A stretch of 64,000 nucleotides of DNA from Candidatus Thiothrix anitrata (lineage in GTDB: Bacteria > Pseudomonadota > Gammaproteobacteria > Thiotrichales > Thiotrichaceae), in contig NZ_CP072800.1 in NCBI RefSeq assembly GCF_017901155.1, positions 3,313,283 to 3,377,282 of the forward strand, given 5' to 3'. Below, one piece after another: positions 1-64,000 of this stretch. The notes under the pieces are model-generated. The model was not told the origin of the DNA and searched no databases. It was given only the letters and a program-made list of their open reading frames with translations. The stretch's first letter is position 1, and every line of letters begins with the position of its first letter. Position numbers and translations under genes: made by a program.

Positions 1-191
1 GCCCGGATGTACGCCTGACCTTGGCGGAGCAACAGGCAATTTTGCTGTTTGCGCAACGCAGCACCACGCTCGCACCTGCACGGCTGGAGGAATTGGCAGG
101 CATGACCGGGACATTGGTTCCGCCACAACAAAACGCGACCCAGTGGTTACACGGCATTGCCGCATGGTTAGGCGGGGGAAGTAAGGCATGA
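1..191 (+). CDS. RDD-family membrane protein, C-terminal end (partial)
   Basis: An open frame enters from the left edge and stops at the TGA ending at 191. The 62 or so residues seen include TLAEQQAILLFAQR and end in GIAAWLGGG, a tail I associate with RDD-family membrane proteins encoded next to SpoIIM/DUF4129/MoxR/DUF58 genes. The stop overlaps the next start as ATGA, so the two genes are translationally coupled. The membrane part lies outside the window, so the family call rests mainly on the gene neighbourhood and the short tail. Confidence 0.5.
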   Translation, partial: PDVRLTLAEQQAILLFAQRSTTLAPARLEELAGMTGTLVPPQQNATQWLHGIAAWLGGGSKA

Positions 192-1183
192 AGCAAGACC
201 AGTTTATTGCAAATTACCAACCGTTGTGGACAGCACTGACAGCTTGGTTGGATTACCAGCAGCTCAGTAAAAAACAACGTGAAAAGCAAGGATTAAGTGA
301 ACCCGCGTTGGATTTTCCGCAAACCTACCGCCAAATTTGCCACCACCTTGCCTTAGCGCAATCACGCATGTATAGCCCGCTGTTGATTGGGCAATTGAAT
401 GATTTGGTGATTCGCGGACATAACCAGTTATACGGCGCACGTTTACAGTTTTTACATCGGTTCGCAGCGTTTTACCTACGGGATTTGCCACAGTTGGTAA
501 GGCGTTCCTACTGGGCAGTATTGTTGTCCGGCTTGCTGTTTTTCGGCAGTTTTTTTGCAATGTTAATTGCGATTCAGGTAGAGCCAGAATTGGTTTACAG
601 CGTCGTGAGCGGGGAACAGGTCGCTGGTATGGAGGCCATGTACGACCCGGAGCGCACCACGCGCTTCGGACGCGAACGCGAAGCCGATAGTGATGTATTT
701 ATGTTCGGGTTTTATATCCGCAATAATACCGGGATCGGTTTTCAGGTGTTCGCAGGAGGGATGTTATTTGGCTTGGGCAGTGTGTTTTTCTTGCTATTCA
801 ATGGCTTAACCATTGGTGCGGTAGCGGGACATTTGACTCACCTCGGCTATATTGAAACCTTTTGGGGCTTTGTGGCGGGGCATAGCGCGTTTGAATTAAC
901 CGCTATTGTTTTGGCAGGGGCGGCAGGCTTCAAATTGGCGCAGGCATTAATCATGCCGGGGCGTAAATCACGCTTATTGGCGTTACGGGATAACAGTCAG
1001 GTGGCCATTCAAATCGTGTACGGTGCGGCGACCTTATTCATTATGGCGGCCTTCGTGGAGGCTTTTTGGTCGTCGCAAGTGTGGATTCCGGTCACTATTA
1101 AATACACCGTGGGCATTGTGTTATGGGTGTTAGTCATCGCTTATTTCACCTTGGTTGGGCGGGAGCAGGCGCGTGCAACTTAA
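188..1183 (+). CDS. SpoIIM-like (stage II sporulation protein M/DUF95) membrane protein
   Basis: This 331-residue protein has a soluble N-terminal third followed by several hydrophobic segments: about residues 108-130, then a Gly-rich pair from about 180 to 225, and three more to the C-terminus. The stretch GGMLFGLGSVFFLLFNGL followed by GHSAFELTAI is typical of the SpoIIM/DUF95 family, which non-sporulating bacteria also carry. It sits between an RDD gene and a DUF4129 gene in a six-gene block. The ATG overlaps the upstream stop. The role of this block in gram-negatives is not established; a membrane or envelope chaperone system with MoxR is the usual guess. Confidence 0.8.
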   Translation: MKQDQFIANYQPLWTALTAWLDYQQLSKKQREKQGLSEPALDFPQTYRQICHHLALAQSRMYSPLLIGQLNDLVIRGHNQLYGARLQFLHRFAAFYLRDLPQLVRRSYWAVLLSGLLFFGSFFAMLIAIQVEPELVYSVVSGEQVAGMEAMYDPERTTRFGREREADSDVFMFGFYIRNNTGIGFQVFAGGMLFGLGSVFFLLFNGLTIGAVAGHLTHLGYIETFWGFVAGHSAFELTAIVLAGAAGFKLAQALIMPGRKSRLLALRDNSQVAIQIVYGAATLFIMAAFVEAFWSSQVWIPVTIKYTVGIVLWVLVIAYFTLVGREQARAT

Positions 1184-2696
1184 TGATATTACTACTCAGA
1201 TTCGCTTGCGTTCGGCATGGGAAGCTGCCGATTTAGGGCTGACAATGGTGCAGCACAATTGGCGGCTGATTTATCTCATTTGGACATTCTTGCTACTCAG
1301 TTTCGGACTATTGGCGTGGGTATTGCTTCCGGTTGATTACCTGATTTACGCGCCTATGTTGGTGTGGTGGTTTAAACCCGTGTTTGATCGTGTGTTATTA
1401 TTTATTCTCAGCCAGCAACTGTTCGCGCAAACGCTATCAGCGGCGCAAGTGATGAGTGCCCTGCCCGGTTTATTGCGTCATACCGGGGTGTTCAGTGCGC
1501 TGACTTGGCGGCGTTTTTCATTGTCACGGGGTTTTAATTTACCAATTTGGCAACTGGAGCAATTACGCGGTGAGCCACGTAAACAGCGTCAGCAGTTATT
1601 GCACCAGCAAACGCACGGGCACGCAGTGTGGTTGACTGTCGCTTGTGTGCATCTGGAATACGTGGTGATCTTTAGCCTTTACGCGTTGGTGGTGTGGCTT
1701 GACCCGAACGATTATGCGTGGGACTACCTGACCGGCATCTTCGCTAATGCCTTTGATGATGAGGTTTTGTATTGGGGTGCGTTGATTTATTTCGTGGTGT
1801 GGCTCACTAGTGTTTGGTTGATTGAACCACTGTATGTCGCTGCCAGTTTCAGCCTGTATCTCAACCGGCGCACACATTTAGAGGCGTGGGATATTGAACT
1901 GGCGTTTCGCAAACTCGCTGAACGTTTGCGCCAGTTAGCCCCATCAGTGTTGGGTTTGCTGCTCGTGATGGTTTGTGGATTCGCCACCCTAACGCCCGCA
2001 CCGCTATGGGCAGACTCGGCAACGGACAAAGAAAGTGTTGCCGCCACGCGCTTACATGGCGATGAAGCACGTGCCCAAATCGAAGTCATTATGCAGCGGA
2101 ATGAGTTTTCTCAGGTGCGTAAAGTCGAGCGGTGGACTGCCCGCGAAACCGATGAGGAAGAAATTGACACCAGCGAGTGGCTGAAATCATTGCAAGCGAT
2201 TACCGCCAGCGTCATGAAAATCGCGTTGTGGATTGCGGTGGTCATTTTGGTATTGGTAGGCATTGCTTACCGGCGGCAATTACTGGCCTTGTTGAAACCG
2301 TTACAAACCAAAACCCATGCACCGCCGCCACCGGATATTTTATTTGGTATGGATATTCGTCCTGAATCGTTACCGGATGATATTGCGGCTGCCAGCCAGC
2401 GATTGTGGGAGAATGGGCAGCACCGCGAGGCTTTGAGTTTGTTGTATCGTGCCGCACTAATGCGTTTAACCAGACATGATAAGATTGCCATCCTCGACAG
2501 CCACACCGAAGGCGATATTCTCGGCCTTGCCCGCAGCGTATTAAGCAAACCACGCCTGATCTGGTTAACTGCTCTAACTGGAGCTTGGCAGCAAGTGGCT
2601 TACGCGCACCGGACTCCAGCCGATGCGAAAGTGTTACCCTTGATGCGTGATTGGCAAGCCTTCAGCACCGAACCGCTGGCGGAGGCAACCCCATGA
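1173..2696 (+). CDS. DUF4129 domain-containing membrane protein
   Basis: I start this 507-residue protein at GTG 1173, inside the end of the SpoIIM gene, because a GGGAG/CAGG ribosome site lies just upstream; a TTG at 1155 is possible but poorer. Hydrophobic segments occur near residues 30-75, 165-220 and 260-280, with another around 350-370. A C-terminal soluble domain contains ASQRLWENGQHREALSLLYRAAL, the DUF4129 signature. It is the fourth gene of the RDD-SpoIIM-DUF4129-DUF4350-MoxR-DUF58 block and overlaps the next gene as ATGA. Its biochemical function is unknown. Confidence 0.75.
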   Translation: MQLNDITTQIRLRSAWEAADLGLTMVQHNWRLIYLIWTFLLLSFGLLAWVLLPVDYLIYAPMLVWWFKPVFDRVLLFILSQQLFAQTLSAAQVMSALPGLLRHTGVFSALTWRRFSLSRGFNLPIWQLEQLRGEPRKQRQQLLHQQTHGHAVWLTVACVHLEYVVIFSLYALVVWLDPNDYAWDYLTGIFANAFDDEVLYWGALIYFVVWLTSVWLIEPLYVAASFSLYLNRRTHLEAWDIELAFRKLAERLRQLAPSVLGLLLVMVCGFATLTPAPLWADSATDKESVAATRLHGDEARAQIEVIMQRNEFSQVRKVERWTARETDEEEIDTSEWLKSLQAITASVMKIALWIAVVILVLVGIAYRRQLLALLKPLQTKTHAPPPPDILFGMDIRPESLPDDIAAASQRLWENGQHREALSLLYRAALMRLTRHDKIAILDSHTEGDILGLARSVLSKPRLIWLTALTGAWQQVAYAHRTPADAKVLPLMRDWQAFSTEPLAEATP

Positions 2697-3721
2697 AAGC
2701 CCAACGCATTGCTCTCGGTTTGTTGGGCATTTTAGTGCTGGTCGGCTTAACCTTAAGCTTTTTAAATACTTTTGAACTCAAGGAAAGCGAAGAGCACGTG
2801 GGTTTTAAAGGTGAGGCCAAAACCAACAACCTATTTGCTGCACGTTTATTGCTCCACAGCATGGGTGTTCCTGCGCAACGCCAAGATCGTTTAAGCACAC
2901 TGCCCGACACGGACACGGTATTGATCATCAATACTCAACGTTACACGCTGTCTTCACAAAAAATCGAGGCGTTGTTGGCATGGGTCGAACGTGGTGGTCA
3001 CTTAATCACGCGTGCTCGCACTGACGAAAGCAGCTCAAACCTTTACAGTGATGACACAGAAGACGAGGACGCAACCAAACCGCGCACCACCGAGCCTAAA
3101 ACCGATCCGTTACAAAGCGCGTTGGGCATTACGCTTGGGGAAAACATTATCCCCGAAGAGGATGACTTACCGTTATCTGTGGTGCGCACTGATTACTCAA
3201 AAGTCTTGGAGGTTGATCCGGGATTCTTTGACGCGCTGGAAACAACCGCTGCGGTGCAACATCAACAAACCTACCAAAACGATGCGTGGCTGCTAGAAAT
3301 CAAACGCGGAGCAGGCTTAATCACCTTGGCTGCCAATCTTGATTTTATCGAAAATCCTGCGATTGACGACTACGACCATGCTGAATTTTTCTGGCACTTG
3401 ATACACAGCTTACATCCGCAACCGCAAAACGTGTGGTTGATACATCAAGACGATTTACCGCCGTTATGGGCACTGTTGTGGGAACGCGCATGGCCACTGT
3501 TATTAACGCTAGGGGTAGCGATTCCGCTGGGAATTTTGGCATTAAGTCCTCGCTTTGGCCCCTTGCAGCAAACCCCGTCACTCGGACGGCGACGCATTTT
3601 GGAACACATTCACGCCAGCGGACGTTTTATGTGGAAACGTCACCAGCAAGGCGACACCCAATACCCAGCATTTACCGATGCTGTTAAACAACTTTCACCC
3701 AAGCCCAAAGATACGCCATGA
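2693..3721 (+). CDS. DUF4350 domain-containing protein
   Basis: The ATG at 2693 overlaps the DUF4129 stop and follows a GGAGG, giving 342 residues. An N-terminal membrane anchor (about residues 5-24) precedes a DUF4350-type region: FAARLLLHSMGVPAQ, then TVLIINTQRYTL and LLAWVERGGHLI, the pattern of a Rossmann-like GATase-related domain. An acidic low-complexity stretch (about residues 118-140) follows. A second membrane segment lies near 285-305, preceding a basic cytoplasmic tail. It is coupled to the MoxR gene by an ATGA overlap. A periplasmic or extracytoplasmic domain held by two membrane segments is inferred. Confidence 0.7.
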   Translation: MKAQRIALGLLGILVLVGLTLSFLNTFELKESEEHVGFKGEAKTNNLFAARLLLHSMGVPAQRQDRLSTLPDTDTVLIINTQRYTLSSQKIEALLAWVERGGHLITRARTDESSSNLYSDDTEDEDATKPRTTEPKTDPLQSALGITLGENIIPEEDDLPLSVVRTDYSKVLEVDPGFFDALETTAAVQHQQTYQNDAWLLEIKRGAGLITLAANLDFIENPAIDDYDHAEFFWHLIHSLHPQPQNVWLIHQDDLPPLWALLWERAWPLLLTLGVAIPLGILALSPRFGPLQQTPSLGRRRILEHIHASGRFMWKRHQQGDTQYPAFTDAVKQLSPKPKDTP

Positions 3722-4692
3722 ACGATACTATTCTAACACTGGAACAGGCCAGCGCACTCGCTGAAACCATCCGCCGCGAAATCAGCAAAGCCTTGATTGG
3801 ACAAAAGCGCGTGGTCGCTGAAACCCTGATTGCGTTACTCGCAGGCGGGCACGTGCTGATCGAAGGTGTTCCCGGTCTTGGTAAAACCCTGTTGGTACGT
3901 GCGTTAGCACAAACCATTTCCGGTCAATTTGCCCGCATCCAGTTCACCCCGGATTTAATGCCTGCCGACATTAGCGGACACGTGTTATTTGACATGCAAA
4001 ACCAGACATTCAACGTGCGCAAAGGGCCGGTGTTCACCAACCTATTGCTGGCTGATGAAATCAATCGCGCCCCTGCGAAAACCCAGTCGGCATTGCTGGA
4101 AGTGATGCAAGAACAGCAAGTGACCATTGAAGGCAAGCCCTACCCCGTACCGCTGCCATTTATGACGCTGGCAACCCAAAACCCGCTGGAACAAGAAGGC
4201 ACGTACCCCTTGCCCGAAGCGCAACTTGACCGTTTCCTGCTGAAAATTTTTATTGAATACCCCACTTTGGAAGAAGAAGCCGAAATGGTCACGGTGGTAA
4301 CAGATCACCAAATAGGCGACCGTTTCAACCTCAATAAGCTGCAACCCGTGGCCTCACCCGTACAAGTATTAGCAATGCAAGCAATCACTGCAACACTAGC
4401 GGTGGATGTGACGGTGCTGGATTACGCGGTGCGGATTACCCGCGCCACCCGCCACTGGCAAGGGTTGCGCTTTGGTGCAGGGCCACGTGGCAGCATTGCG
4501 CTGATCAGAGCGGCACGGGCGAATGCCTTACTTGCCGGACGCGACTTTGTTGACCCGGATGATATTAAACAGGTGTGTTTGCCGGTATTGCGTCACCGGG
4601 TTTCGCTTGCCCCCGAAATGGAGCTGGAAGGCTATACCGCCGACCATTTGCTCACCGCCATTTTGGAAAAAACCGAAGCACCACGCCGATGA
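3718..4692 (+). CDS. MoxR-family AAA+ ATPase
   Basis: This 324-residue AAA+ ATPase has Walker A GVPGLGKT near residues 45-52, a Walker B-type LLADEINRAPAKTQSALLEVM, sensor region MTLATQNPLEQEGTYPLPEAQLDRF, and the C-terminal lid with FGAGPRGSIALIRAARA. MoxR ATPases act as chaperones for assembly or metal insertion of partner proteins, commonly with VWA or DUF58 proteins encoded next door. The ATG overlaps the upstream stop and the gene overlaps the DUF58 gene by ATGA. All expected motifs are intact and the length is normal for the family. Confidence 0.93.
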   Translation: MNDTILTLEQASALAETIRREISKALIGQKRVVAETLIALLAGGHVLIEGVPGLGKTLLVRALAQTISGQFARIQFTPDLMPADISGHVLFDMQNQTFNVRKGPVFTNLLLADEINRAPAKTQSALLEVMQEQQVTIEGKPYPVPLPFMTLATQNPLEQEGTYPLPEAQLDRFLLKIFIEYPTLEEEAEMVTVVTDHQIGDRFNLNKLQPVASPVQVLAMQAITATLAVDVTVLDYAVRITRATRHWQGLRFGAGPRGSIALIRAARANALLAGRDFVDPDDIKQVCLPVLRHRVSLAPEMELEGYTADHLLTAILEKTEAPRR

Positions 4693-5996
4693 TTTTGCCA
4701 GCGCGTCACTTATTTTATGTGCTAGGCGGTAATGCAGTCATCGCATTGCTTGCCACGATCAATCCCGCTTGGATAGCGGCTTGGTATGCCAGTGTCGGGG
4801 TAAGTCTGTTGCTGGCTTTTATTGATATGCTGCGGGTGGTCACTGAACCCGTGCCGAAAGCGCAACGCTTTGTGCCGCATTCGCTGCCGTTGGGGGTGAA
4901 ACGCAGTATCCGTTTGCACTTACACAATCGCAGCACACGTTCGCTGACATTGTGGCTGTACGATCATTTTCCGTGCGAAACCAGCGTCGAAGGCTTTCCG
5001 TTACGTCTGTCTGTAGCGGCGGATACGTTTGCGGAACCGCTGTACAACGTGACTGCTAATGAACGCGGCAAACTGCACTTTCCCGGCCTGCAATTGCGCG
5101 TGTTATCGCCTTGGCAACTGTGGTGGCACGATGTCACTTTGCCGGTGCAATCCGAGGTCAAGGTTTACCCCAACTTTGCGGCGGTGGCGCAATACGCGCT
5201 GCTGGCTACTGACAACCACCTCAGCCATATGGGGATTATGAAAAAACGGCGGCGCGGCGAAGGGCAAGATTTCCACCAACTGCGCGAATACCGGGCAGGT
5301 GACAGTTTGCGCCAAATCGACTGGAAAGCCAGTGCACGAATGCACAAAGCCATTTCCCGCGAATACCAAGATGAACGCGATCAGGAAGTCATTTTCATGC
5401 TAGATTGCGGGCATCGGATGATGGCAAAAGACGATGCGTTATCGCACTTTGATCACACCTTAAACGCGATTTTGCTACTGACTTATGTGGCATTACGTCA
5501 AGGTGATGCGGTGGGTTTGGGAAGTTTTGCCGGTGCGAATCGCTGGCTGCCTGCGCACAAAGGGCAACACAATGTGCAGCACATGCTGAATGCCTTGTAT
5601 GATTTGCAACCTACCGCGCAAGCACCGGATTATGCGCAAGCCGCGACCGAATTATTGGTGCGTCAAAAGAAACGCGCACTGGTGATTTTGCTGACGAACT
5701 TACGCGATGAAGACACTGACGATTTGTTGCCTGCGTTGCATTTATTGCGTACCCGCCATTTGGTGTTACTGGCAAGTATGCGCGAACAGGCATTGGATAG
5801 CGCGTTGGGCGCACCCGTGGATAATACCGAAGACGCGTTGCATAAAGCCGCGACTCAGCACTATTTACGCACTCGCGAAGCGACGCTGGAGCGTATCCGC
5901 GTCGCTGGCATTCGCTGTTTGGATGTCACCCCGCACGCCATGTCGGTCGGACTGATTAATCATTACCTCGACATTAAACGCAGTGCGGTGTTGTAA
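4689..5996 (+). CDS. DUF58 domain-containing protein
   Basis: Starting at ATG 4689, which overlaps the MoxR stop, the protein has 435 residues. Two N-terminal membrane segments (about 8-60) precede a beta-rich region. The DUF58 signature RGEGQDFHQLREYRAGD plus IDWKASAR follows, then a VWA-like part with FMLDCGHRM. DUF58 proteins pair with MoxR ATPases in many bacteria. This is the last gene of the six-gene block; the next gene lies on the other strand. A longer upstream reading of the same frame runs back into moxR and is rejected because the ATGA junction matches the pattern of the preceding genes. Confidence 0.88.
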   Translation: MILPARHLFYVLGGNAVIALLATINPAWIAAWYASVGVSLLLAFIDMLRVVTEPVPKAQRFVPHSLPLGVKRSIRLHLHNRSTRSLTLWLYDHFPCETSVEGFPLRLSVAADTFAEPLYNVTANERGKLHFPGLQLRVLSPWQLWWHDVTLPVQSEVKVYPNFAAVAQYALLATDNHLSHMGIMKKRRRGEGQDFHQLREYRAGDSLRQIDWKASARMHKAISREYQDERDQEVIFMLDCGHRMMAKDDALSHFDHTLNAILLLTYVALRQGDAVGLGSFAGANRWLPAHKGQHNVQHMLNALYDLQPTAQAPDYAQAATELLVRQKKRALVILLTNLRDEDTDDLLPALHLLRTRHLVLLASMREQALDSALGAPVDNTEDALHKAATQHYLRTREATLERIRVAGIRCLDVTPHAMSVGLINHYLDIKRSAVL

Positions 5997-5999
5997 GGT

Positions 6000-6431
6000 T
6001 TATTTCATTGCGGCTTGTACTTCGCGCACCGTGGGGTACAAGTGCTCCACTTCATCCTCAATCCGGCTCAGCACTAGTTGGAACATTTCACGGGTATCTT
6101 TAGTAAATTGTTCGTAGTCATTGATACGTAATTCATGGCTACGACTCCATTTTTTTAGGTATTGCCCAAATACGCGCTTGATTTCCCCTGAACCCGACAA
6201 AAACTTGTTCGCTGTTTGACGCACACGTTGGTCACTGTGCAACAACATGGACTGGTACAACTCACGCTCTTCCAAATCCAAGTGTTCCTTTACCCGATCC
6301 ACATAGGTAAAAAACAGCTTGGTAACTACGCGTGTATCCCACACGGAACGATCGCTAATTAATAAACACAGTACGTTGGATAATTCGGTAATAGTGTCGT
6401 TTTGTTGGTTAAGTTCGGTAAATGAAACCAT
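6000..6431 (-). CDS. Hemerythrin-like (HHE) protein
   Basis: This 143-residue, largely helical protein has hemerythrin-like metal-ligand patterns: HLDLEERELY near residues 50-59 and EDEVEHLYPTV near 126-135, with a further His at about 99. Hemerythrin-like proteins bind O2 or NO at a di-iron site, or act as sensors or iron carriers. Not all canonical ligands are obvious, so the di-iron site could be partial. An FNR/DNR-type palindrome lies about 90 bp upstream (6519-6534), which suggests control by oxygen or nitric oxide. It converges with the DUF58 gene, with only three bases between them. Confidence 0.65.
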   Translation of the reverse strand: MVSFTELNQQNDTITELSNVLCLLISDRSVWDTRVVTKLFFTYVDRVKEHLDLEERELYQSMLLHSDQRVRQTANKFLSGSGEIKRVFGQYLKKWSRSHELRINDYEQFTKDTREMFQLVLSRIEDEVEHLYPTVREVQAAMK

Positions 6432-6518
6432 GTGGTGTCGCCTTTCATCAGTTTTTTCATCGGTTTTGAATACCCGTCAGGTATGCGGACTAGATTAACG
6501 ATTTCGCTCCAAAATCGG

Positions 6519-6534
6519 CTTGACAAATATCAAG
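6519..6534. promoter_or_regulatory. FNR/DNR-type binding site
   Basis: The sequence CTTGACAAATATCAAG contains TTGA-N6-TCAA; TTGAC-N4-ATCAA differs at one base from the FNR/Anr consensus TTGAT-N4-ATCAA. It lies 88 bp upstream of the hemerythrin-like start (6431) and about 160 bp upstream of mscL on the other strand. Placement fits control of the hemerythrin-like gene. No matching -10/-35 pair was resolved. Confidence 0.5.
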
Positions 6535-6694
6535 TCAAACGTAGCCTAGATGTCAATCACGCAGAAGTGGGCGTTTATCGTTTAAATAGCCGACTTGAAC
6601 CATAATATTCAGGCAAAATTCCACGGCTAGACTAAATTTACGGTGCGATAGCGTATGTTTTCCCAAATTTACAGAAATAATATGGAGATTAAAA

Positions 6695-7108
6695 ATGAGC
6701 TTAATTAGTGAATTCAAAGAATTTGCCATGAAAGGTAACGTCGTAGACCTAGCTGTTGGTGTCATTATTGGTGCCGCTTTTGGCAAGATAGTTTCGGCTT
6801 TTGTCGATGGTATTGTTATGCCACTATTAGGTTTGCTAATGGGTGGTGTTGACTTCAGTAAATTAGGTGTAGTGTTGAAAGCGGGCGACCCTGCCGCTGT
6901 ACCGCCGATTCCTGATTTGATATTGGGCTATGGCGCGTTCATTCAAACCATGTTTGACTTTATCATTGTAGCCTTTGCTATCTTCATTGCGATTAAAGTC
7001 ATGAACAAACTCAAGCGCAAGGAAGAAGCCGCACCTGAAGCTCCACCAGCACCGTCTGACGAAACGGTATTGTTAAGTGAGATTCGTGATTTATTGAAGA
7101 ATAAGTAA
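6695..7108 (+). CDS. mscL: Large-conductance mechanosensitive channel MscL
   Basis: The 137 residues match the length of E. coli MscL and carry its hallmarks: the N-terminal helix [23 protein letters not shown]1 with [16 protein letters not shown], a periplasmic loop, TM2 (about residues 75-98) and the charged C-terminal bundle ending in [12 protein letters not shown]. The homopentameric inner-membrane channel opens under osmotic downshock and releases small solutes. TATGGAG lies upstream as ribosome site. It stands alone between a divergent hemerythrin-like gene and creD. Confidence 0.97.
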
Positions 7109-7225
7109 CGGTAACACTACAAATAGAAGGGTGTGTCATACGACATTACCCCTCCTTCTGGAAAATCGTCGATAACTGGCTGACATGCTATCATTAACCT
7201 GACTCGAACAAGGATCATCGCAGGC

Positions 7226-8596
7226 ATGTCTGAACAAATCCCCCCTTACTCAAGCTCACCCCGCTATTTGTACACGCTGTTTCACTCGTTGGGGTTTCGT
7301 GCCATTAGCATCGCAGTCTTGACCCTGCTGATGCTGATCCCTTTGTTTATGGTGATGCAAGTCGTACAGGAACGGCAGGCATACCACAAAAATGTACTGG
7401 CGGAAGTCGCGGCAACTTGGGGACAACGCCAAACACTAATAGGCCCTGTATTGCTCGTGCCATATGTTGAGCATTTCACCAGTGTGGATACGGTAACGGA
7501 CAAAGACGGCGAATCCCGCATTGTCAGTAAAGACATTTACAAAGATCACATTGCAGTGCTATTGCCGGAAACCCTAGAAATCCGCGCTGATTTGGCACAG
7601 GAATACCGTCAGCGCGGCATTTACAATGCGCTGGTGTATAACGCGAATATCAGTGTTAATGGCACGTTTGACCATGCAGTGTTGCTAAAAGCCAGTGAAG
7701 GCGAACGCCGCCTCCAATGGGAAAAGGCTTATGTCATGTTTGGCATTGACGACCCCAAAGCCATTAGTAGCGCACCCGCGTTATTGTGGGGTGAAGAATC
7801 ACTTGCGTTAGAACCGGGCGCGGGAATGCCTAAATTGCTGGCAAACGGTTTCCATGCGTTACTGCCACCCGGCGAATACACGGACGGTGCTGCTCATCCC
7901 TTCAAACTCACCCTCAAATTGCATGGTAGTGATGGCCTATTTTTTGCCCCCGTGGGTAAAACCACCAAAGCTCGCATGAGTTCGGCTTGGACTACACCCA
8001 GCTTCCAAGGTGCATTATTCCCCAACACCCACGAAATCAACGCGCAAGGTTTTAACGCCGCATGGGATATTTCCCATTTAGTACGCAATTACCCACAATC
8101 GTGGATCGTATCCGACAATAAGACCCACGACTTGCGCAACTTCACCGCAGGAGTCAGCCTGTACGAAAGCTCATCGCTATACACTCAAGTCGACCGTGCG
8201 GTGAAATACGCCATTTTATTTGTGAGCTTGACGTTTTTGCTATTGTTTGCTTTTGAAATCAGCATGAAACGACGTTTGCACACGCTGCAATACGTGTTAG
8301 TGGGCTGTTCACTGGCATTGTTTTACCTAGTGTTATTGGCATTGGCGGAACATATCGGCTTTTTGTACGCTTATATTGCTGCCAGCAGCGTGACAGTATT
8401 GCCATTGACTTGGTATTTAGGCGCGATTTTACGCAATGCTTGGCGCACTATGAGCGTATTTACTGTGCTGGCATTACTGTATGGCTTGCTCTACCTGCTA
8501 TTGCAGATAGAGGATTACGCTTTACTGGTGGGTGTGGGCTTATTGGTCGGGGCAATGGGATTGATGATGCTCATCACCCGGCGTTTACCGAGCTGA
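7226..8596 (+). CDS. creD: CreD-family inner membrane protein
   Basis: This 456-residue protein has one N-terminal membrane helix (about 28-48), a large periplasmic domain containing RQTLIGPVLLVPY, and a C-terminal cluster of five or six helices starting near residue 330, the architecture of CreD (inner membrane protein, DUF4451-like). E. coli creD belongs to the CreBC regulon; no creB or creC is near here. AAGGATC precedes the ATG. It overlaps the convergent rhlB by 12 bp at the 3' end. Its molecular function is not established beyond envelope-linked phenotypes. Confidence 0.9.
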   Translation: MSEQIPPYSSSPRYLYTLFHSLGFRAISIAVLTLLMLIPLFMVMQVVQERQAYHKNVLAEVAATWGQRQTLIGPVLLVPYVEHFTSVDTVTDKDGESRIVSKDIYKDHIAVLLPETLEIRADLAQEYRQRGIYNALVYNANISVNGTFDHAVLLKASEGERRLQWEKAYVMFGIDDPKAISSAPALLWGEESLALEPGAGMPKLLANGFHALLPPGEYTDGAAHPFKLTLKLHGSDGLFFAPVGKTTKARMSSAWTTPSFQGALFPNTHEINAQGFNAAWDISHLVRNYPQSWIVSDNKTHDLRNFTAGVSLYESSSLYTQVDRAVKYAILFVSLTFLLLFAFEISMKRRLHTLQYVLVGCSLALFYLVLLALAEHIGFLYAYIAASSVTVLPLTWYLGAILRNAWRTMSVFTVLALLYGLLYLLLQIEDYALLVGVGLLVGAMGLMMLITRRLPS

Positions 8597-9877
8597 AGGA
8601 CGATTACCGCGTGACCCATTATTATTGCGACGCGGCGGCGGGCGTTTATCACCACCATGATGATGCGGCGCACGTTCGCGCTGCTGGCGTTGCGGACGTA
8701 CCAAATCCGTTGCTAATAAGGTATTAGTGATTTTCGTCACCGGGATTGATTTGCCCGTGTATTCTTCAATCTCCGGCAAATAAAACGCGGTATCTTCACA
8801 CGCAAAACTGTGCGCTTCACCCGAAGCCCCAGCCCGCGCAGTACGCCCAATCCGATGCACGTAATCTTCCGCCATTTGCGGTAAATCGAAGTTAAACACA
8901 TGGCTAACATCAGGAATATGCAACCCACGTGCCGCCACGTCGGTCGCAATCAATACCTGAAACTGCCCTGCTTCAAAATCTTTCAGCAGCCGCTCACGTT
9001 TATTCTGACGCACATCACCGGAAATCAAATCCGAGGTAATACCATTGCCACGCAAGTAATCATCAATTTTTTCCGCAATGTGTTTGGTATTCACAAACAC
9101 AATCGCCCGAAACGGGGTCAATTGCCGAATCAGCCCAATCAATAACGGAATTTTTTCTTCATTGGCGGGAAAATACACATGTTCCACAATATTATCAGCA
9201 CGCACCGATTCCGCTTCGATTTGTACTTTTTGCGGGTTGTTCATGTGCTCATAAGCCAGTTCCAACACCCGGTGTGAGAGTGTTGCAGAAAACAGCATAT
9301 TTAAACGTTTATCCGGTGCAGGCAGTTTGCGCATTAAGTAGCGCACATCCTGAATAAAGCCCATGTCAAACATGCGATCTGCTTCATCCATAACTAACGC
9401 CTGCAACTGTTTGAGGGTAAAAACATGCTGTTTCCAGTAATCAATCACCCGCCCCGGCGTACCAATCAGCACATCCACCGGTTGTTCAAATTGCCGCCGC
9501 TGTTTATCGTAACCCGCACCACCGTAAACCAATACAGTCCGTAACCCGGTGTGCTGCCCCAGACTTTCCGCATCACGGGCAATCTGAATCGCTAACTCAC
9601 GGGTAGGGGCTAAAATCATGCAGCGCACTGTGCCCGATTCCGCATTTACCAACGGGTTACGTAGCAAATGCTGGAACACTGCCACCAAAAACGCACCGGT
9701 TTTACCTGTACCAGTTTGTGCTTGCCCCGCTACATCCTGCCCTGCCAATGCCAACGGCAACACTTCGGCTTGAATCCGTGAGCAATACTCAAAACCAGCA
9801 TCACGCAATGATGCCAATAAACCTTCATCCAAAGCGAATGAATCGAAACGTGTTTGACTTAAGTAGAAATTTTCCAT
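8585..9877 (-). CDS. rhlB: DEAD-box ATP-dependent RNA helicase RhlB
   Basis: The 430 residues follow E. coli RhlB closely: Q-motif region FEYCSRIQAEVLPL, Walker A AQTGTGKT, PTRELAIQ, motif II DEAD in VMDEADRMFDMGF, SAT in FSATLSHRVLELA, and ATDVAARGLHIPDVSHVFN with HRIGRTARAG. The C-terminal tail is basic and rich in Arg, Pro and His, as in RNA-binding tails of DEAD-box proteins. In E. coli RhlB unwinds RNA in the RNase E degradosome. It ends inside the 3' end of creD on the opposite strand. Confidence 0.92.
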   Translation of the reverse strand: MENFYLSQTRFDSFALDEGLLASLRDAGFEYCSRIQAEVLPLALAGQDVAGQAQTGTGKTGAFLVAVFQHLLRNPLVNAESGTVRCMILAPTRELAIQIARDAESLGQHTGLRTVLVYGGAGYDKQRRQFEQPVDVLIGTPGRVIDYWKQHVFTLKQLQALVMDEADRMFDMGFIQDVRYLMRKLPAPDKRLNMLFSATLSHRVLELAYEHMNNPQKVQIEAESVRADNIVEHVYFPANEEKIPLLIGLIRQLTPFRAIVFVNTKHIAEKIDDYLRGNGITSDLISGDVRQNKRERLLKDFEAGQFQVLIATDVAARGLHIPDVSHVFNFDLPQMAEDYVHRIGRTARAGASGEAHSFACEDTAFYLPEIEEYTGKSIPVTKITNTLLATDLVRPQRQQRERAPHHHGGDKRPPPRRNNNGSRGNRPSAR

Positions 9878-9965
9878 CGCGTGAGAATATCACACTGATC
9901 GCCCAAGGCGGCACAAAATCCATAATTATTTAACGCAACAAACTCACTCCAAAGCATTACCCAAA

Positions 9966-10101
9966 TTGTCGACAACCAAAAAACAACTGTCGACAATAAT
10001 TACAAAAATTTACTCAAACTATTAACAAATCCTTCTAAAAGTCGACAATATGACTTAATATAACGCGCCTCCTTATCACGATAAGTTAACTTTGTCGACA
10101 T
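9966..10101. promoter_or_regulatory. Four phased TTGTCGACAA-type palindromes upstream of pckA
   Basis: Four copies of a TGTCGACA core lie in the gap between rhlB and pckA: TTGTCGACAA at 9966-9975, CTGTCGACAA at 9987-9996, AGTCGACAAT at 10040-10049 and TTGTCGACAT at 10092-10101. Core centres are 21, 52 and 53 bp apart, which is two, five and five turns of B-DNA, so all four face the same side of the helix. TATAAC at 10059-10064 is a possible -10 element between the third and fourth copies. The most proximal copy ends 23 bp before the pckA start. An operator array for an unidentified regulator is inferred. Confidence 0.6.
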
Positions 10102-10124
10102 ACACGCTATATCGGAGGCGTTAC

Positions 10125-11738
10125 ATGAGTACAACAGCTATCTTGGCAGACTACCTAGCAAACACACACGGTCTGGGCAAGTTGCAAAACATTCACTGGA
10201 ACCAATCTTCCCCCGTCCTGTATGAACAAGCCCTCGTGCGTAACGAAGGCAAAATCAGCGCAGAGGGCGTTTTCGTGGCTTACACTGGCGCATTTACCGG
10301 ACGCGCCCCCAACGATAAATTCATTGTGGATGACGCTGGCAGCCACGATAAAGTGTGGTGGGGCAAGGTCAACAAAGGCATGACTGAAGCGCATTTCGAG
10401 CGCATTCTCAACGATGCACAACAATTCTTGGCGGGTAAGGAAGTCTTTGTTCAAGATTTGCTAGCGGGTGCGAATGAAACCGATGAACTGCCGGTACGCG
10501 TCATCACCCAATACGCATGGCACGCGCTGTTTGCACGTAACATGTTCATACGTCCTGACGACTTGAACCGTCAACTCGCTGTTGATGAACCCAAATTCAC
10601 CGTGATTCACGTCCCGGATATGCAGGCTGACCCAGCAACACACGGCACTTATTCCAATGCCTTCGTCTTACTGAATTTGTCACGTGGCTTGATTTTGATT
10701 GGCGGCACGCATTATGCGGGTGAAATCAAAAAATCCATTTTCTCGGTACTGAATTACCTATTACCACAGCGCGGTATTATGTCAATGCACGCCTCCGCGA
10801 ATGTCGGCAAGGCTGGTGATGTAGCCATTCTGTTCGGGCTTTCCGGCACGGGTAAAACCACCCTATCTGCTGATCCGAACCGCGCTTTGATTGGTGATGA
10901 TGAGCACGGCTGGAGTCATGACGGCGTATTTAATCTCGAAGGTGGCTGCTACGCTAAAGTTATTAATTTATCAGCTGAACAAGAACCACTGATTTACAAA
11001 ACCACGCAAACTTTCGGGACAGTACTCGAAAACGTGGTGATGGATCCGACCACTCGCAAACTCAATCTTGATGACAACAGCCTCACGGAAAACACCCGCG
11101 CCAGCTATCCGATCACACAAATTCCGGGCGCGTTGTACCCCGGTAAAGCGGGGCATCCTAAACACATTATTATGCTGACTTGTGATGCGTTCGGGGTATT
11201 ACCACCGATTTCCAAACTCACGACCGAACAGGCGATGTATCACTTCATTTCCGGTTATACCGCGAAAGTCGCCGGTACAGAAAAAGGCGTGACCGAACCA
11301 ACAGCAACCTTCAGCACCTGTTTTGGTGCGCCATTCATGGCTTTGCATCCTTCAGTTTACGCGGGTTTGTTGGGGCAAAAAATAAATGAGCACGGGGTTT
11401 CTTGCTGGCTGGTTAATACCGGCTGGAGCGGTGGCAGCTATGGTGTGGGCAAACGCATGAATATTCATCACACTCGCAGCATGGTCAATGCCGCGTTGAA
11501 CGGCGATCTGGATGCGGTCGCAATGCGTGTCGATCCTATTTTCGGCCTGCATATTCCAGTGACCTGCCCGAATGTCCCGGATGATGTGCTCGACCCCGCG
11601 TCCACATGGGCGGATGCAGATGCCTACCACGCCAAAGCCACCCAATTGGCAACGGCCTTCCATCAAAACTTTGCCAGCTATAGCGACGGCGTATCCGCAG
11701 AGATTATTAACGCATCGCCATTGGCGGGACGCGCTTAA
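10125..11738 (+). CDS. pckA: Phosphoenolpyruvate carboxykinase (ATP)
   Basis: The 537-residue enzyme converts oxaloacetate and ATP to PEP, CO2 and ADP, the gluconeogenic step. It has the ATP-type signatures: GAFTGRAPNDKFIV near the start, GTHYAGEIKKSIFSVLNY, the P-loop GLSGTGKTTLS at about residues 238-248, LIGDDEHGW, EGGCYAK, and AFGVLPPISKL. I place the start at ATG 10125 behind CGGAGG rather than the longer frame, which begins inside the last TGTCGACA palindrome. The gene has its own operator-like array upstream and a strong terminator downstream, so it is probably monocistronic. Confidence 0.96.
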   Translation: MSTTAILADYLANTHGLGKLQNIHWNQSSPVLYEQALVRNEGKISAEGVFVAYTGAFTGRAPNDKFIVDDAGSHDKVWWGKVNKGMTEAHFERILNDAQQFLAGKEVFVQDLLAGANETDELPVRVITQYAWHALFARNMFIRPDDLNRQLAVDEPKFTVIHVPDMQADPATHGTYSNAFVLLNLSRGLILIGGTHYAGEIKKSIFSVLNYLLPQRGIMSMHASANVGKAGDVAILFGLSGTGKTTLSADPNRALIGDDEHGWSHDGVFNLEGGCYAKVINLSAEQEPLIYKTTQTFGTVLENVVMDPTTRKLNLDDNSLTENTRASYPITQIPGALYPGKAGHPKHIIMLTCDAFGVLPPISKLTTEQAMYHFISGYTAKVAGTEKGVTEPTATFSTCFGAPFMALHPSVYAGLLGQKINEHGVSCWLVNTGWSGGSYGVGKRMNIHHTRSMVNAALNGDLDAVAMRVDPIFGLHIPVTCPNVPDDVLDPASTWADADAYHAKATQLATAFHQNFASYSDGVSAEIINASPLAGRA

Positions 11739-11767
11739 CCTTTTCAGCTCCTACCTCTCCTGAGCTT

Positions 11768-11801
11768 ACCGCACCAACTTAACCATTGGTGCGGTTTTTT
11801 G
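11768..11801 (+). terminator. Rho-independent terminator of pckA
   Basis: A perfect 10-bp stem, ACCGCACCAA (11768-11777) with TTGGTGCGGT (11786-11795), has an 8-nt loop and is followed by a run of T. It lies 30 bp after the pckA stop. Confidence 0.9.
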
Positions 11802-11962
11802 TACCTATCAATCCAGCTTTTAGCGAAATACATTCTCTTGTTCAGTTAATATTCATAAAACTTTTCTATAAAGCCTTTTTTTTAGCCAAAGATGTCTACA
11901 CTCAAGGTCAGAAAAGTTTCTGTGTAAAATAACTCAGCAGTGCATCGCACAAGGAGAATGTT

Positions 11963-12280
11963 ATGAGTATTCGCAAAACACATCTATGGGTCTTAGCCTC
12001 TTGCTTCAGCATCGGTCTGCTTTCCGCACCTGCTTATAGTTCTGGTAGTGTCAATCTGGCGGCGACATTACGTAGTGCACCTGCGTTTACTCCGGTGGCG
12101 TGGGAAGTCTTCCGCGTGGATAACAACAGCAGAGCGGGTACTGCCAACACGCATTCGGTCAATATGGAACTCAACCCCGGTACTTACCGTGCTGTTGCCC
12201 GTTACGGCGATGTAGTGCGTGACCGTACCTTTACCGTTGGTCGAAGTGGTCAGGTCAACGTCGTCATTGCGATGGACTAA
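11963..12280 (+). CDS. Small secreted protein
   Basis: The 105-residue product begins with a clear signal peptide (LWVLASCFSIGLLSAPAYS; cleavage near residue 26), leaving a mature protein of about 80 residues. The mature part reads like a single beta-sandwich: AWEVFRVD, then MELNPGTYRAVARYGD and RTFTVGRSGQVNVVI, resembling PEGA or carboxypeptidase-regulatory-like domains. AAGGAG precedes the ATG. A terminator follows. No specific function can be assigned. Confidence 0.7.
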   Translation: MSIRKTHLWVLASCFSIGLLSAPAYSSGSVNLAATLRSAPAFTPVAWEVFRVDNNSRAGTANTHSVNMELNPGTYRAVARYGDVVRDRTFTVGRSGQVNVVIAMD

Positions 12281-12283
12281 TCA

Positions 12284-12316
12284 AAGCCCCCTCTTGTTGC
12301 AAGAAGGAGCTTTTAT
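12284..12316 (+). terminator. Probable terminator of the small secreted-protein gene
   Basis: AAGCCCCCTCTTG (12284-12296) pairs with CAAGAAGGAGCTT (12300-12312) apart from two mismatches, with a 3-nt loop and a short T run. It lies directly after the stop at 12280 and before the convergent gene. Confidence 0.6.
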
Positions 12317-12330
12317 GTTGCTGCTGATCG

Positions 12331-12855
12331 CTAGTTGCAGTCGCCCTTCTCGCCTGCAACTTTGCCGGTCAGTTTCAGGAAATTCTCAAACGGTGACATC
12401 ACTTTCATGGCTTCGACTTTGGGGCCTTTGAAATTCAGTTTGCCTGACATCATTGCGCCCATTGCCCCACAGCCGAACTCACCCTTGCCCATGCAAGCCC
12501 AGTCTGCGTCATTGGCGTGCATCAGGTAATCAACACCGTAATTCATTGCTTTGCCATCGGGTGCGCCACCGTAAGCACAGCTTGCTTTGCCGTCTTTCAC
12601 CACGATATTGAGCTGAATTTTGGTCGCATCACCGCATTGGGTGCGGTACATTTGCACCAGTTTGTAGCCGCGTCCGCCGTCATTTTTTGCCCATGAGTAA
12701 CCATCGGTATCCATCAAGCCACTGGTCAGGGTTGCATCAGCATTCCATGCAGCACAGGCTTGCGTAGCCCAAGCAGCATCCATGAAATTCGCGGCTTGCG
12801 CAGGAACGGATAGCAACATCAACAACGCGGATGCGCCTGCAATTTTTTTAATCAT
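12331..12855 (-). CDS. Periplasmic protein with an SCP2-like C-terminal half
   Basis: The 174 residues start with a signal peptide ending in PAQA (cleavage near residue 21). The mature protein has cysteines at about residues 33, 74, 93, 120 and 127 and near the C-terminus, which suggests disulphides. The segment ACMGKGEFGCGAMGAMMSGK and LNFKGPKVEAMKVMSPFENFLKL resembles the end of SCP2 sterol-carrier domains, where a small G-rich turn leads to a helix. A lipid-binding periplasmic role is only a suggestion. The ribosome site GGAGGAG is strong. Confidence 0.6.
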   Translation of the reverse strand: MIKKIAGASALLMLLSVPAQAANFMDAAWATQACAAWNADATLTSGLMDTDGYSWAKNDGGRGYKLVQMYRTQCGDATKIQLNIVVKDGKASCAYGGAPDGKAMNYGVDYLMHANDADWACMGKGEFGCGAMGAMMSGKLNFKGPKVEAMKVMSPFENFLKLTGKVAGEKGDCN

Positions 12856-13029
12856 AGTAAACTCCTCCTCATTATACGGCCATTACAATTCCCAATACTG
12901 AGTATTAAGAACTGATCCAAGGGTATAACAGATAAACCCTGCGCGGAAAAGTGTTAGTAAATATTTTCTGGAAAAACCTTGTGGCATAATGCACTTACCT
13001 TGAACTACCCAACGCCCGGAACTTTACTG

Positions 13030-14604
13030 ATGCTAACAATACTCCGTCTGGTCGCTTTCGCGCTTTTCCTATACGCCCCTCTTAGTTTGGCAGAAACCGT
13101 GTTGCAACGCGGCAATGGCGCAGAACCGGAAACGCTGGATTTCCACAAATCTTCCGGCGTACCTGAAGCCAATATTCAGCGCGATTTGTTCGAGGGTTTG
13201 GTGACAGAAAGCGCGGATGGCAAGCTCCAGCCCGGTGTAGCCGAATCGTGGGAAACCAGCGCGGATGGCAAAACCTATACCTTTCACTTGCGCAAAGAGG
13301 TGAAATGGTCGGATGGCAGTGCCTTGACCGCCGCCGATTTCGTCTACGCATGGCGACGTGCGCTTGCCCCAGAAACTGCGTCCGACTACGCCTTTATTCT
13401 TTGGCCTGTTGCGGGAGCGGAAAGTTACAGCAAAGGCGAAAGCAAAGACCCGGCAAGTATCGCGATAAAAGCCGTTGACCCGCATACTTTGGAGGTGCAA
13501 CTTAATGCCCCGACCGCGTATTTCCTCGGCATGTTGACTCATCACATGACTTATCCCTTAGCGCAGGCCGAACTGGAAAAGTTTGGTAAAGACTGGACGA
13601 AACCCGGCAATTTGGTGAGCAATGGCGCGTACCGTTTGAGCGAATGGCAGCCGCAATCACACATTAAGCTGGAAAAGAATCCGCAGTACCGCGATGCCGC
13701 TAACGTAGCTATCGACACGGTGAAATACATTCCCACTGAAGATAAAAATACCGAATTGAAACGTTTCCGCGCTGGGGAACTCGATATTACCGACGACATT
13801 CCGTCCGACCAAACCGCGTGGGTGAAGGAAAATTTGCCGGATGCGTTCCGCAATTCCGCTTACATTGGCACGTATTATTACGCGCTGAATCTGGAACACC
13901 CTGCGTTCAAAGATAAACCCAAACTGCGTCGCGCTTTGAGTTTGGCGATTGACCGCGAAATTTTGACCGAAAAGATTACCCAATCGGGGGAAATTCCTGC
14001 GTATGGCTGGGTTCCGGCGGTGGAAGGGTACACTCAGCAAACGATGGAGGAAAAATCGCTGGATAAAGCTGCACGTGTTGCCCTTGCCAAACAACTTTAT
14101 GCCGAGAGTGGTTACACGGCGGATAAACCACTGGAGCTGGAAATCCTCTACAACACCAGTGACAACCACAAAAAGTTGGCGGTGGCAGTGGCGGCAATGT
14201 GGAAGCAAACGCTGGGTGTAACCACGCAATTGCGCAACGAAGAATGGAAGGTTTACCTAAGTTCGCGCAGCCAAAAACAGTTTCAGGTGATTCGTTCTGG
14301 CTGGATTGGCGATTACAACGATGCCTACAGCTTTTTGGGCTTGTTCAAGTCAGACGTGGGGGAAATGAACCCATCCAACTATAAAAATCCCGAATTTGAC
14401 CGCCTGATGAAAGAGGCTGAAACCCAAGCGGATGCGAAATTACGCAGCGAGGCAATGGCGCAGGCGGAGCGGGTATTGCTTGCCGATATGCCGATTGTGC
14501 CAGTTTACCATTACACGACTCAGCACTTGGTTAGCTCCAAAGTTACGGGCTGGGTGGATAATGTGATGGATGTGCATCCGAGCCGTTATTTGGGGATTAA
14601 ATAA
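13030..14604 (+). CDS. oppA: Peptide ABC transporter substrate-binding protein (OppA family)
   Basis: Starting at ATG 13030, the 524-residue protein has a signal peptide (FALFLYAPLSLA, cleavage near residue 20). The SBP_bac_5 fold follows: RGNGAEPETLDFHKSSGVPE, DLFEGLV, GKLQPGVAESWETSADGKTY, FHLRKEVKWSDGSALTAADF and SNGAYRLSEWQP. E. coli OppA and MppA share this layout and length. It delivers oligopeptides, or murein peptides, to the permease encoded immediately downstream. No ATP-binding subunit gene follows in this window, so the ATPases must be encoded elsewhere. Confidence 0.9.
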   Translation: MLTILRLVAFALFLYAPLSLAETVLQRGNGAEPETLDFHKSSGVPEANIQRDLFEGLVTESADGKLQPGVAESWETSADGKTYTFHLRKEVKWSDGSALTAADFVYAWRRALAPETASDYAFILWPVAGAESYSKGESKDPASIAIKAVDPHTLEVQLNAPTAYFLGMLTHHMTYPLAQAELEKFGKDWTKPGNLVSNGAYRLSEWQPQSHIKLEKNPQYRDAANVAIDTVKYIPTEDKNTELKRFRAGELDITDDIPSDQTAWVKENLPDAFRNSAYIGTYYYALNLEHPAFKDKPKLRRALSLAIDREILTEKITQSGEIPAYGWVPAVEGYTQQTMEEKSLDKAARVALAKQLYAESGYTADKPLELEILYNTSDNHKKLAVAVAAMWKQTLGVTTQLRNEEWKVYLSSRSQKQFQVIRSGWIGDYNDAYSFLGLFKSDVGEMNPSNYKNPEFDRLMKEAETQADAKLRSEAMAQAERVLLADMPIVPVYHYTTQHLVSSKVTGWVDNVMDVHPSRYLGIK

Positions 14605-14605
14605 G

Positions 14606-15526
14606 GTGCTGCGCTATGTACTGCGGCGTTTATGGGGCGCGATTCCGACACTATTGGTCATTATTACTCTCGCGTTTTTCCTGATCCGCCTTGCACCGGG
14701 TGGGCCGTTTGACAGTGAACGCCCTGTGCCACCGGAAATTGCCGCAAATCTTGAACGCGCTTATCACCTTGATCAGCCGTTGCCGGTGCAATACGGGTAT
14801 TACTTGCTGAATGTATTGCAAGGCGATTTTGGCCCGTCGTTTAAGTACAAAGATCACAGCGTTAGCGAATTGATTGCGCAAGGTTTTCCGGTGTCGTTGC
14901 AGTTGGGAATGTTGGCTATGTTGCTGGCGTTATTGTTAGGTATTCCGGCGGGAATGGCGGCGGCGTTGCATCATAATCGCCCTTTGGATCACGTGCTCAT
15001 GGCGGTGGCAATGACGGGGATTACTATCCCCAATTTTGTGATGGCTCCGCTGTTGGCCTTGGTGTTTGGGGTGTTTTTGCAGTGGTTGCCGGTGGCGGGG
15101 TGGGGCAGTGGCTGGCAGTCGATGGTGCTGCCGGTGATTGCGTTGGCATTGCCACAGGTTGCGTATGCGGCGCGGCTAATGCGGGCGAGTATGCTGGAAA
15201 CCTTGAGCAGCCCGCACATCCGTACCGCGTTTGCCAAGGGCTTGCCATTGCGTTTAATTTTGTGGCGACACGTTTTGAAAGGGGCGTTGTTGCCGCTGAT
15301 TTCGTGGTTGGGGCCTGCAACGGCGGCGATTGTCACCGGCTCGGTGGTGATTGAACAGATTTTCGGGATTCCGGGGATTGGGCGGCATTTTGTGCAAGGT
15401 GCGCTCAACCGCGATTACACCTTGGTCATGGGCGTGGTGGTGTTTTACGGCGGGTTAATTATTGCGATGAATTTGCTGGTAGATGTGTTGTACGGCTGGT
15501 TTGATCCACGGGTGCGCTATGGGTAA
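14606..15526 (+). CDS. oppB: Peptide ABC transporter permease (OppB family)
   Basis: A GTG at 14606, one base after the oppA stop, gives 306 residues, the length of E. coli OppB. The start LRYVLRRLWGAIPTLLVI and the segment RLAPGGPFDSERP are family signatures. Six membrane helices follow, with the EAA loop around ETLSSPHIRTAFAKGLP and a conserved GSVVIEQIFGIPGIG. It forms the inner-membrane channel with the OppC protein, whose gene overlaps this one by 8 bp. Confidence 0.93.
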   Translation: MLRYVLRRLWGAIPTLLVIITLAFFLIRLAPGGPFDSERPVPPEIAANLERAYHLDQPLPVQYGYYLLNVLQGDFGPSFKYKDHSVSELIAQGFPVSLQLGMLAMLLALLLGIPAGMAAALHHNRPLDHVLMAVAMTGITIPNFVMAPLLALVFGVFLQWLPVAGWGSGWQSMVLPVIALALPQVAYAARLMRASMLETLSSPHIRTAFAKGLPLRLILWRHVLKGALLPLISWLGPATAAIVTGSVVIEQIFGIPGIGRHFVQGALNRDYTLVMGVVVFYGGLIIAMNLLVDVLYGWFDPRVRYG

Positions 15527-16352
15527 GCAGGCGTGGCGGCGGCTATTACGCAATAAAATGGCAATGGGTAGTGCGCTGGTGCTTGGGTTAATCATTGCGT
15601 TGTGCCTGTTGGGGCCGTTGTTTAGTCCGCACCCTTATGACGAAATTTATTGGGACGCAATGGGTGTGCCGCCGGATGCGCAATATTGGTTTGGCACGGA
15701 TGCGAACGGGCGCGATTTGTGGGTGCGCACTTTGATGGGCGGGCGGGTTTCGTTGGCGGTGGGGCTGGCGGCAACGGCGGTGAGTTTGCTGATTGGGGTG
15801 CTTTACGGAGCGACGGCGGGTTATGTGGGTGGGCGCACTGACGCGCTGATGATGCGCTTGGTGGATGTGCTTTACGCGCTGCCATTTATGTTTTTTGTGA
15901 TTTTGCTGATGGTGTATTTCGGGCGCAGTATTTTCCTGATTTTTGTGGCGATTGGCGCGGTGGAATGGCTGACAATGGCGCGAATTGTGCGCGGGCAAGC
16001 TTTATCGCTGAAAGGTCGCGCTTTCGTGGAAGCCGCACGGGTTGGCGGGGTAGGGCATTTCGGGATTATCCGCCGCCATATTGTGCCGAATACCTTGGGA
16101 ACGGTGCTGGTTTATGCGACGTTGACCGTGCCGCAGGTGATTTTGTTTGAGTCGTTTCTGAGCTTTTTGGGGTTGGGGGTGCAAGAGCCGTTGACCAGTT
16201 GGGGCGTATTGATTGCGGAAGGTGCGGCACAACTGGAAACTGCCCCTTGGATGCTGCTGTTTCCGGCGGGGTTTCTGGCGGTGACGTTGCTGTGCCTGAA
16301 TTTTCTGGGGGATGGTTTACGTGATGCGCTTGACCCGAAAGGGTTGGGGTGA
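15519..16352 (+). CDS. oppC: Peptide ABC transporter permease (OppC family)
   Basis: The ATG at 15519 lies inside the end of oppB; the 277-residue protein is a little shorter than E. coli OppC because the N-terminus is short. Signatures are FGTDANGRDLWVRTLMGGR, the EAA loop around GRAFVEAARVGGVG and HIVPNTLG, and FLSFLGLGVQEP near the C-terminus. It is the second permease half of the peptide importer. The usual oppD and oppF ATPase genes are absent; valS follows after 56 bp. Confidence 0.92.
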   Translation: MGKQAWRRLLRNKMAMGSALVLGLIIALCLLGPLFSPHPYDEIYWDAMGVPPDAQYWFGTDANGRDLWVRTLMGGRVSLAVGLAATAVSLLIGVLYGATAGYVGGRTDALMMRLVDVLYALPFMFFVILLMVYFGRSIFLIFVAIGAVEWLTMARIVRGQALSLKGRAFVEAARVGGVGHFGIIRRHIVPNTLGTVLVYATLTVPQVILFESFLSFLGLGVQEPLTSWGVLIAEGAAQLETAPWMLLFPAGFLAVTLLCLNFLGDGLRDALDPKGLG

Positions 16353-16408
16353 TGGTTAAAATCCCGCTATAATGCCGCTCTTTTCCGACTTCAAAAAAGC
16401 AGCGGCAC

Positions 16409-19234
16409 ATGGACAAGACCTACCAACCTCAAGACATCGAACAACGCTGGTATCAGCATTGGGAACAAAGCGGCTATTTCGCCCCGAAAGGCGAGGGCAA
16501 GCCGTATTGCATCATGATCCCGCCGCCGAACGTCACCGGCACGCTGCACATGGGGCACGGTTTCAACCAGATGGTGATCGACACCCTGATCCGCTACCAC
16601 CGCATGAAGGGCGACAAAACCCTCTACCAACCCGGTACTGACCACGCAGGCATCGCCACGCAAATGGTGGTCGAACGCCAATTGCTGGCGCAAGGTGTGA
16701 CCCGCCACGATTTAGGCCGCGAGAAGTTCCTCGAAAAAGTCTGGGAGTGGAAAGGCCAATCCGGCGACACCATCAACCGCCAATTGCGCCGCTTGGGAAC
16801 GACTCCTGACTGGTCACGCGAACGCTTTACGATGGATGAAGGCTTGTCGGAAGCGGTGCGCGAAGTGTTCGTGCGCCTGCATGAAGAAGGCTTGATCTAT
16901 CGCGGCAAACGCTTGGTGAACTGGGATACCGTGCTGCACACCGCCGTTTCTGACCTTGAAGTTGTGTCCGAAGAAGAAAACGGCAATATGTGGCACTTCC
17001 GCTACCCGCTGGCGGATGCGGCGGGCAATGCCACCGACGAATTCCTGATTGTTGCGACTACGCGCCCGGAAACCATGCTGGGTGACTCCGCCGTTGCGGT
17101 GAATCCGAAAGATGAGCGTTACCAACATTTGATCGGCAAAAACGTGGTACTGCCGCTGGTAGGCCGCCTGATTCCGGTCGTAGGCGACGATTACGCTGAC
17201 CCGGAAAAAGGCACGGGTTGCGTGAAGATTACCCCGGCGCACGATTTCAACGACTATCAGGTGGGCAAGCGTCACAACCTGCCGCTGATCAATATTTTCA
17301 CCATTGATGCCTGCATCAACGAGGTTTCACCCGAAAAGTATCAAGGGCTGGAACGCTTTGCGGCACGTAAGCAAATCGTGGCGGACATGGATGCGCTCGG
17401 CCTGCTGGACAAAATCGAAGACCACAAACTGATGGTGCCGCGTGGCGACCGTTCCGGCACGGTGATTGAGCCGTACCTGACCGACCAGTGGTACGTGGAT
17501 TTGACCCGCGAAACGCTGGATGACGGGCGACCCGGCGGCAAAACCGCAATTGCACAACCAGCGATTGACGTGGTGGCAAGCGGCGAAGTGCGCTTCATTC
17601 CGGGCAACTGGGTGAACACCTACAACCATTGGATGAACAACCTCGACGACTGGTGTATTTCACGCCAATTGTGGTGGGGGCATCGCATTCCGGCGTGGTA
17701 TGACGAGGCGGGCAATGTCTACGTGGCGCGTTCCGAAGATGAGGTGCGCAGCAAATACAGCCTGCCTGCCGACCTCGTGTTGCGTCAAGACGAGGACGTG
17801 CTGGATACGTGGTTCTCCTCCGCGCTGTGGCCGTTTTCTACACTCGGCTGGCCGAATGTGGACGACGAAGCCCTGAAAGCCTTTTACCCCACGCAGATGC
17901 TGATGACCGGCTTCGACATCATCTTCTTCTGGGTGGCGCGGATGATCATGTTCGGCAAGAAGTTCATGGGCGACGTGCCGTTCCGCGACGTGTACATCCA
18001 CGGGCTGGTGAAGGATGCGGACGGGCAGAAAATGTCCAAATCCAAGGGCAATGTGCTTGACCCGCTCGACATTATCGACGGCATCGACCTCGAAGCACTG
18101 GTTGCCAAACGCACCAGCGGCATGATGCAGCCACAACTCGCCGCGAAAATCGACAAAGCTACCCGCAAACAATTCCCCGACGGCATTACCCCGCACGGTA
18201 CGGATGCGCTGCGCATGACGTTTGCCTCGTTCGCCACCGCTGGGCGCGACATCCGTTTCGACATGCAACGGCTGGAAGGCTACCGCAATTTCTGCAACAA
18301 GCTGTGGAACGCGGCGCGTTACGTGCTGATGCAGTGCGAAGAGCAGGATACCGGGCTGGACGATGCTTTGCCGGTAGAATTGTCGGCGGCGGATCGCTGG
18401 ATCATTTCCTTGCTGCAACAGACTGAGGCTGAAGTCGCTGACCACATCGACAATTACCGCTTCGACCTTGCCGCCAAAGCGATGTACGAATTTGCCTGGC
18501 ACGAATACTGCGACTGGTATCTGGAACTGACCAAGCCGATTTTGGGCAAAGCCAACGACAACCAAGCCGCCAAACGTGGCACACGCCGTACTTTGGTGCG
18601 CGTGCTGGAAGCAGCGTTGCGCCTGATGCACCCGATCATGCCGTTCATCACTGAGGAAATCTGGCAGAACATCAAGGGCTTGGCGGGCGTTTCCGGCGAT
18701 TCCATCATGTTGCAACCCTACCCTGTCGCCGACACTGCGCTGATTGATCAGGCAGCACTGGCGGAAATCGAATGGGTGAAAGCCTTCATCATGGGCATCC
18801 GTCGCATCCGTTCCGAGATGGACATCAAGCCGGGGCAAGTGCTGGATGTGCTGCTACAAAACTGGAGCGACACCGACAAGGCACTGTTCACCACCAGCGA
18901 AGCGTTTGCGCGGACGCTGGCGAAAGTCGGCAATGTGACGTGGCTGGAAGCCGGGGCGGATGCGCCGGAATCGGCTACTGCGCTGGTCGGCGAGATGCAA
19001 ATCCTCATCCCGCTGGCAGGGCTGATCGACAAAGATGCGGAAATTGCGCGGCTGAGCAAGGAAATCGAGAAGCTGCAAAAGAACCTCGGCGGGCTGGAAG
19101 GTCGGCTGAATAATCCGGCGTTTGCGGACAAAGCTCCGGCGGCAGTGCTGGAACAGACGCGCAAACAGGCGGATGAGCAGCGGGCAGCGTTGGGGCAATT
19201 GGTGGGGCAGTTGGAGAAGATACGGGCGTTGTGA
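16409..19234 (+). CDS. valS: Valyl-tRNA synthetase
   Basis: The 941-residue class I synthetase charges tRNA-Val. [14 protein letters not shown] near residue 45 holds the HIGH-type motif and KMSKS is at residues 541-545. The editing domain (about 190-340), anticodon-binding domain and the C-terminal coiled coil ([20 protein letters not shown] and onwards) are all present. Length and order match bacterial ValS. Ribosome-site match upstream of ATG 16409 is weak. A perfect 15-bp hairpin lies 21 bp downstream. Confidence 0.97.
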
Positions 19235-19255
19235 TTACTTAACCCCCTCACTTCT

Positions 19256-19291
19256 ACGAGGTTTGTTCAGTCAGCTCTGAACAAACCTCGT
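19256..19291. other. Perfect 15-bp hairpin downstream of valS
   Basis: ACGAGGTTTGTTCAG (19256-19270) is exactly complementary to CTGAACAAACCTCGT (19277-19291) with the 6-nt loop TCAGCT. There is no T run on either side, so it is not a canonical intrinsic terminator. It may protect the valS mRNA 3' end or be a repeat remnant. The rest of the 19235-19471 gap holds nothing I can name. Confidence 0.7.
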
Positions 19292-19471
19292 CCACGTTAG
19301 ACTCGCATGAAGATAGAATGTATTTTTGTCCATTGAACTGATAAATAATTGTTGCTAAGCGCACATCGGCACTGCGGATATTTACCGTTACCATAACCCA
19401 GCGTCGCGGCGCGTTATGACGTTGATTTTCTAGGTGTGCTATGTTGCCTGTTTGCGTTTGGCAGGTGCGAA

Positions 19472-20422
19472 ATGCTCGAATTTTGGAACATTATCCTGTT
19501 TTCTTTATCGGTCACGGGGCCGATTTTTATTTTGCTGGCGTTAGGACTGTGGTTGCGCCAGCGCAGCGCGATCAGTGATGGCTTTATTGAGGTGGGTTCG
19601 CGCTTGGTGTTTACATGGGCGTTGCCTGCGTTGTTGTTTGTGAATATCGCGAAGACGCACATCGACACCACCACGAATTTTCATTTGATTGCTTACGGTT
19701 TGGTGGCGATGCTGCTGCTGTTTGTGTTGACGGAGATCATGGTGCATTTCACTGTACAGCCGCCTGCGGATCGTGGCGTGGTGGTGCAAGGGATTTTCCG
19801 TTCTAACATGGCGATTATTGGGCTGGCGTATTGCGTGAATGCGTATGGTGAAACCGCGTTGGCTGCTGCGTCGTTATACGTGGGGATATTGAGCATTTTG
19901 TTCAATATTTTGGGGGTGATTACCTTGAGTCGCTCGTTACACAAGCAGCAAGGAATTGGCGGCATATTGCGGAATATCGCCACCAACCCATTGATTATTG
20001 GAATTGTGTTGGCGTTACCCTTCGCCGCGTGGGATGTGCGCCCACCCGCGTTGCTGATGAAAGCCGGGGAAACCTTGGCGGATATGACCTTGCCGTTGGC
20101 GTTGTTGTGTACCGGGGCTTCGCTGGATTTTCACACCCTGAAACAGGAAATGAATAAAACGCTGCTCGCGACATTCAGCAAGTTGGTATTGATCCCGTTG
20201 CTGTTTACCGCTGGCGGTTGGTGGTGGGGGTTTCGCGGGATGGATTTGGGGATTTTATTGCTGATGTCATCCGCACCAACGGCGGCAGCGAGTTATGTGA
20301 TGGCACGCGCAATGGGCGGTAATGCGACACTGGCGGCAAACACTGTGGTACTCACCACCCTAGGCTCGCTGTTTACCACCAGCCTAGGGGTAATGATTCT
20401 CCAAACCTACCGTTTAATGTGA
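19472..20422 (+). CDS. AEC-family transporter
   Basis: The 316-residue protein is almost entirely hydrophobic, with about ten membrane helices. It starts MLEFWNIILFSLSVTGPIF and contains FRSNMAIIGLAYCVNAYG and LLMSSAPTAAASYVMARAMGGN, typical of the auxin efflux carrier/malonate permease (AEC) family. Such proteins export small organic acids in bacteria; the substrate here cannot be read from sequence. I chose ATG 19472 behind GCAGG because the protein then starts at the first helix as in family members. It converges with the amine oxidase gene. Confidence 0.82.
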   Translation: MLEFWNIILFSLSVTGPIFILLALGLWLRQRSAISDGFIEVGSRLVFTWALPALLFVNIAKTHIDTTTNFHLIAYGLVAMLLLFVLTEIMVHFTVQPPADRGVVVQGIFRSNMAIIGLAYCVNAYGETALAAASLYVGILSILFNILGVITLSRSLHKQQGIGGILRNIATNPLIIGIVLALPFAAWDVRPPALLMKAGETLADMTLPLALLCTGASLDFHTLKQEMNKTLLATFSKLVLIPLLFTAGGWWWGFRGMDLGILLLMSSAPTAAASYVMARAMGGNATLAANTVVLTTLGSLFTTSLGVMILQTYRLM

Positions 20423-20440
20423 ACTTTTGGTCGAATCCGC

Positions 20441-21826
20441 TCACGCTTGCAAGATTTCTTCAGCGGCACGCAAACCGGAAAGGTATGCCCCGTGCGCCGT
20501 CCCGAAATAGTTTTTATCGGAAGCCTCACCCGCAAAAAATACCTGATTATCCAATGCCGCAGCCAACACCGTGCGCGTGTGCGGGGTTGCACCAAGCGGC
20601 GTGTACGAATACGCCCCTAACGCAAACGGGTCTGTTGCCCAGCGGGTAATTTGGTAATCAATGGGGTCGGGTATATTTGCGCCATAAATCGCTCTTAACG
20701 TCTGCATTGCACTCGCGATAATTTGCTGATCCGTCCAAGATTCAATCGCCCTGCCCCGGTCGGCGGCATTAAAACCCAACAGTATCGGCATCTTCGCAGC
20801 GCGTTTAAAACTAACCCACTCTGTCCACTCGCCGTGTTTGGGGGCAACGTATTCCAGCCAATCAACCTCAGCAGGCCAAAATGCTTCCTGAAAACGCAAG
20901 TAACATTTGTTCAAAACACCCATATCCAGCTTGGCAATCGCATCTCGCTTAGCGGCAGGCAACGCCGGGGTAAAGCGCACCCGCCCAGCCTTCAACACCC
21001 CCAACGGCAAAGTTACCACCACCGCATCAGCGACATATTCGGTTTTTTGGGTAACGACTCGCACAGGTGACGGCTGCGCTTGCTGCCAGTGAATCGCTTC
21101 AACCACCTGATTCAGCTCAATGTGCAGCTTACTCGCCAAAAACCGGGTCATCACTTCAAAGCCTTGAGCGAATAAAACATCGCCACCTTTAAACGCTTTG
21201 GCACTGTCATACCAATGCGCAGAAAGCTTATCCGCACTCCCCGCATACTCCTGCTCAATTTCACCGCTAAGAATAAAATTAATCAGGCGATACGCTTCAG
21301 AAGACGTATCATGGCGGCGCAACAAAGGCTCAATCACCTGCCGGATAGTCGCGTCGGCATTCTTATCCTGCGCTTTTTCTAACGCACTAGAAACGCTATC
21401 CCGCAACGCATCCAAATGCTTTTCTTCAGCATCCGAAAGCGGTTTACCTTGCGAGTTGTAAGTCATGCTGCGCTCATAACGGGTGTTGAGCCGGGTAGCC
21501 TGAATCGTGTCAGCCAAAGCCGTCAATGGGTTGCCCTTAACCCCGTGTATCCAAGTCGCCCCCAAATCAAGCGGCATATCGCGCCATTGATGACTCGTCC
21601 AGATACGCCCACCGATACGCTCACGGGCTTCAACCACAACGACCTCATGCCCGTGTTGTTGCAACTCCCTTGCTGCGGCAAGACCGGCCAAACCCGCACC
21701 AATCACCACAATGCGTTTTTTAGTTTGCGGCATCGCATTCACGTCCTCTTTTTCCGCGCAACCAGCACCACCGGAATAACCCAGCAACATCAAACTCAGC
21801 AGCCTCAGGAAATCACGTTTCAACAT
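20441..21826 (-). CDS. Exported flavin-containing amine oxidase
   Basis: The 461-residue protein has a leader MLKRDFLRLLSL with a KR variant of the Tat motif, then a hydrophobic stretch and a Cys at about residue 23 that could be a poor lipobox. The Rossmann FAD motif VVIGAGLAGLAAARELQQHG (about 40-59) and the second motif ERIGGRIWTS follow. The C-terminal FAD motif is VFFAGEASDKNYFGTAHGA. Homologues oxidise polyamines or other amines. Tat export of a folded flavoprotein to the periplasm is plausible but the twin arginine is not perfect. Confidence 0.82.
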   Translation of the reverse strand: MLKRDFLRLLSLMLLGYSGGAGCAEKEDVNAMPQTKKRIVVIGAGLAGLAAARELQQHGHEVVVVEARERIGGRIWTSHQWRDMPLDLGATWIHGVKGNPLTALADTIQATRLNTRYERSMTYNSQGKPLSDAEEKHLDALRDSVSSALEKAQDKNADATIRQVIEPLLRRHDTSSEAYRLINFILSGEIEQEYAGSADKLSAHWYDSAKAFKGGDVLFAQGFEVMTRFLASKLHIELNQVVEAIHWQQAQPSPVRVVTQKTEYVADAVVVTLPLGVLKAGRVRFTPALPAAKRDAIAKLDMGVLNKCYLRFQEAFWPAEVDWLEYVAPKHGEWTEWVSFKRAAKMPILLGFNAADRGRAIESWTDQQIIASAMQTLRAIYGANIPDPIDYQITRWATDPFALGAYSYTPLGATPHTRTVLAAALDNQVFFAGEASDKNYFGTAHGAYLSGLRAAEEILQA

Positions 21827-22041
21827 ACTTTGACCCTACTCCAACTTGTTACCTGCATTATGCTTGATATTTCCAAGGGTTTGAAACGGTTAAATAGCAC
21901 TGTGATACTTTGATCTATATCGGGTATATTTCTGGTGATTACTGAATTAATCTTCAAATTAAATGATAACATATGTCCTAACGGTTGCGTTATTACATAG
22001 GCGCAGATACACTCATTAAAAATCTACATATTTGGTCTTCT

Positions 22042-23145
22042 ATGAAAACATTAGTTTCACTATTCAGCGGTATTGGTGGTCTAGACGAAGGCTTGCACAA
22101 TGCAGGCTTTACGCCTCTTTTTTGTTCCGAGATAGATAAGCACGCCCATGAATCCTTAAGAAGCTGGTGCAACAGGAGATCAGTTAGTCCCCTCTTAGCA
22201 ACAGACATCAACGACATATCACCTCACTATCTAAAAAATCAGCTTGGATTAAAAGCTGGCGAGTTAGACTTGTTAGCCGGTGGCCCCCCATGCCAGTCGT
22301 TCTCTTTGATCGGAAATCGAAGATCGCTTGAGGATGATCGCGGCTTACTACTTCATAAAATGATTGAATTCGCACAAGTTTTGCAACCAAAAGCTGTATT
22401 AATAGAGCAAGTCAAAGGATTACTTAGCGCAAAAGGTGCTGATGGAATTAATGGTTCTGCATTAAAAGTTATTATTTCCGGCCTTAAAGAAATTGGATAT
22501 GATGTTTCTTTTCGAACTTTAAGAGCAGCAGATTACGGTGTGCCGCAGCTACGCGACAGGGTATTTATTGTTGCGATAGCAACAGGCGACGAGTTTGAAT
22601 TTCCAGCTCCAACACACTTTGATCCACAAAAGCAAAGTGAGCAGATAGATGTTTTCTCAACCACCAAAATTCCCTACATTTCGGTCAAAGGTGCTATTGG
22701 AGACCTTCCGTCACCCGTTCTTAAAGGGAATACTGAGAAAATACCAAACCATTTAGATATTACTCCTCTTCGGGATAGAGAGCGTATAAACGGAGTTCCC
22801 GAAGGTGAGTGCTTAGCCAGACAATTGCATCTGCCAGCAGATCAAAGACAGAGATTGAATCCAGAAAAAGATACAACGAAATTTCGTAGGTTGGCATGGG
22901 ACTTTCCGGCTCTTACACTTCGTGGCGGTGAAGCATTTTACCACCCAGAAGAAAACCGGTATCTAACGCCCAGAGAATACCTTAGGCTGCATGGCTTTCC
23001 TGATACGCATATACTTTCAGGCCCTATTCGAGCAAGAAGCGGAACGGTCAAAGATTTAGATCAGCATAGACAAGTTGCAAACGCTGTACCACCGCCTCTT
23101 GCTGAAGCCATAGGTAAAGCAATATATGTTGCACTTTCTGGCTAA
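22042..23145 (+). CDS. DNA (cytosine-5) methyltransferase of a type II RM system
   Basis: Starting at ATG 22042, the 367-residue enzyme has the C5-MTase motifs in order: I (FSGIGGLDEGLHNAGF), IV (GGPPCQSFS with the catalytic Cys), VI (IEQVKG, where most family members have ENV), VIII (GVPQLRDRVFIVA) and X (VANAVPPPLAEAIG). The target recognition domain lies between VIII and IX. It faces a NotI-family endonuclease gene with 22 bp between stops. The pair is more AT-rich than its neighbours, consistent with transfer. Confidence 0.93.
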   Translation: MKTLVSLFSGIGGLDEGLHNAGFTPLFCSEIDKHAHESLRSWCNRRSVSPLLATDINDISPHYLKNQLGLKAGELDLLAGGPPCQSFSLIGNRRSLEDDRGLLLHKMIEFAQVLQPKAVLIEQVKGLLSAKGADGINGSALKVIISGLKEIGYDVSFRTLRAADYGVPQLRDRVFIVAIATGDEFEFPAPTHFDPQKQSEQIDVFSTTKIPYISVKGAIGDLPSPVLKGNTEKIPNHLDITPLRDRERINGVPEGECLARQLHLPADQRQRLNPEKDTTKFRRLAWDFPALTLRGGEAFYHPEENRYLTPREYLRLHGFPDTHILSGPIRARSGTVKDLDQHRQVANAVPPPLAEAIGKAIYVALSG

Positions 23146-23167
23146 TAAAAAATGCAGCTTAATTCCC

Positions 23168-24265
23168 CTATAAAAAAATGATGGCAGAAAGCTTTCTCCG
23201 TAAGATTGCTTTCAACAATACCTTTTTATCAGGATTTACCTTTGGCAACAAAATATCGGTTGCCATTTGATTTCCTTGAAAATCCAAACCGGCACTTTTC
23301 TTTGAGTATTTAAGGAATCTCAGAGATTCTATACCTTTTTGTTCGTCCGCATATGTCATGCTTAGAAAATTAATAGTACCAGAGGAATCTGCACTTGGCA
23401 CATCAAGGTTTAACTTTGTGGTTAGCTCAATATTTTTTAATAGTTGATCTTGAACCAACCATATGGTTTTTCCTCCCCACTCTTCAGCCAAAGCAGATTT
23501 AGCAAAAAGCTGTGTTGCCATACGACCCCATACTTGCCTTTTATTAATACCAGGACAATTATGATCATTACCTTTAATGGCATCGGCAAATGAAGCAGCA
23601 ATATCTGTTCCAACTTCTTTATCTGACCCTGACGTACTTGCAGTCATAACTTCAATCACTATCGGAGAAATAATATCAGGCAGAATAGGTTGCTCTTTGT
23701 TTGGTGAATATTTGCCCTCTAAATATTTTCCTATTTTGGCCGCCGCTTTAAATGCTTCATTTTCTTCATCGCTAATATTGTATGACTTCAACAGCCAAGA
23801 AAATGATTTATTTCGTCGTATTGGGGCTATAACAAAATCAAAATGATAGTTTATGGATGAATCTTCATCGCCATATTGCAAATAGACCTCTGGCCAAACG
23901 CCCAATTCTATTCCTCTTGGCACTCCAGCGTTGATTAATGCCTCGCGTTCGTGAGCATGTAGCGATTCATTTATGTCAGGGACTCCATCCCTCTTAGAAA
24001 AAAAGCCCAGCAGCCTTCTGGGACATACTACCCATATCTCATCGCCATATTGGATAGAGCATATACCGGGAATTACCGAAGATAACTCATCATTAAAGAA
24101 TCCGCGTAATTCAGATCCCGCAAGTTTTATTTTTGTTTGATGCCTGTTGCCCCCACCATCACAGACATTCTCAGTAAAAGGACAATATGCAGCCTTTCTC
24201 TCAGCCACTGCTACTTCAGACTGATCATAAACATCACGACCATATACTTCATAAAATTTTGGCAT
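23168..24265 (-). CDS. NotI-family type II restriction endonuclease
   Basis: The 365-residue protein carries a four-cysteine pattern near the N-terminus, YCPFTENVCDGG, then GICSI and VVCPRRLLGF, which I recognise as the iron-binding fold of the NotI family. A likely catalytic region follows: PDIISPIVIEVMTASTSG (about residues 200-217), where Asp and Glu fit PD-(D/E)xK and the usual Lys is replaced, as it also is in NotI. Further on are NKRQVWGRMATQLF and WGGKTIWLVQDQLL. Partner of the convergent C5 methyltransferase. The recognition site cannot be read, though known relatives cut GC-rich sites. AGGAGAT precedes the ATG. Confidence 0.75.
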   Translation of the reverse strand: MPKFYEVYGRDVYDQSEVAVAERKAAYCPFTENVCDGGGNRHQTKIKLAGSELRGFFNDELSSVIPGICSIQYGDEIWVVCPRRLLGFFSKRDGVPDINESLHAHEREALINAGVPRGIELGVWPEVYLQYGDEDSSINYHFDFVIAPIRRNKSFSWLLKSYNISDEENEAFKAAAKIGKYLEGKYSPNKEQPILPDIISPIVIEVMTASTSGSDKEVGTDIAASFADAIKGNDHNCPGINKRQVWGRMATQLFAKSALAEEWGGKTIWLVQDQLLKNIELTTKLNLDVPSADSSGTINFLSMTYADEQKGIESLRFLKYSKKSAGLDFQGNQMATDILLPKVNPDKKVLLKAILRRKLSAIIFL

Positions 24266-24538
24266 GGTATCTCCTGTTTTTGCCCCCTATCGTTAAAGCA
24301 TTTTGGACTGATTTCGCAAGTCGCAATCACGCTAACGCCCTAACGTGTGTATCTTTACCTGAACATCAATTGAGCGATTGTAAGTGATAGCTTTAACGAA
24401 TGGAATCCGAGTCTTTCACTCCCCCAAATCGACCAGCGGTATCATGCAGCCGATGCAAAATCGGGGCTAAGTGTCTGTCTATACTATAATTTGATTAAGG
24501 CGTGCGGTTCTGCCGCTTTCACATCAGGAGGTGATGCC

Positions 24539-25159
24539 ATGAAACGATTATTAGCCAGTGCGGTATTGTGCGCAGTAACCACGGGAGCGCAGGCCACTGT
24601 TTCCGAATACACCGCTTTTTTCATCCCTTATGAGCGGGCGCAAAGCGGTTACGTGTGTTTAGACAGTCAGCTTATGGAGGCCGAATTCGGTATCCCGTTG
24701 GCGAGCTTGATGGAAGGGATTTTTTCCGAAACCAAAACCCTGCACCAAATGCTGGGTGGCACGAGTACCTATAAGAATATCAATCTGTTAGTGAATGGCG
24801 CGACCAAAATTCCCTACACCTATAATTTTGACCGTTACACCAGCAGCGGGGTGTATGAATATTCCTTCACGCTGGATATGGCGGCGTTTAATACCTTGAA
24901 TGGCGCGACTGTTGCGGGGCGGCAAAAAACCAAAAACACCGCGAAACTAGCGTTGATTGCGATGCTCAAAACGGCAACGGCGATACACGGCGCGGGTAAT
25001 TTCCGGCTGTGGGTGAAGTTCAATAATTTACCATCACAAGCAGGCTTGAGCGGCAGCACAGTGTATAGCGGCGGCCTAGATTGGCCTACTTGGCCTTACA
25101 CCTCATCAAGCGGCGTTTACAATACCTATCGCACCGAAATGATTGCCTCCGGGTGTTAA
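24539..25159 (+). CDS. Secreted protein of unknown function
   Basis: ATG 24539 follows AGGAGGTGAT, a full match to the anti-Shine-Dalgarno sequence, and gives 206 residues. A signal peptide ends near TGAQA (residue 20). The mature protein is Ser-, Thr- and aromatic-rich with two or three cysteines (about residues 39 and at the C-terminus GC), which suggests a disulphide tying the C-terminal Cys. No catalytic motif is visible. A TATAAT box at 24485-24490 lies 50 bp upstream; no clear -35. The 273-bp gap before it shows nothing else. Confidence 0.65.
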   Translation: MKRLLASAVLCAVTTGAQATVSEYTAFFIPYERAQSGYVCLDSQLMEAEFGIPLASLMEGIFSETKTLHQMLGGTSTYKNINLLVNGATKIPYTYNFDRYTSSGVYEYSFTLDMAAFNTLNGATVAGRQKTKNTAKLALIAMLKTATAIHGAGNFRLWVKFNNLPSQAGLSGSTVYSGGLDWPTWPYTSSSGVYNTYRTEMIASGC

Positions 25160-25160
25160 C

Positions 25161-25234
25161 CGTAGGGGCAGACCTACGTGTCTGCCCTCTTCCACCGAAC
25201 CCAAACAGGGCAATCACATAGGATTGCCCCTACG
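25161..25234. repeat. Cloverleaf-like palindromic intergenic repeat
   Basis: Outer arms CGTAGGGGCA (25161-25170) and TGCCCCTACG (25225-25234) are perfect inverted repeats. Inside are two more hairpins, GGGCAGAC/GTCTGCCC and GGGCAATC/GATTGCCC. The same GTAGGGGC...GCCCCTAC pattern is widespread as a dispersed repeat in bacteria. It fills the gap between two convergent genes and could stop transcription from both sides. Confidence 0.7.
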
Positions 25235-25240
25235 AAGCGA

Positions 25241-28200
25241 TCAATAAACGCCGAGCAAATCCGCACCTATCGTTCCCTGCAAGCTTTCCAGATACCCCAC
25301 CGCGCGAATCCGCGCCAGCTTGTCCTGCGCCTGTTGCAACCGTCCGGCAATATCCATGCGTTCGGCCACATCTTGATGGGTTTCCTTATTCAGGAACGCT
25401 TGCAGATACGCGCAATGGCGTTCCCACAATGCCGCATCGCGCTGCTGCTTGGTTTCCAGTCGCCGCTGATACCAATCAGATGCCAGTAACGCCTCGCGGG
25501 TAAACAGCGCACGAATCTCAGGATGATGCGCATCCTTACCCTCGTACTTGCCTGTCGCCATAATGTGCAGCAAGGCTTTCAGCGGCGGGCAAGCGTCGTC
25601 AACACTGCCGTCACTCAGGTAGGTTTGTGCTGCCGTTTGTTGCGCTTCGACGATATTGTTCACCCCGTCCACAAACACATCCATGCTTTGGGTTTCGGGT
25701 TTGAGGATGTCTTCGCCGAATACCACCGCCGGGTTGTCGAAGATTTTTCCCATGAAGGTCGCCACAAAGCGGTCGGTAATCCGATACCCTAAGCGGCTGG
25801 CTTGCACCCATTGCCCCTGATGCTCGAAATCCGCCAGCTTTTCCAGATAGCCGTGTTCGATCAAATACGCCGGATCGCGCTCGTTTTCGCGCAGCCGTGA
25901 CCAAATTTCGGGAATCAGCAAACTGATGTCGTGGTCAACCCGCAAATTCGCGCCGATATAGCCCGCCGCACTGGAAAAGCCCGCATAGCCGCTGATCATA
26001 AACGACACCAGCGCATTGTTCAGATCCGCCGTGGTGCGCAAGGCATTGAACGGGCCTTTGGTCAACGCGCCCTCACTGCCTGCCCCGGTGGTCGACGGCG
26101 ATTTGCCGGTCACGCTACAGATGAAATCCATGAACAGTTCCGGCAATTCCTGATAATGGATCGGGTTGAACACCGCCAACGGACGGATGCCCTTGCCCGG
26201 CGGATTGTTGCGCCGCCCCGTCAGCACCGCATTCACCTCGGTAATCAGCGGCTGATCCAGCGGTACACGCCGCAGGAAACGCGCCCCCATTGCCGCACTG
26301 TAAGTACGCATCGGCTGTTGCAGATCCGGGCGGATTTGCAGGTAACGTGGGTTTTCGCTGGGCTTGCCATCCACCAGACGCGGGTTGGCGGAAGACACCA
26401 CGTATTCGCCGGATTCGTGCGCGGCTTGCAGCAAGTTCGCCATTGGTGCGGTGTATTTCTGGAACTCGACCACATCCTCGACGATTTCCGCCAAGCTGTC
26501 GCCCTTGAGCGGCTGGAAATTGGCAATGAAGTTGCCCAATTGCGCCATGTCGCTTTCGGTTTGCTTGTCGAAACCGCGATGAATAGCCTCATCTGGGCGT
26601 TGGAACAAGCGGTATTCGCAGTTTTTAACCAGCTTCACGCTGGGGTTGGAGGATTTTGGCGAACGGTTCGGCAATGTTGCCGCGCTCACCACCACCGATG
26701 CGCTGATGTCGTCTTCCATCTGCACTTTTTCGGTGGCAATGAAATCCTGACGCACTTTGTAGGTGCGCCAGTTACCACCCTTGTCCAGCCCAACCCGCAG
26801 GTAAGATGCCACCAGTTCGCGCCCATTGTGCTTAAGCGCATTGCCCGGCATCCCGTTGATCACATCCACCGAGAAACGGCTGCGCCAGTCATTGCCCCAT
26901 TCCGGTTTGTACATGCGTTTGATAATGAAGGCTTGCGACAAAATCCGCGCCGGAATATCTGCCAGCCAGGCATTGTAGGCATCGGTATTGCTGGGCGAAG
27001 GTGTCAGCAACTTGATCACCGAACCGAGGCTGCGCTCTTCGCTGAGCGGCTGGCGGCTAGGGTCACGGTCTTCATCAGCAAATTCCGGTTTCAGGCGGGT
27101 GCTGTAATCTTGGTTGAAAATCGCTGCCACCTGATCCATATCCGTCTCAAAGTCTTGCACGAATACTGGGCCATAAATCACCGCATCATTCAGCGATTTG
27201 GAGATTTCCGACTTGCCACCGCCGGACACGGTGCAAGGCTTGTGGCAGAACGTGCCTTCCGCATCCGTGCCAATAATCCGCCAGCTTGGTGCAGACGGGT
27301 GTTTCTGCATTTCGGTCTTGTAGCCGTTGGGCTGCATGTAGACTTTGCCGGGGCGCAACTTAATGCTGTGTTCACCCTCACCACTGGCGTTTTTCCAGCG
27401 AATGGTTTGGGTGCGCAAATCCATGCGAATGTCGAGCGGCAAATAGATCAGGTCGGGGAATTGCTTGTCGATGGCGTAGCCTTCGGGTTGCACCGCCATC
27501 ACGCTGCCGTATTGCGCCACCATTGTCTCGAAGTTGTAAAGCTCCGGGCGTTTGCGGGTGCGGCTGTCTGCACCGTATTCTTCACCGTGGTTACGGCGTT
27601 GGAAAGCGAGTGCGCCACCGGCATGTTCTTCCTCAGCCAGCCCAAACAGGTTAGCGGAATAACTGATCTGGGTTTTGACTTCTTTTTTGCAATAGCCGTA
27701 ATAGTTGTCCGCGATGACCGTGACAATCACCCCGCGCTGGTCACGCGCAGTAATCTTGAAGGCATTGCCATCGTTATAACGCTCACCCGCTTCTTTCCAG
27801 CACATGCCGTCTTTGCGCTGCCGCTCGGTGGCAACATCGTAATGCGGCAAGCCCAGCTCCTGCTTGGTCAAACGGGTCAGGTGCGGAGCAAGAATCACGC
27901 AACCGGTATGCCCCGTCCAATGCTCCACATCCAGCCCAGCATCGTGTTTGCGCAGGTAAGGGTTGCCCGCATTGCCGAAAATGCTTTCGACGAAATCGAG
28001 GTTGCTGACCAGATTACCGGGGGCAAAGAAGCGGATTTCCAAGCTTTTTTCCGCTTCAACGCCGGGAATCACAGGGCAAACCACCGGGCGCAACAGCAGC
28101 GACACGAACAAGCGTGCCTTGTGTTCTTCGTTGGCGGTGAACGGCAATTCCAGCAAATCATCCGGCGGGTTGAGGGCGTGCGCTAGCATCCGCGCATAGG

Positions 28201-28702
28201 CAATTTTCGGCACGGCTTTTTTATCGCCTGGAACTGGCAAACCACCCTCGGCAATGTGAAACGAGCCTTTGGTGGTACGGCGGTCATTTGCCGGGTTGTG
28301 CAAAATACCCTGCTTCACCCGGTAACTGGATACGATGTCGGATTTGAATTCATCACCGTCAGACGGCAGGGACAGTTCCCGCGCCACGCCGTAGCGGTCA
28401 AGCACAATGCTGTTACCGGGCAGGCGTACCTTGCCATCTTCCCCGCAATCGGCGAGGTAAGCATCCAAAAACGTCTGGATACGCTGGTCGGCAGGACACA
28501 GATAGCCTGCCAGCAAGCGGTTTTTTTCGCGGTAACTGGCAAGCAGGTCATCGGCAATGGAGAGGAATTCATCATCCCCGGCATGGGTGGCAGGTTGCCC
28601 AGTAGAGGACAGTTTTAGGTTGATATAAAGCTGGAGGCGGCGGCGTTCGGCGGCGGCGTTCGGGCGTGACTTACCCAAACCCAGGGATTTTTCCATATTC
28701 AT
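25241..28702 (-). CDS. Candidate PPi-type phosphoenolpyruvate carboxykinase (very large protein)
   Basis: This 1153-residue cytosolic protein has no signal peptide or membrane helix. Its size fits the PPi-dependent PEP carboxykinases, which are about twice the size of ATP and GTP types. Features resemble a GTP-PEPCK core: YYGYCKKEVKTQI (Lys 339-340), then EEEHAGG with His 360, 20 residues on, as in the Lys/His metal-ligand pair of GTP-PEPCK; a P-loop-like SGGGKSEISKS (Lys 497); and VFVQDFETD about 20 residues later, like the kinase-2 Asp. A Gly/Ser-rich GKSPSTTGAGSEGALTKG follows near 866. The enzyme would interconvert oxaloacetate plus PPi with PEP, Pi and CO2. The alignment is from memory and is the weak point. 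The ATG has only a GAGAGA upstream. Confidence 0.55.
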   Translation of the reverse strand: MNMEKSLGLGKSRPNAAAERRRLQLYINLKLSSTGQPATHAGDDEFLSIADDLLASYREKNRLLAGYLCPADQRIQTFLDAYLADCGEDGKVRLPGNSIVLDRYGVARELSLPSDGDEFKSDIVSSYRVKQGILHNPANDRRTTKGSFHIAEGGLPVPGDKKAVPKIAYARMLAHALNPPDDLLELPFTANEEHKARLFVSLLLRPVVCPVIPGVEAEKSLEIRFFAPGNLVSNLDFVESIFGNAGNPYLRKHDAGLDVEHWTGHTGCVILAPHLTRLTKQELGLPHYDVATERQRKDGMCWKEAGERYNDGNAFKITARDQRGVIVTVIADNYYGYCKKEVKTQISYSANLFGLAEEEHAGGALAFQRRNHGEEYGADSRTRKRPELYNFETMVAQYGSVMAVQPEGYAIDKQFPDLIYLPLDIRMDLRTQTIRWKNASGEGEHSIKLRPGKVYMQPNGYKTEMQKHPSAPSWRIIGTDAEGTFCHKPCTVSGGGKSEISKSLNDAVIYGPVFVQDFETDMDQVAAIFNQDYSTRLKPEFADEDRDPSRQPLSEERSLGSVIKLLTPSPSNTDAYNAWLADIPARILSQAFIIKRMYKPEWGNDWRSRFSVDVINGMPGNALKHNGRELVASYLRVGLDKGGNWRTYKVRQDFIATEKVQMEDDISASVVVSAATLPNRSPKSSNPSVKLVKNCEYRLFQRPDEAIHRGFDKQTESDMAQLGNFIANFQPLKGDSLAEIVEDVVEFQKYTAPMANLLQAAHESGEYVVSSANPRLVDGKPSENPRYLQIRPDLQQPMRTYSAAMGARFLRRVPLDQPLITEVNAVLTGRRNNPPGKGIRPLAVFNPIHYQELPELFMDFICSVTGKSPSTTGAGSEGALTKGPFNALRTTADLNNALVSFMISGYAGFSSAAGYIGANLRVDHDISLLIPEIWSRLRENERDPAYLIEHGYLEKLADFEHQGQWVQASRLGYRITDRFVATFMGKIFDNPAVVFGEDILKPETQSMDVFVDGVNNIVEAQQTAAQTYLSDGSVDDACPPLKALLHIMATGKYEGKDAHHPEIRALFTREALLASDWYQRRLETKQQRDAALWERHCAYLQAFLNKETHQDVAERMDIAGRLQQAQDKLARIRAVGYLESLQGTIGADLLGVY

Positions 28703-28829
28703 GCGGGCGGTTTCTCTCTGTGGTGGACTAACTGTGTGTTTGCGGGAGAGCGTACCGAGAAACAGCGCGTAACGCCATATCCCGAACGCGGATAAATATT
28801 AGCAAGTAATTATTTACTAAAGGGATTTT

Positions 28830-29999
28830 TTAGGCATTAGAGCTTGCCAATCCCAACCCGTAACTCATCCGCGTTGCATCAGTATTGTGGTTACGGGCGG
28901 CTTGGGTGAATTCCTCCAGCATCCGCGCTACAAATTGCTCATCCAGGTCGGCGATAATGAAAACAAAACGGCTGCGCTGGTCAGAATCAGGCCAGCTTGG
29001 CAGTTCCACCGACGGGTAAAACAGGTGTTGAACCGCGTGTAACACCACCGGGCGACCGGGGTATTCCTGCACATTGACAATGGCCTTCATCCGCAACAAA
29101 CGATGGCTGCAAAATTCCGCCAGCATTTCCAGTGCCTCCGACACACCTTGCCAAGGTAATGGCTCATCAAACACCAGCGAAAAACTGCGAATACGCCCAT
29201 CCACACCGGAGCTAGCTGGGCGCGTAGGGTTACGGATACTAGGTTTCAGCAAAAGGACTGGGGCAACAATACGGAATTGCTCCGCTGCCAGCCATTGCTT
29301 GGCTTTGACGGGTTCATTCTGGTGGTATGCCCGCAATTGGAACACATGTTCCGGATCAACCTCGCCATGCGACACACGCACAATCGGGGCAGCAGGGTTC
29401 AGGACGCGTAAACGGCTTTCAAGATTGGCAATGATGTCAGCATCCGCAAGATCAGTTTTGGTCAACAACAGCCGATCAGCCGTTGCCACTTGACGCACTG
29501 CCTCGAAATGTTCATCCAGTTGCCCTGCGGCAAATACCGCATCCACGGTAATAACCACACCATCCAGATAATGCCGCCGAGCCACCCACTCGGAACGTAG
29601 CAAAGTTTCCATCACCGAAGTCGGGTCAGCAATGCCTGTAGTTTCGATAATAATACGTTCATAAGGTGGCAATGTGCCATCACGCCGCCCCATCCATAGA
29701 TTTTTCAGGGTAGGAACCAGCGAACCCTGAATTTCACAACAAATGCAGCCACCGTTGAGCAGTGCCATTGGCCCTTGGGAATCGCCCACTAGTTGGTGAT
29801 CCAGCCCAACACTGCCGAACTCATTCATAATGACTGCGGTGAGGGGCGGGGCACGGAACAAGCGTTCCCAAAATGACGGTTTCAGCAGATTGTTAAGGAC
29901 AGTCGTTTTGCCACTGCCGAGAAAACCGCTGAGGATGGTAATCGGCAAGCGGGTATCCACCACATCATCAGGATGCTGCTGGGCGGTAATAGAAGCCAC
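28830..29999 (-). CDS. CobW/HypB/UreG-family GTPase (COG0523-type)
   Basis: A GTG at 29999 starts a 389-residue protein with the Walker A GFLGSGKTT (Lys 31), the metal-binding CxCC motif GGCICCEI (Cys 85, 87, 88), a Walker B-like IIIETTGIADP and the NKxD-type LLTKTDLAD. A CobW C-terminal domain follows (SFSLVFDEPLPWQG, then LLRMKAIVNV). Members are GTP-dependent metal chaperones for Zn, Co or Fe. It starts 3 bp after the upstream adaptor gene and precedes the large PEPCK-like gene by 127 bp, so it may serve metal supply to a neighbour. The metal is not evident. Confidence 0.9.
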   Translation of the reverse strand: MASITAQQHPDDVVDTRLPITILSGFLGSGKTTVLNNLLKPSFWERLFRAPPLTAVIMNEFGSVGLDHQLVGDSQGPMALLNGGCICCEIQGSLVPTLKNLWMGRRDGTLPPYERIIIETTGIADPTSVMETLLRSEWVARRHYLDGVVITVDAVFAAGQLDEHFEAVRQVATADRLLLTKTDLADADIIANLESRLRVLNPAAPIVRVSHGEVDPEHVFQLRAYHQNEPVKAKQWLAAEQFRIVAPVLLLKPSIRNPTRPASSGVDGRIRSFSLVFDEPLPWQGVSEALEMLAEFCSHRLLRMKAIVNVQEYPGRPVVLHAVQHLFYPSVELPSWPDSDQRSRFVFIIADLDEQFVARMLEEFTQAARNHNTDATRMSYGLGLASSNA

Positions 30000-30002
30000 G
30001 TT

Positions 30003-31298
30003 TTACTGTGTTAATGCAGGTGTGGTAACCGGTGCCACTGGTGCAACAGGTGCGGGCGCAGCAGCAGGCGCAGTTGAAGCCGCAGCCGGTGCAAAAACCG
30101 GAGGAGCAGCAACCGGTGCGGTTGGAGCCACAACTTCAGCAGCAGGAGTGGCAGCTGTAGTTTCTGGCGGCATCCAACCGGAAGTCACGCCCGCTGGCGG
30201 TTGGTCAATAATACGCTCACCCGCAGCCAAGCCCGATACAACTTGCACCCTGCCATCGCCTTGTTCCGCGCCTAAACGCACCAAACGCAACTCTGAGGTA
30301 TTATCAGGCTTCACCGTTAACACGCTTGGTAAACTACTGCCTTTCATCAATGCACTACTTGGAATAACTAATACTTGGTTATCACCTTTGGTATTTTCAG
30401 GCAGGTATATTTCTGCGTACATACCCGGAGCAGCATTGACTTCCAGTGGCAGGTCAAATTTAACCGTGACGGTATGGCGACTGGCATCAGCGATGGGGTA
30501 AATTTCCGCAACACGCACTGAAGTTTGCAAACGCCCGTCAAGCTTTGCCGGAATAATCATATCTTGACTGATATTGCCCACCAAGCCGGATGGCACATCT
30601 GCCTGTAACCGCTTGTATTTGACGAAACCGAATTTCATCAACGGTTGCCCAGGTTGCACGGTATCACCCACTTCAACCATTTTTTCGAGGATCATCCCTT
30701 CAAATGGCGCGTAAGCACTGGCATCACGTAATGCGGTATCAATTTCCTGTAATTGCGCATTAGCCTGCTGAAGCTGGCTTTGGCTTTGTGAAACAGCCGC
30801 CATAGCATTGTTTAAATCAGCCTGACGAATCGTGTCAGAATCATAACCACCCATCACGGAATCAGCAAATGGACGCACTGCCATTTTGTCGAACATAGCA
30901 GGCAAGCCAAAACCCGGCATTGCACCAATATCCTTGCTGCGGGGCGAGGTCAACTCACGCTGATACTGGCTTTGGGCATTTTGCACTGCCGCTTGTGCCA
31001 TGGTGATTTGCGCCATTACCGCGCTGCGCTTAGCACGTAACTGAGTATCATCAACCTGAAAAATAACGCCGCCCTGTTGCAGGTTTGTACCCACACCACC
31101 AGCAACGTATTTCACCACACCCGGCACTTGCGCCGCTAAAGTGACTTCTTTGTAGGGAACCACAGTACTACCTAACACGGAGCGCGAAGACAAGCCAGTT
31201 GATTCCACTGGAACAATTGTAGCAGCATGTAATACGGTGACTGAACAGGCGACCAGCATCATTGCCAGTACACCCGATAACTGTTTGCTTATACCCAT
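30003..31298 (-). CDS. Periplasmic adaptor (HlyD/RND membrane-fusion) protein
   Basis: I start at ATG 31298 behind GAGGAAA, where a signal peptide begins (GVLAMMLVACSVTVLHA). The 431-residue product has the lipoyl halves ALA-QVPGVVKYV and APFEGMILEKMVEVGDTV around a helical hairpin rich in Gln and Ala (about 105-205), then beta-barrel and membrane-proximal domains (VKFDLPLEVNAAPGMYAEI). The last 60 residues are an Ala/Pro/Val low-complexity tail. No RND or ABC pump gene is adjacent. It is translationally close to the CobW-type gene, a coupling that hints at metal export or homeostasis. Confidence 0.8.
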   Translation of the reverse strand: MGISKQLSGVLAMMLVACSVTVLHAATIVPVESTGLSSRSVLGSTVVPYKEVTLAAQVPGVVKYVAGGVGTNLQQGGVIFQVDDTQLRAKRSAVMAQITMAQAAVQNAQSQYQRELTSPRSKDIGAMPGFGLPAMFDKMAVRPFADSVMGGYDSDTIRQADLNNAMAAVSQSQSQLQQANAQLQEIDTALRDASAYAPFEGMILEKMVEVGDTVQPGQPLMKFGFVKYKRLQADVPSGLVGNISQDMIIPAKLDGRLQTSVRVAEIYPIADASRHTVTVKFDLPLEVNAAPGMYAEIYLPENTKGDNQVLVIPSSALMKGSSLPSVLTVKPDNTSELRLVRLGAEQGDGRVQVVSGLAAGERIIDQPPAGVTSGWMPPETTAATPAAEVVAPTAPVAAPPVFAPAAASTAPAAAPAPVAPVAPVTTPALTQ

Positions 31299-31424
31299 CT
31301 GGTATGTTTCCTCAAAGCGATTATGTATTTTTAACGGCGGCAACGCCCGCGACTTTGCGAGGGAAGTTACCATTATCAGCCTGTTAACACCAGTATAAAG
31401 TATAACGCAATCGTTTTATGCCAT

Positions 31425-32108
31425 TTAAGCAAAAACCTCACGCTGCAAACCATTTAACTGCACCCATCTCGCGTTTAAATTCAATTCAATGCCACGCCAC
31501 AACGAAGCCTGTCCTGCGGCATCCTGCAAATACGGCATAATCGCGTTTTCAACGATTTGTGAATGGTGCACATCCAGATCAATGTGCCCGATAAACAGCT
31601 CCAAATGATCATCGGTCAATCCCGGCACAGTACGCAAACCTTGCAACAGCATCCGGTAATACGGTGGAATCGGCCACTCCCCCGCAATCCCAGCTACACC
31701 TACTGCCGCCAGCCAATCGGTTCCTTGAGTCACACGCATCATGGTATCAATGTAACCTTGTTGCTCTGGAATAATCGGTGGATTAGCGATTTCCTCCTCA
31801 CTAATATCCAACGCACGCATGAATTTACGGTAAACCGCCATGTGCGAGCGTGACGAATCGCCATTACCGTATTCATCGTACAAAATTTCCGCCAACACCG
31901 CTTGAATGCCCTCGTCGGGCGTTACCCCCAGCGCATTCGCCTGATACAAACGAGTCCGTAAAATATGCGGGTAGTACAACAGCGCGAACCGCCGCGCCTG
32001 CTCCCGCGACAACGCTTGGGTGGACACCAGATGCAGGAATGGATGACGTAAAAAAGGATGCTCGGCAACGCGATGTTTCAAATCTTCCAGAAAAACAGAT
32101 GCGTTCAC
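31425..32108 (-). CDS. CADD/TenA-like heme-oxygenase-fold di-metal protein
   Basis: A GTG at 32108 behind GAGGTATT starts this 227-residue helical protein. Putative metal ligands fall at Glu 79 (YDEYGNGD), His 89, Glu 144 (AGEWP), His 175, Asp 179 and His 182 (GHIDLDVHHSQ), matching the six-ligand spacing of heme-oxygenase-like di-iron oxidases such as CADD. Relatives include PqqC and TenA, which lack this metal set. CADD makes p-aminobenzoate from a tyrosine residue; others oxidise amino or fatty acids. The substrate here is unknown. Adjacent to the adaptor gene on the same strand. Confidence 0.8.
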   Translation of the reverse strand: MNASVFLEDLKHRVAEHPFLRHPFLHLVSTQALSREQARRFALLYYPHILRTRLYQANALGVTPDEGIQAVLAEILYDEYGNGDSSRSHMAVYRKFMRALDISEEEIANPPIIPEQQGYIDTMMRVTQGTDWLAAVGVAGIAGEWPIPPYYRMLLQGLRTVPGLTDDHLELFIGHIDLDVHHSQIVENAIMPYLQDAAGQASLWRGIELNLNARWVQLNGLQREVFA

Positions 32109-32208
32109 GCGGTAATACCTCTTAAAATGGTTTAATCGTGCCTAATGTAGCAATAAATGACACGAAACCCGAATTCTCTATAAGTTTCTATTGATATACC
32201 ACTGAAAA

Positions 32209-33471
32209 ATGCGTGCAAAAACCCTCCAATTCCTTCGCGCACTGCCTATTGCACTGTTCCATGACATGCATCAAGGCAACATCACTTTGCGGGCAATGGG
32301 TTTGGTGTACACCACACTACTCTCGCTCGTACCGCTATTGGCATTGAGCTTTTCGATGCTCAAAGGCTTTGGTGTTCACAATCAAATGGAACCCTTACTG
32401 CTGCAACTGCTGGAGCCAATGGGGGCAAAAGCCCAAGAACTCACCCAGCAAATCTTAGGGTTTGTCGATAATATGCAGGTTGGAGTGCTGGGTTTCACTG
32501 GCTTGGCGATTTTGCTTTACACCGTGATTTCCCTGATGGGTAAAGTTGAAGAAGCTTTCAACTTCGTATGGCGCGTCAAACGCCAACGTTCCTTGCTGGC
32601 ACAATTTCGCGATTACCTCAGCATTGTATTGGCGGGGCCGCTGTTGTTGTTTTCCGCGCTAGGCTTGTGGGGAGTCTTCAGCCAATGGGAACCGGTTCAC
32701 GCCCTTGCCACGCTCAAACCACTGGCACTGCTGTTACAAACCAGCCCGACCATCCTCATCGTGTTGGCATTTACCCTGCTTTACCTATTTATGCCCAACA
32801 CCCAAGTCAAACCTTGGGCAGCCTTGGGTGGAGCAACGTTTGCGGGAATTACTTGGCAAATAGCGGGCTGGTTGTTCGCCTCGTTCGTGGTTAGCTCAGG
32901 GCAACAAACCGCCGTTTATTCCCTTTTCGCCAGCTTATTTTTATTCATTCTGTGGCTGTATCTCGGCTGGTTGATTGTCTTAACCGGGGCACGCTTAGCG
33001 TATTATTTCCAATACCCCGATGCAGTCCACCTGCCAACGCAACCCAGCGAAACCAGCTTGCAAGCACGCGAGCTACTCACCATCGCCGTTTTGCACGAAG
33101 TCGGTACACGCTTTCTCAATAAACAGCCACCAGTGACGCTGGATGAACTGCGCCAGCGCATTCCGGTTTCACGTTTTCTGCTCGAAACCACCCTTGACGA
33201 TTTAAACACTTACGGCATTCTGAGTCGCGATGACAATGAACCCACCCATTACCTGTTGCGGGTTTCCCCTGACAAACTCAGTGTGGCTGACATTCGCCAG
33301 CGTTTATGGCAAGGCACCACGCAACAGCAACAACAAGCAACGCAAATACGCGTACAAGCGGGAATTTCAAGCGCGTGGTTTGACTCTTTAACCCGCACGC
33401 CTGATGCGACTGTGCAACAACTCATTCAGGCTATACCTGAACAAGCCGCACCACCGCCATCTCAAACATAA
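32209..33471 (+). CDS. YihY/BrkB-family inner membrane protein
   Basis: The 420-residue protein has the YihY/BrkB (formerly wrongly named RNase BN) signatures: NITLRAMGLVYTTLLSLVPL, the long SLLAQFRDYLSIVLAGPLL, and FILWLYLGWLIVLTGARLAYY. About six membrane helices take up the first 270 residues. A cytoplasmic tail of about 130 residues with a winged-helix look (TLDELRQRIPVSRFLLETTLDDL) follows. The ribosome site is weak. The last 40 codons are partly duplicated downstream at 35589-35629. Confidence 0.9.
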   Translation: MRAKTLQFLRALPIALFHDMHQGNITLRAMGLVYTTLLSLVPLLALSFSMLKGFGVHNQMEPLLLQLLEPMGAKAQELTQQILGFVDNMQVGVLGFTGLAILLYTVISLMGKVEEAFNFVWRVKRQRSLLAQFRDYLSIVLAGPLLLFSALGLWGVFSQWEPVHALATLKPLALLLQTSPTILIVLAFTLLYLFMPNTQVKPWAALGGATFAGITWQIAGWLFASFVVSSGQQTAVYSLFASLFLFILWLYLGWLIVLTGARLAYYFQYPDAVHLPTQPSETSLQARELLTIAVLHEVGTRFLNKQPPVTLDELRQRIPVSRFLLETTLDDLNTYGILSRDDNEPTHYLLRVSPDKLSVADIRQRLWQGTTQQQQQATQIRVQAGISSAWFDSLTRTPDATVQQLIQAIPEQAAPPPSQT

Positions 33472-33479
33472 GCGATTAC

Positions 33480-33902
33480 TCAATCGAAACGCTTACGCAG
33501 CTTCTGATACAGGCTGGAAATCTCCTCGCCTAACTCGTGCAGTTCTTCCATGACCTCAAAGCGCACATCCTCAATCTTGTCGACAACTTTATGCTGTAAC
33601 TTGTCCACATCTTCACCAAGATCGTGAATTTCCTCTTTCGCTTTCAGGTGCAGTTCCCAAGTTTTAGCAGCGGCTTCTTGTTTGAACTCGCGCAGCTCTT
33701 CTTCGACGTCCTCGATCAAACCACCGGCCTTGCTTGCCAATTCAAGACCTGCCTCACGCAATTGCAGTTGCACCTTATCCCAACGCTGCTCAGTTTCATC
33801 CCACAGCTTGTGAAAATCTTCACTACCATGCGGCAGACGCTCCTGAAACTCCGCACGTTCGGTTTTCAGTTTGTTCAGTAGTTGCTCTAGTTTCTCGTGC
33901 AT
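33480..33902 (-). CDS. Coiled-coil protein of unknown function
   Basis: The 140-residue acidic protein is nearly all heptad-like helix (EKLEQLLNKLKTERAEFQE, then VEEELREFKQEAAAK and VMEELHELGEEISSLYQKL). No signal peptide or membrane segment. GGAGGG precedes the ATG. It resembles apolipoprotein-like or phasin-like coiled coils but I do not recognise the family. Its 5' end and promoter are duplicated near 35.7 kb, where the coding copy is broken. It converges with the YihY gene, 8 bp apart. Confidence 0.75.
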   Translation of the reverse strand: MHEKLEQLLNKLKTERAEFQERLPHGSEDFHKLWDETEQRWDKVQLQLREAGLELASKAGGLIEDVEEELREFKQEAAAKTWELHLKAKEEIHDLGEDVDKLQHKVVDKIEDVRFEVMEELHELGEEISSLYQKLRKRFD

Positions 33903-33992
33903 AGCCGTATCCCTCCAGTGAGTAAGTTCAGCTTCAATATACTATTGCACTGCGTTTCCCGCCATGATCCAACGCAGCCTATTGAACTTTTC
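33883..33992. repeat. 110-bp direct repeat, left copy
   Basis: Positions 33883-33992 match 35738-35847 with only two differences (33890/35745 and 33945/35800). The copy covers the first codons and promoter region of the coiled-coil gene and ends inside the stop codon of the beta-propeller gene. It contains the inverted repeat CTGCGTT/AACGCAG. Confidence 0.9.
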
Positions 33993-35415
33993 AGTTGTTG
34001 ATGAAAAATAAAAGCTCCTTCTTATGGCACGTAACCAGCACATTACCATCGGAGCTGATTGCCATAACTTCGCCTTCAATCTCTTTACTATCACTATATT
34101 CAGTCAAGCTATACAGCTTCGTCTTTTCTGTATCACAGCCATACTCATCCTTAAAAAAATACCTGGCTTGCGGATCAACTATGACCGATGTATCAAGCAT
34201 GATAGGCGGATATTTTTGGGTTGCCCCGCTAGCCACATCAACCAGCACTACTGGAGAAAATAACTTGTCTTTGCCACTGGATTGGTAGGCAGTATTCCGA
34301 AAAATAATATGTTTTTCATCCGAACTGAAGGTGATGGAATAAGGGTCAAAATGTTCATGATCATCCCGGTATAGGGAACCGGGAGGAAAAATCTGTGCTA
34401 GCCCCTCATAAATAGCAGATAGGTTTTTACTCCACATTAACTTAAGTTCAGTATCAGTACGCCTGACCAGAGAAAACATGTTTTTGTTACGCAACAACAA
34501 ATAGTGATCAGTAAGGTAAACTTTTTCCACTTGCATACCATCAAATGCAGTTTGGCTAAGCTGTTTTTTATTAGCGTAATCCCACTGGTTAATGATTGTT
34601 TTTTTATTAAAAACATCGATCAGGAAAAATTCATTATTTTTACGATCAAGTTGGCTGATCAAACGGTTTGCCGTTGAGATGTAATTCAGATCCCATAGGT
34701 CAACCCACTCCATGATCCCGGCGGGTGGCTTTTCTTTGAATTGATGTTGTGCTTCGGATGCAAGGCGATAATTATAAATAGTCAGAATTTTTCCATTGTG
34801 GAGGGTTTGGGTGTTCCTTCCCCACCAGTCTTCTGGCATCCAGCTTTTATAATTAACTAGCTCACCTTCAACACCAAACTGGCATAATGAATATTCACTG
34901 TCAGCAGTTAACGTCGTAAAATATGGTTCATTAATTTCCTGAGCCGATCCACCCATATAACCTTTGCAGGATTTTAATGTATTCTCATTCTTCGTAAACT
35001 CCCAAGTAAAATAAGGTCCTGCAATCATCCCAGTAACAATTAGTGCCTTATCGTCGTTGGAAAAATCCAAACTCAAATAGCCTCCACCCGACGCATCAAA
35101 AAAATCTGAAATAATCGTCCTGTACTTTAGCTCTCCTGTTCGGGTATCCCAAACTCGGATTGAGGCAAGTTCCTCATCATAAAGCTGGAATAATGCAAAA
35201 AGTTGACTGTTCTGACTAAAACTAAAAGCACGCTTCGGCCCTAGAGAGTAACTATAGTTATCAAACAAACCTACCCTCCCTTTTGTGCCTCTGTGTTCTA
35301 TCTGGGATGAGGATAGGCTGGCGAGTGGCTGGAAATTTAACCCTGAAGAAGCCAAACTAATTTCAAAGCACAGCATGGAAAGTAAAAAAGTTATTACTAG
35401 TGAAATAGGCTTCAT
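33991..35415 (-). CDS. Secreted beta-propeller-like protein of unknown function
   Basis: The 474-residue product has a signal peptide (VITFLLSMLCFEISLASS) and WD40/YVTN-like propeller repeats, seen as recurring strands such as RVWDTRTGELKYRT, DLWDLNYISTANRLIS and VVLVDVASGATQKY. It is distinctly more AT-rich than its neighbours. Its 3' end coincides with the end of the left 110-bp direct repeat, and a decayed copy of flanking DNA lies upstream, so it appears to have arrived within or together with a duplication. No enzymatic motif is visible. Confidence 0.65.
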   Translation of the reverse strand: MKPISLVITFLLSMLCFEISLASSGLNFQPLASLSSSQIEHRGTKGRVGLFDNYSYSLGPKRAFSFSQNSQLFALFQLYDEELASIRVWDTRTGELKYRTIISDFFDASGGGYLSLDFSNDDKALIVTGMIAGPYFTWEFTKNENTLKSCKGYMGGSAQEINEPYFTTLTADSEYSLCQFGVEGELVNYKSWMPEDWWGRNTQTLHNGKILTIYNYRLASEAQHQFKEKPPAGIMEWVDLWDLNYISTANRLISQLDRKNNEFFLIDVFNKKTIINQWDYANKKQLSQTAFDGMQVEKVYLTDHYLLLRNKNMFSLVRRTDTELKLMWSKNLSAIYEGLAQIFPPGSLYRDDHEHFDPYSITFSSDEKHIIFRNTAYQSSGKDKLFSPVVLVDVASGATQKYPPIMLDTSVIVDPQARYFFKDEYGCDTEKTKLYSLTEYSDSKEIEGEVMAISSDGNVLVTCHKKELLFFINN

Positions 35416-35588
35416 TAATAGAGTCCTGAGAATAGTTTTACATTAAAAGCAACTGTTATTTTCCACAATCCTTTAGTTTACTTCAGTCATTATCGGAACT
35501 CCTTTTCTGTTTACTCATACAAGAATAGTTTGCTACTAGATGATTTTGTGATTTTTAGACAAGTGGTTCAAAAAACAGGTTCAACGAC

Positions 35589-35757
35589 ATATACCCGAAC
35601 AAGTCGCTCCACCATTATCCCAAACATAAACGGATCGTGGATTTCCTCTTTCGCCTTCAAGTGCAGTTCCAAAGTTTTAGCGGTGGCTTCTTGTTTGAAC
35701 TCTCACAGATCTTCTCCGACCTCTCCAATTGTTCATCTGCTCTAATTTCTCGTGCAT
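35589..35757 (-). pseudogene. Decayed copy of the coiled-coil gene and the yihY 3' end
   Basis: The stretch 35589-35757 mirrors 33431-33902 with two large internal gaps of roughly 150 and 165 bp. It includes a diverged copy of the yihY 3' end (CAAACATAA), a middle piece of the coiled-coil gene and its first codons (ATG at 35757, MHEKLEQ intact), then a frameshift and a stop after about 26 codons. The rest of the 35416-35927 intergenic stretch (511 bp) is the AT-rich leader of the beta-propeller gene and the right 110-bp repeat. Confidence 0.85.
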
Positions 35758-35847
35758 AGCCGTATCCCTCCAGTGAGTAAGTTCAGCTTCAATATACTAT
35801 CGCACTGCGTTTCCCGCCATGATCCAACGCAGCCTATTGAACTTTTC
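35738..35847. repeat. 110-bp direct repeat, right copy
   Basis: Right partner of 33883-33992, at an offset of exactly 1855 bp with two mismatches. It joins directly to the region upstream of the lipoprotein gene at 35928. The noncoding half is better preserved than the adjoining coding remnant. Confidence 0.9.
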
Positions 35848-35927
35848 CATCCCAAATGAATCCATTGATACGATTATAGAGCCAGTAACAGCATCCAACG
35901 GCTTCAGCAACAACAAGGGGAACCACG

Positions 35928-36755
35928 ATGAAAAAACTACTATTTTCACTGATCATCATGAGCGGATTAGCGGCTTGCGCTCCGATGACGCAAACACAGA
36001 CACCACCTACTGTGATCTCGGCAAAAGATTTAAACTGGATTGCCGACAAAGTTTTCAAAAATGAAACCAGCGGCGATCCCGCCAAGCTGATTGTGTGGAA
36101 TGCGCAAGAAGAATTCGCTTCACTAGGTATTGGTCATTTTATCTGGTATCCCGAAGGCCGTAGCGGGCCTTACACCGAAACTTTTCCGGGTTTAATCGAA
36201 TACACCAAGAGCCAAAAAGTCGCGCTGCCCACTTGGTTGCAGAATCGTCAAGTACGCGGCGCACCTTGGCCTAATAAAGTAGCGTTTGAGCGTGCCCAAA
36301 ACGACCGCGAAGTCATGGAATTGCGTAATTTCCTGCGTCAAACCATGAATTTGCAGGCCAATTACATGTCAGCACGCCTCACCCGTGCCTTGCCGGATTT
36401 ACTCAATAACGTCGCGCCGCAAGACCGTGACCGCGTTTTGAAAAACTACCAAGCCGTTGAGAAATCGCCCAAAGGCTTGTACCCCTTGCTGGATTACGTC
36501 AACTTCAAAGGGGAAGGCACGAAAATATCCGAACGTTACAACGGTCAGGGCTGGGGGCTACTGCAAGTATTGCTGACCATGAATCCGGTTGAACCAGGTG
36601 CATCGGCATTGAATGAATTTGCCCGTGCCGCTGATGTCGTGCTAACCCGTCGCATCGCCAACTCACCCGCAGCACGCCAAGAAAGCAAATGGCTGCCGGG
36701 ATGGCGAGTGCGTTTGGATACCTACCGCGCCCACAACCTATTGACGGGTTATTAA
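35928..36755 (+). CDS. Lipoprotein of unknown function
   Basis: The 275-residue product has a lipoprotein signal: MKKLLFSLIIMSGLAAC with the lipobox LAAC at Cys 17. The mature part is conserved-looking, with KVFKNETSGDPAKLIVWNAQEEFASLGIGHFIWYP, then WLQNRQVRGAPWPN and GQGWGLLQVLL. The NE-S-G and GHFIWYP patterns recall muramidase-like folds, but I cannot place catalytic residues. ACAAGGGGAACC precedes the ATG. It ends 4 bp inside the convergent cbbY-like gene. Confidence 0.7.
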   Translation: MKKLLFSLIIMSGLAACAPMTQTQTPPTVISAKDLNWIADKVFKNETSGDPAKLIVWNAQEEFASLGIGHFIWYPEGRSGPYTETFPGLIEYTKSQKVALPTWLQNRQVRGAPWPNKVAFERAQNDREVMELRNFLRQTMNLQANYMSARLTRALPDLLNNVAPQDRDRVLKNYQAVEKSPKGLYPLLDYVNFKGEGTKISERYNGQGWGLLQVLLTMNPVEPGASALNEFARAADVVLTRRIANSPAARQESKWLPGWRVRLDTYRAHNLLTGY

Positions 36756-37510
36756 CCCTCGTGTAACGCGTGCAACAACGCCGGGGTGATGTAGCGATAA
36801 TCGCCTGCATCACCTTGCAACACCGTAAAAGGTGCGTCCGGTTCGCCAAACTGATCCAAGACCAACACCGCTTTGCTGAAATCATGGTCACGGGTGTAAT
36901 CATTCACCGTCACCACGGTTTTCAACAAGGCGGCAGTCGATGAACGGATACCGTTATCCGAATCTTCAAACGCCAGACACTCTTCAGGCGTTACCCCCAT
37001 TTGCTGCATCGCGTATTGGTAAATATCCGGTGCGGGCTTTTTCGCAGGCACAATATCCCCCGCTGCAATGCACTCAAACCAGCCCAACGACTCTTCACCC
37101 AAGGTTGCCTTGAGCAAATACGTCACGTTTTCCGGTGTGGTAGTAGTGGCAATACCCAAACGCAAGCCCGCCGCCCGCGCTTCGTGAATCAAACGCGCCG
37201 CCCCGTTACGCAATGGAATTTCGCCGTCTTGCAACATCGCTAAATAGTAGTGGGTTTTGCGCTTGTGCATCCGCGCTGCAAATTCGGTTAAACCCTCAGC
37301 AGGAGCAAACGTCGGCTGGTATTTTTCCACGAAAAACCGAATGCGCTCTTTACCGCCGGTTACGCTCAATAAATCCGCGTACATTGCTACCGTCCAATCC
37401 CAATCCAAACCGGCTTCGGCGAAAGCTTTATTAAAAGCTACGCGGTGTCCGTCGCGTTCAGTGTCGGCGAGTGTGCCGTCCACATCAAACAGGAGTGTGG
37501 TGAGTGCCAT
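36752..37510 (-). CDS. cbbY: HAD-family phosphatase, CbbY-like
   Basis: The 252 residues start with the HAD motif I FDVDGTLADTERDGHRVAFNKAF, a string typical of CbbY. GGKERIRFF follows, then motif II IATTTTPENV, Lys in PAKKPAPDIY and motif IV FEDSDNGI. CbbY removes the inhibitor xylulose-1,5-bisphosphate made by Rubisco in autotrophs. No cbb operon is visible in the window, so a broader sugar phosphatase role remains possible. Autotrophy would fit a Thiothrix-like host. Confidence 0.83.
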   Translation of the reverse strand: MALTTLLFDVDGTLADTERDGHRVAFNKAFAEAGLDWDWTVAMYADLLSVTGGKERIRFFVEKYQPTFAPAEGLTEFAARMHKRKTHYYLAMLQDGEIPLRNGAARLIHEARAAGLRLGIATTTTPENVTYLLKATLGEESLGWFECIAAGDIVPAKKPAPDIYQYAMQQMGVTPEECLAFEDSDNGIRSSTAALLKTVVTVNDYTRDHDFSKAVLVLDQFGEPDAPFTVLQGDAGDYRYITPALLHALHEG

Positions 37511-37662
37511 GGGTTTTCCTCAGTGATTTTTAATGGCGGCATTCTAATCGGTGCAGCCTATCGGGAAAATAGCCCTAGTGTGCTACGAACCCGGCAAATG
37601 AAAAAGTCATTGTCTACACTTAAGCGCAAAGGATGCTCTCAATAACTAAAGGATTAACTCTC

Positions 37663-39288
37663 ATGACCATAACAGCCATACCCACGCGCTCGCTCAGTCT
37701 CAGTGTTGCCATTGCGCTTTGCAGTCTGCCTGCACAACTCACCGCCAATGGCAGTGCCGGAGAAAACTGTCCCGCTGGCAATATCCAAGTTGTCTCCACC
37801 GCCCTGATTCAGACCGAAACACCCAACGCTGCCACACAGCCCTCGATCATCAGCTTACCCTATCAGGCAGCGCACCGTTCGCGTGATTTCCGGGGGGAAG
37901 CCGCAGTATCAGCAACCGGTTCCATCTACGGCCTAGCTTATCACGCTGACAGTAACACCCTGCTCTCTGGGGCATTTTTAAAACGTTTTGCCGCTTTAGG
38001 ATCACACGGTACGGGGGCTATTTACGCGACCGACCGTCGTACTGGGCAAACCACCCTGTTTGCAGATATTAACCGCCTCGCTGGTGGTGCGGCTGCGGGT
38101 CATGATCCACGGGGCGGCACCACCGACTGGTTTCACGATGCCGCCAGTTTTGACAAGGTAGGCTTTGTGGGCTTGGGTGACATTGACCTCTCCGAAGATC
38201 AGCAAACCCTGTACGTAGTGAGTTTGGGCGACCGTAAACTTTATCAATTGGATACCGCCGCATTAAACGCAGGAGGTAAATTGCCCGTCAACCAACTCAA
38301 AGCCGCCCCCGTCGCAATTCCGCTGAATGCGTGTAGCAACCCGCAAGATGCACGCCCAATGGGCTTGGGCGTTAACGACGGGCAAGTTTACGTGGGGGTC
38401 ACTTGCACCGCACAATCCAGCGTGGGTAATGGTTCCATCGGTGATACCAAACAGCTCAAAGCCGCTGTGTATCGCTTTGACCCGCAAGCACAACGCTTTG
38501 ACAATACACCGGCCTTCAGCACCCCGCTAAATTACCCGCGTGGCTGCGTGTATAGCAATAACGTCATGGCTCCACCCGAACCGGGCTGCTTTGACACCAA
38601 CTGGCGGCCTTGGCAACCCGACTGGCGCGTAGTATACGGGCGAATTGCCCCCGGTAATGCGCAACAAACCAACTTCAATTTGGAATACCCGCAACCTTGG
38701 CTGAGTGATGTGGAATTCGACAACGGCGATATGCTGCTGGGTTTCCGCGACTTAAACGGCGACCGCACTGGCTATTGCAAAGGCTCACCCGATACCACGG
38801 AAAACCCACAAGTTCCTAACGCGCAAGATGCTTGCAAAGCAGGCACAATGGGGATTCAGCAAGGCAATGGCGCGGGTGATATTTTACGGGCGTGCGCCGC
38901 AGGTTCTGGTTGGGTCTTAGAAAGCAATGGCAGTTGCGGCGGACAGCGCACCGTCGGGCAAAACAACGGTCAAGGCCCACAAGGTGGCGAATATTACTGG
39001 AACGATCAAGGTTCCGGCGGTACAGGTGCGGGTGGCGACACACGCGGACACCACCAAACCGCCATGGGTGCGCTGCTGCAATTGCCGCAACGTGGGGAAA
39101 TCGTTACCACCGCCATGAACCCGTTCGACTTTTATTCCGGCGGCATCGAATGGTACGGCAATCAACAAGGCAATAGCATTCGCCGCGCCGAAGCTTACAA
39201 CAGTAAAGACTACTGGGGTTTTGGCAAGGCCAATGGTTTAGGCGACTTGGAATGGGTTTGCGGCAACAGCGGCTATCAGGGACGCTAA
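37663..39288 (+). CDS. Secreted beta-propeller-type protein
   Basis: I choose ATG 37663, 10 nt after AAAGGA, because a signal peptide starts there (SLSLSVAIALCSLPAQLTA); 541 residues. The protein has repeated propeller strands such as GLAYHADSNTLLSGAFLKRF and LGDIDLSEDQQTLYVVSLGDRKLY. Paired cysteines occur throughout. The middle is Gly/Asn/Gln-rich (NGQGPQGGEYYWNDQGSG). Similar modules are the N-terminal part of SdrD-B-like adhesins; here no such domain follows. An upstream ATG at 37633 is the alternative start. Confidence 0.7.
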   Translation: MTITAIPTRSLSLSVAIALCSLPAQLTANGSAGENCPAGNIQVVSTALIQTETPNAATQPSIISLPYQAAHRSRDFRGEAAVSATGSIYGLAYHADSNTLLSGAFLKRFAALGSHGTGAIYATDRRTGQTTLFADINRLAGGAAAGHDPRGGTTDWFHDAASFDKVGFVGLGDIDLSEDQQTLYVVSLGDRKLYQLDTAALNAGGKLPVNQLKAAPVAIPLNACSNPQDARPMGLGVNDGQVYVGVTCTAQSSVGNGSIGDTKQLKAAVYRFDPQAQRFDNTPAFSTPLNYPRGCVYSNNVMAPPEPGCFDTNWRPWQPDWRVVYGRIAPGNAQQTNFNLEYPQPWLSDVEFDNGDMLLGFRDLNGDRTGYCKGSPDTTENPQVPNAQDACKAGTMGIQQGNGAGDILRACAAGSGWVLESNGSCGGQRTVGQNNGQGPQGGEYYWNDQGSGGTGAGGDTRGHHQTAMGALLQLPQRGEIVTTAMNPFDFYSGGIEWYGNQQGNSIRRAEAYNSKDYWGFGKANGLGDLEWVCGNSGYQGR

Positions 39289-39292
39289 CCGC

Positions 39293-40240
39293 TTAATGCT
39301 GACTGCTGGTGCAATAACGGTACACGGATTTAGCCATGCGTACCGTGTGCATCAGCGGTTTACTAAAACGGTGGGAAGTACTTAAGTGCAAGGTACTCAT
39401 CTGCCGCTGGTGCGTGGTATCGGTTGTCGCGGCTGTTATCACATCAGCATAGGCCGCATTGTAAGCCGCCTGTAACGTGAAAACCCCCTGTGCAGCCCCC
39501 GTGACATGCAAGCTCAGGGCAATCAGCTCATCGTGCAACGTCAACTTCACCATCATTAACTGCCCATACAGCGCGGCGGCACGCATGACATCTTCCATAA
39601 ACGCCTGCTGCGGTGACGGGTAAGCCGTCAACGTCTGCCGCCAACCTTTCCAACCCCCTTGTTCTAAAGACACAAACTCACGCATCCATTGCTCTAAGTA
39701 ACGCACTTCACCCGGCAATAATGACTGCGACTTTACCGTGGCTATGGAGGTGAAATCGTGCTGTAACAGGCGTTGCCAAGACTGAGAAACATCCAATAAC
39801 AAACCGTGTTCACGCTGCAAGGTTTCCAGACACTGAAAAAAACCACCATCAGCCGCCACATTTTGCAGCGAAAATACCGTTGCCCCAATCTCGCCCAACC
39901 AATCGAATAAGGCGAGTAACACCCGCTCTGGACACTGGCGATGAATTAACGGCGTGCCTACCGGGCAGTTCGTGTAAACCCAGTTAGACCAATGACAAGC
40001 TGGACATTTGTAATAATTATGTTCGCGCACCAAAGGCATCAATCCCAATAAGCGAGCATGGGAACTATCTTCCCACATCAACCACACCGCAACCCGCCCC
40101 GTGTCGAACTGCTCCAATGCCGCCTGCAACATCCAGCTTTCATAAAAAACATTAGGCTCCAAACTGTGACGCGCAAGCACATCCCATGCAGGAACAATGT
40201 CGCGCAAATCAGCAAGATTGGTGACGAGTTGTACGCTCAA
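39293..40240 (-). CDS. GNAT/CelD-like acetyltransferase-related protein
   Basis: The 315-residue frame has the N-terminal half of BioF2-like/CelD GNAT proteins: NVFYESWMLQAALEQF, then RLLGLMPLVREHNYYKCPACHW and FLQN-like FSLQNVAADGGFF. The C-terminal half is compatible with the second GNAT fold (MMVKLTLHDELIALSLHV, FTLQAAYNAAYA), but the usual acetyl-CoA signature is not clear. The start is unsure: TTG 40240 has no good ribosome site, and no in-frame ATG lies upstream. CPACHW and NCPVG could bind metal. Confidence 0.55.
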   Translation of the reverse strand: MSVQLVTNLADLRDIVPAWDVLARHSLEPNVFYESWMLQAALEQFDTGRVAVWLMWEDSSHARLLGLMPLVREHNYYKCPACHWSNWVYTNCPVGTPLIHRQCPERVLLALFDWLGEIGATVFSLQNVAADGGFFQCLETLQREHGLLLDVSQSWQRLLQHDFTSIATVKSQSLLPGEVRYLEQWMREFVSLEQGGWKGWRQTLTAYPSPQQAFMEDVMRAAALYGQLMMVKLTLHDELIALSLHVTGAAQGVFTLQAAYNAAYADVITAATTDTTHQRQMSTLHLSTSHRFSKPLMHTVRMAKSVYRYCTSSQH

Positions 40241-40344
40241 AAGAAAATACCCATAGCATGACTGGAAAACATGAGGGCATTGTGAGGGAAATCAGGCGGA
40301 AAGACTCCGCACTACCGGATAACTGCACTAAAAACAGCGATAAC

Positions 40345-40369
40345 AAAAAAAGCGGGACTCAGCCCGCTT
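40345..40369 (-). terminator. Intrinsic terminator of the 65-residue protein gene
   Basis: AAGCGGG (40350-40356) pairs with CCCGCTT (40363-40369), and on the minus strand it is followed by a run of T complementary to the A run at 40345-40350. It lies 30 bp after the stop at 40400. Confidence 0.85.
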
Positions 40370-40399
40370 CTTTTATACGCTAAACACCGTGTGTCGCGC

Positions 40400-40597
40400 T
40401 TAGCCTTGCAGCCACTCTTTGTAAGCGTCCATGTCTTTTTCTTGACCAGCCGCGTAGCCTGCCTCATAGGCTTCAGTCAAACGCTGTTCTTCACGCATAG
40501 GGTTCAGCAGGTAGCCACCTTGCCAGCCTTGCAGGAACTCAGGGTCAACGCCCGCTTTTTCCATTTCAACTACCGCGTTGTAGTACTGCATATTCAT
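40400..40597 (-). CDS. Small acidic protein of unknown function
   Basis: This 65-residue protein has the pattern GWQGGYLLNPMREEQRL followed by AYEAGYAAGQEKDMDAY, which looks like two related G/A-rich helical segments, faintly like ribosome modulation factor. GAGGA precedes the ATG and a terminator follows. It is 44 bp downstream of the TrpD2-like gene, so the two are probably co-transcribed. I do not recognise the family. Confidence 0.75.
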   Translation of the reverse strand: MNMQYYNAVVEMEKAGVDPEFLQGWQGGYLLNPMREEQRLTEAYEAGYAAGQEKDMDAYKEWLQG

Positions 40598-40641
40598 TTG
40601 CCAAATCCTCTTTCTATCAAAACCAAAATAAACGTGGTGCT

Positions 40642-41778
40642 TTACACGGCAGCACGCAGTGTTTCCAGTGCCTTGCCACTATCGAGCGTGGCACGTACCG
40701 CATCAGCGGCTTCCTGAATCGAAGCATAACGCCCCAAATGCGTCAGTGCAGTTGAAGCGGAGTATACCAAACTATCGTACATCAAACCTTTCGTGCCACC
40801 CAAAGCCGCGATACCCAACTCTGCTGCTTTGGCAGCGAGTGCATCGCTATCCACGGTGGTGGCAATCTCATCACCAATCGTCGGCGCAGCAGGTAAATTT
40901 TCCGGCAACGGAATCGCCCGCACCTCCGCTTTAATATCCACATCCTGCGGCGACAAATCACGCTGCTGCTCTTCACCCTTTGCGTAGTAATAGAACAACT
41001 TACCGCTTTGCTGTAAAGAAGGGATAATCCCGCCTTCCACACCGCGCACAAACATCGCGCTATCAAACCCGGCCTGACGCGCTAATGACGCATAAATCGG
41101 TGGGTAAGCCTTATGCACGTAACCGCCCATGCAATGGGTTTTCACCCGACCGCGAATCGGCCCCAGCATAGTTTCTACCGTGGTCAACACCTGACGCTTA
41201 ATCATACGCTGGCGGATGGGAATCAAATCGTGCAAACCGGGGGCAAATTGCCGCTGATCCAGATACGTCCAGCCGATGCGCTCCAGTTGCGCGACCGCTT
41301 CCGCAGGCGACAAATTCACATTTAAGCCGACTGCTTTCAAAATTTTGTGGTGGGTTGCGCCAAATTTAGGGCCAACCTGCTCTAAACCGTGCAATACCGA
41401 ATGCACACCCATGCTCGCCAACACCACCGGCACAAACGTCGAAGCCGGAACCCCGCGTGTGTAACCGTCATACGGGTCGGAAATATCGAAGATTTCATCC
41501 ACTGCTGCGGTACTAATGACCGAGCCGTCAATCAATGCCTGTAAAGTTCCACGGTTTTCTTCATCGGTTTCGCGTTTCATCCGCAATGCAATGAAATATA
41601 CCGCCACTTGCACAGGATCAGCCTCGCCCGACAAAATATGGCGCATGGCATGATAAGCATCTTCGTAGCTTAAATCTTTACTGTATTCGGGGCCTGTTGC
41701 TACCTTTTGAATGCATTGGCGCATGTGCAGCTTCAGGTTTAAATCAGTGTTTACGTCGGTCATTGTGGCGTTTTCCAT
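40642..41778 (-). CDS. Anthranilate phosphoribosyltransferase-like protein (TrpD2 type)
   Basis: The 378-residue protein has the nucleoside-phosphorylase/TrpD fold: an N-terminal helical domain with DAYHAMRHILSGEADPVQ, then ASMGVHSVLHGLEQVGPKFGATHHKIL and MLGPIRGRVKTHCMGGYVHKAYPP. The glycine-rich PRPP loop of true TrpD (KHGNR/GDNGTG) is replaced by other residues. That places it with TrpD2/YbiB-like proteins, some of which bind nucleic acid. No trp genes are nearby. An internal ATG at 41763 is an alternative start. Confidence 0.75.
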   Translation of the reverse strand: MENATMTDVNTDLNLKLHMRQCIQKVATGPEYSKDLSYEDAYHAMRHILSGEADPVQVAVYFIALRMKRETDEENRGTLQALIDGSVISTAAVDEIFDISDPYDGYTRGVPASTFVPVVLASMGVHSVLHGLEQVGPKFGATHHKILKAVGLNVNLSPAEAVAQLERIGWTYLDQRQFAPGLHDLIPIRQRMIKRQVLTTVETMLGPIRGRVKTHCMGGYVHKAYPPIYASLARQAGFDSAMFVRGVEGGIIPSLQQSGKLFYYYAKGEEQQRDLSPQDVDIKAEVRAIPLPENLPAAPTIGDEIATTVDSDALAAKAAELGIAALGGTKGLMYDSLVYSASTALTHLGRYASIQEAADAVRATLDSGKALETLRAAV

Positions 41779-41916
41779 GTCGCAGAAGTTTAAGAAGGGT
41801 ATCCCAGTTTGAGGAATATCCCTATGGGGGTAACACGGACAATCGGGTGGGCTATTTCGCCATAACCCAGCGTGTGCGTTAAGATTGGGGCTGATTTTAA
41901 GATTAAGGAACCTATC

Positions 41917-42360
41917 ATGTCACAAATCGACGATGAAACTATGGATTTTGCCAGCGGCATGGCCGCCTTTGAAGCGAAACACTTCTCACGCGCTATCAAA
42001 ATGCTGTCACCTTTCGCTGATCAGGGCGATCAAGTAGCGCAACACCTATGCGCCATCATGCATCAAAACGGCCTTGGTGTAGTTCGTAACGAGTTAATGG
42101 CTTACAAACTCATGAAAGCTTCCGCTGAACAGGGCTACGGCTTAGCACAACACGGCTTAGGCTTTATGTACTTAGAAGGCGAATGCGTCGGCAAAAATGG
42201 TGAAGAAGCCGCCAAATGGTTTCGGTTAGCCGGAGCACAAGGTTTACAGGGTTCTTTGACCACGTTAGCCCTCATGTATCAGCAGGGTAACGGTGTCCCA
42301 CAAGACACGGAAGAAGCAAAACGCCTTTATAAACAAGCTGGTTTCGATGATTTGGGTTAA
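41917..42360 (+). CDS. Sel1-repeat protein
   Basis: From ATG 41917 (AAGGAAC upstream) the 147 residues hold about three Sel1-like repeats: HLCAIMHQNGLGVVRNELMA, LGFMYLEGECVGKNGEEA and LALMYQQGNGVPQDTEEA. There is no signal peptide, so this is a cytosolic solenoid, probably a protein-protein scaffold. It is divergent from the TrpD2-like gene, and a long structured stretch follows. Confidence 0.85.
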   Translation: MSQIDDETMDFASGMAAFEAKHFSRAIKMLSPFADQGDQVAQHLCAIMHQNGLGVVRNELMAYKLMKASAEQGYGLAQHGLGFMYLEGECVGKNGEEAAKWFRLAGAQGLQGSLTTLALMYQQGNGVPQDTEEAKRLYKQAGFDDLG

Positions 42361-42439
42361 TGCATTGCCGCAAAACTGAACCGGGAATGAATCAAATAGA
42401 CCTTAAAAATCAGTTAATTACAATGCGCAATAAAAGATT

Positions 42440-42740
42440 TTAATTAAGTGTTGATTCAGGCCAAACCCGTAAGATACGCAGCAAGGAAGCACGACAAATA
42501 CCAATAACAACAAGTCGACGGCTTAGAAGGAACTGACAAGGGAAAGTAGGGCGACCACCGCGAAATTCACGGTGAGTCGCTTCAACTAAATATCCATCGA
42601 ACCGAAACGGGTTAAGGGGTTGACACGTTTCACAGGTGAGCAGACCTGAAAGTCGATGATAATACTAAAAATAAGTAGATATATTTTGTATCAACCGGGT
42701 CACAATAATAACAAGAAACACCCGGTTTTACACTTTTTCC
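42440..42740 (+). ncRNA. Candidate structured RNA between Sel1 gene and panD
   Basis: The 402-bp gap between the convergent stops (42361-42762) holds four hairpins in order: GCGACCACCG with CGGTGAGTCGC (about 42551-42580), AACCGAAACGGGTT (about 42600-42613), CAGGTGAGCAGACCTG (about 42634-42649), and AACCGGGT/ACCCGGTT (about 42694-42733). The last is followed on the plus strand by TTTTACACTTTTT, like a terminator. A long Sel1 3' UTR or a separate small RNA would explain this. No coding frame is convincing. Confidence 0.4.
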
Positions 42741-42762
42741 CGACGAAGTGTATTAAATATGA

Positions 42763-43143
42763 TCAAGCCGCCTGCACCGCAATCTGTTTCGAGGTGTGCG
42801 TAATCCGGTTTTTACCATCAAAGTACACCAACTGCGGTTGATGTGCGTCGACTTCAGCTTCACTAAAGTTTGCATACGTGCAGATAATCAATAAGTCACC
42901 CGCACGCGCCTTATGTGCTGCCGCGCCATTAATAGAAATAATACCACTACCCGCTTCCGCACGAATCGCATACGTAGAAAAACGTTCGCCATTGGTAATG
43001 TTATAAATGTGTAATTGTTCGTACTCACGAATATTACCCGCCAGCAACAACTCATCATCAATCGCACAAGAACCCTCATAGTCCAACTCAGCGTGAGTGA
43101 CCGCAACACGGTGTAATTTGGATTTGAGAAGCGTTAGTTCCAT
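42763..43143 (-). CDS. panD: Aspartate 1-decarboxylase
   Basis: The 126-residue proenzyme makes beta-alanine for pantothenate. The self-cleavage site is present as YEGSCAID with Gly 24-Ser 25, from which the pyruvoyl group forms. [29 protein letters not shown] and [15 protein letters not shown] follow the E. coli enzyme. GGAGA precedes the ATG. It is the last gene of a panB-panC-panD run on the minus strand, 53 bp after panC. Confidence 0.97.
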
Positions 43144-43196
43144 AGCGGGTCTCCGTAGCTAAATTCCATACCAAGCATTTTGCAATAGCAATACTA

Positions 43197-44063
43197 TTAT
43201 GATGTTTCTGTTAGTTTTTTCAATGTTAAAGGTAGATTATCAATGAGACGAGCCTTACCCAGCCATGCCGAGCCTAGCACCACCAAATTGGTATCACCCT
43301 GCTCCGGCGGCAACAGGTCAACCGCCCGCCGGATTTCCACATAATCAGGCCGAAAACCGCGAGATTCCAGTGACTTCGCGGCATCTGCCTGTAGGGAGGC
43401 GTAATCGTGCCTACCTTTGTGCAGCGCGTCAACCACTTCACGTAATACCCGGTTAAATCCCGGTGCAAGCTGACGTTCCGCAGCGGTCAAATAACCGTTC
43501 CGCGAACTCATCGCCAAGCCATCCGCTTCCCGCACCGTCGGCAAACCTTCGATGCGAATATTCATATCCAGATCGCGCACCATCTGCCGAATCAGCATCA
43601 ATTGCTGAAAATCCTTTTCCCCAAACACCGCCACATCAGGCTGCACTAGGTTAAACAATTTACACACAACCGTAGCAACCCCGGTGAAATGCCCGGGACG
43701 CGCCGCGCCTTCCAATAACTCACTGATACCGGGGACTTCCACCCGCGTTGCCAAGCCGCCAGCGGGGTACATCATCGCAGGCGTGGGCGTAAACACCATT
43801 GCCGCGCCCGCAGTTTGCAGTTGGGCGCAGTCTTCTGCCAGTGTACGCGGATAAGCGGCGAGGTCTTCCTTACGATCAAATTGGGTGGGGTTTACAAAAA
43901 TGGATACCACCACTTTGCTGCCCAACTGCCGCGCCCGCTCCACCAAAGCCATGTGTCCGGCGTGTAAATTCCCCATTGTCGGCACAAAAGCTACCGTTTC
44001 ACCGGCTTTACGCCACGCGCTTAGCTCCTCACGGAGTGCGTCAATCGCTTGCACAATAATCAT
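43197..44063 (-). CDS. panC: Pantothenate synthetase
   Basis: The 288-residue enzyme ligates pantoate and beta-alanine with ATP. MGNLHAGHMALVERAR holds the HIGH-like motif, and FVNPTQFDRKEDLAAYPRT, GEKDFQQLMLIRQMVRDL and MSSRNGYLTAAER (KMSKS-like) complete the signature. Length is normal. panC lies 9 bp after panB, so they are co-transcribed. Confidence 0.97.
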   Translation of the reverse strand: MIIVQAIDALREELSAWRKAGETVAFVPTMGNLHAGHMALVERARQLGSKVVVSIFVNPTQFDRKEDLAAYPRTLAEDCAQLQTAGAAMVFTPTPAMMYPAGGLATRVEVPGISELLEGAARPGHFTGVATVVCKLFNLVQPDVAVFGEKDFQQLMLIRQMVRDLDMNIRIEGLPTVREADGLAMSSRNGYLTAAERQLAPGFNRVLREVVDALHKGRHDYASLQADAAKSLESRGFRPDYVEIRRAVDLLPPEQGDTNLVVLGSAWLGKARLIDNLPLTLKKLTETS

Positions 44064-44072
44064 ACTAATCGC

Positions 44073-44885
44073 TCAAAAGAAACAATGTTGATCTTGCGGG
44101 AACGCACCCACCTTGACCGCTTGCACATAAGACGCAACCGCCTGCGGAATGGTTGCACCCGCACCGATAAAGTCTTGGGAAAACTTCGGGGCGCGTGGTG
44201 AAATGCCCAACATATCATAGAGCACCAACACCTGACCGTCGCATTCGCGCCCTGCCCCGATGCCAATCACCGGAATGCTTAACGCATGACTGATATGTTG
44301 CGCCAAACTGACCGGGACGCACTCCAGCACCAACAAATCCGCACCGGCTTCTTGCAGCGCGTGTGCATCCGCTAACATTTGTTGCGCTACCGCTTCATCA
44401 CGGCCTTGCACCCGATAACCGCCGAGTTTGTGTACCGATTGCGGTTGCAACCCCAAGTGCGCACACACCGGAACCCCGTGATGCGCCAATTGCGCCACCG
44501 TTGCGACTTGCGGCGCACCGCCTTCGAGTTTCACCATCTGCGCCCCACCCTCTTGCATTAACCGCGCACTGTTGCGCAAGGCTAATTCGGGCGAGGTATA
44601 ACTCATAAACGGCAAATCACCGATCACCAAAGCCCGCTGGCACGCACGCGCCACCGCACGGGTGTGGTAAACCATTTCATCCATCGTCACCGGGACTGTG
44701 GTTTCATGACCCTGAATGACCATCCCTAATGAATCACCCACCAACAAAATATCAACGCCTTGTGCATCCAGCACCCGCGAAAAACTGGCATCGTAAGCCG
44801 TCAGCATCGCGATTTTTTTCCCTTCACGCTTCATCTTATGCAAAGTAGTCACAGTGACACGGGCGGGGGCTTGGGTATTACTCAT
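44073..44885 (-). CDS. panB: 3-methyl-2-oxobutanoate hydroxymethyltransferase
   Basis: From ATG 44885 the 270-residue enzyme makes ketopantoate. It contains VTTLHKMKREGKKIAMLTAYDASF, DILLVGDSLGMVIQGHETTVPVTMDEM, VKLEGGAPQ and the metal and substrate residues of the class (Asp in DSLG, Glu in KLEG). The longer frame upstream reads through an unlikely Cys-rich leader and is rejected. It is the first pan gene and lies 55 bp downstream of the scpB end. Confidence 0.96.
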   Translation of the reverse strand: MSNTQAPARVTVTTLHKMKREGKKIAMLTAYDASFSRVLDAQGVDILLVGDSLGMVIQGHETTVPVTMDEMVYHTRAVARACQRALVIGDLPFMSYTSPELALRNSARLMQEGGAQMVKLEGGAPQVATVAQLAHHGVPVCAHLGLQPQSVHKLGGYRVQGRDEAVAQQMLADAHALQEAGADLLVLECVPVSLAQHISHALSIPVIGIGAGRECDGQVLVLYDMLGISPRAPKFSQDFIGAGATIPQAVASYVQAVKVGAFPQDQHCFF

Positions 44886-44940
44886 GGGATTTAGCTCCGA
44901 GAATCGGCAAAATGTTGCGGCGCAGTATAACACATTGGTT

Positions 44941-45495
44941 TTATTTACTGTCTAATGCCAAGGGCAATTGATCAATATCCAAACCTTTCATCGCTAACAG
45001 GCTAGGCAATTCATCCAATGACTTCAAGTTAAAATAATCAAGAAATTGGCGGGTTGTCCCCAGCATTTCTGGTCTGCCCGGTACATCCTTATGCCCTAGC
45101 ACCTTGACCCACTCGCGTTCCAGCAAGGTTTTAATCACATTCGCATTCACCGCGACACCGCGCACCGCCTCGATTTCCGCACGGGTAATCGGCTGTCGCC
45201 ACGCAATCAACGCCAACGTTTCAAGGAAAGCACGCGAATATTTCGCCGGTTTTTCCTCAGAATGACGCTGCACCCACGTCTGAAACGCCGCACGGGTTTG
45301 CAAGCGGAAACCACTCGCCGTTTCTTGCAACTCAAAACTTTGCGTCGCGCACGCCGCCTGCAAAGTGTGCAACGCCGCACGTATCGCCGAGCGCGACACA
45401 CGCTCTTCGGGCAGAAAATAGCTTTCCAACTGCTCAAGCGACAACGGCTTATCCGCCGTGAGCAAAATTGCTTGCAAAATCAGTTCCAAATTCAC
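44941..45495 (-). CDS. scpB: Segregation and condensation protein B
   Basis: The 184-residue protein is the ScpB kleisin-associated subunit of the SMC-ScpAB condensin. It has two winged-helix halves. The hallmark is AFLETLALIAWRQPITRAEIEAVRGV, then LGHKDVPGRPEMLGTTRQFLDYFNL. The start is a GTG at 45495 behind GGTGAG. scpA, usually just upstream, is missing: the next 540 bp hold no gene. That suggests either relocation or loss of the partner. Confidence 0.93.
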   Translation of the reverse strand: MNLELILQAILLTADKPLSLEQLESYFLPEERVSRSAIRAALHTLQAACATQSFELQETASGFRLQTRAAFQTWVQRHSEEKPAKYSRAFLETLALIAWRQPITRAEIEAVRGVAVNANVIKTLLEREWVKVLGHKDVPGRPEMLGTTRQFLDYFNLKSLDELPSLLAMKGLDIDQLPLALDSK

Positions 45496-46039
45496 CGCTC
45501 ACCCCATAGGGATTTCCGTTACAAAGTCGTGACAGCGCGGAAGCGTAGCCCGATGCGGGGGGATGTGCAAGCGGTGCGCAGGGGTGTATTTGGTGTGGGT
45601 ATTTTTAATCAACTTATGCTACAGTTTCCAGCAATCAGGTAATACCCCACAACAGCACACCAATCATAACAACACGCACCCGACCCTATGCTGGTCTGTT
45701 ATGACTCGGTAGGGCGGTAGCGTGTTTGTGGTTTGTGACGTGGTGTTAGACAACTAGTTGTACGTTAATAAGAATGTACGTGTCGTATTCTGTGCGAATC
45801 TCAGATTGGACGGAACGATGGCGAATTGGTATAGAAGTCCGTGTTCAATAAACTGTCACAGGCGCGGTATACTGATATTTCAGGACGCTGGATATACAAC
45901 TGAGGCACCTGCAAAAATACGTCAATGACGTAGCTATAGCACTATATGTTGTGGTTTCCTAAAAAGTGGCCTACATCATGTGCAATTTTGCAAGTGGCTC
46001 AACTGTTATGCCCATTTATCAAATCTCAAGGGAGTAAAT
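45496..46039. other. Gene-poor gap with a long imperfect hairpin
   Basis: This 544-bp gap has no credible coding frame. It holds an imperfect hairpin: AACACGC (45671-45677), CCG and CCCTA pair with TAGGG (45710-45714), CGG and GCGTGTT (45720-45726), with a 21-nt loop. Downstream come GTTAGAC (45745-45751) and the palindrome ACAACTAGTTGT. It marks the boundary between core genes and the AT-rich orphan-gene island. Confidence 0.5.
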
Positions 46040-46306
46040 ATGAATTGTCCTTATTGTATGAGTGAAATTAATCAATCAGCTACTGTTTGTCGTGTTTGCG
46101 GAGCAACAGAAATACTAAAAAGAAATAAATTCTTTGTGGTTCTTGCTGCTTTAGTTTTTTTCTTAGGTGTTTTTATTGCTTTTACAATTATGATAATCTC
46201 TGGCAACGGGGTAGGCACTATTATTACTTTGATTATTTTTGGACTTATCAGTAGTTTAATTTCAAAAATCAAACGCGGCACTACTTGGGTCAGAAAAATC
46301 GGGTAA
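46040..46306 (+). CDS. Small zinc-ribbon membrane protein
   Basis: ATG 46040 behind AGGGAG gives 88 residues. The first 20 form a zinc ribbon with two CxxC knuckles, MNCPYCMSE and CRVCGA. Two hydrophobic helices follow (FFVVLAALVFFLGVFIAFTI and IITLIIFGLISSLI). The gene is AT-rich. Function unknown; such ribbon-plus-TM proteins are common in mobile islands. It is followed after 56 bp by the HhH protein gene, on the same strand. Confidence 0.7.
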   Translation: MNCPYCMSEINQSATVCRVCGATEILKRNKFFVVLAALVFFLGVFIAFTIMIISGNGVGTIITLIIFGLISSLISKIKRGTTWVRKIG

Positions 46307-46362
46307 TTTTTAGTATTTAGTTATTTGTCACGACTAATACATATTTGCAATACGGAAACAAA

Positions 46363-47154
46363 ATGAATCAAATTTATCAAAAAGCAAAGAAATTCTTAAT
46401 TGAGAAGATTTCAGATGTCAATGCCGAAGAGATTTTAGATAGTTATTTAACATTACCTGATGGTAGTAATAATCATTTGACTATCAATGAGATATTTTTT
46501 AGGTTACTTGGCTCAGCACAAAACTCTAACATGAAGGCTGGTGTTATTGGTGGCTCAATTGATGGCATTCACAACTTAGGCAAAGCATTATATGACTTTG
46601 ACCCCAAAAAAATTCACCAAGAATTTTCAAATAAACCTAATGAGCTACTTGACCACATAATAACAACACTTAATCCTCGTGGTCAGATTAGAGATACACC
46701 AAAAAGTTTATGGCCAAAATTTACAAGAACAATTATTTCTACCGCCGCATTTCTTGATCAATTTGATACGAATGATGATTTTTATAATTGGGCTAATCAT
46801 TTATATCAAGACCGTCGATCAATGGCAGCTTTACCTATGATTTTAGCAGCAGAGATTGATGGGATTGGCTATCCACTTGCTTGTGACTTCTTAAAAGAAC
46901 TAGGTTTTATAAATTACGGGAAACCAGATGTTCATATTATTGATATATTTTCTGGCATTGGGCTTTGTGACTCAAAAGCATCACCTTATCAGATTCAGAA
47001 GATAATTACAGAGATAGCTGATTCTGCTCAAGTTTCTCCTTATAACGTCGACAAATTATTTTGGTTAATTGGAAGCGGAAAATTTTACAATCATCCCAAT
47101 ATCGGCATGATAGGAAGGAAGAAAGAAGAATTTATTGCCGAATTAATAGCATAA
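46363..47154 (+). CDS. HhH-GPD-like (DNA glycosylase-fold) protein
   Basis: From ATG 46363 (GGAAAC upstream) the 263-residue protein has one recognisable element, EIDGIGYPLACDFLKELGF, a helix-hairpin-helix, followed by NYGKPDVHIIDIF. This resembles the LPGVG...VDTHVxR segment of endonuclease III-like glycosylases, with Asp in the catalytic position. The catalytic Lys and the FeS cysteines of EndoIII are not apparent. Low GC and the orphan setting suggest acquisition. A DNA repair or base-modification defence role is only a hypothesis. Confidence 0.55.
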   Translation: MNQIYQKAKKFLIEKISDVNAEEILDSYLTLPDGSNNHLTINEIFFRLLGSAQNSNMKAGVIGGSIDGIHNLGKALYDFDPKKIHQEFSNKPNELLDHIITTLNPRGQIRDTPKSLWPKFTRTIISTAAFLDQFDTNDDFYNWANHLYQDRRSMAALPMILAAEIDGIGYPLACDFLKELGFINYGKPDVHIIDIFSGIGLCDSKASPYQIQKIITEIADSAQVSPYNVDKLFWLIGSGKFYNHPNIGMIGRKKEEFIAELIA

Positions 47155-47170
47155 CGAATCATTCGACGAC

Positions 47171-47198
47171 GGACGCGGTGACAGCCCGCGTCTTCGTT
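47171..47198 (+). terminator. Terminator of the HhH protein gene
   Basis: GACGCGG (47172-47178) pairs with CCGCGTC (47186-47192) around a short loop, followed by TTCGTTTTA. It lies 17 bp after the stop at 47154. Confidence 0.75.
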
Positions 47199-47242
47199 TT
47201 ATTTACTCCCCGCCGCGCCCGTCAACCGAGACGTTGATACTG

Positions 47243-47337
47243 TAAGTACTCATGCAAAAGTTTTTCGGAAAATTCACTCTTTACAAATCAATAAGTTACA
47301 CCCGTAAAGTTCCGGGAAACTTATGCCTGAGTACTTA
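47243..47337. mobile_element. MITE-like element with 26-bp inverted ends and TA duplication
   Basis: AGTACTCA (47245-47252) and TGAGTACT (47328-47335) open a 26-bp imperfect terminal inverted repeat; 22 of 26 positions match. TA flanks each side (47243-47244 and 47336-47337). The 91-bp element codes for nothing. TA duplication is typical of IS630/Tc1-mariner transposition, so a non-autonomous derivative is inferred. No other copy was seen in the window. Confidence 0.6.
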
Positions 47338-47393
47338 GAAAAGCTATAAAATTGAATTTTTAACTCACTTTCGTCATACAATCAAAAATCACT

Positions 47394-47831
47394 ATGGAAA
47401 AAATAGCAATCATCCGAGACAAATCCGAACTTGATAGCACTGCTTATGTGGAAATTATTTCAGGAAAATATCAAGGAAAACACTGGCAAAATGGAAGTTT
47501 ATTCTTTGATGAAGAAACTTTCGGATATATTGAACCTATTTTCAGAAGAAATATAAGTGGATACGATCACTATAATATGAATGATGGCTCAAAAACAGAA
47601 TGGCTAAAAATTATACTTGAGCTACAAGAGCTAAACGATATTTTATCAGCAAGCACCAACTTCTCTGATTGTTTAGATAGCATAGGCTTTATATTTAAAA
47701 GCACTAAAGTTCAATTCCAAGAAAACCATATTGAAGCAAAGGAACAGCTTATTAAGCTTAACAATGAACTTATAACTTGGGCTAAAGAAGAATTAAAAAC
47801 ACATGAACATATAGCAATTCTTGGCTTATAA
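47394..47831 (+). CDS. Orphan protein of unknown function
   Basis: The 145-residue AT-rich gene encodes an acidic soluble protein with no signal peptide. IIRDKSELDSTAYVEI starts it, and the second half is helical (LKIILELQELNDILSA, KEQLIKLNNELITWAK). The start is ATG 47394; the ribosome site is poor. It is followed after 17 bp by another orphan gene on the same strand, so they may be co-transcribed. Immunity proteins of polymorphic toxins look similar in size and composition, but nothing shows this. Confidence 0.6.
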   Translation: MEKIAIIRDKSELDSTAYVEIISGKYQGKHWQNGSLFFDEETFGYIEPIFRRNISGYDHYNMNDGSKTEWLKIILELQELNDILSASTNFSDCLDSIGFIFKSTKVQFQENHIEAKEQLIKLNNELITWAKEELKTHEHIAILGL

Positions 47832-47848
47832 TGAGGTATTGACCTATT

Positions 47849-48319
47849 ATGATACAGATATTTTCAATATTTGCTGACTATTTTCAATTTATCTTAATGG
47901 ATGAGGATTCTCAAACTGATTTCTCTACTATTTGGACAGCCGAAGCATTAGATAAAACACTAGCCAGTACTGAAACTGCCATTTGCCCAGTAACTTTTAG
48001 AAATATTGATGTTACTGTTGAAATTGAGATTCTAGACAGCCCACCAATAATCAATCTAGCAGACTGGGATAATGCAGTTGAGGCATCAATAACTATATCA
48101 TCAGGTAAACTTATTATCATGGGATGCACTGATTATATACCCGATGCACCAAGAATAGATATTCAGCCAGCAACTTACCATTGCATATCTTTAGCTAAAG
48201 GATTGGACACAATAAAAACAGAATGGGAATCGGCTAATGATCTTTATCGTGTTTGTTTATGGCCAGGTTCTTACCGAACACCGCAGATATTAAAAAAATA
48301 TAATCATCTAAACACCTGA
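47849..48319 (+). CDS. Orphan protein of unknown function
   Basis: The 156-residue protein has a beta-rich look: FADYFQFILMDEDSQ, then TFRNIDVTVEIEILDSPP and WDNAVEASITISSGKLIIMG. The last part reads DLYRVCLWPGSYRTPQIL. I recall this pattern from a widespread small family often found in toxin-immunity or competence-related loci, but have no name for it. It has no signal peptide or membrane helix. Last gene of the AT-rich island on the plus strand. Confidence 0.6.
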   Translation: MIQIFSIFADYFQFILMDEDSQTDFSTIWTAEALDKTLASTETAICPVTFRNIDVTVEIEILDSPPIINLADWDNAVEASITISSGKLIIMGCTDYIPDAPRIDIQPATYHCISLAKGLDTIKTEWESANDLYRVCLWPGSYRTPQILKKYNHLNT

Positions 48320-48443
48320 GATACTCTAATAGAACTTTAAATAACCTTACCCCTAAAAAACACAGTCAATACTTGAAATATTCAACCCATAAAAAATTCG
48401 TTACCTTAATTGACAATTCCCTGCAACACTCATCAACTCTACT

Positions 48444-48854
48444 TTAAACCTTATACTCAAACGGATTCAGCAACCCAACATCAAAACATTCAAAATCCGT
48501 GATATTCCTTGTGACGACAATCAGCTTATTCACTTTAGCGATTGCTGCGATCATTGCGTCTTCGTATAAGGTGTCAGATTTTTTATGCATCAGCTTTGCC
48601 CAAGTGCGAAAAGCATCAGCGTCTAAAGCTAAAATATTATAGGTGGCAGCTACGTTATCCAGCCATATTTCCAATTCGGCTGCACGTTGGCTATCCTGAT
48701 CCCGCGTTAATTCTATACCCGCCTGAATTTCAGCTAATGTTACCGCCGAGAGGTATAAATCCTTATCGTCGACTGACTGAATCCACGCGACAACTGCCCC
48801 ATGCGGTTTTTGTCTCCTGAGTTCAGAGACAACATTCGTATCCAACAAGTACAT
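48444..48854 (-). CDS. PIN-domain ribonuclease toxin (VapC/FitB type)
   Basis: The 136-residue protein has the PIN acidic residues in order: Asp 5 in YLLDTNVVSEL, Glu in AVTLAEIQAGIE, Asp in YEDAMIAAIA, and a last Asp in TRNITDFECFDV. VapC toxins cleave tRNA or rRNA. The antitoxin gene ends 3 bp upstream, an operon typical of toxin-antitoxin systems. FitB of Neisseria is a close match in the ending DFxxFDV-LLNPF. Confidence 0.92.
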   Translation of the reverse strand: MYLLDTNVVSELRRQKPHGAVVAWIQSVDDKDLYLSAVTLAEIQAGIELTRDQDSQRAAELEIWLDNVAATYNILALDADAFRTWAKLMHKKSDTLYEDAMIAAIAKVNKLIVVTRNITDFECFDVGLLNPFEYKV

Positions 48855-48857
48855 GAT

Positions 48858-49115
48858 TTATAGAACCTCTTGTACCTGTCTTCTGCGAGCTTGCCCGCGC
48901 TCTGGCAACACAAGCTCACCCCGCCCCGCGTCAGACAGCAATAAATCTTTCAGTGATGGTTTTGCGACGGCTTGGAGTCTACGCCAGACTTCAACAGGAA
49001 CGAGAACCGCCGTTTCAGCACCACGCCGGGTGACTACTTGCGGCCCTTGCGCAAGACATGCATCCAAAAACTCGCTAAACCGCGCTTTAGCATCTTGAAC
49101 AGCCCAAGTTTGCAT
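48858..49115 (-). CDS. Antitoxin of the Phd/YefM type
   Basis: The 85-residue protein starts at ATG 49115: GAGGT is 7 nt upstream, while the ATG at 49121 is too close to it. WAVQDAKARFSEFLDACLAQGPQVVTRRG and AVLVPVEVWRRL are the Phd/YefM DNA-binding domain. The tail with Glu and Arg probably covers the toxin. It is first in the operon with the PIN toxin and likely autoregulates through the inverted repeat at 49132-49151. Confidence 0.92.
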   Translation of the reverse strand: MQTWAVQDAKARFSEFLDACLAQGPQVVTRRGAETAVLVPVEVWRRLQAVAKPSLKDLLLSDAGRGELVLPERGQARRRQVQEVL

Positions 49116-49131
49116 AAGCATACCTCGAAAT

Positions 49132-49151
49132 GACTAGTTAGATGACCAGTC
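49132..49151. promoter_or_regulatory. Probable antitoxin operator
   Basis: GACTAGT (49132-49138) and ACCAGTC (49145-49151) form an inverted repeat matching at 6 of 7 positions with a 6-bp spacer, directly upstream of the antitoxin ribosome site. This is where Phd-type antitoxins usually bind. Confidence 0.45.
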
Positions 49152-49191
49152 TATCCCGCCTGCTTTTAAAGCGCAAATCTTACCGCACCGC

Positions 49192-49226
49192 CACCCCTTG
49201 CGGGGGAAGGGGTTGGGGATGGGGGG
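49192..49226. repeat. G-rich dispersed repeat, copy 1
   Basis: CACCCCTTGCGGGGGAAGGG followed by TTGGGGATGGGGGG, nearly identical to 61736-61770. This copy is intergenic, between the antitoxin operator and the end of rdgC. Confidence 0.85.
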
Positions 49227-49244
49227 TGATTCGGAATATTGCGA

Positions 49245-50153
49245 CTAGGACTCCACCACCGGATTGAAACACCCCATTAAATCCGCCAACAACTGCGACA
49301 CTTCACCCGTCATCAGGGCAAATTCAATATCCAGCCGCTCTGCGTGCGATTGCGGGTCTGCGTCTTTCAGGGTGTCTTCTAAGACATCAAGAAAGCGCAC
49401 CTTGCGCACTTGTAATTCATCAGTCAGCACAAAGCTGATCTTATCCGCCCACACCAAACCCAGTTTTGACACCACTTTACCAGCAGCAAAGTTGGCTTGT
49501 ACCGCTTCGGTGGTCAGCTCGTGGCGTTTGAAAACTGCGACACTTTTTTCATCGCCCTGACTGCGCAATTCGCATTCTTCACCCAAACTAAACGGCGCGG
49601 GCAGCACCCCTTCTTTGAGCCATTGCGTCATTAAAAATGTCGGGGTAGTCTCAGTTTTTGGTACGGTCAGCGGTAACGACCCCACACAGGTGCGCAGCAA
49701 TTTGGTCAAGCGTTCGGCTTGTGCCGCTGCTGATGTATTAATCACCATCCAGCCATTGACCGGATCAAGCCAAGCATCCATTTTGCGGGTGCGAGTAAAC
49801 GCTTGTGGCAATAATTCAAACTCTATTTGTTCGCGTAAGTCTTTCTTTTCGCGATTGCTAATTTTACGGTCTTCTTTGAGTTCAATGTCAGCAACGCGCT
49901 CATCCAATTCTTCACGGATCACCGAGGCAGGCAGCATACGTTCTTGGTGCGCCAAAGTAAGCAGCATGTAGTTACCAGACACCAGTAGCATTTGTTCGCT
50001 GTTACGCCCAAAGGGTGAAACCCAGCCGCTGGCTTCGCGTTGTTCTTTATTGCAGCCGAGAAACGGCTTGCTTTCCAGTGCATCGTGCAATTCTTCTGGG
50101 GTAACGCTGAAATCGCTACCTAAACGGAGCAAATGAAGATTTTTAAACCACAT
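49245..50153 (-). CDS. rdgC: Recombination-associated protein RdgC
   Basis: The 302-residue protein matches E. coli RdgC in length and in MWFKNLHLLRL, GWVSPFGRNSEQMLL, LPASVIREELDERV and LVWADKISFVLTDELQVRKVRFLDVL. RdgC forms a ring-shaped dimer on double-stranded DNA and limits RecA activity. It stands alone. CGGAGC precedes the ATG. Confidence 0.95.
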   Translation of the reverse strand: MWFKNLHLLRLGSDFSVTPEELHDALESKPFLGCNKEQREASGWVSPFGRNSEQMLLVSGNYMLLTLAHQERMLPASVIREELDERVADIELKEDRKISNREKKDLREQIEFELLPQAFTRTRKMDAWLDPVNGWMVINTSAAAQAERLTKLLRTCVGSLPLTVPKTETTPTFLMTQWLKEGVLPAPFSLGEECELRSQGDEKSVAVFKRHELTTEAVQANFAAGKVVSKLGLVWADKISFVLTDELQVRKVRFLDVLEDTLKDADPQSHAERLDIEFALMTGEVSQLLADLMGCFNPVVES

Positions 50154-50209
50154 ACGGTGATGCCTTGTTATGGATTGCGGGTGCGCGGATTATGCCAAGC
50201 CTGCCGGGG

Positions 50210-51343
50210 TTAAACCAGCGGTAATGTCCCGAATTTCCCCCAAGGGTTTTGCAGCCCTAGCCATTGCTGTGCCAGTGTGCCATAGACTTTGCGGAAATCC
50301 ACGGTTTGTTGCGGGTTGCCATTAGCATCCAACTCGTGCAAAGCTGGTGCATCACCGTAAATGCCGCCGCGCACCCGCCCACCCAACAACAATTGGGCGG
50401 AAGCCGTGCCGTGATCAGTACCTTTACCCCTGTTTTCCTGCGGTCGCCGCCCGAATTCCGAATACGTCATTAGCACCACATCATTCCACCGCCCACCGCG
50501 CTGCATTGCCCGCGCAAACGAGTCCAAGCCACCAGCAAGATGGTGCAATAAGTTGCTATGCGCCACGACTTGATTACTGTGCGTATCAAAACCTTCCTGC
50601 GTCACTAAATACACTGACGCATTCACCCCGCTGAGAATCATCTGCGCCACCGATTCCAGATCACGCCCCAAGGCACTGGTGGAAAACGGCACACCTAGAG
50701 CCGCTGGTTTGCGTAATTTACTCTCTAATTGCTGGCCTGCTGCATAAAGCTTATGCTGGGTGCGAGTTAAATGCGCCAACGCTGGGGTCACGTTTGTGGG
50801 TGCAATATCCTCCACCAAACCGACTTGACTGAGGAAAACCGCCGGGCTTTGCATCGCCAGTGCGTTACAATTCTTCCCCAGCAACGGCCCCAGTTGTTCG
50901 CCCATCACAATGCCATGCAAACCATTGCGTGCCGCCAATGTTTGCGCCAACCAACCCTGCTCAGGCGCACTGGGTGCGGTGCTGGCGGTTTCCCAAATGT
51001 CATTAGAACGAAAATGCGACAAGTCCCCGTGTGGATAACCAACCCCTTGCACCCATGCCATTTGCCCTGCATCCCACCAAGGCTTGAGGGTTTTCAGGTA
51101 GGGGTTAACGCCCATTCCTTGCCCTGTATCAATCACTTGATGGCGCGGTATCGCCAAGGTCGGGCGCAAGGAATAATACAAAGGGTCAGCATGGGGAATC
51201 AGGGTGTTAAAACCATCATTGCCACCTGACAATTTAACCAGCACAAGGACGCGCTGCTGCTTAGAACTAGCCAATGCGGTTTGTGGCAACCACCCCACCA
51301 GCGGGGCAGCGGCACTCCATTGTAAAAAAGCTCGGCGATTCAT
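50210..51343 (-). CDS. DUF1501 protein (Tat-exported)
   Basis: The 377-residue protein starts with a Tat signal, MNRRAFLQWSAAAPLVGWL, ending near ALASS. It then follows the DUF1501 pattern: LVLVKLSGGNDGFNTLIPH, RPTLAIPRHQVI, QVQGVGYP-like WVQGVGYPHGDLSHFRSNDIWE, and MTYSEFGRRPQENRGKGTDHGTA. The family resembles alkaline-phosphatase-fold sulfatases. It is 11 bp downstream of the DUF1800 gene, the usual partner of DUF1501 in many bacteria. The substrate is unknown. Confidence 0.88.
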   Translation of the reverse strand: MNRRAFLQWSAAAPLVGWLPQTALASSKQQRVLVLVKLSGGNDGFNTLIPHADPLYYSLRPTLAIPRHQVIDTGQGMGVNPYLKTLKPWWDAGQMAWVQGVGYPHGDLSHFRSNDIWETASTAPSAPEQGWLAQTLAARNGLHGIVMGEQLGPLLGKNCNALAMQSPAVFLSQVGLVEDIAPTNVTPALAHLTRTQHKLYAAGQQLESKLRKPAALGVPFSTSALGRDLESVAQMILSGVNASVYLVTQEGFDTHSNQVVAHSNLLHHLAGGLDSFARAMQRGGRWNDVVLMTYSEFGRRPQENRGKGTDHGTASAQLLLGGRVRGGIYGDAPALHELDANGNPQQTVDFRKVYGTLAQQWLGLQNPWGKFGTLPLV

Positions 51344-51354
51344 CAGATTACCCC

Positions 51355-52647
51355 TTAAGACACTTGGAAAGCCGGATCAAGCAACAAAGCCCGCACCAAA
51401 CGCCGGTCGCCCGGAATACTTGGCAATGCTTGCAACGGCGATATTGGCAACATCCATTCCATCAGTTCCTCATCACTGACTTTGGGCAGTTTCAAGCCAG
51501 TTTCAACGCGCTGGTTCAAGTCGCCGCGTGACAACTTGGTCAAATACGAAGTGCGCACCAGTAAGGTTTGAGCACTGATCCAATGTTCACCGCCTTGCCA
51601 GCCCTTGACGTTGGGTGGATCGAATAACTCTTGCCCCAACAAGCGGCACAAATTGACCATTTCTGTGATGGATTCACGCGGGTAAGGAATCATCCGCACC
51701 GTACCGACCAAGATTTCAATCGGTGATTTGATCAAGGCTCCCCGATTACGTTGCGCCCAGAATGCCTCGCTTTCCAGCACGCTACGCAGCAACGCCTTAA
51801 TATCGTAATCGGAGCTGCGCAACACCTGCGCCCAAGCTCGTATCGTTGCCGCATCCGGTGTACCGTTATTGACAAACTGCCGCCAGAATTTCTCGCTAAT
51901 GTGTTCTGTCGTGCGCGGATGCCCTAACAGGATGCTGATAATGTCTTCACCGCTGAACACCCCACTGTTACCTAAGAAATTAACGCGGCTGGTGTCATGC
52001 TGATCTGCACGTACCACAAACTGCCCGTTGCGGTTATCCACGCCCCAACCAGTGAAAGCTTTAGCTGCGGCTTTGACATCGACTTCGCTGTAATGTCCAC
52101 GCCCAAGGGTGAATAGCTCCAGCAATTCACGGGCGAAATTTTCATTGGGGTTGCCTTTGATATTTTGGTAACCATCCAGATACACCAGCATGGCGGGGTC
52201 TTTAGCAATGGCGTGTAACAATTCCGCAAAACTGCCCAAGGCATGGCGGCGCAATAACAAGTTCTGTTGGTGCAACAGGCTGGGCTGTAAGGTTTTTTGG
52301 ATGGATGAGGTAAAATGATTGTGCCAAAACAGCGTCATGCGCTCCACTAGCGGGGTGCGCGTCGCCAGCAATTGTGCCACCCACCAAGCTTGCAGGCGTT
52401 TGCCTTCAGCTTGCGCCAGCATCCATGCTTTGGTGCGATGTTGGGCATCCATCAGGCGCATGGGTTCGAGCGTATGCCATGCAGTCATAGCCGGTGGTGC
52501 GGCTAACGGCGATGCAGGCGGGTTTAAAATCGCAGTCACCGCCTCGTTGCGTGGTTTACCCTGCAAGCGTTTGATTTGATCCCATTCCGCACCCAGCCCA
52601 GTGCGGGCAACCAAATGCCTCGCCTCCCCAAAGGTGAGTCCTTCCAT
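51355..52647 (-). CDS. DUF1800 protein
   Basis: The 430-residue protein has the DUF1800 hallmarks: LTFGEARHLVARTGLG near the start, WVAQLLATRTPLVERMTLFWHNHF, NENFARELLELFTLGRGHY and FTGWGVDNRNGQF, and PNVKGWQGGEHWISAQTLL. No signal peptide is visible, unlike the DUF1501 partner. Both genes belong to a widespread two-gene operon of unknown function. The order is DUF1800 first, then DUF1501. Confidence 0.88.
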   Translation of the reverse strand: MEGLTFGEARHLVARTGLGAEWDQIKRLQGKPRNEAVTAILNPPASPLAAPPAMTAWHTLEPMRLMDAQHRTKAWMLAQAEGKRLQAWWVAQLLATRTPLVERMTLFWHNHFTSSIQKTLQPSLLHQQNLLLRRHALGSFAELLHAIAKDPAMLVYLDGYQNIKGNPNENFARELLELFTLGRGHYSEVDVKAAAKAFTGWGVDNRNGQFVVRADQHDTSRVNFLGNSGVFSGEDIISILLGHPRTTEHISEKFWRQFVNNGTPDAATIRAWAQVLRSSDYDIKALLRSVLESEAFWAQRNRGALIKSPIEILVGTVRMIPYPRESITEMVNLCRLLGQELFDPPNVKGWQGGEHWISAQTLLVRTSYLTKLSRGDLNQRVETGLKLPKVSDEELMEWMLPISPLQALPSIPGDRRLVRALLLDPAFQVS

Positions 52648-52716
52648 AATATCCTGCCCGTAAATCTTTGGTATTGGTAGTTGTTAGAATACCGGCAGAC
52701 TATAAAGTTCAAAGTG

Positions 52717-53742
52717 TTAGGCAGATGAGGGGCGGCGAAATCCCGCCAAAGATAACCCAGTTGATACCAAAGAAATCAGCGTCACTAAGACACTGACGAA
52801 TAATTCAACGGACTTGCGTAATATCCGCACCGTCCCAATCGCGCTTTTACCCAGAAATTTCAAAATACCCTTGGCTTCCGTGCCGTATTTCAGGCTGAGT
52901 TTTTCCAAACGCACCAAATCGTCGGCATTATCCACGTACTTCAATACATGCAAAGCGTCGGCGGTGGAACTGGCTTTACGGATATTGTTTACCCGTTCTG
53001 CTGTGCCCTGCAATGCCTGCATTGCTTGCGGGTTATAGGCTTTAACAGCGGCTTTACCAATACCATCCATGCTGCGCTCAGCACGGGCGGCGAGTAAAAA
53101 CGCTTGGTAATTAAAGACATCCGAACTTTGCTTCAACAACAGCTTTTGAAAATTCGGGGTCAAACGCCCGGTACGCGCCGCCAACTTGGTCGTGGATACC
53201 CCACCTTTAACTGGTGTTGTCGCCCCCATACTCGCCACCGTTGCTGCCGTCAAACCCACGCCAACCCCCGCCAAGGTCACAATCAGCGGGCTGACTTCCT
53301 CTCCCTTGGCGTGAATCTGATATTGCTCCCACAAATCGCGCACATCACCCACCACGGTGAAATCGGCGGCAATCGCCCCCGCCACACCCGCACCGTTGGC
53401 GGCATCACCGGCAACAAAACCACTGGTAAAATCATTAACCGTGCGACGAGCTGTATTCAACGGGGATTCAAGCCGCGCTAAATCAGCCTGAAACTCCACC
53501 GAACTAATGGGATAACCGAAGGTTTGCGCCAAACTCAGGTACATCCGTGCGTCACTGGGATTATCGGCGGCAATCGCTTCACGGATATTCTGGCGTATCT
53601 CGTCAGCCGTTACTTGCTGCAACATCAATTGCGCCACATCGGAAGCTATCTCATCGTATTGCCAATAATCCAGCAAACTCTTGATACCACCCGCTAACAG
53701 TAATAATGAAACCAGCAACAACGGGAATCTCCAGTAATTCAT
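52717..53742 (-). CDS. Membrane-anchored protein of unknown function
   Basis: The 341-residue protein has a single N-terminal helix (FPLLLVSLLLLAGGIKSLL), a helical middle, a hydrophobic Gly/Ala segment (about 165-190, VTLAGVGVGLTAATVASMGA) and a C-terminal helix (VLVTLISLVSTGLSLAGF). It has an Ala/Asp-rich GFVAGDAANGAGVAGAIAADF string. I do not recognise the family. The ribosome site is CCCTATG-adjacent and weak. It lies between the DUF1800 gene and the IscR-like gene. Confidence 0.6.
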   Translation of the reverse strand: MNYWRFPLLLVSLLLLAGGIKSLLDYWQYDEIASDVAQLMLQQVTADEIRQNIREAIAADNPSDARMYLSLAQTFGYPISSVEFQADLARLESPLNTARRTVNDFTSGFVAGDAANGAGVAGAIAADFTVVGDVRDLWEQYQIHAKGEEVSPLIVTLAGVGVGLTAATVASMGATTPVKGGVSTTKLAARTGRLTPNFQKLLLKQSSDVFNYQAFLLAARAERSMDGIGKAAVKAYNPQAMQALQGTAERVNNIRKASSTADALHVLKYVDNADDLVRLEKLSLKYGTEAKGILKFLGKSAIGTVRILRKSVELFVSVLVTLISLVSTGLSLAGFRRPSSA

Positions 53743-53783
53743 AGGGGGAAATCCTGAGGGTTTTAGGGATGGTTGATTATAGC

Positions 53784-53822
53784 AAAAAAATGGTCGCGTT
53801 GTGGCTCAGGCAACGCGACCAT
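53784..53822 (-). terminator. Strong intrinsic terminator of the IscR-like gene
   Basis: ATGGTCGCGTTG (53790-53801) and CAACGCGACCAT (53811-53822) are a perfect 12-bp stem with a 9-nt loop. On the minus strand it is followed by TTTTTT, complementary to the A run at 53784-53790. It ends transcription from the regulator gene. Confidence 0.93.
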
Positions 53823-53905
53823 AGGAAACACCATCTGGAGGAGAGTGGATGGTGTCGAAGAAAAATTTACCGGCAAAATATTGCATCTCACCGCTTGGCT
53901 ATAAT

Positions 53906-54394
53906 TTACAGTGAGGCGTATTGCCCCATACCGGGGACAGTCAGGCGTGCCGGGAACATGCGGGCAATCATGCTCGCGGTTTCGCTCATTTTGTAAGCTT
54001 TACGTGGAATTTTATGCCCTTCCATCAAGCTATCGAGGGTAATACCTTCGAGAAACTGATAAACCTGCTGACTTAAATCTTCCCACATCCGCAGCACTTG
54101 TTCCCGTTGAGGGATAGTTGCACTATCCTGCTCCGGCTCTTGCTCAGCTACCGTAGCAATTTCCGCGAGGCTAATTTCCTCAGCGGGACGTGCCAAACGA
54201 TAACCACCGCCAGGGCCGCGAATCCCTTCGACCAAACCACCGTTACGCAATCTGGCGAAAATTTGTTCTAAATAGGATAATGAAATGCCTTGCTGTATGG
54301 CAATATCCCCCAAACGCATCGCGCCGGTATTATCGTGAATCGCCAGTGTCAGCATGGCCATAATGGCATGTTGGCCTTGCGTGGATAATTTCAT
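53906..54394 (-). CDS. Rrf2/IscR-like transcription regulator lacking all cysteines
   Basis: From ATG 54394 the 162 residues have the IscR winged helix (STQGQHAIMAMLTLAIHD, LGDIAIQQGISLSYLEQIFARLR, VEGIRGPGGGYRLARP). E. coli IscR binds a 2Fe-2S cluster by Cys 92, 98 and 104; here that stretch reads AEQEPEQDSATIPQREQ and no cysteine exists anywhere in the protein. WEDLSQQVYQFLEGITL then follows as in IscR. It cannot hold the normal cluster, so it may bind DNA constitutively or sense another signal. No isc operon follows it. Confidence 0.9.
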   Translation of the reverse strand: MKLSTQGQHAIMAMLTLAIHDNTGAMRLGDIAIQQGISLSYLEQIFARLRNGGLVEGIRGPGGGYRLARPAEEISLAEIATVAEQEPEQDSATIPQREQVLRMWEDLSQQVYQFLEGITLDSLMEGHKIPRKAYKMSETASMIARMFPARLTVPGMGQYASL

Positions 54395-55441
54395 GTTTCG
54401 ATTTCCTACTGTGTTACTTATGTTATAAGAATGACTATACAAGACCCAGTTAGTAAGGAAAATTCGATTTTTACACAAAAAAACATCGAAAAAACAGAAT
54501 TATCTCATTGCCTTTTAACCCGTTTTTAACAGTGCCAGATTACGTTCTGCATTGGCATTACCTTGTGCAGCGGCATTACTAAACAATTGCTTAGCGCGTT
54601 TTTCATCTTTCTTAACGCCATACCCCATAATGTACAGCACACCAAGGTTATTCTGGGCTTCCGTAAATCCGGCAGCTGCGGCTTTGCTGTACCAATACAC
54701 TGCTTGCTTGTAATCTTGCTTCACTCCGCGCCCGTCTTCGTAAAGCAGAGCAAGATTGTGCTGAGCTTTGGAATCGCCTTGACGCGCAGCTTTTTCGTAC
54801 CAATACGCCGCATCACGCGGATCACTGGGCAAGCCACCCAAACCATCTTCGTACATGGTACCCAACATGAGCTGTGCGGATTTATTGCCTGCTTCCGCCG
54901 ATTGTTTTACCACTTCAGGCTCGACTCCGGTGAAATCCAGACTCTCCGCATCACCGGCATTAAGTGCTGGTGCGTCCGACTCTGCCAACGGTTCTGAAGC
55001 CTTTGCAACAGTGGGGGCAGAATCTGGTGTTACGATCGGGGGCGTTACCACAGCAACCGCTGCTGGCTCAGGCGTAGTAACAGGTGCAGGTTTTTCTTGT
55101 GCAATACGGGGGGAAGATACTGCTGCGACTGATGCAGGTGCATTACCACCTTGCGACAACAACGCTAAACGTGAGGCCACATGACCTTGCGCCGCCGCTT
55201 GTTCAAACCAAAAACGTGCTTGGGCTTTGTCTTGTGGTAAATACTGCCCGTTGGCATACAACAAGGCCATACCGTACTGTGCTTCAGTGTAACCGGATTG
55301 TGCCGCTTGCCGCTGCCATTTCAGGGATTGGCTAATATCATCGCCTTGCTCACGGTACATTAAAGCCAAGGCGTATTGCGCCCGCCCCTGACCTTTTTGT
55401 GCCGCTTGGGTAAACCAGTGTTTGGCCCGTTCCCTTGTATC

Positions 55442-55640
55442 TTGATGCTTGCAGTGGTTAGCTACCATTGCAACGGGATAAAGGAAGCTTGTCAGTTGCC
55501 TTAAGGACAAACCTTGTAGGATAGAAAAAGCCCTTTATCCCCACTTTCGCCGACACAGACACTGGACGGTATCCAAGGGGCACTGACCCTGCATGGACAA
55601 GGAAAATGGGCAAAGTTGGCACATATCAAGGAGCGATTTT
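55442..55640 (+). ncRNA. Candidate bridge RNA region of the IS110 element
   Basis: IS110-group elements encode a bridge RNA in the noncoding left end that base-pairs with target and donor DNA. Here CCTTGTA (55512-55518) equals the left flank of the insertion (55433-55439), and the next bases GGATA (55519-55523) are the reverse complement of the right flank TATCC (56641-56645). Further on GACGGTATC (55565-55573) equals the right end of the element (56632-56640). This is the expected form of target and donor guides, but no fold was computed. Confidence 0.55.
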
Positions 55641-56624
55641 ATGCATTATTTAGGCATTGACGTAGCCAAAGCCAAGCTGGATTGCAGCTTATTGGTTAAT
55701 CAGGAACAGGACAAATATAAATTCAAGGTGGTGGAAAATAGCCCTGTTGGATTTGCCAAATTATTGGATTGGTTAACGGCACGCGATATTTCCGTAACGG
55801 AGTTGCACATCGTGATGGAAGCCACAGGCATTTACCACGAACAAGCCGCAATAGCCTTGCATGATGCGGGAGGCACAGTCTCGATTGCCAACCCTGCCCA
55901 CGTCAAAGGGTTTGCCTATGGCTTAGGTGTGCGCACCAAAACGGATGGTGTTGATAGCCGTGTTTTGGCGCGTTATGGGTTACTGACAAAACCCAGCCGC
56001 TGGCTGCCGCCATCAGCGGAATCCCGCATCCTGAAAGGCTTGCTGGCACGGCGTGAAGCCATTAAGCAAGACTTGCAGCGGGAGAAAAACCGCCAAGAGA
56101 AAGCAGAAGCTGGCAAGGAATCCGCCCTGATCCGGCAATCCATCACCGACAGCATCACCTTTATCACGGCACAACTGAAGAAAATACAGTCACAAATTGA
56201 TGACCATATTGACCAAGACCCGACACTCAAAAATGACCGGGAACTGCTCGAAAGCATCCCCGCCATTGGGTCGCAAAGTAGCACACAGTTATTGGCAATC
56301 ATGCACGCCCACACCTTTAATTCTGCGGAACAATTGGCGGCTTATCTGGGGCTTGTCCCGATCGAAAGGCAATCAGGAAGCTCACTGAACGGACGTGCCA
56401 AACTGTCAAAATCAGGGCCTTCCCACCTGCGTGCCATCCTGTACATGGCAGCCATTGTTGCCATCCAGCATAACGCTCATGTGAAGGCTGTTTATGGGCG
56501 TTTGTTGGCAAAGGGAAAGACTAAAATGTCCGCGCTGGGGGCTGCTATGCGCAAGCTGGTTCACCTCTGTTTTGGGGTGCTGAAAACCCAACAAAAATAT
56601 CAGCCAGACTATCAAAATGCTTGA
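55641..56624 (+). CDS. IS110-family transposase (DEDD recombinase)
   Basis: ATG 55641 behind AAGGAG gives 327 residues. The RuvC-like acidic residues are Asp 7 (LGIDVAKAKLD), Glu 60 (VMEATGIY), Asp 102 and Asp 105 (KTDGVDSRVLARYG). The C-terminal Tnp_20 region has IPAIGSQSSTQLLA, then LGLVPIERQSGSSLNGR and SKSGPSHLRAILYMAA with the putative catalytic serine. The frame is intact, so the element may still be active. Confidence 0.95.
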   Translation: MHYLGIDVAKAKLDCSLLVNQEQDKYKFKVVENSPVGFAKLLDWLTARDISVTELHIVMEATGIYHEQAAIALHDAGGTVSIANPAHVKGFAYGLGVRTKTDGVDSRVLARYGLLTKPSRWLPPSAESRILKGLLARREAIKQDLQREKNRQEKAEAGKESALIRQSITDSITFITAQLKKIQSQIDDHIDQDPTLKNDRELLESIPAIGSQSSTQLLAIMHAHTFNSAEQLAAYLGLVPIERQSGSSLNGRAKLSKSGPSHLRAILYMAAIVAIQHNAHVKAVYGRLLAKGKTKMSALGAAMRKLVHLCFGVLKTQQKYQPDYQNA

Positions 56625-57146
56625 CTGGCAAGACGGTATCTATCCTGTGGCACACCACGCCCACCTTGATAAATCAAACCTAACTCAAACTGCGCATCAC
56701 GATCGCCTTGTTGCGCTGCTGCTTGGATTTCACTGATAGCCGTGGCGGGTTTCGCTGCTTGTTGATGGCGATTGCGATACCAAGTTTCCATCGCGGAATT
56801 TCCGCCCTTCGACGTTGAAGCCACTTTGTTGGCAGGGGTAATATTATTCACGCCAACCGGGTCAGCAACTTCTGTTTTCAAAAGTGCGTCAGGACGTGCC
56901 GCCCAAGGAGGAGCCTGCTCTTGCGGGTTAGGCGTTTCCAAAGGTTTAAAAGTTTGCGTACTGGCCCACGTGGGAGTCAAGTTTGCACAGAGTAACCCTG
57001 CAACGACAGCTTGCGAAGCAAACAGGGAAAAACGCCAAGGTTTTGGTTTTATTGTTATCATGATTGCCCCACGGTACGATTGAGATCTTAAAATTATTCT
57101 CGTGAAAATCATACCGCGCTCAACCTAACCTTGACTGAATACTGCC

Positions 57147-57902
57147 ATGAATGATGAATTACTGTTGCGTTATAGTCGCCAAATCCTCTTGCCTGAAGTC
57201 GACATCGCAGGGCAACAACGCTTGCAAGCGGCGAAAGTGCTGATTATTGGCTTGGGTGGTCTGGGTGCGCCTGTTACCTTGTATTTAGCAGCGGCAGGCA
57301 TTGGGCAACTCACACTGGTGGATTTTGACCAGGTGGATTTAACCAATCTCCAGCGGCAGGTGATTCACACCACTGCCAGCATTGGCACGCCCAAGGTGGA
57401 ATCCGCCGCACACGCCGCACACGCGCTTAACCCGCACATTCAAATTAACCCGGTCAATCAGCGTTGGGATTACCCCGAATTACTGGAAAATGTGCGAGCG
57501 CATGATGTGATAGTGGATTGCAGCGATAATTTCCCGACGCGCTTTGCATTGAATCAGGCGTGTAAAACCGCAGCAAAGCCGTTGGTGTCAGGCGCGGTGA
57601 TTCGTTTAGAAGGGCAAATTACCACCTTCGATTTTCGTCAGCCAGATGGTGGGTGTTATCGCTGTTTGTACGGTGAAGCGGGTGAAACCGAAGATACGTG
57701 CAGCACCACCGGCATTCTCGCACCCCTGGCGGGGATTATCGGCAGTATGCAAGCCACCGAAACCCTTAAGCTGTTGCTGGATTTGCCCACGTTGCACGGG
57801 CGGTTATTGCTGTTGGACGCGAAATACATGCAATGGCGGGAAATGCGCTTGCGTGCAGACCCCGCCTGCCCGGTGTGTGGCTTAACCGAAACGGTTGGTT
57901 AA
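57147..57902 (+). CDS. moeB: Molybdopterin-synthase adenylyltransferase (MoeB/ThiF family)
   Basis: The 251-residue enzyme activates the C-terminus of MoaD (or ThiS). LLRYSRQILLPEVDIAGQQ opens it, followed by the nucleotide loop GLGGLGAPV and DFDQVDLTNLQRQ. The two zinc knuckles are CYRCLYGE and CPVCGLTE. It lies 86 bp from the split Sel1 gene and overlaps the next, convergent gene by 21 bp. modABC lies about 2 kb away, consistent with molybdenum cofactor use. Confidence 0.9.
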   Translation: MNDELLLRYSRQILLPEVDIAGQQRLQAAKVLIIGLGGLGAPVTLYLAAAGIGQLTLVDFDQVDLTNLQRQVIHTTASIGTPKVESAAHAAHALNPHIQINPVNQRWDYPELLENVRAHDVIVDCSDNFPTRFALNQACKTAAKPLVSGAVIRLEGQITTFDFRQPDGGCYRCLYGEAGETEDTCSTTGILAPLAGIIGSMQATETLKLLLDLPTLHGRLLLLDAKYMQWREMRLRADPACPVCGLTETVG

Positions 57903-58649
57903 TTCACCAATGCCCGCGATACTCACCACCACGGTATCGCCATCTTGCATTCCGCAAACGCCCACCGATGTACCGCAAGCAATCACATCGCCCGGTTCTA
58001 AGGTCATGTCGTGTGATAAATGGCTGACGATTTCCTGCGGCGAAAAGAACATATCCGTCACCGGGTAATCTTGTTTTTGCTCACCATTGAGTTCTACGCG
58101 CACCCGCAGCATTGCCGGGTCTAAATCAGTAGCGATGTACGGGCCAAACGTACCGAAATTATCCGCGCTTTTCGCACGAGTCCAATGCACGAAAACCGGG
58201 TCACGTTTAAGCAAATCACGGGCAGTGACATCATTGACGCAGGTGTAGCCAAAAATGTAATCGTCAACCGCCGCCAGCGGCACAGCTTGACAGCGTTTCC
58301 CAATCACAATGCCCAATTCCCCCTCAAATACCACCATGCCCGCATACCCGGCGGGGCGCGGAATCGGGTCGCCTTCACCGGCAAAACTGTTGGAGGCTTT
58401 CAGGAAATATAAAGGATGTTCGGGTTTGTGCAGATTTTCTAACACGGCGCGTTCGTGAAAATTATTCCACAAGCCGATCATTTTGGACGGCTTGCAAGGC
58501 ATTAACACCCGCACCGCCGTTAACGCGAATTCACGCCCGGTCGCTTGCTTGTGTGCGAATAAATCACCCGTGTATTCGGTAATGGTAGCGGCGTTGACTG
58601 TGCCAAAACGGGTTTCACCTTCGGCTTCAAAACGTACCCAATGCGCCAT
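57882..58649 (-). CDS. Fumarylacetoacetate hydrolase family protein
   Basis: From ATG 58649 (GAGAGGA upstream) the 255-residue enzyme has the FAH fold: CKPSKMIGLWNNFHERA, FLKASNSFAGEGDPI, the metal site VVFEGELGIVIGKR (Glu-x-Glu), GYTCVNDVTARDL, and SPQEIVSHLSHDMTLEPGDVIACGTS. Such enzymes are 2-hydroxyhepta-dienedioate isomerases, acylpyruvases or oxaloacetate tautomerases. Which one cannot be told. Its start region faces the twin GGAGG hairpins, whose minus-strand loop is complementary to its ribosome site. Confidence 0.88.
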   Translation of the reverse strand: MAHWVRFEAEGETRFGTVNAATITEYTGDLFAHKQATGREFALTAVRVLMPCKPSKMIGLWNNFHERAVLENLHKPEHPLYFLKASNSFAGEGDPIPRPAGYAGMVVFEGELGIVIGKRCQAVPLAAVDDYIFGYTCVNDVTARDLLKRDPVFVHWTRAKSADNFGTFGPYIATDLDPAMLRVRVELNGEQKQDYPVTDMFFSPQEIVSHLSHDMTLEPGDVIACGTSVGVCGMQDGDTVVVSIAGIGELTNRFG

Positions 58650-58741
58650 GCGATCCTCTCTTGCGATAACCAATGCTAAAAGGGGAGCTTACGTGTGCGC
58701 TGCACAAAAATCCAGAGCCAAGGGGAAGAGAAAGAAAGGGA

Positions 58742-58843
58742 CACCTGTGTTGCGGTCACGTCTGGAGGAGGAGGAATGCCATACCACAACACAGGTGCTT
58801 GCAAATGATTTTGAGGGAGAGGAGGAGGAGAGAACTCAAAATC
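58742..58843. other. Two hairpins with GGAGG-repeat loops
   Basis: Hairpin 1 has stem CACCTGTGTTG (58742-58752) with CAACACAGGTG (58787-58797) and a 34-nt loop carrying GGAGGAGGAGGAATG. Hairpin 2 has stem GATTTTGAG (58807-58815) with CTCAAAATC (58835-58843) and the 19-nt loop GGAGAGGAGGAGGAGAGAA. They lie in the 288-bp gap between the FAH-family and LysR genes. GGA in loops suits CsrA/RsmA binding on the plus strand; on the minus strand the loops read CCUCC and could pair with the FAH ribosome site. Confidence 0.6.
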
Positions 58844-58937
58844 ACCCGTATATTGCAATGCAACAAATAATAGGTAATTTAGTTTTAGTAGACAAGCTAC
58901 AATTTTTCAACTGTATGGTTAGAAAAACTAACGCAAA

Positions 58938-59891
58938 TCAGAAACCGGATGCACTCGCCTCAGCTTGCAACCAAGCTACAAAGGCATTCACCGCACGCTG
59001 GCGCACCCCCTCGTATGGTGGGCGCACAACGTAATACGCCTGCTCCAACGGCATATCCAGATCGAAAGGAATACATAATCGCCCAGCCTCAATATCACAT
59101 TGCGCTAAATTTTTAATACTGAGCAACACGCCCTGCCCGTCGATTGCTGCTTCCATCGCTAAAGACACATGATTGAAATGCAAACCGCGTTTCGCGTTTA
59201 TTCCATCAACCCCATGCAAGACCAACCAATCTGCCCAACGTGGATGCCCCACGTAAGCCGTATCATCGTGCAACAAGGTATGAAAAGCCAAATCTTGCGG
59301 CGCACGTAACGGATGTGGATGCACATCCTTCACCAACGCCGGGCTGCACAATGGCGCAGCAGAAACATTTAACAATTTATCGACCCGACATCCCGCATAA
59401 TGCCCAAAACCGAAGCGGATCATGACATCCACCTCATGGGTGCGGAATACGCTATCCACCACACTGCTTTCCGCCACTGTTTCAGCATCCACCAAGCCCA
59501 CATCTCCGCTTATTTTCATATCAATATCAGGGTGTTGGCGCGAAAAGCGGTGCAACCGTGGCACTAACCACTTTGACGCAAATGACGGCGCAGCCCATAC
59601 GGTAATGCTTTCGGCTTGGCGTTCCCCATGCATTAACGCCACCGCCTGCGTCAAATGATCAAACCCCAAGCGCAAAAGTGGCAATGCCGCCGCCGCTGCT
59701 TTGGTTAACACTAAAGTACGGCTGTGACGCTCAATCAGCGGAAAGCCTAAAAACTCCTCCAAAAATTTAATTTGGTGGCTAATGGCTGCGCGAGTCACAT
59801 TGAGTTCCGCCGCCGCTTTAGTAAAACTCAAGTGGCGAGCAACAGCTTCAAAGGCACGCAAAGCATTCAGAGGGGGTAATTGCTGAGACAT
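58938..59891 (-). CDS. LysR-family transcription regulator (GcvA-like)
   Basis: The 317 residues begin with the LysR helix-turn-helix LPPLNALRAFEAVARHLSFT, AAAELNVTRAAISHQIKFLE. The effector domain follows with VWAAPSFASKWLVPRL, typical of the GcvA group. Spacing to modC is 64 bp on the same strand, so readthrough is possible. The regulated genes are not evident; the divergent upstream region is short. Confidence 0.9.
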   Translation of the reverse strand: MSQQLPPLNALRAFEAVARHLSFTKAAAELNVTRAAISHQIKFLEEFLGFPLIERHSRTLVLTKAAAAALPLLRLGFDHLTQAVALMHGERQAESITVWAAPSFASKWLVPRLHRFSRQHPDIDMKISGDVGLVDAETVAESSVVDSVFRTHEVDVMIRFGFGHYAGCRVDKLLNVSAAPLCSPALVKDVHPHPLRAPQDLAFHTLLHDDTAYVGHPRWADWLVLHGVDGINAKRGLHFNHVSLAMEAAIDGQGVLLSIKNLAQCDIEAGRLCIPFDLDMPLEQAYYVVRPPYEGVRQRAVNAFVAWLQAEASASGF

Positions 59892-59955
59892 GCAGGCGAT
59901 TATGCCACCAGATCGGCGTTAGGCATACGCCGGGTTAGATTTATCGAACCGAACA

Positions 59956-61026
59956 CTACACAATCGCGGTCGCCTTAATCTGCGCAAACACCCCCATCCC
60001 CACCTTCAAGCCCATCACACTCGCGGATTTATGGGTAATGTGCGCCAGCAATGGCACGCCGCCCAGATTCAAACGCACCATCACCTGCCCCGCCACTGGT
60101 TGCGCCATGCCGGTAATACTCGCAGGCAACACATTAAGGATGCTAGTTTGCGCCGGTTGTTGCAGCGTCAAGCTGACATCACGGGCATATACCCGTAAAC
60201 GCACGCTCGCACCCACTGCCGCCGCCTGCTGATAAGGCAAGCTCAACACGCCGCCCGCAAACTGCACTTGACTAAGATGAAATTCCGGCTCATGCCCACA
60301 CACTTGTGCCTGTAACACGGTGGATGCCTGCTTGCTCTGTGCCATCGGAGAATCCAACTGTGTCAACGTTTCCGCTAGCGCCCCCGAAGCCACCACCCTG
60401 CCCGCCTCCAGCACCACCAAATGATCCGCAAGCCGAGTCACTTCCTGCGGCGAATGCGTCACGTACAGAATCGGAATATCGAGTTCGCGGTGCAAACGTT
60501 CCAGAAACGGCAGGATTTCGTGCTTGCGCTTGAGGTCGAGCGCGGCAAGCGGTTCATCCATCAACAACACTTGCGGCTTGAGGGCAAGTGCGCGGGCAAT
60601 GCCGACCCGCTGACGTTCGCCGCCAGAGAGTTGCCCAGGGATTTTATTCAGCAAATGTTCAATTCCCAGCATCGCCACAATCGCTGCCAATTCCGCGTCA
60701 TTGGCGGATTGCGCGGCACGTTTGCGCCCGTACTCAATATTCTTGCGTGCGCTCAAATGCGGAAACAGGCTGGCTTCCTGAAACACATACCCCAAGGGGC
60801 GTTGGTGCGTCGGCAAAAACACCCCGTTCGCGCTGTCTTGCCACACCTGCCCACGCACTTGCAAAAATCCGCTGTCCGGGCGTTGCAACCCTGCAATGCA
60901 GCGCAGCAAGGTGGTTTTGCCAGAACCGGAATGTCCAAACAATGCGGTTACGCCGCGCCTCGGTAATTGCAAATCGGTTGCCAGCGTAAAATCAGCAAAC
61001 TGTAAACGGAAACGTGCTTCGATCAT
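59956..61026 (-). CDS. modC: Molybdate ABC transporter ATP-binding protein
   Basis: The 356 residues have Walker A GHSGSGKTT near residue 30, Q-loop FQEASLFPHL, signature LSGGERQRVGIARAL and Walker B LLMDEPLAALDLKRK, then the C-terminal MOP domain (about 285-356, ASITGMAQPVAGQVMVRLNL) that binds molybdate and inhibits transport. It overlaps the modB stop as ATGA. With ModB and ModA it forms the high-affinity molybdate importer. Confidence 0.95.
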   Translation of the reverse strand: MIEARFRLQFADFTLATDLQLPRRGVTALFGHSGSGKTTLLRCIAGLQRPDSGFLQVRGQVWQDSANGVFLPTHQRPLGYVFQEASLFPHLSARKNIEYGRKRAAQSANDAELAAIVAMLGIEHLLNKIPGQLSGGERQRVGIARALALKPQVLLMDEPLAALDLKRKHEILPFLERLHRELDIPILYVTHSPQEVTRLADHLVVLEAGRVVASGALAETLTQLDSPMAQSKQASTVLQAQVCGHEPEFHLSQVQFAGGVLSLPYQQAAAVGASVRLRVYARDVSLTLQQPAQTSILNVLPASITGMAQPVAGQVMVRLNLGGVPLLAHITHKSASVMGLKVGMGVFAQIKATAIV

Positions 61027-61714
61027 ATTTTCACCGCCTTTTCCACATCCATTTTATGATTCATCAGGTGCATGGAAAACAACACCAAAAATGCAAACGC
61101 CACCATTAAGCCTGCCAGCCAATGCGCGTGGGTATATTGCATGGATTCCACATGGTTATAAATTTGCATCGATACCACCCGCGTCTGACCGGGGATATTG
61201 CCGCCGACCATCAGCACCACACCGAACTCACCGACAGTATGGGCAAATCCCAAAATTGTCGCTGTGAGAAACCCCCGCCGTGACAATGGCAATACCACGC
61301 TGAAAAACGCATCCAGCGGCGTTGCCCGCAATGTGCTTGCCGCCTCCATCAGGCGCATATCCAGCGTTTCAAACGCATTCTGAATCGGTTGCACCACAAA
61401 CGGCAGCGAATAAAACACCGATGCCACCAGCAAACCGGTAAAGGTAAACGGCAACGTCCCCCAACCCAAGAAATCGGTCAATTGCCCAATCGGCCTTTTG
61501 GCCCCAAGGTAATCAACAAATAAAACCCAATCACTGTCGGTGGCAATACAATCGGCAACGCCACCACCGCACTCAATGGAGCTTTCCACCAACGGCGAGT
61601 ACGCGCCAGATGCCATGCCAGTGGCGTACCGATTACCAACAAAATCAAGGTAGTCAATCCGGCTAATTTCACCGTAAGCCAAATGGCCGACCAGTCACTA
61701 GGGGACAACATCAT
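61023..61714 (-). pseudogene. modB: Molybdate ABC transporter permease, frameshifted
   Basis: The N-terminal piece (61714 to 61478) reads WLTVKLAGLTTLILLVIGTP and on to FYLLITLGPKGRLGN-stop. The rest continues in another frame as RPIGQLTDFLG, LVASVFYSLPFVVQPIQNAF and GEFGVVLMVGGNIPGQTR, the ModB EAA region. The shift lies at CCAAAAGGCC, about 61500. One added base would give GPKG-PIGQ and a 230-residue protein, the usual ModB size. It could be a deletion, an assembly error, or a -1 slip at AAAA. modA and modC are intact. Confidence 0.9.
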
Positions 61715-62542
<828 letters not shown>

Positions 62543-62608
62543 TTAGCTAGGTTGAATGCATGACGCAAATGATGTTCCAATACGCACTGACAGTCAAGGC
62601 ATACCACC

Positions 62609-63249
62609 ATGCAATTTGAACTTTTCATCCAGCTTTTAACCAGCTTTTAACCATACTCGCCACAGTCACGTTGGCAGCCAGTGGCGTTTTGCAAGCCGCA
62701 CGTTGCCAAATAGATTTCTTTGGCGCGTTGGTGTTGGCATTCATTTGTGCCTTGGGTGGCGGAACCTTGCGTGATGTCTTGATGGGAGCAACGCCCGTGT
62801 TTTGGCTGACGGATCTGCGTTATTTGTGGATTATCCTTGGCACTAGCTTGCTGATGATCGCACTTGTTCACAAAATCACGCCGGGCAAAGGCATTCGTGA
62901 GCGTTTGTTGGATATTGCGGATGCGGCAGGATTGGCGTTGTTTGCCATTTTGGGTACGCAAAAAGCCCTTCACTATGAACTGGTTGCCCCGGCTGCGGTG
63001 GTCATGGGTGTCGTCACCGGCATTGCAGGTGGCATGATTCGGGATGTGCTCACCCCCACAACACCCTTCGTGATGCGCGGTGAAATTTATGCCGTTGCCG
63101 CTATTCTCGGCGCTATCACTTACACACTCATGCGATTAATTTCACCTGAAGTTACCGCGATGTTGTTAGGCATGGCGGTGATTTTCCTGTTAAGACTGGC
63201 GGCGATTATTTGGCAGCTTAAAGTGCCGATGCTTAAATTTCGGGAGTAA
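62609..63249 (+). pseudogene. TRIC-family (UPF0126) cation channel-like protein, frameshifted by an 11-bp tandem duplication
   Basis: ATG 62609 opens a frame that stops after 13 codons at 62650. The remaining frame carries the family: DFFGALVLAFICALGGGTLRDVL, PVFWLTDLRYLWI, TGIAGGMIRDVLT and a Gly-rich repeat of the same kind in each half. Units 62629-62639 and 62640-62650 are both CCAGCTTTTAA; removing one makes a continuous 209-residue protein beginning MQFELFIQLLTILATVTL, the usual TRIC length. YadS-like proteins are membrane channels of disputed substrate. Confidence 0.92.
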
Positions 63250-64000
63250 TGTCCATTACCCACACGCCGACATCCAACGTTGCCCCCGGCGGCCCTACGT
63301 ATGCGCCTGCAATTGGCGGCACGGCTTCGGGCTGGCGTGCGACCGCGACCGCAATGTGATCTGTGCCGACGATTGCACCGATGGTCGGGTCAAAACCCTT
63401 CCATCCAGCACCGGGCAAAAACACTTCTGCCCACGCATGGGTTGCACCCAAATCGGTGGGCGAAGGCTGCGTGTGCAGATAACCACTGACAAAACGCGCC
63501 GCAAACCCCAAACGCCGCGCCGCTTCCATGAACAAATACGCCGAATCGCGACACGACCCCATACCGCGCTTGAGCGTGTCGGCAGCAGATTGCACCCCCG
63601 GCTCTTCGCGTGACTGATACACCAGCGTTTGCTGGATGCGCTCAGCAAGGCGTTGCAACAAGCTGTAGGTTTGCAGCTTTTCGCCGGGTTGCCAGATGCT
63701 TGCCACCCATTTTTCCAGCAGCTCACTACGCGGATCACCCGCCTGTCGGTAAGGCGACAACACCACCAGATCATCCGACAGGTAGGCGAACGGGTAATAC
63801 ATCGCGTAATCAGCCACCAAAAAATCCAGCGGAGCGTCGTTATATTGCTGAATAATAATAGTGCTTTCGATGGCTAGTTGGGTGGTCAGGGTTTGGAAGG
63901 TGGCTATTGCCACGGAATTGTCTTCGACATCACGATGCCAACGTAGGGTGGCGGGCGGGGTGATGTTTAAGCTTGAGGATTCGATGTGTAATTCATAGCC
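63233..64000 (-). CDS. Transglutaminase-like family protein (5' end outside window)
   Basis: The frame is open from 63235 to the right edge and reads in with HIESSSLNITPPATLRWHRD, the N-terminal domain of bacterial transglutaminase-like proteins. The catalytic triad region follows: GMGSCRDSAYLFMEAAR (Cys), GATHAWAEVFLPGAGW (His) and GFDPTIG (Asp). Such proteins are cysteine hydrolases or proteases, often next to circularly permuted ATP-grasp and alpha-E genes. The GTG at 63913 is an internal codon, not the start. It overlaps the TRIC gene by 17 bp. Confidence 0.85.
   Translation of the reverse strand, partial: GYELHIESSSLNITPPATLRWHRDVEDNSVAIATFQTLTTQLAIESTIIIQQYNDAPLDFLVADYAMYYPFAYLSDDLVVLSPYRQAGDPRSELLEKWVASIWQPGEKLQTYSLLQRLAERIQQTLVYQSREEPGVQSAADTLKRGMGSCRDSAYLFMEAARRLGFAARFVSGYLHTQPSPTDLGATHAWAEVFLPGAGWKGFDPTIGAIVGTDHIAVAVARQPEAVPPIAGAYVGPPGATLDVGVWVMDITPEI

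Follow-up and report, generated by a model that had tools for sequence, protein, structure and literature searches.

What binds the four palindromes that precede the phosphoenolpyruvate carboxykinase gene pckA in this Thiothrix genome, and what would such binding control? We analyzed the whole stretch of DNA around them (the window), which covers 64 kb of the 3.55-Mb chromosome, together with related genomes of the genus and the order. A preliminary description had located the palindromes at spacings of 21, 52 and 53 bp from centre to centre, with 23 bp between the last one and the start codon of pckA, and all of this, including the identity of the gene, was recovered when the centres were recomputed and the protein was scored (Table 1). 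It had also treated the four as alike; four are indeed present, but only the first is the full TTGTCGACAA, and whilst operators 1, 2 and 4 have the core TGTCGACA, the core of operator 3 is AGTCGACA. The position of operator 3 inside the likely pckA promoter had been missed. The reading that we favor, with a probability of about 80%, is that the palindromes are operators of a GntR/FCD paralog of the PrpR/PmiR type, which represses the TCA cycle, the glyoxylate shunt, gluconeogenesis and one PHA synthase.

Table 1. Features before pckA and the gene of the candidate regulator (window positions, unless a contig of the own genome is named; distances are from the guessed pckA start site).
Feature	Position	Strand	Description
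Operator 1, TTGTCGACAA	9966..9975	.	centre 9970.5, about -97; 14/16 genus genomes (not G002, G011)
Operator 2, CTGTCGACAA	9987..9996	.	centre 9991.5, about -76; 15/16 genus genomes (not G011)
Operator 3, AAGTCGACAA	10039..10048	.	centre 10043.5, about -24, inside the guessed -35/-10 spacer; AGTCRACA in 15/16 genus genomes (not G002)
Operator 4, TTGTCGACAT	10092..10101	.	centre 10096.5, about +29; 16/16 genus genomes, as TTGTTGACAT in G010
Guessed pckA -35, TTCTAA	10033..10038	+	weak consensus match, by eye; also present in G002, where operator 3 is absent
Guessed pckA -10, TAATAT	10056..10061	+	17 bp after TTCTAA, by eye; a TATNAT-like hexamer in relatives, for example TATTAT, TATCAT, TACTAT or TACCAT
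pckA, ATP-dependent phosphoenolpyruvate carboxykinase	10125..11738	+	TIGR00224, 718.6 bits (cutoff 590); ortholog in 16/16 genus genomes
GntR/FCD regulator gene	G000:C1:1936981-1937682	minus	divergent from sucA, upstream of sdh genes

Chance clustering of the pckA palindromes is excluded by Markov simulation: none of 20,000 first-order versions of the 247-bp gap before pckA held four GTCGAC, and three or more were reached in a fraction of only 5e-5. The array is unusual in its clustering and placement, not in the copy number of the 8-mer. Genome-wide, 50 copies of TGTCGACA were observed, and with about 42 expected from the window's Markov model we dropped over-representation as evidence; within the window, TTGTCGACAA with up to two mismatches gave 36 matches compared with 33.4 in shuffles, which is no excess. 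Placement is different, with 17 of the 50 genomic sites intergenic as against very roughly 9% of the window outside ORFs of at least 100 amino acids. These 17 comprise 14 assigned by the ORF caller and three that we reassigned by hand, which had fallen inside a spurious 72 amino acid ORF or inside 5'-extended sucB and pckA ORFs. On the other side of the array, divergent from pckA, lies a DEAD-box RNA helicase gene (window 8585-9877), the start of which is seen by eye upstream of pckA in 14 of the 16 genus genomes (not G002 and G013). In G008, pckA itself is split, as if by an insertion, into two pieces (L044 and L045; query residues 1-373 and 370-536) that lie about 1.27 kb from each other.

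Conservation of the array before pckA in relatives, which the preliminary description had named as a check, is clear throughout the genus. At least two sites are present in 16/16 genomes and all four in 14/16, with spacings of 21-22, 52 and 52-53 bp, and the PckA proteins of the genomes with the conserved array are 80-93% identical to the own PckA. The two exceptions are G011, which keeps operators 3 and 4, and G002, which keeps operators 2 and 4, 105 bp apart. In the sister genera (g7/g8) two sites were found in four of seven pckA upstream regions, 52 bp apart in G058 and G062, 105 bp in G053 and 151 bp in G054; the other three (G055, G057, G060) have no site despite the presence of the regulator that is described below. 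Where the regulator is absent (g2, g3 and g5) there is no site in five of six pckA upstream regions, and G027 has a single TGTTGACA. Since the pckA of these groups belongs to a different subtype (48-51% identity), this near absence is weak evidence, and sucA upstream regions were therefore compared instead.

The spacing of the sites was then taken over the pckA, gntR, aceA and prpR promoters, using a relaxed pattern and distinct neighbour spacings of up to 110 bp, each counted once per promoter class (20, 21, 22, 36, 38, 52, 53, 63, 73, 74, 75, 87, 96, 104 and 105 bp; n=24 values). These fit a period of 10.5 bp with R = 0.71 and a phase of 9 degrees, a result that none of 20,000 random spacing sets reached with a phase within 30 degrees, the values being not fully independent through homologous promoters and sums of spacings. 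Spacings of 36, 38, 87, 111 and 151 bp are out of phase, and those of 111, 151, 297 and 308 bp stand outside the statistic. A pair of operators 52/53 bp apart recurs at pckA, gntR, aceA and sucB; in the own genome the two TGTCGACA sites of sucB are 52 bp apart, and in Thiofilum sucB and sdhC are each preceded by a pair, with spacings of 52 and 95 bp. Looping of the DNA between the sites, as had been proposed, is not shown by these data: a spacing of 52/53 bp leaves little room for a free loop, and the phasing is as expected for any binding from a single side of the helix. In G004 and G005 (L083 and L090) prpR is preceded by a second TTGTCAACAA, six turns (63 bp) farther upstream than the first, and from this pair the phasing rule may hold for PrpR too.

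Which other genes carry the palindrome? In the own genome the intergenic TGTCGACA sites lie before pckA (three), aceA, mqo, glcB, sucB (two), lipA, nqrA, the monomeric icd, a class I PHA synthase, a gene pair for a DUF4212 protein and a VC_2705-type sodium/solute symporter, and a 101 amino acid ORF with no Pfam family, with three more in the gap between sucA and the regulator gene. The sites of mqo, lipA, nqrA and the symporter are known from the own genome alone; others were followed through the genus by the presence of TGTCRACA within 300 bp upstream. By this measure pckA, aceA, glcB and the gntR-sucA gap carry it in 16/16 genomes each, icd in 12 of the 13 genomes that have an ortholog and phaC in 8 of 12, as compared with 0/6 and 0/5 before paralogs of icd and phaC, and with a background of 36 matches in 360,334 bp, that is, 0.03 per 300 bp. 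The palindrome is thus present upstream of other carbon-metabolism genes, where the preliminary description had advised looking, and together with the conservation before pckA this supports its idea that the phased sites serve a dedicated regulator of carbon metabolism. A TTGTCGACAA at window position 33577 was left out of the regulon, as it lies inside a 140 amino acid ORF. Two copies of ATGTCGACAA were also seen. One (L056:3025, G000:C1:1529524) stands about 130 bp before a 116 amino acid ORF with no NCBIfam match, which we take to resemble AtpI and which adjoins an ORF that presumably resembles an ATP synthase subunit; it could possibly be a further member of the regulon. The other (L052:2470, G000:C1:804469) falls within the ORF of a 396 amino acid TIR-domain protein, 59 nt past its called start, possibly by chance or because that start is mis-called.

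The gap with three sites points to a candidate for the DNA-binding protein. Between sucA and sdhC lies the gene of a 234 amino acid protein with a GntR plus FCD layout (Table 1): an N-terminal GntR winged helix-turn-helix (PF00392, 54.9 bits, cutoff 27) and a C-terminal FCD ligand domain (PF07729, 96.7 bits, cutoff 24.3). Downstream of it are sdhC and sdhA, both identified by NCBIfam, with a 136 amino acid ORF between them where sdhD would be expected. This gene is preceded by five strict sites (about -189, -114, -92, -39 and -19) in 15 of the 16 genus genomes and by four in G002, and the -39 site comes immediately after a TATTAT. Orthologs with at least 69% identity were found in 25 of 63 order genomes, comprising all 16 of the genus (79-100%) and nine of g7/g8, and in eight of the nine named g7/g8 loci (two of them on contigs shorter than 5 kb) no sdh or suc gene is near. 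Among 18 regulator loci, 16 belong to Thiothrix, Thiolinea, Thiofilum, uncultured Thiotrichaceae and two broader MAGs, and two to Acinetobacter (46%). In G003 (L070) the open frame of the regulator match contains one in-frame TAA.

The best sequence and structural match of the regulator is PmiR of P. aeruginosa (49-50% identity); we take PmiR to be PA0797. An AlphaFold model of the regulator (pLDDT 78, pTM 0.70) has PmiR (7xp0/7xp1) as its nearest solved structure, with a TM-score of 0.92-0.93 by target length and 0.78-0.80 by query. The preliminary description knew of no named regulator with this site; however, the palindrome is already known, since for PrpR of P. aeruginosa (PA0797), a member of the GntR family, ATTGTCGACAAT was published as a predicted motif, and that paper also describes an EMSA with the PrpR upstream region and, by genetics, repression of prp by PrpR (PMC9765439). 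Our sites keep mostly 8-10 of the 12 bases of ATTGTCGACAAT, the outer A/T being less strict. The two systems agree in DNA motif, in domain layout and in having the motif before the regulator's own gene. They differ in that PrpR/PmiR is a repressor of the 2-methylcitrate cycle, whereas the gene of the regulator here is not part of a prp operon but adjoins sucA and sdh, and the regulator has several predicted phased operators and has probable targets in the TCA cycle, the glyoxylate shunt and gluconeogenesis.

How could such a protein act at pckA? A paralog of the methylcitrate-cycle repressor would have kept its TTGTCRACAA target and come to serve new genes. Its dimers at about -97, -76, -24 and +29 would all bind from the same side of the helix and jointly block RNA polymerase. 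Binding of a tricarboxylate, for instance isocitrate or citrate, to the FCD domain would then release the repressor from the DNA and open the regulon for growth on organic acids. As for the ligand, Y89, R92, E93, E96, H142, N151, R167, R170, H187, R207 and H209 are invariant in an alignment of 30 regulator and PrpR-like sequences and D138 is nearly so, and H142, H187, H209 and D138 are presumably the metal-site pattern of FCD proteins. Cui and colleagues (2022) reportedly described the sensing of 2-methylisocitrate by PmiR, and Suvorova and colleagues are said to be the likely source of the PrpR motif (2012). Because the FCD residues are common to the regulator and the PrpR-like proteins, isocitrate or citrate, which resemble 2-methylisocitrate, would be the most obvious candidates; going by the titles of structure entries, the crystal of a VanR relative contains a fortuitous citrate.

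Another question that is raised by the operator positions is the sign of the regulation. By eye, the -10-like hexamers at gntR, lipA, glcB and prpR are overlapped by an operator or have one close downstream, and at pckA one lies in the spacer, so that repression is favored. One option is that the same regulator acts in a dual or activating way, the upstream pair at pckA (-97 and -76) recruiting RNA polymerase and the inner sites modulating. This would suit icd, whose operator lies tens of bp upstream of a likely -10 (by eye); there, and at some other genes with an operator well upstream, activation is just as probable. It would also suit aceA, with sites about 91-296 bp ahead of its start codon. 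We nevertheless consider it rather unlikely for the regulon as a whole, as operators that fall between -35 and -10, cover the -10 or come shortly after it have the geometry of a repressor, and PrpR of Pseudomonas is a repressor as well.

Repression by a PrpR/PmiR-type paralog has then to be weighed against repression by PrpR itself. The own genome also encodes a PrpR-like GntR, followed by prpB, prpC, acnD and a 424 amino acid ORF that by its position we take to be prpF, and TTGTCRACAA precedes prpR in all 14 genus loci examined. It could be, therefore, that the canonical methylcitrate-cycle repressor, whose Pseudomonas counterpart has the published motif, also controls pckA and the TCA cycle, and that the sdh/suc-linked GntR does something else. 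The PrpR-like GntR is about 44% identical to the sdh/suc-linked regulator, a second match of this kind (42-45%) is present in 16/16 genus genomes, and in an unrooted tree, calculated without PmiR, 17 regulator rows are split from 13 PrpR-like rows by one branch with a support of 100/99. The comparison that discriminates between the two concerns genomes that lack the sdh/suc-linked regulator. We searched 30 such genomes of the order for sucA, 28 of which gave a match, and 27 loci (26 genomes) had at least 150 bp upstream; TGTCRACA was found before sucA in none of these 27. Seven of the 26 genomes (G016, G018, G025, G026, G027, G040 and G045) have a PrpR-like GntR (40-46%), with G018, G027 and G040 placed with PrpR in the tree and the others by identity alone, and in all seven TTGTCGACAA has fewer matches than its control. 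More generally, exact TTGTCGACAA is commoner than its reversed control in 24 of 25 regulator carriers and in 3 of 38 others, a comparison in which the control is weak because its dinucleotide make-up differs and in which G056 (67% complete) counts as a non-carrier. Two carriers are weak themselves, G061 with one exact TTGTCGACAA and 21 control matches and G058 with 14 and 13. Taken with the five sites of the regulator gene itself, these data make control by PrpR improbable. As PrpR is present in the same cells and should recognise a very similar site, cross-talk between the two is possible.

That the palindromes are chance or a non-transcriptional by-product, such as GTCGAC sites for methylation or restriction, or CG-centred palindromes of a generic kind, would fit their ordinary numbers in the genome and the window and the TTGTCGACAA copies in genomes with no regulator, but is hardly credible given the conserved sites and spacing and their placement before one part of metabolism and not before gene paralogs.

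Several known systems invite comparison with the GntR/FCD regulator. LldR of E. coli, a FadR-subfamily regulator, has two distant paired operators around its promoter, and differs in ligand, motif and spacing. With 2 nt between GT and AC, TTGT-CR-ACAA fits the TKGT/ACMA operator class of the FadR subfamily (2-3 nt), and PMC4494728 places PrpR, MdcY and UxuR in this class with 2 nt. The same paper assigns SdhR, a GntR-type protein whose name links it to sdh, to the HutC subfamily, with a 26-bp palindrome TCTTATGTCTTATATAAGACATAAGA, and we rejected it as a match (PMC4494728). The ACTU motif of CrbS/CrbR is likewise an inverted repeat, found before acetate-utilisation genes of Gammaproteobacteria; CrbR belongs to the LuxR family, and the matched sequences given for the motif, such as TACTACCATCGTCGAAT, do not contain the TGTCGACA palindrome when compared by eye with the pckA sites (PMC5715377), so it too was rejected. 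A partial precedent for a wider role of a PrpR-like GntR in energy metabolism may be NMB1563 of N. meningitidis, likened here by its description: deletion of this GntR-like protein changed 141 genes (110 up, 31 down), the NMB0429-prpB-prpC operon among them, and it belongs with the sRNA Bns1 to one energy-metabolism network (PMC4423775). Among the titles listed for TTGTCGACAA there was no such regulator, TGTCGACA as a whole word gave unrelated topics only, no Thiothrix paper was among the matches listed for Thiothrix with GntR and TCA terms, and none among those listed for GntR with TCA-cycle genes, where few subscription journals are covered, described one. A PrpR/PmiR-like paralog with a TCA, glyoxylate and gluconeogenesis regulon was thus not found described among the matches listed, and this use appears new.

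A broader reading, which we offer tentatively and to which we give somewhat less than even odds, is that in the Thiothrix family a PrpR-like repressor was recruited from propionate catabolism as a master repressor of the oxidative TCA cycle, the glyoxylate shunt, gluconeogenesis, lipoylation and PHB synthesis, which would sense isocitrate or citrate in the 2-methylisocitrate pocket of PmiR and use operators five turns (52/53 bp) apart as a standard module. If this were true, one metabolite would set the balance between lithotrophy and heterotrophy. The recurring 52/53-bp pair at promoters of different genes allows cooperation between FCD-type GntR dimers to be tested cleanly, and PrpR and the regulator, with near-identical operators in one cell, offer a natural case for cross-talk of paralogous repressors. 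For the filamentous sulfur bacteria of this genus, the finding gives a testable candidate for a master regulator of central carbon metabolism, and it would illustrate how a repressor that was substrate-specific can turn near-global whilst its DNA site is retained.
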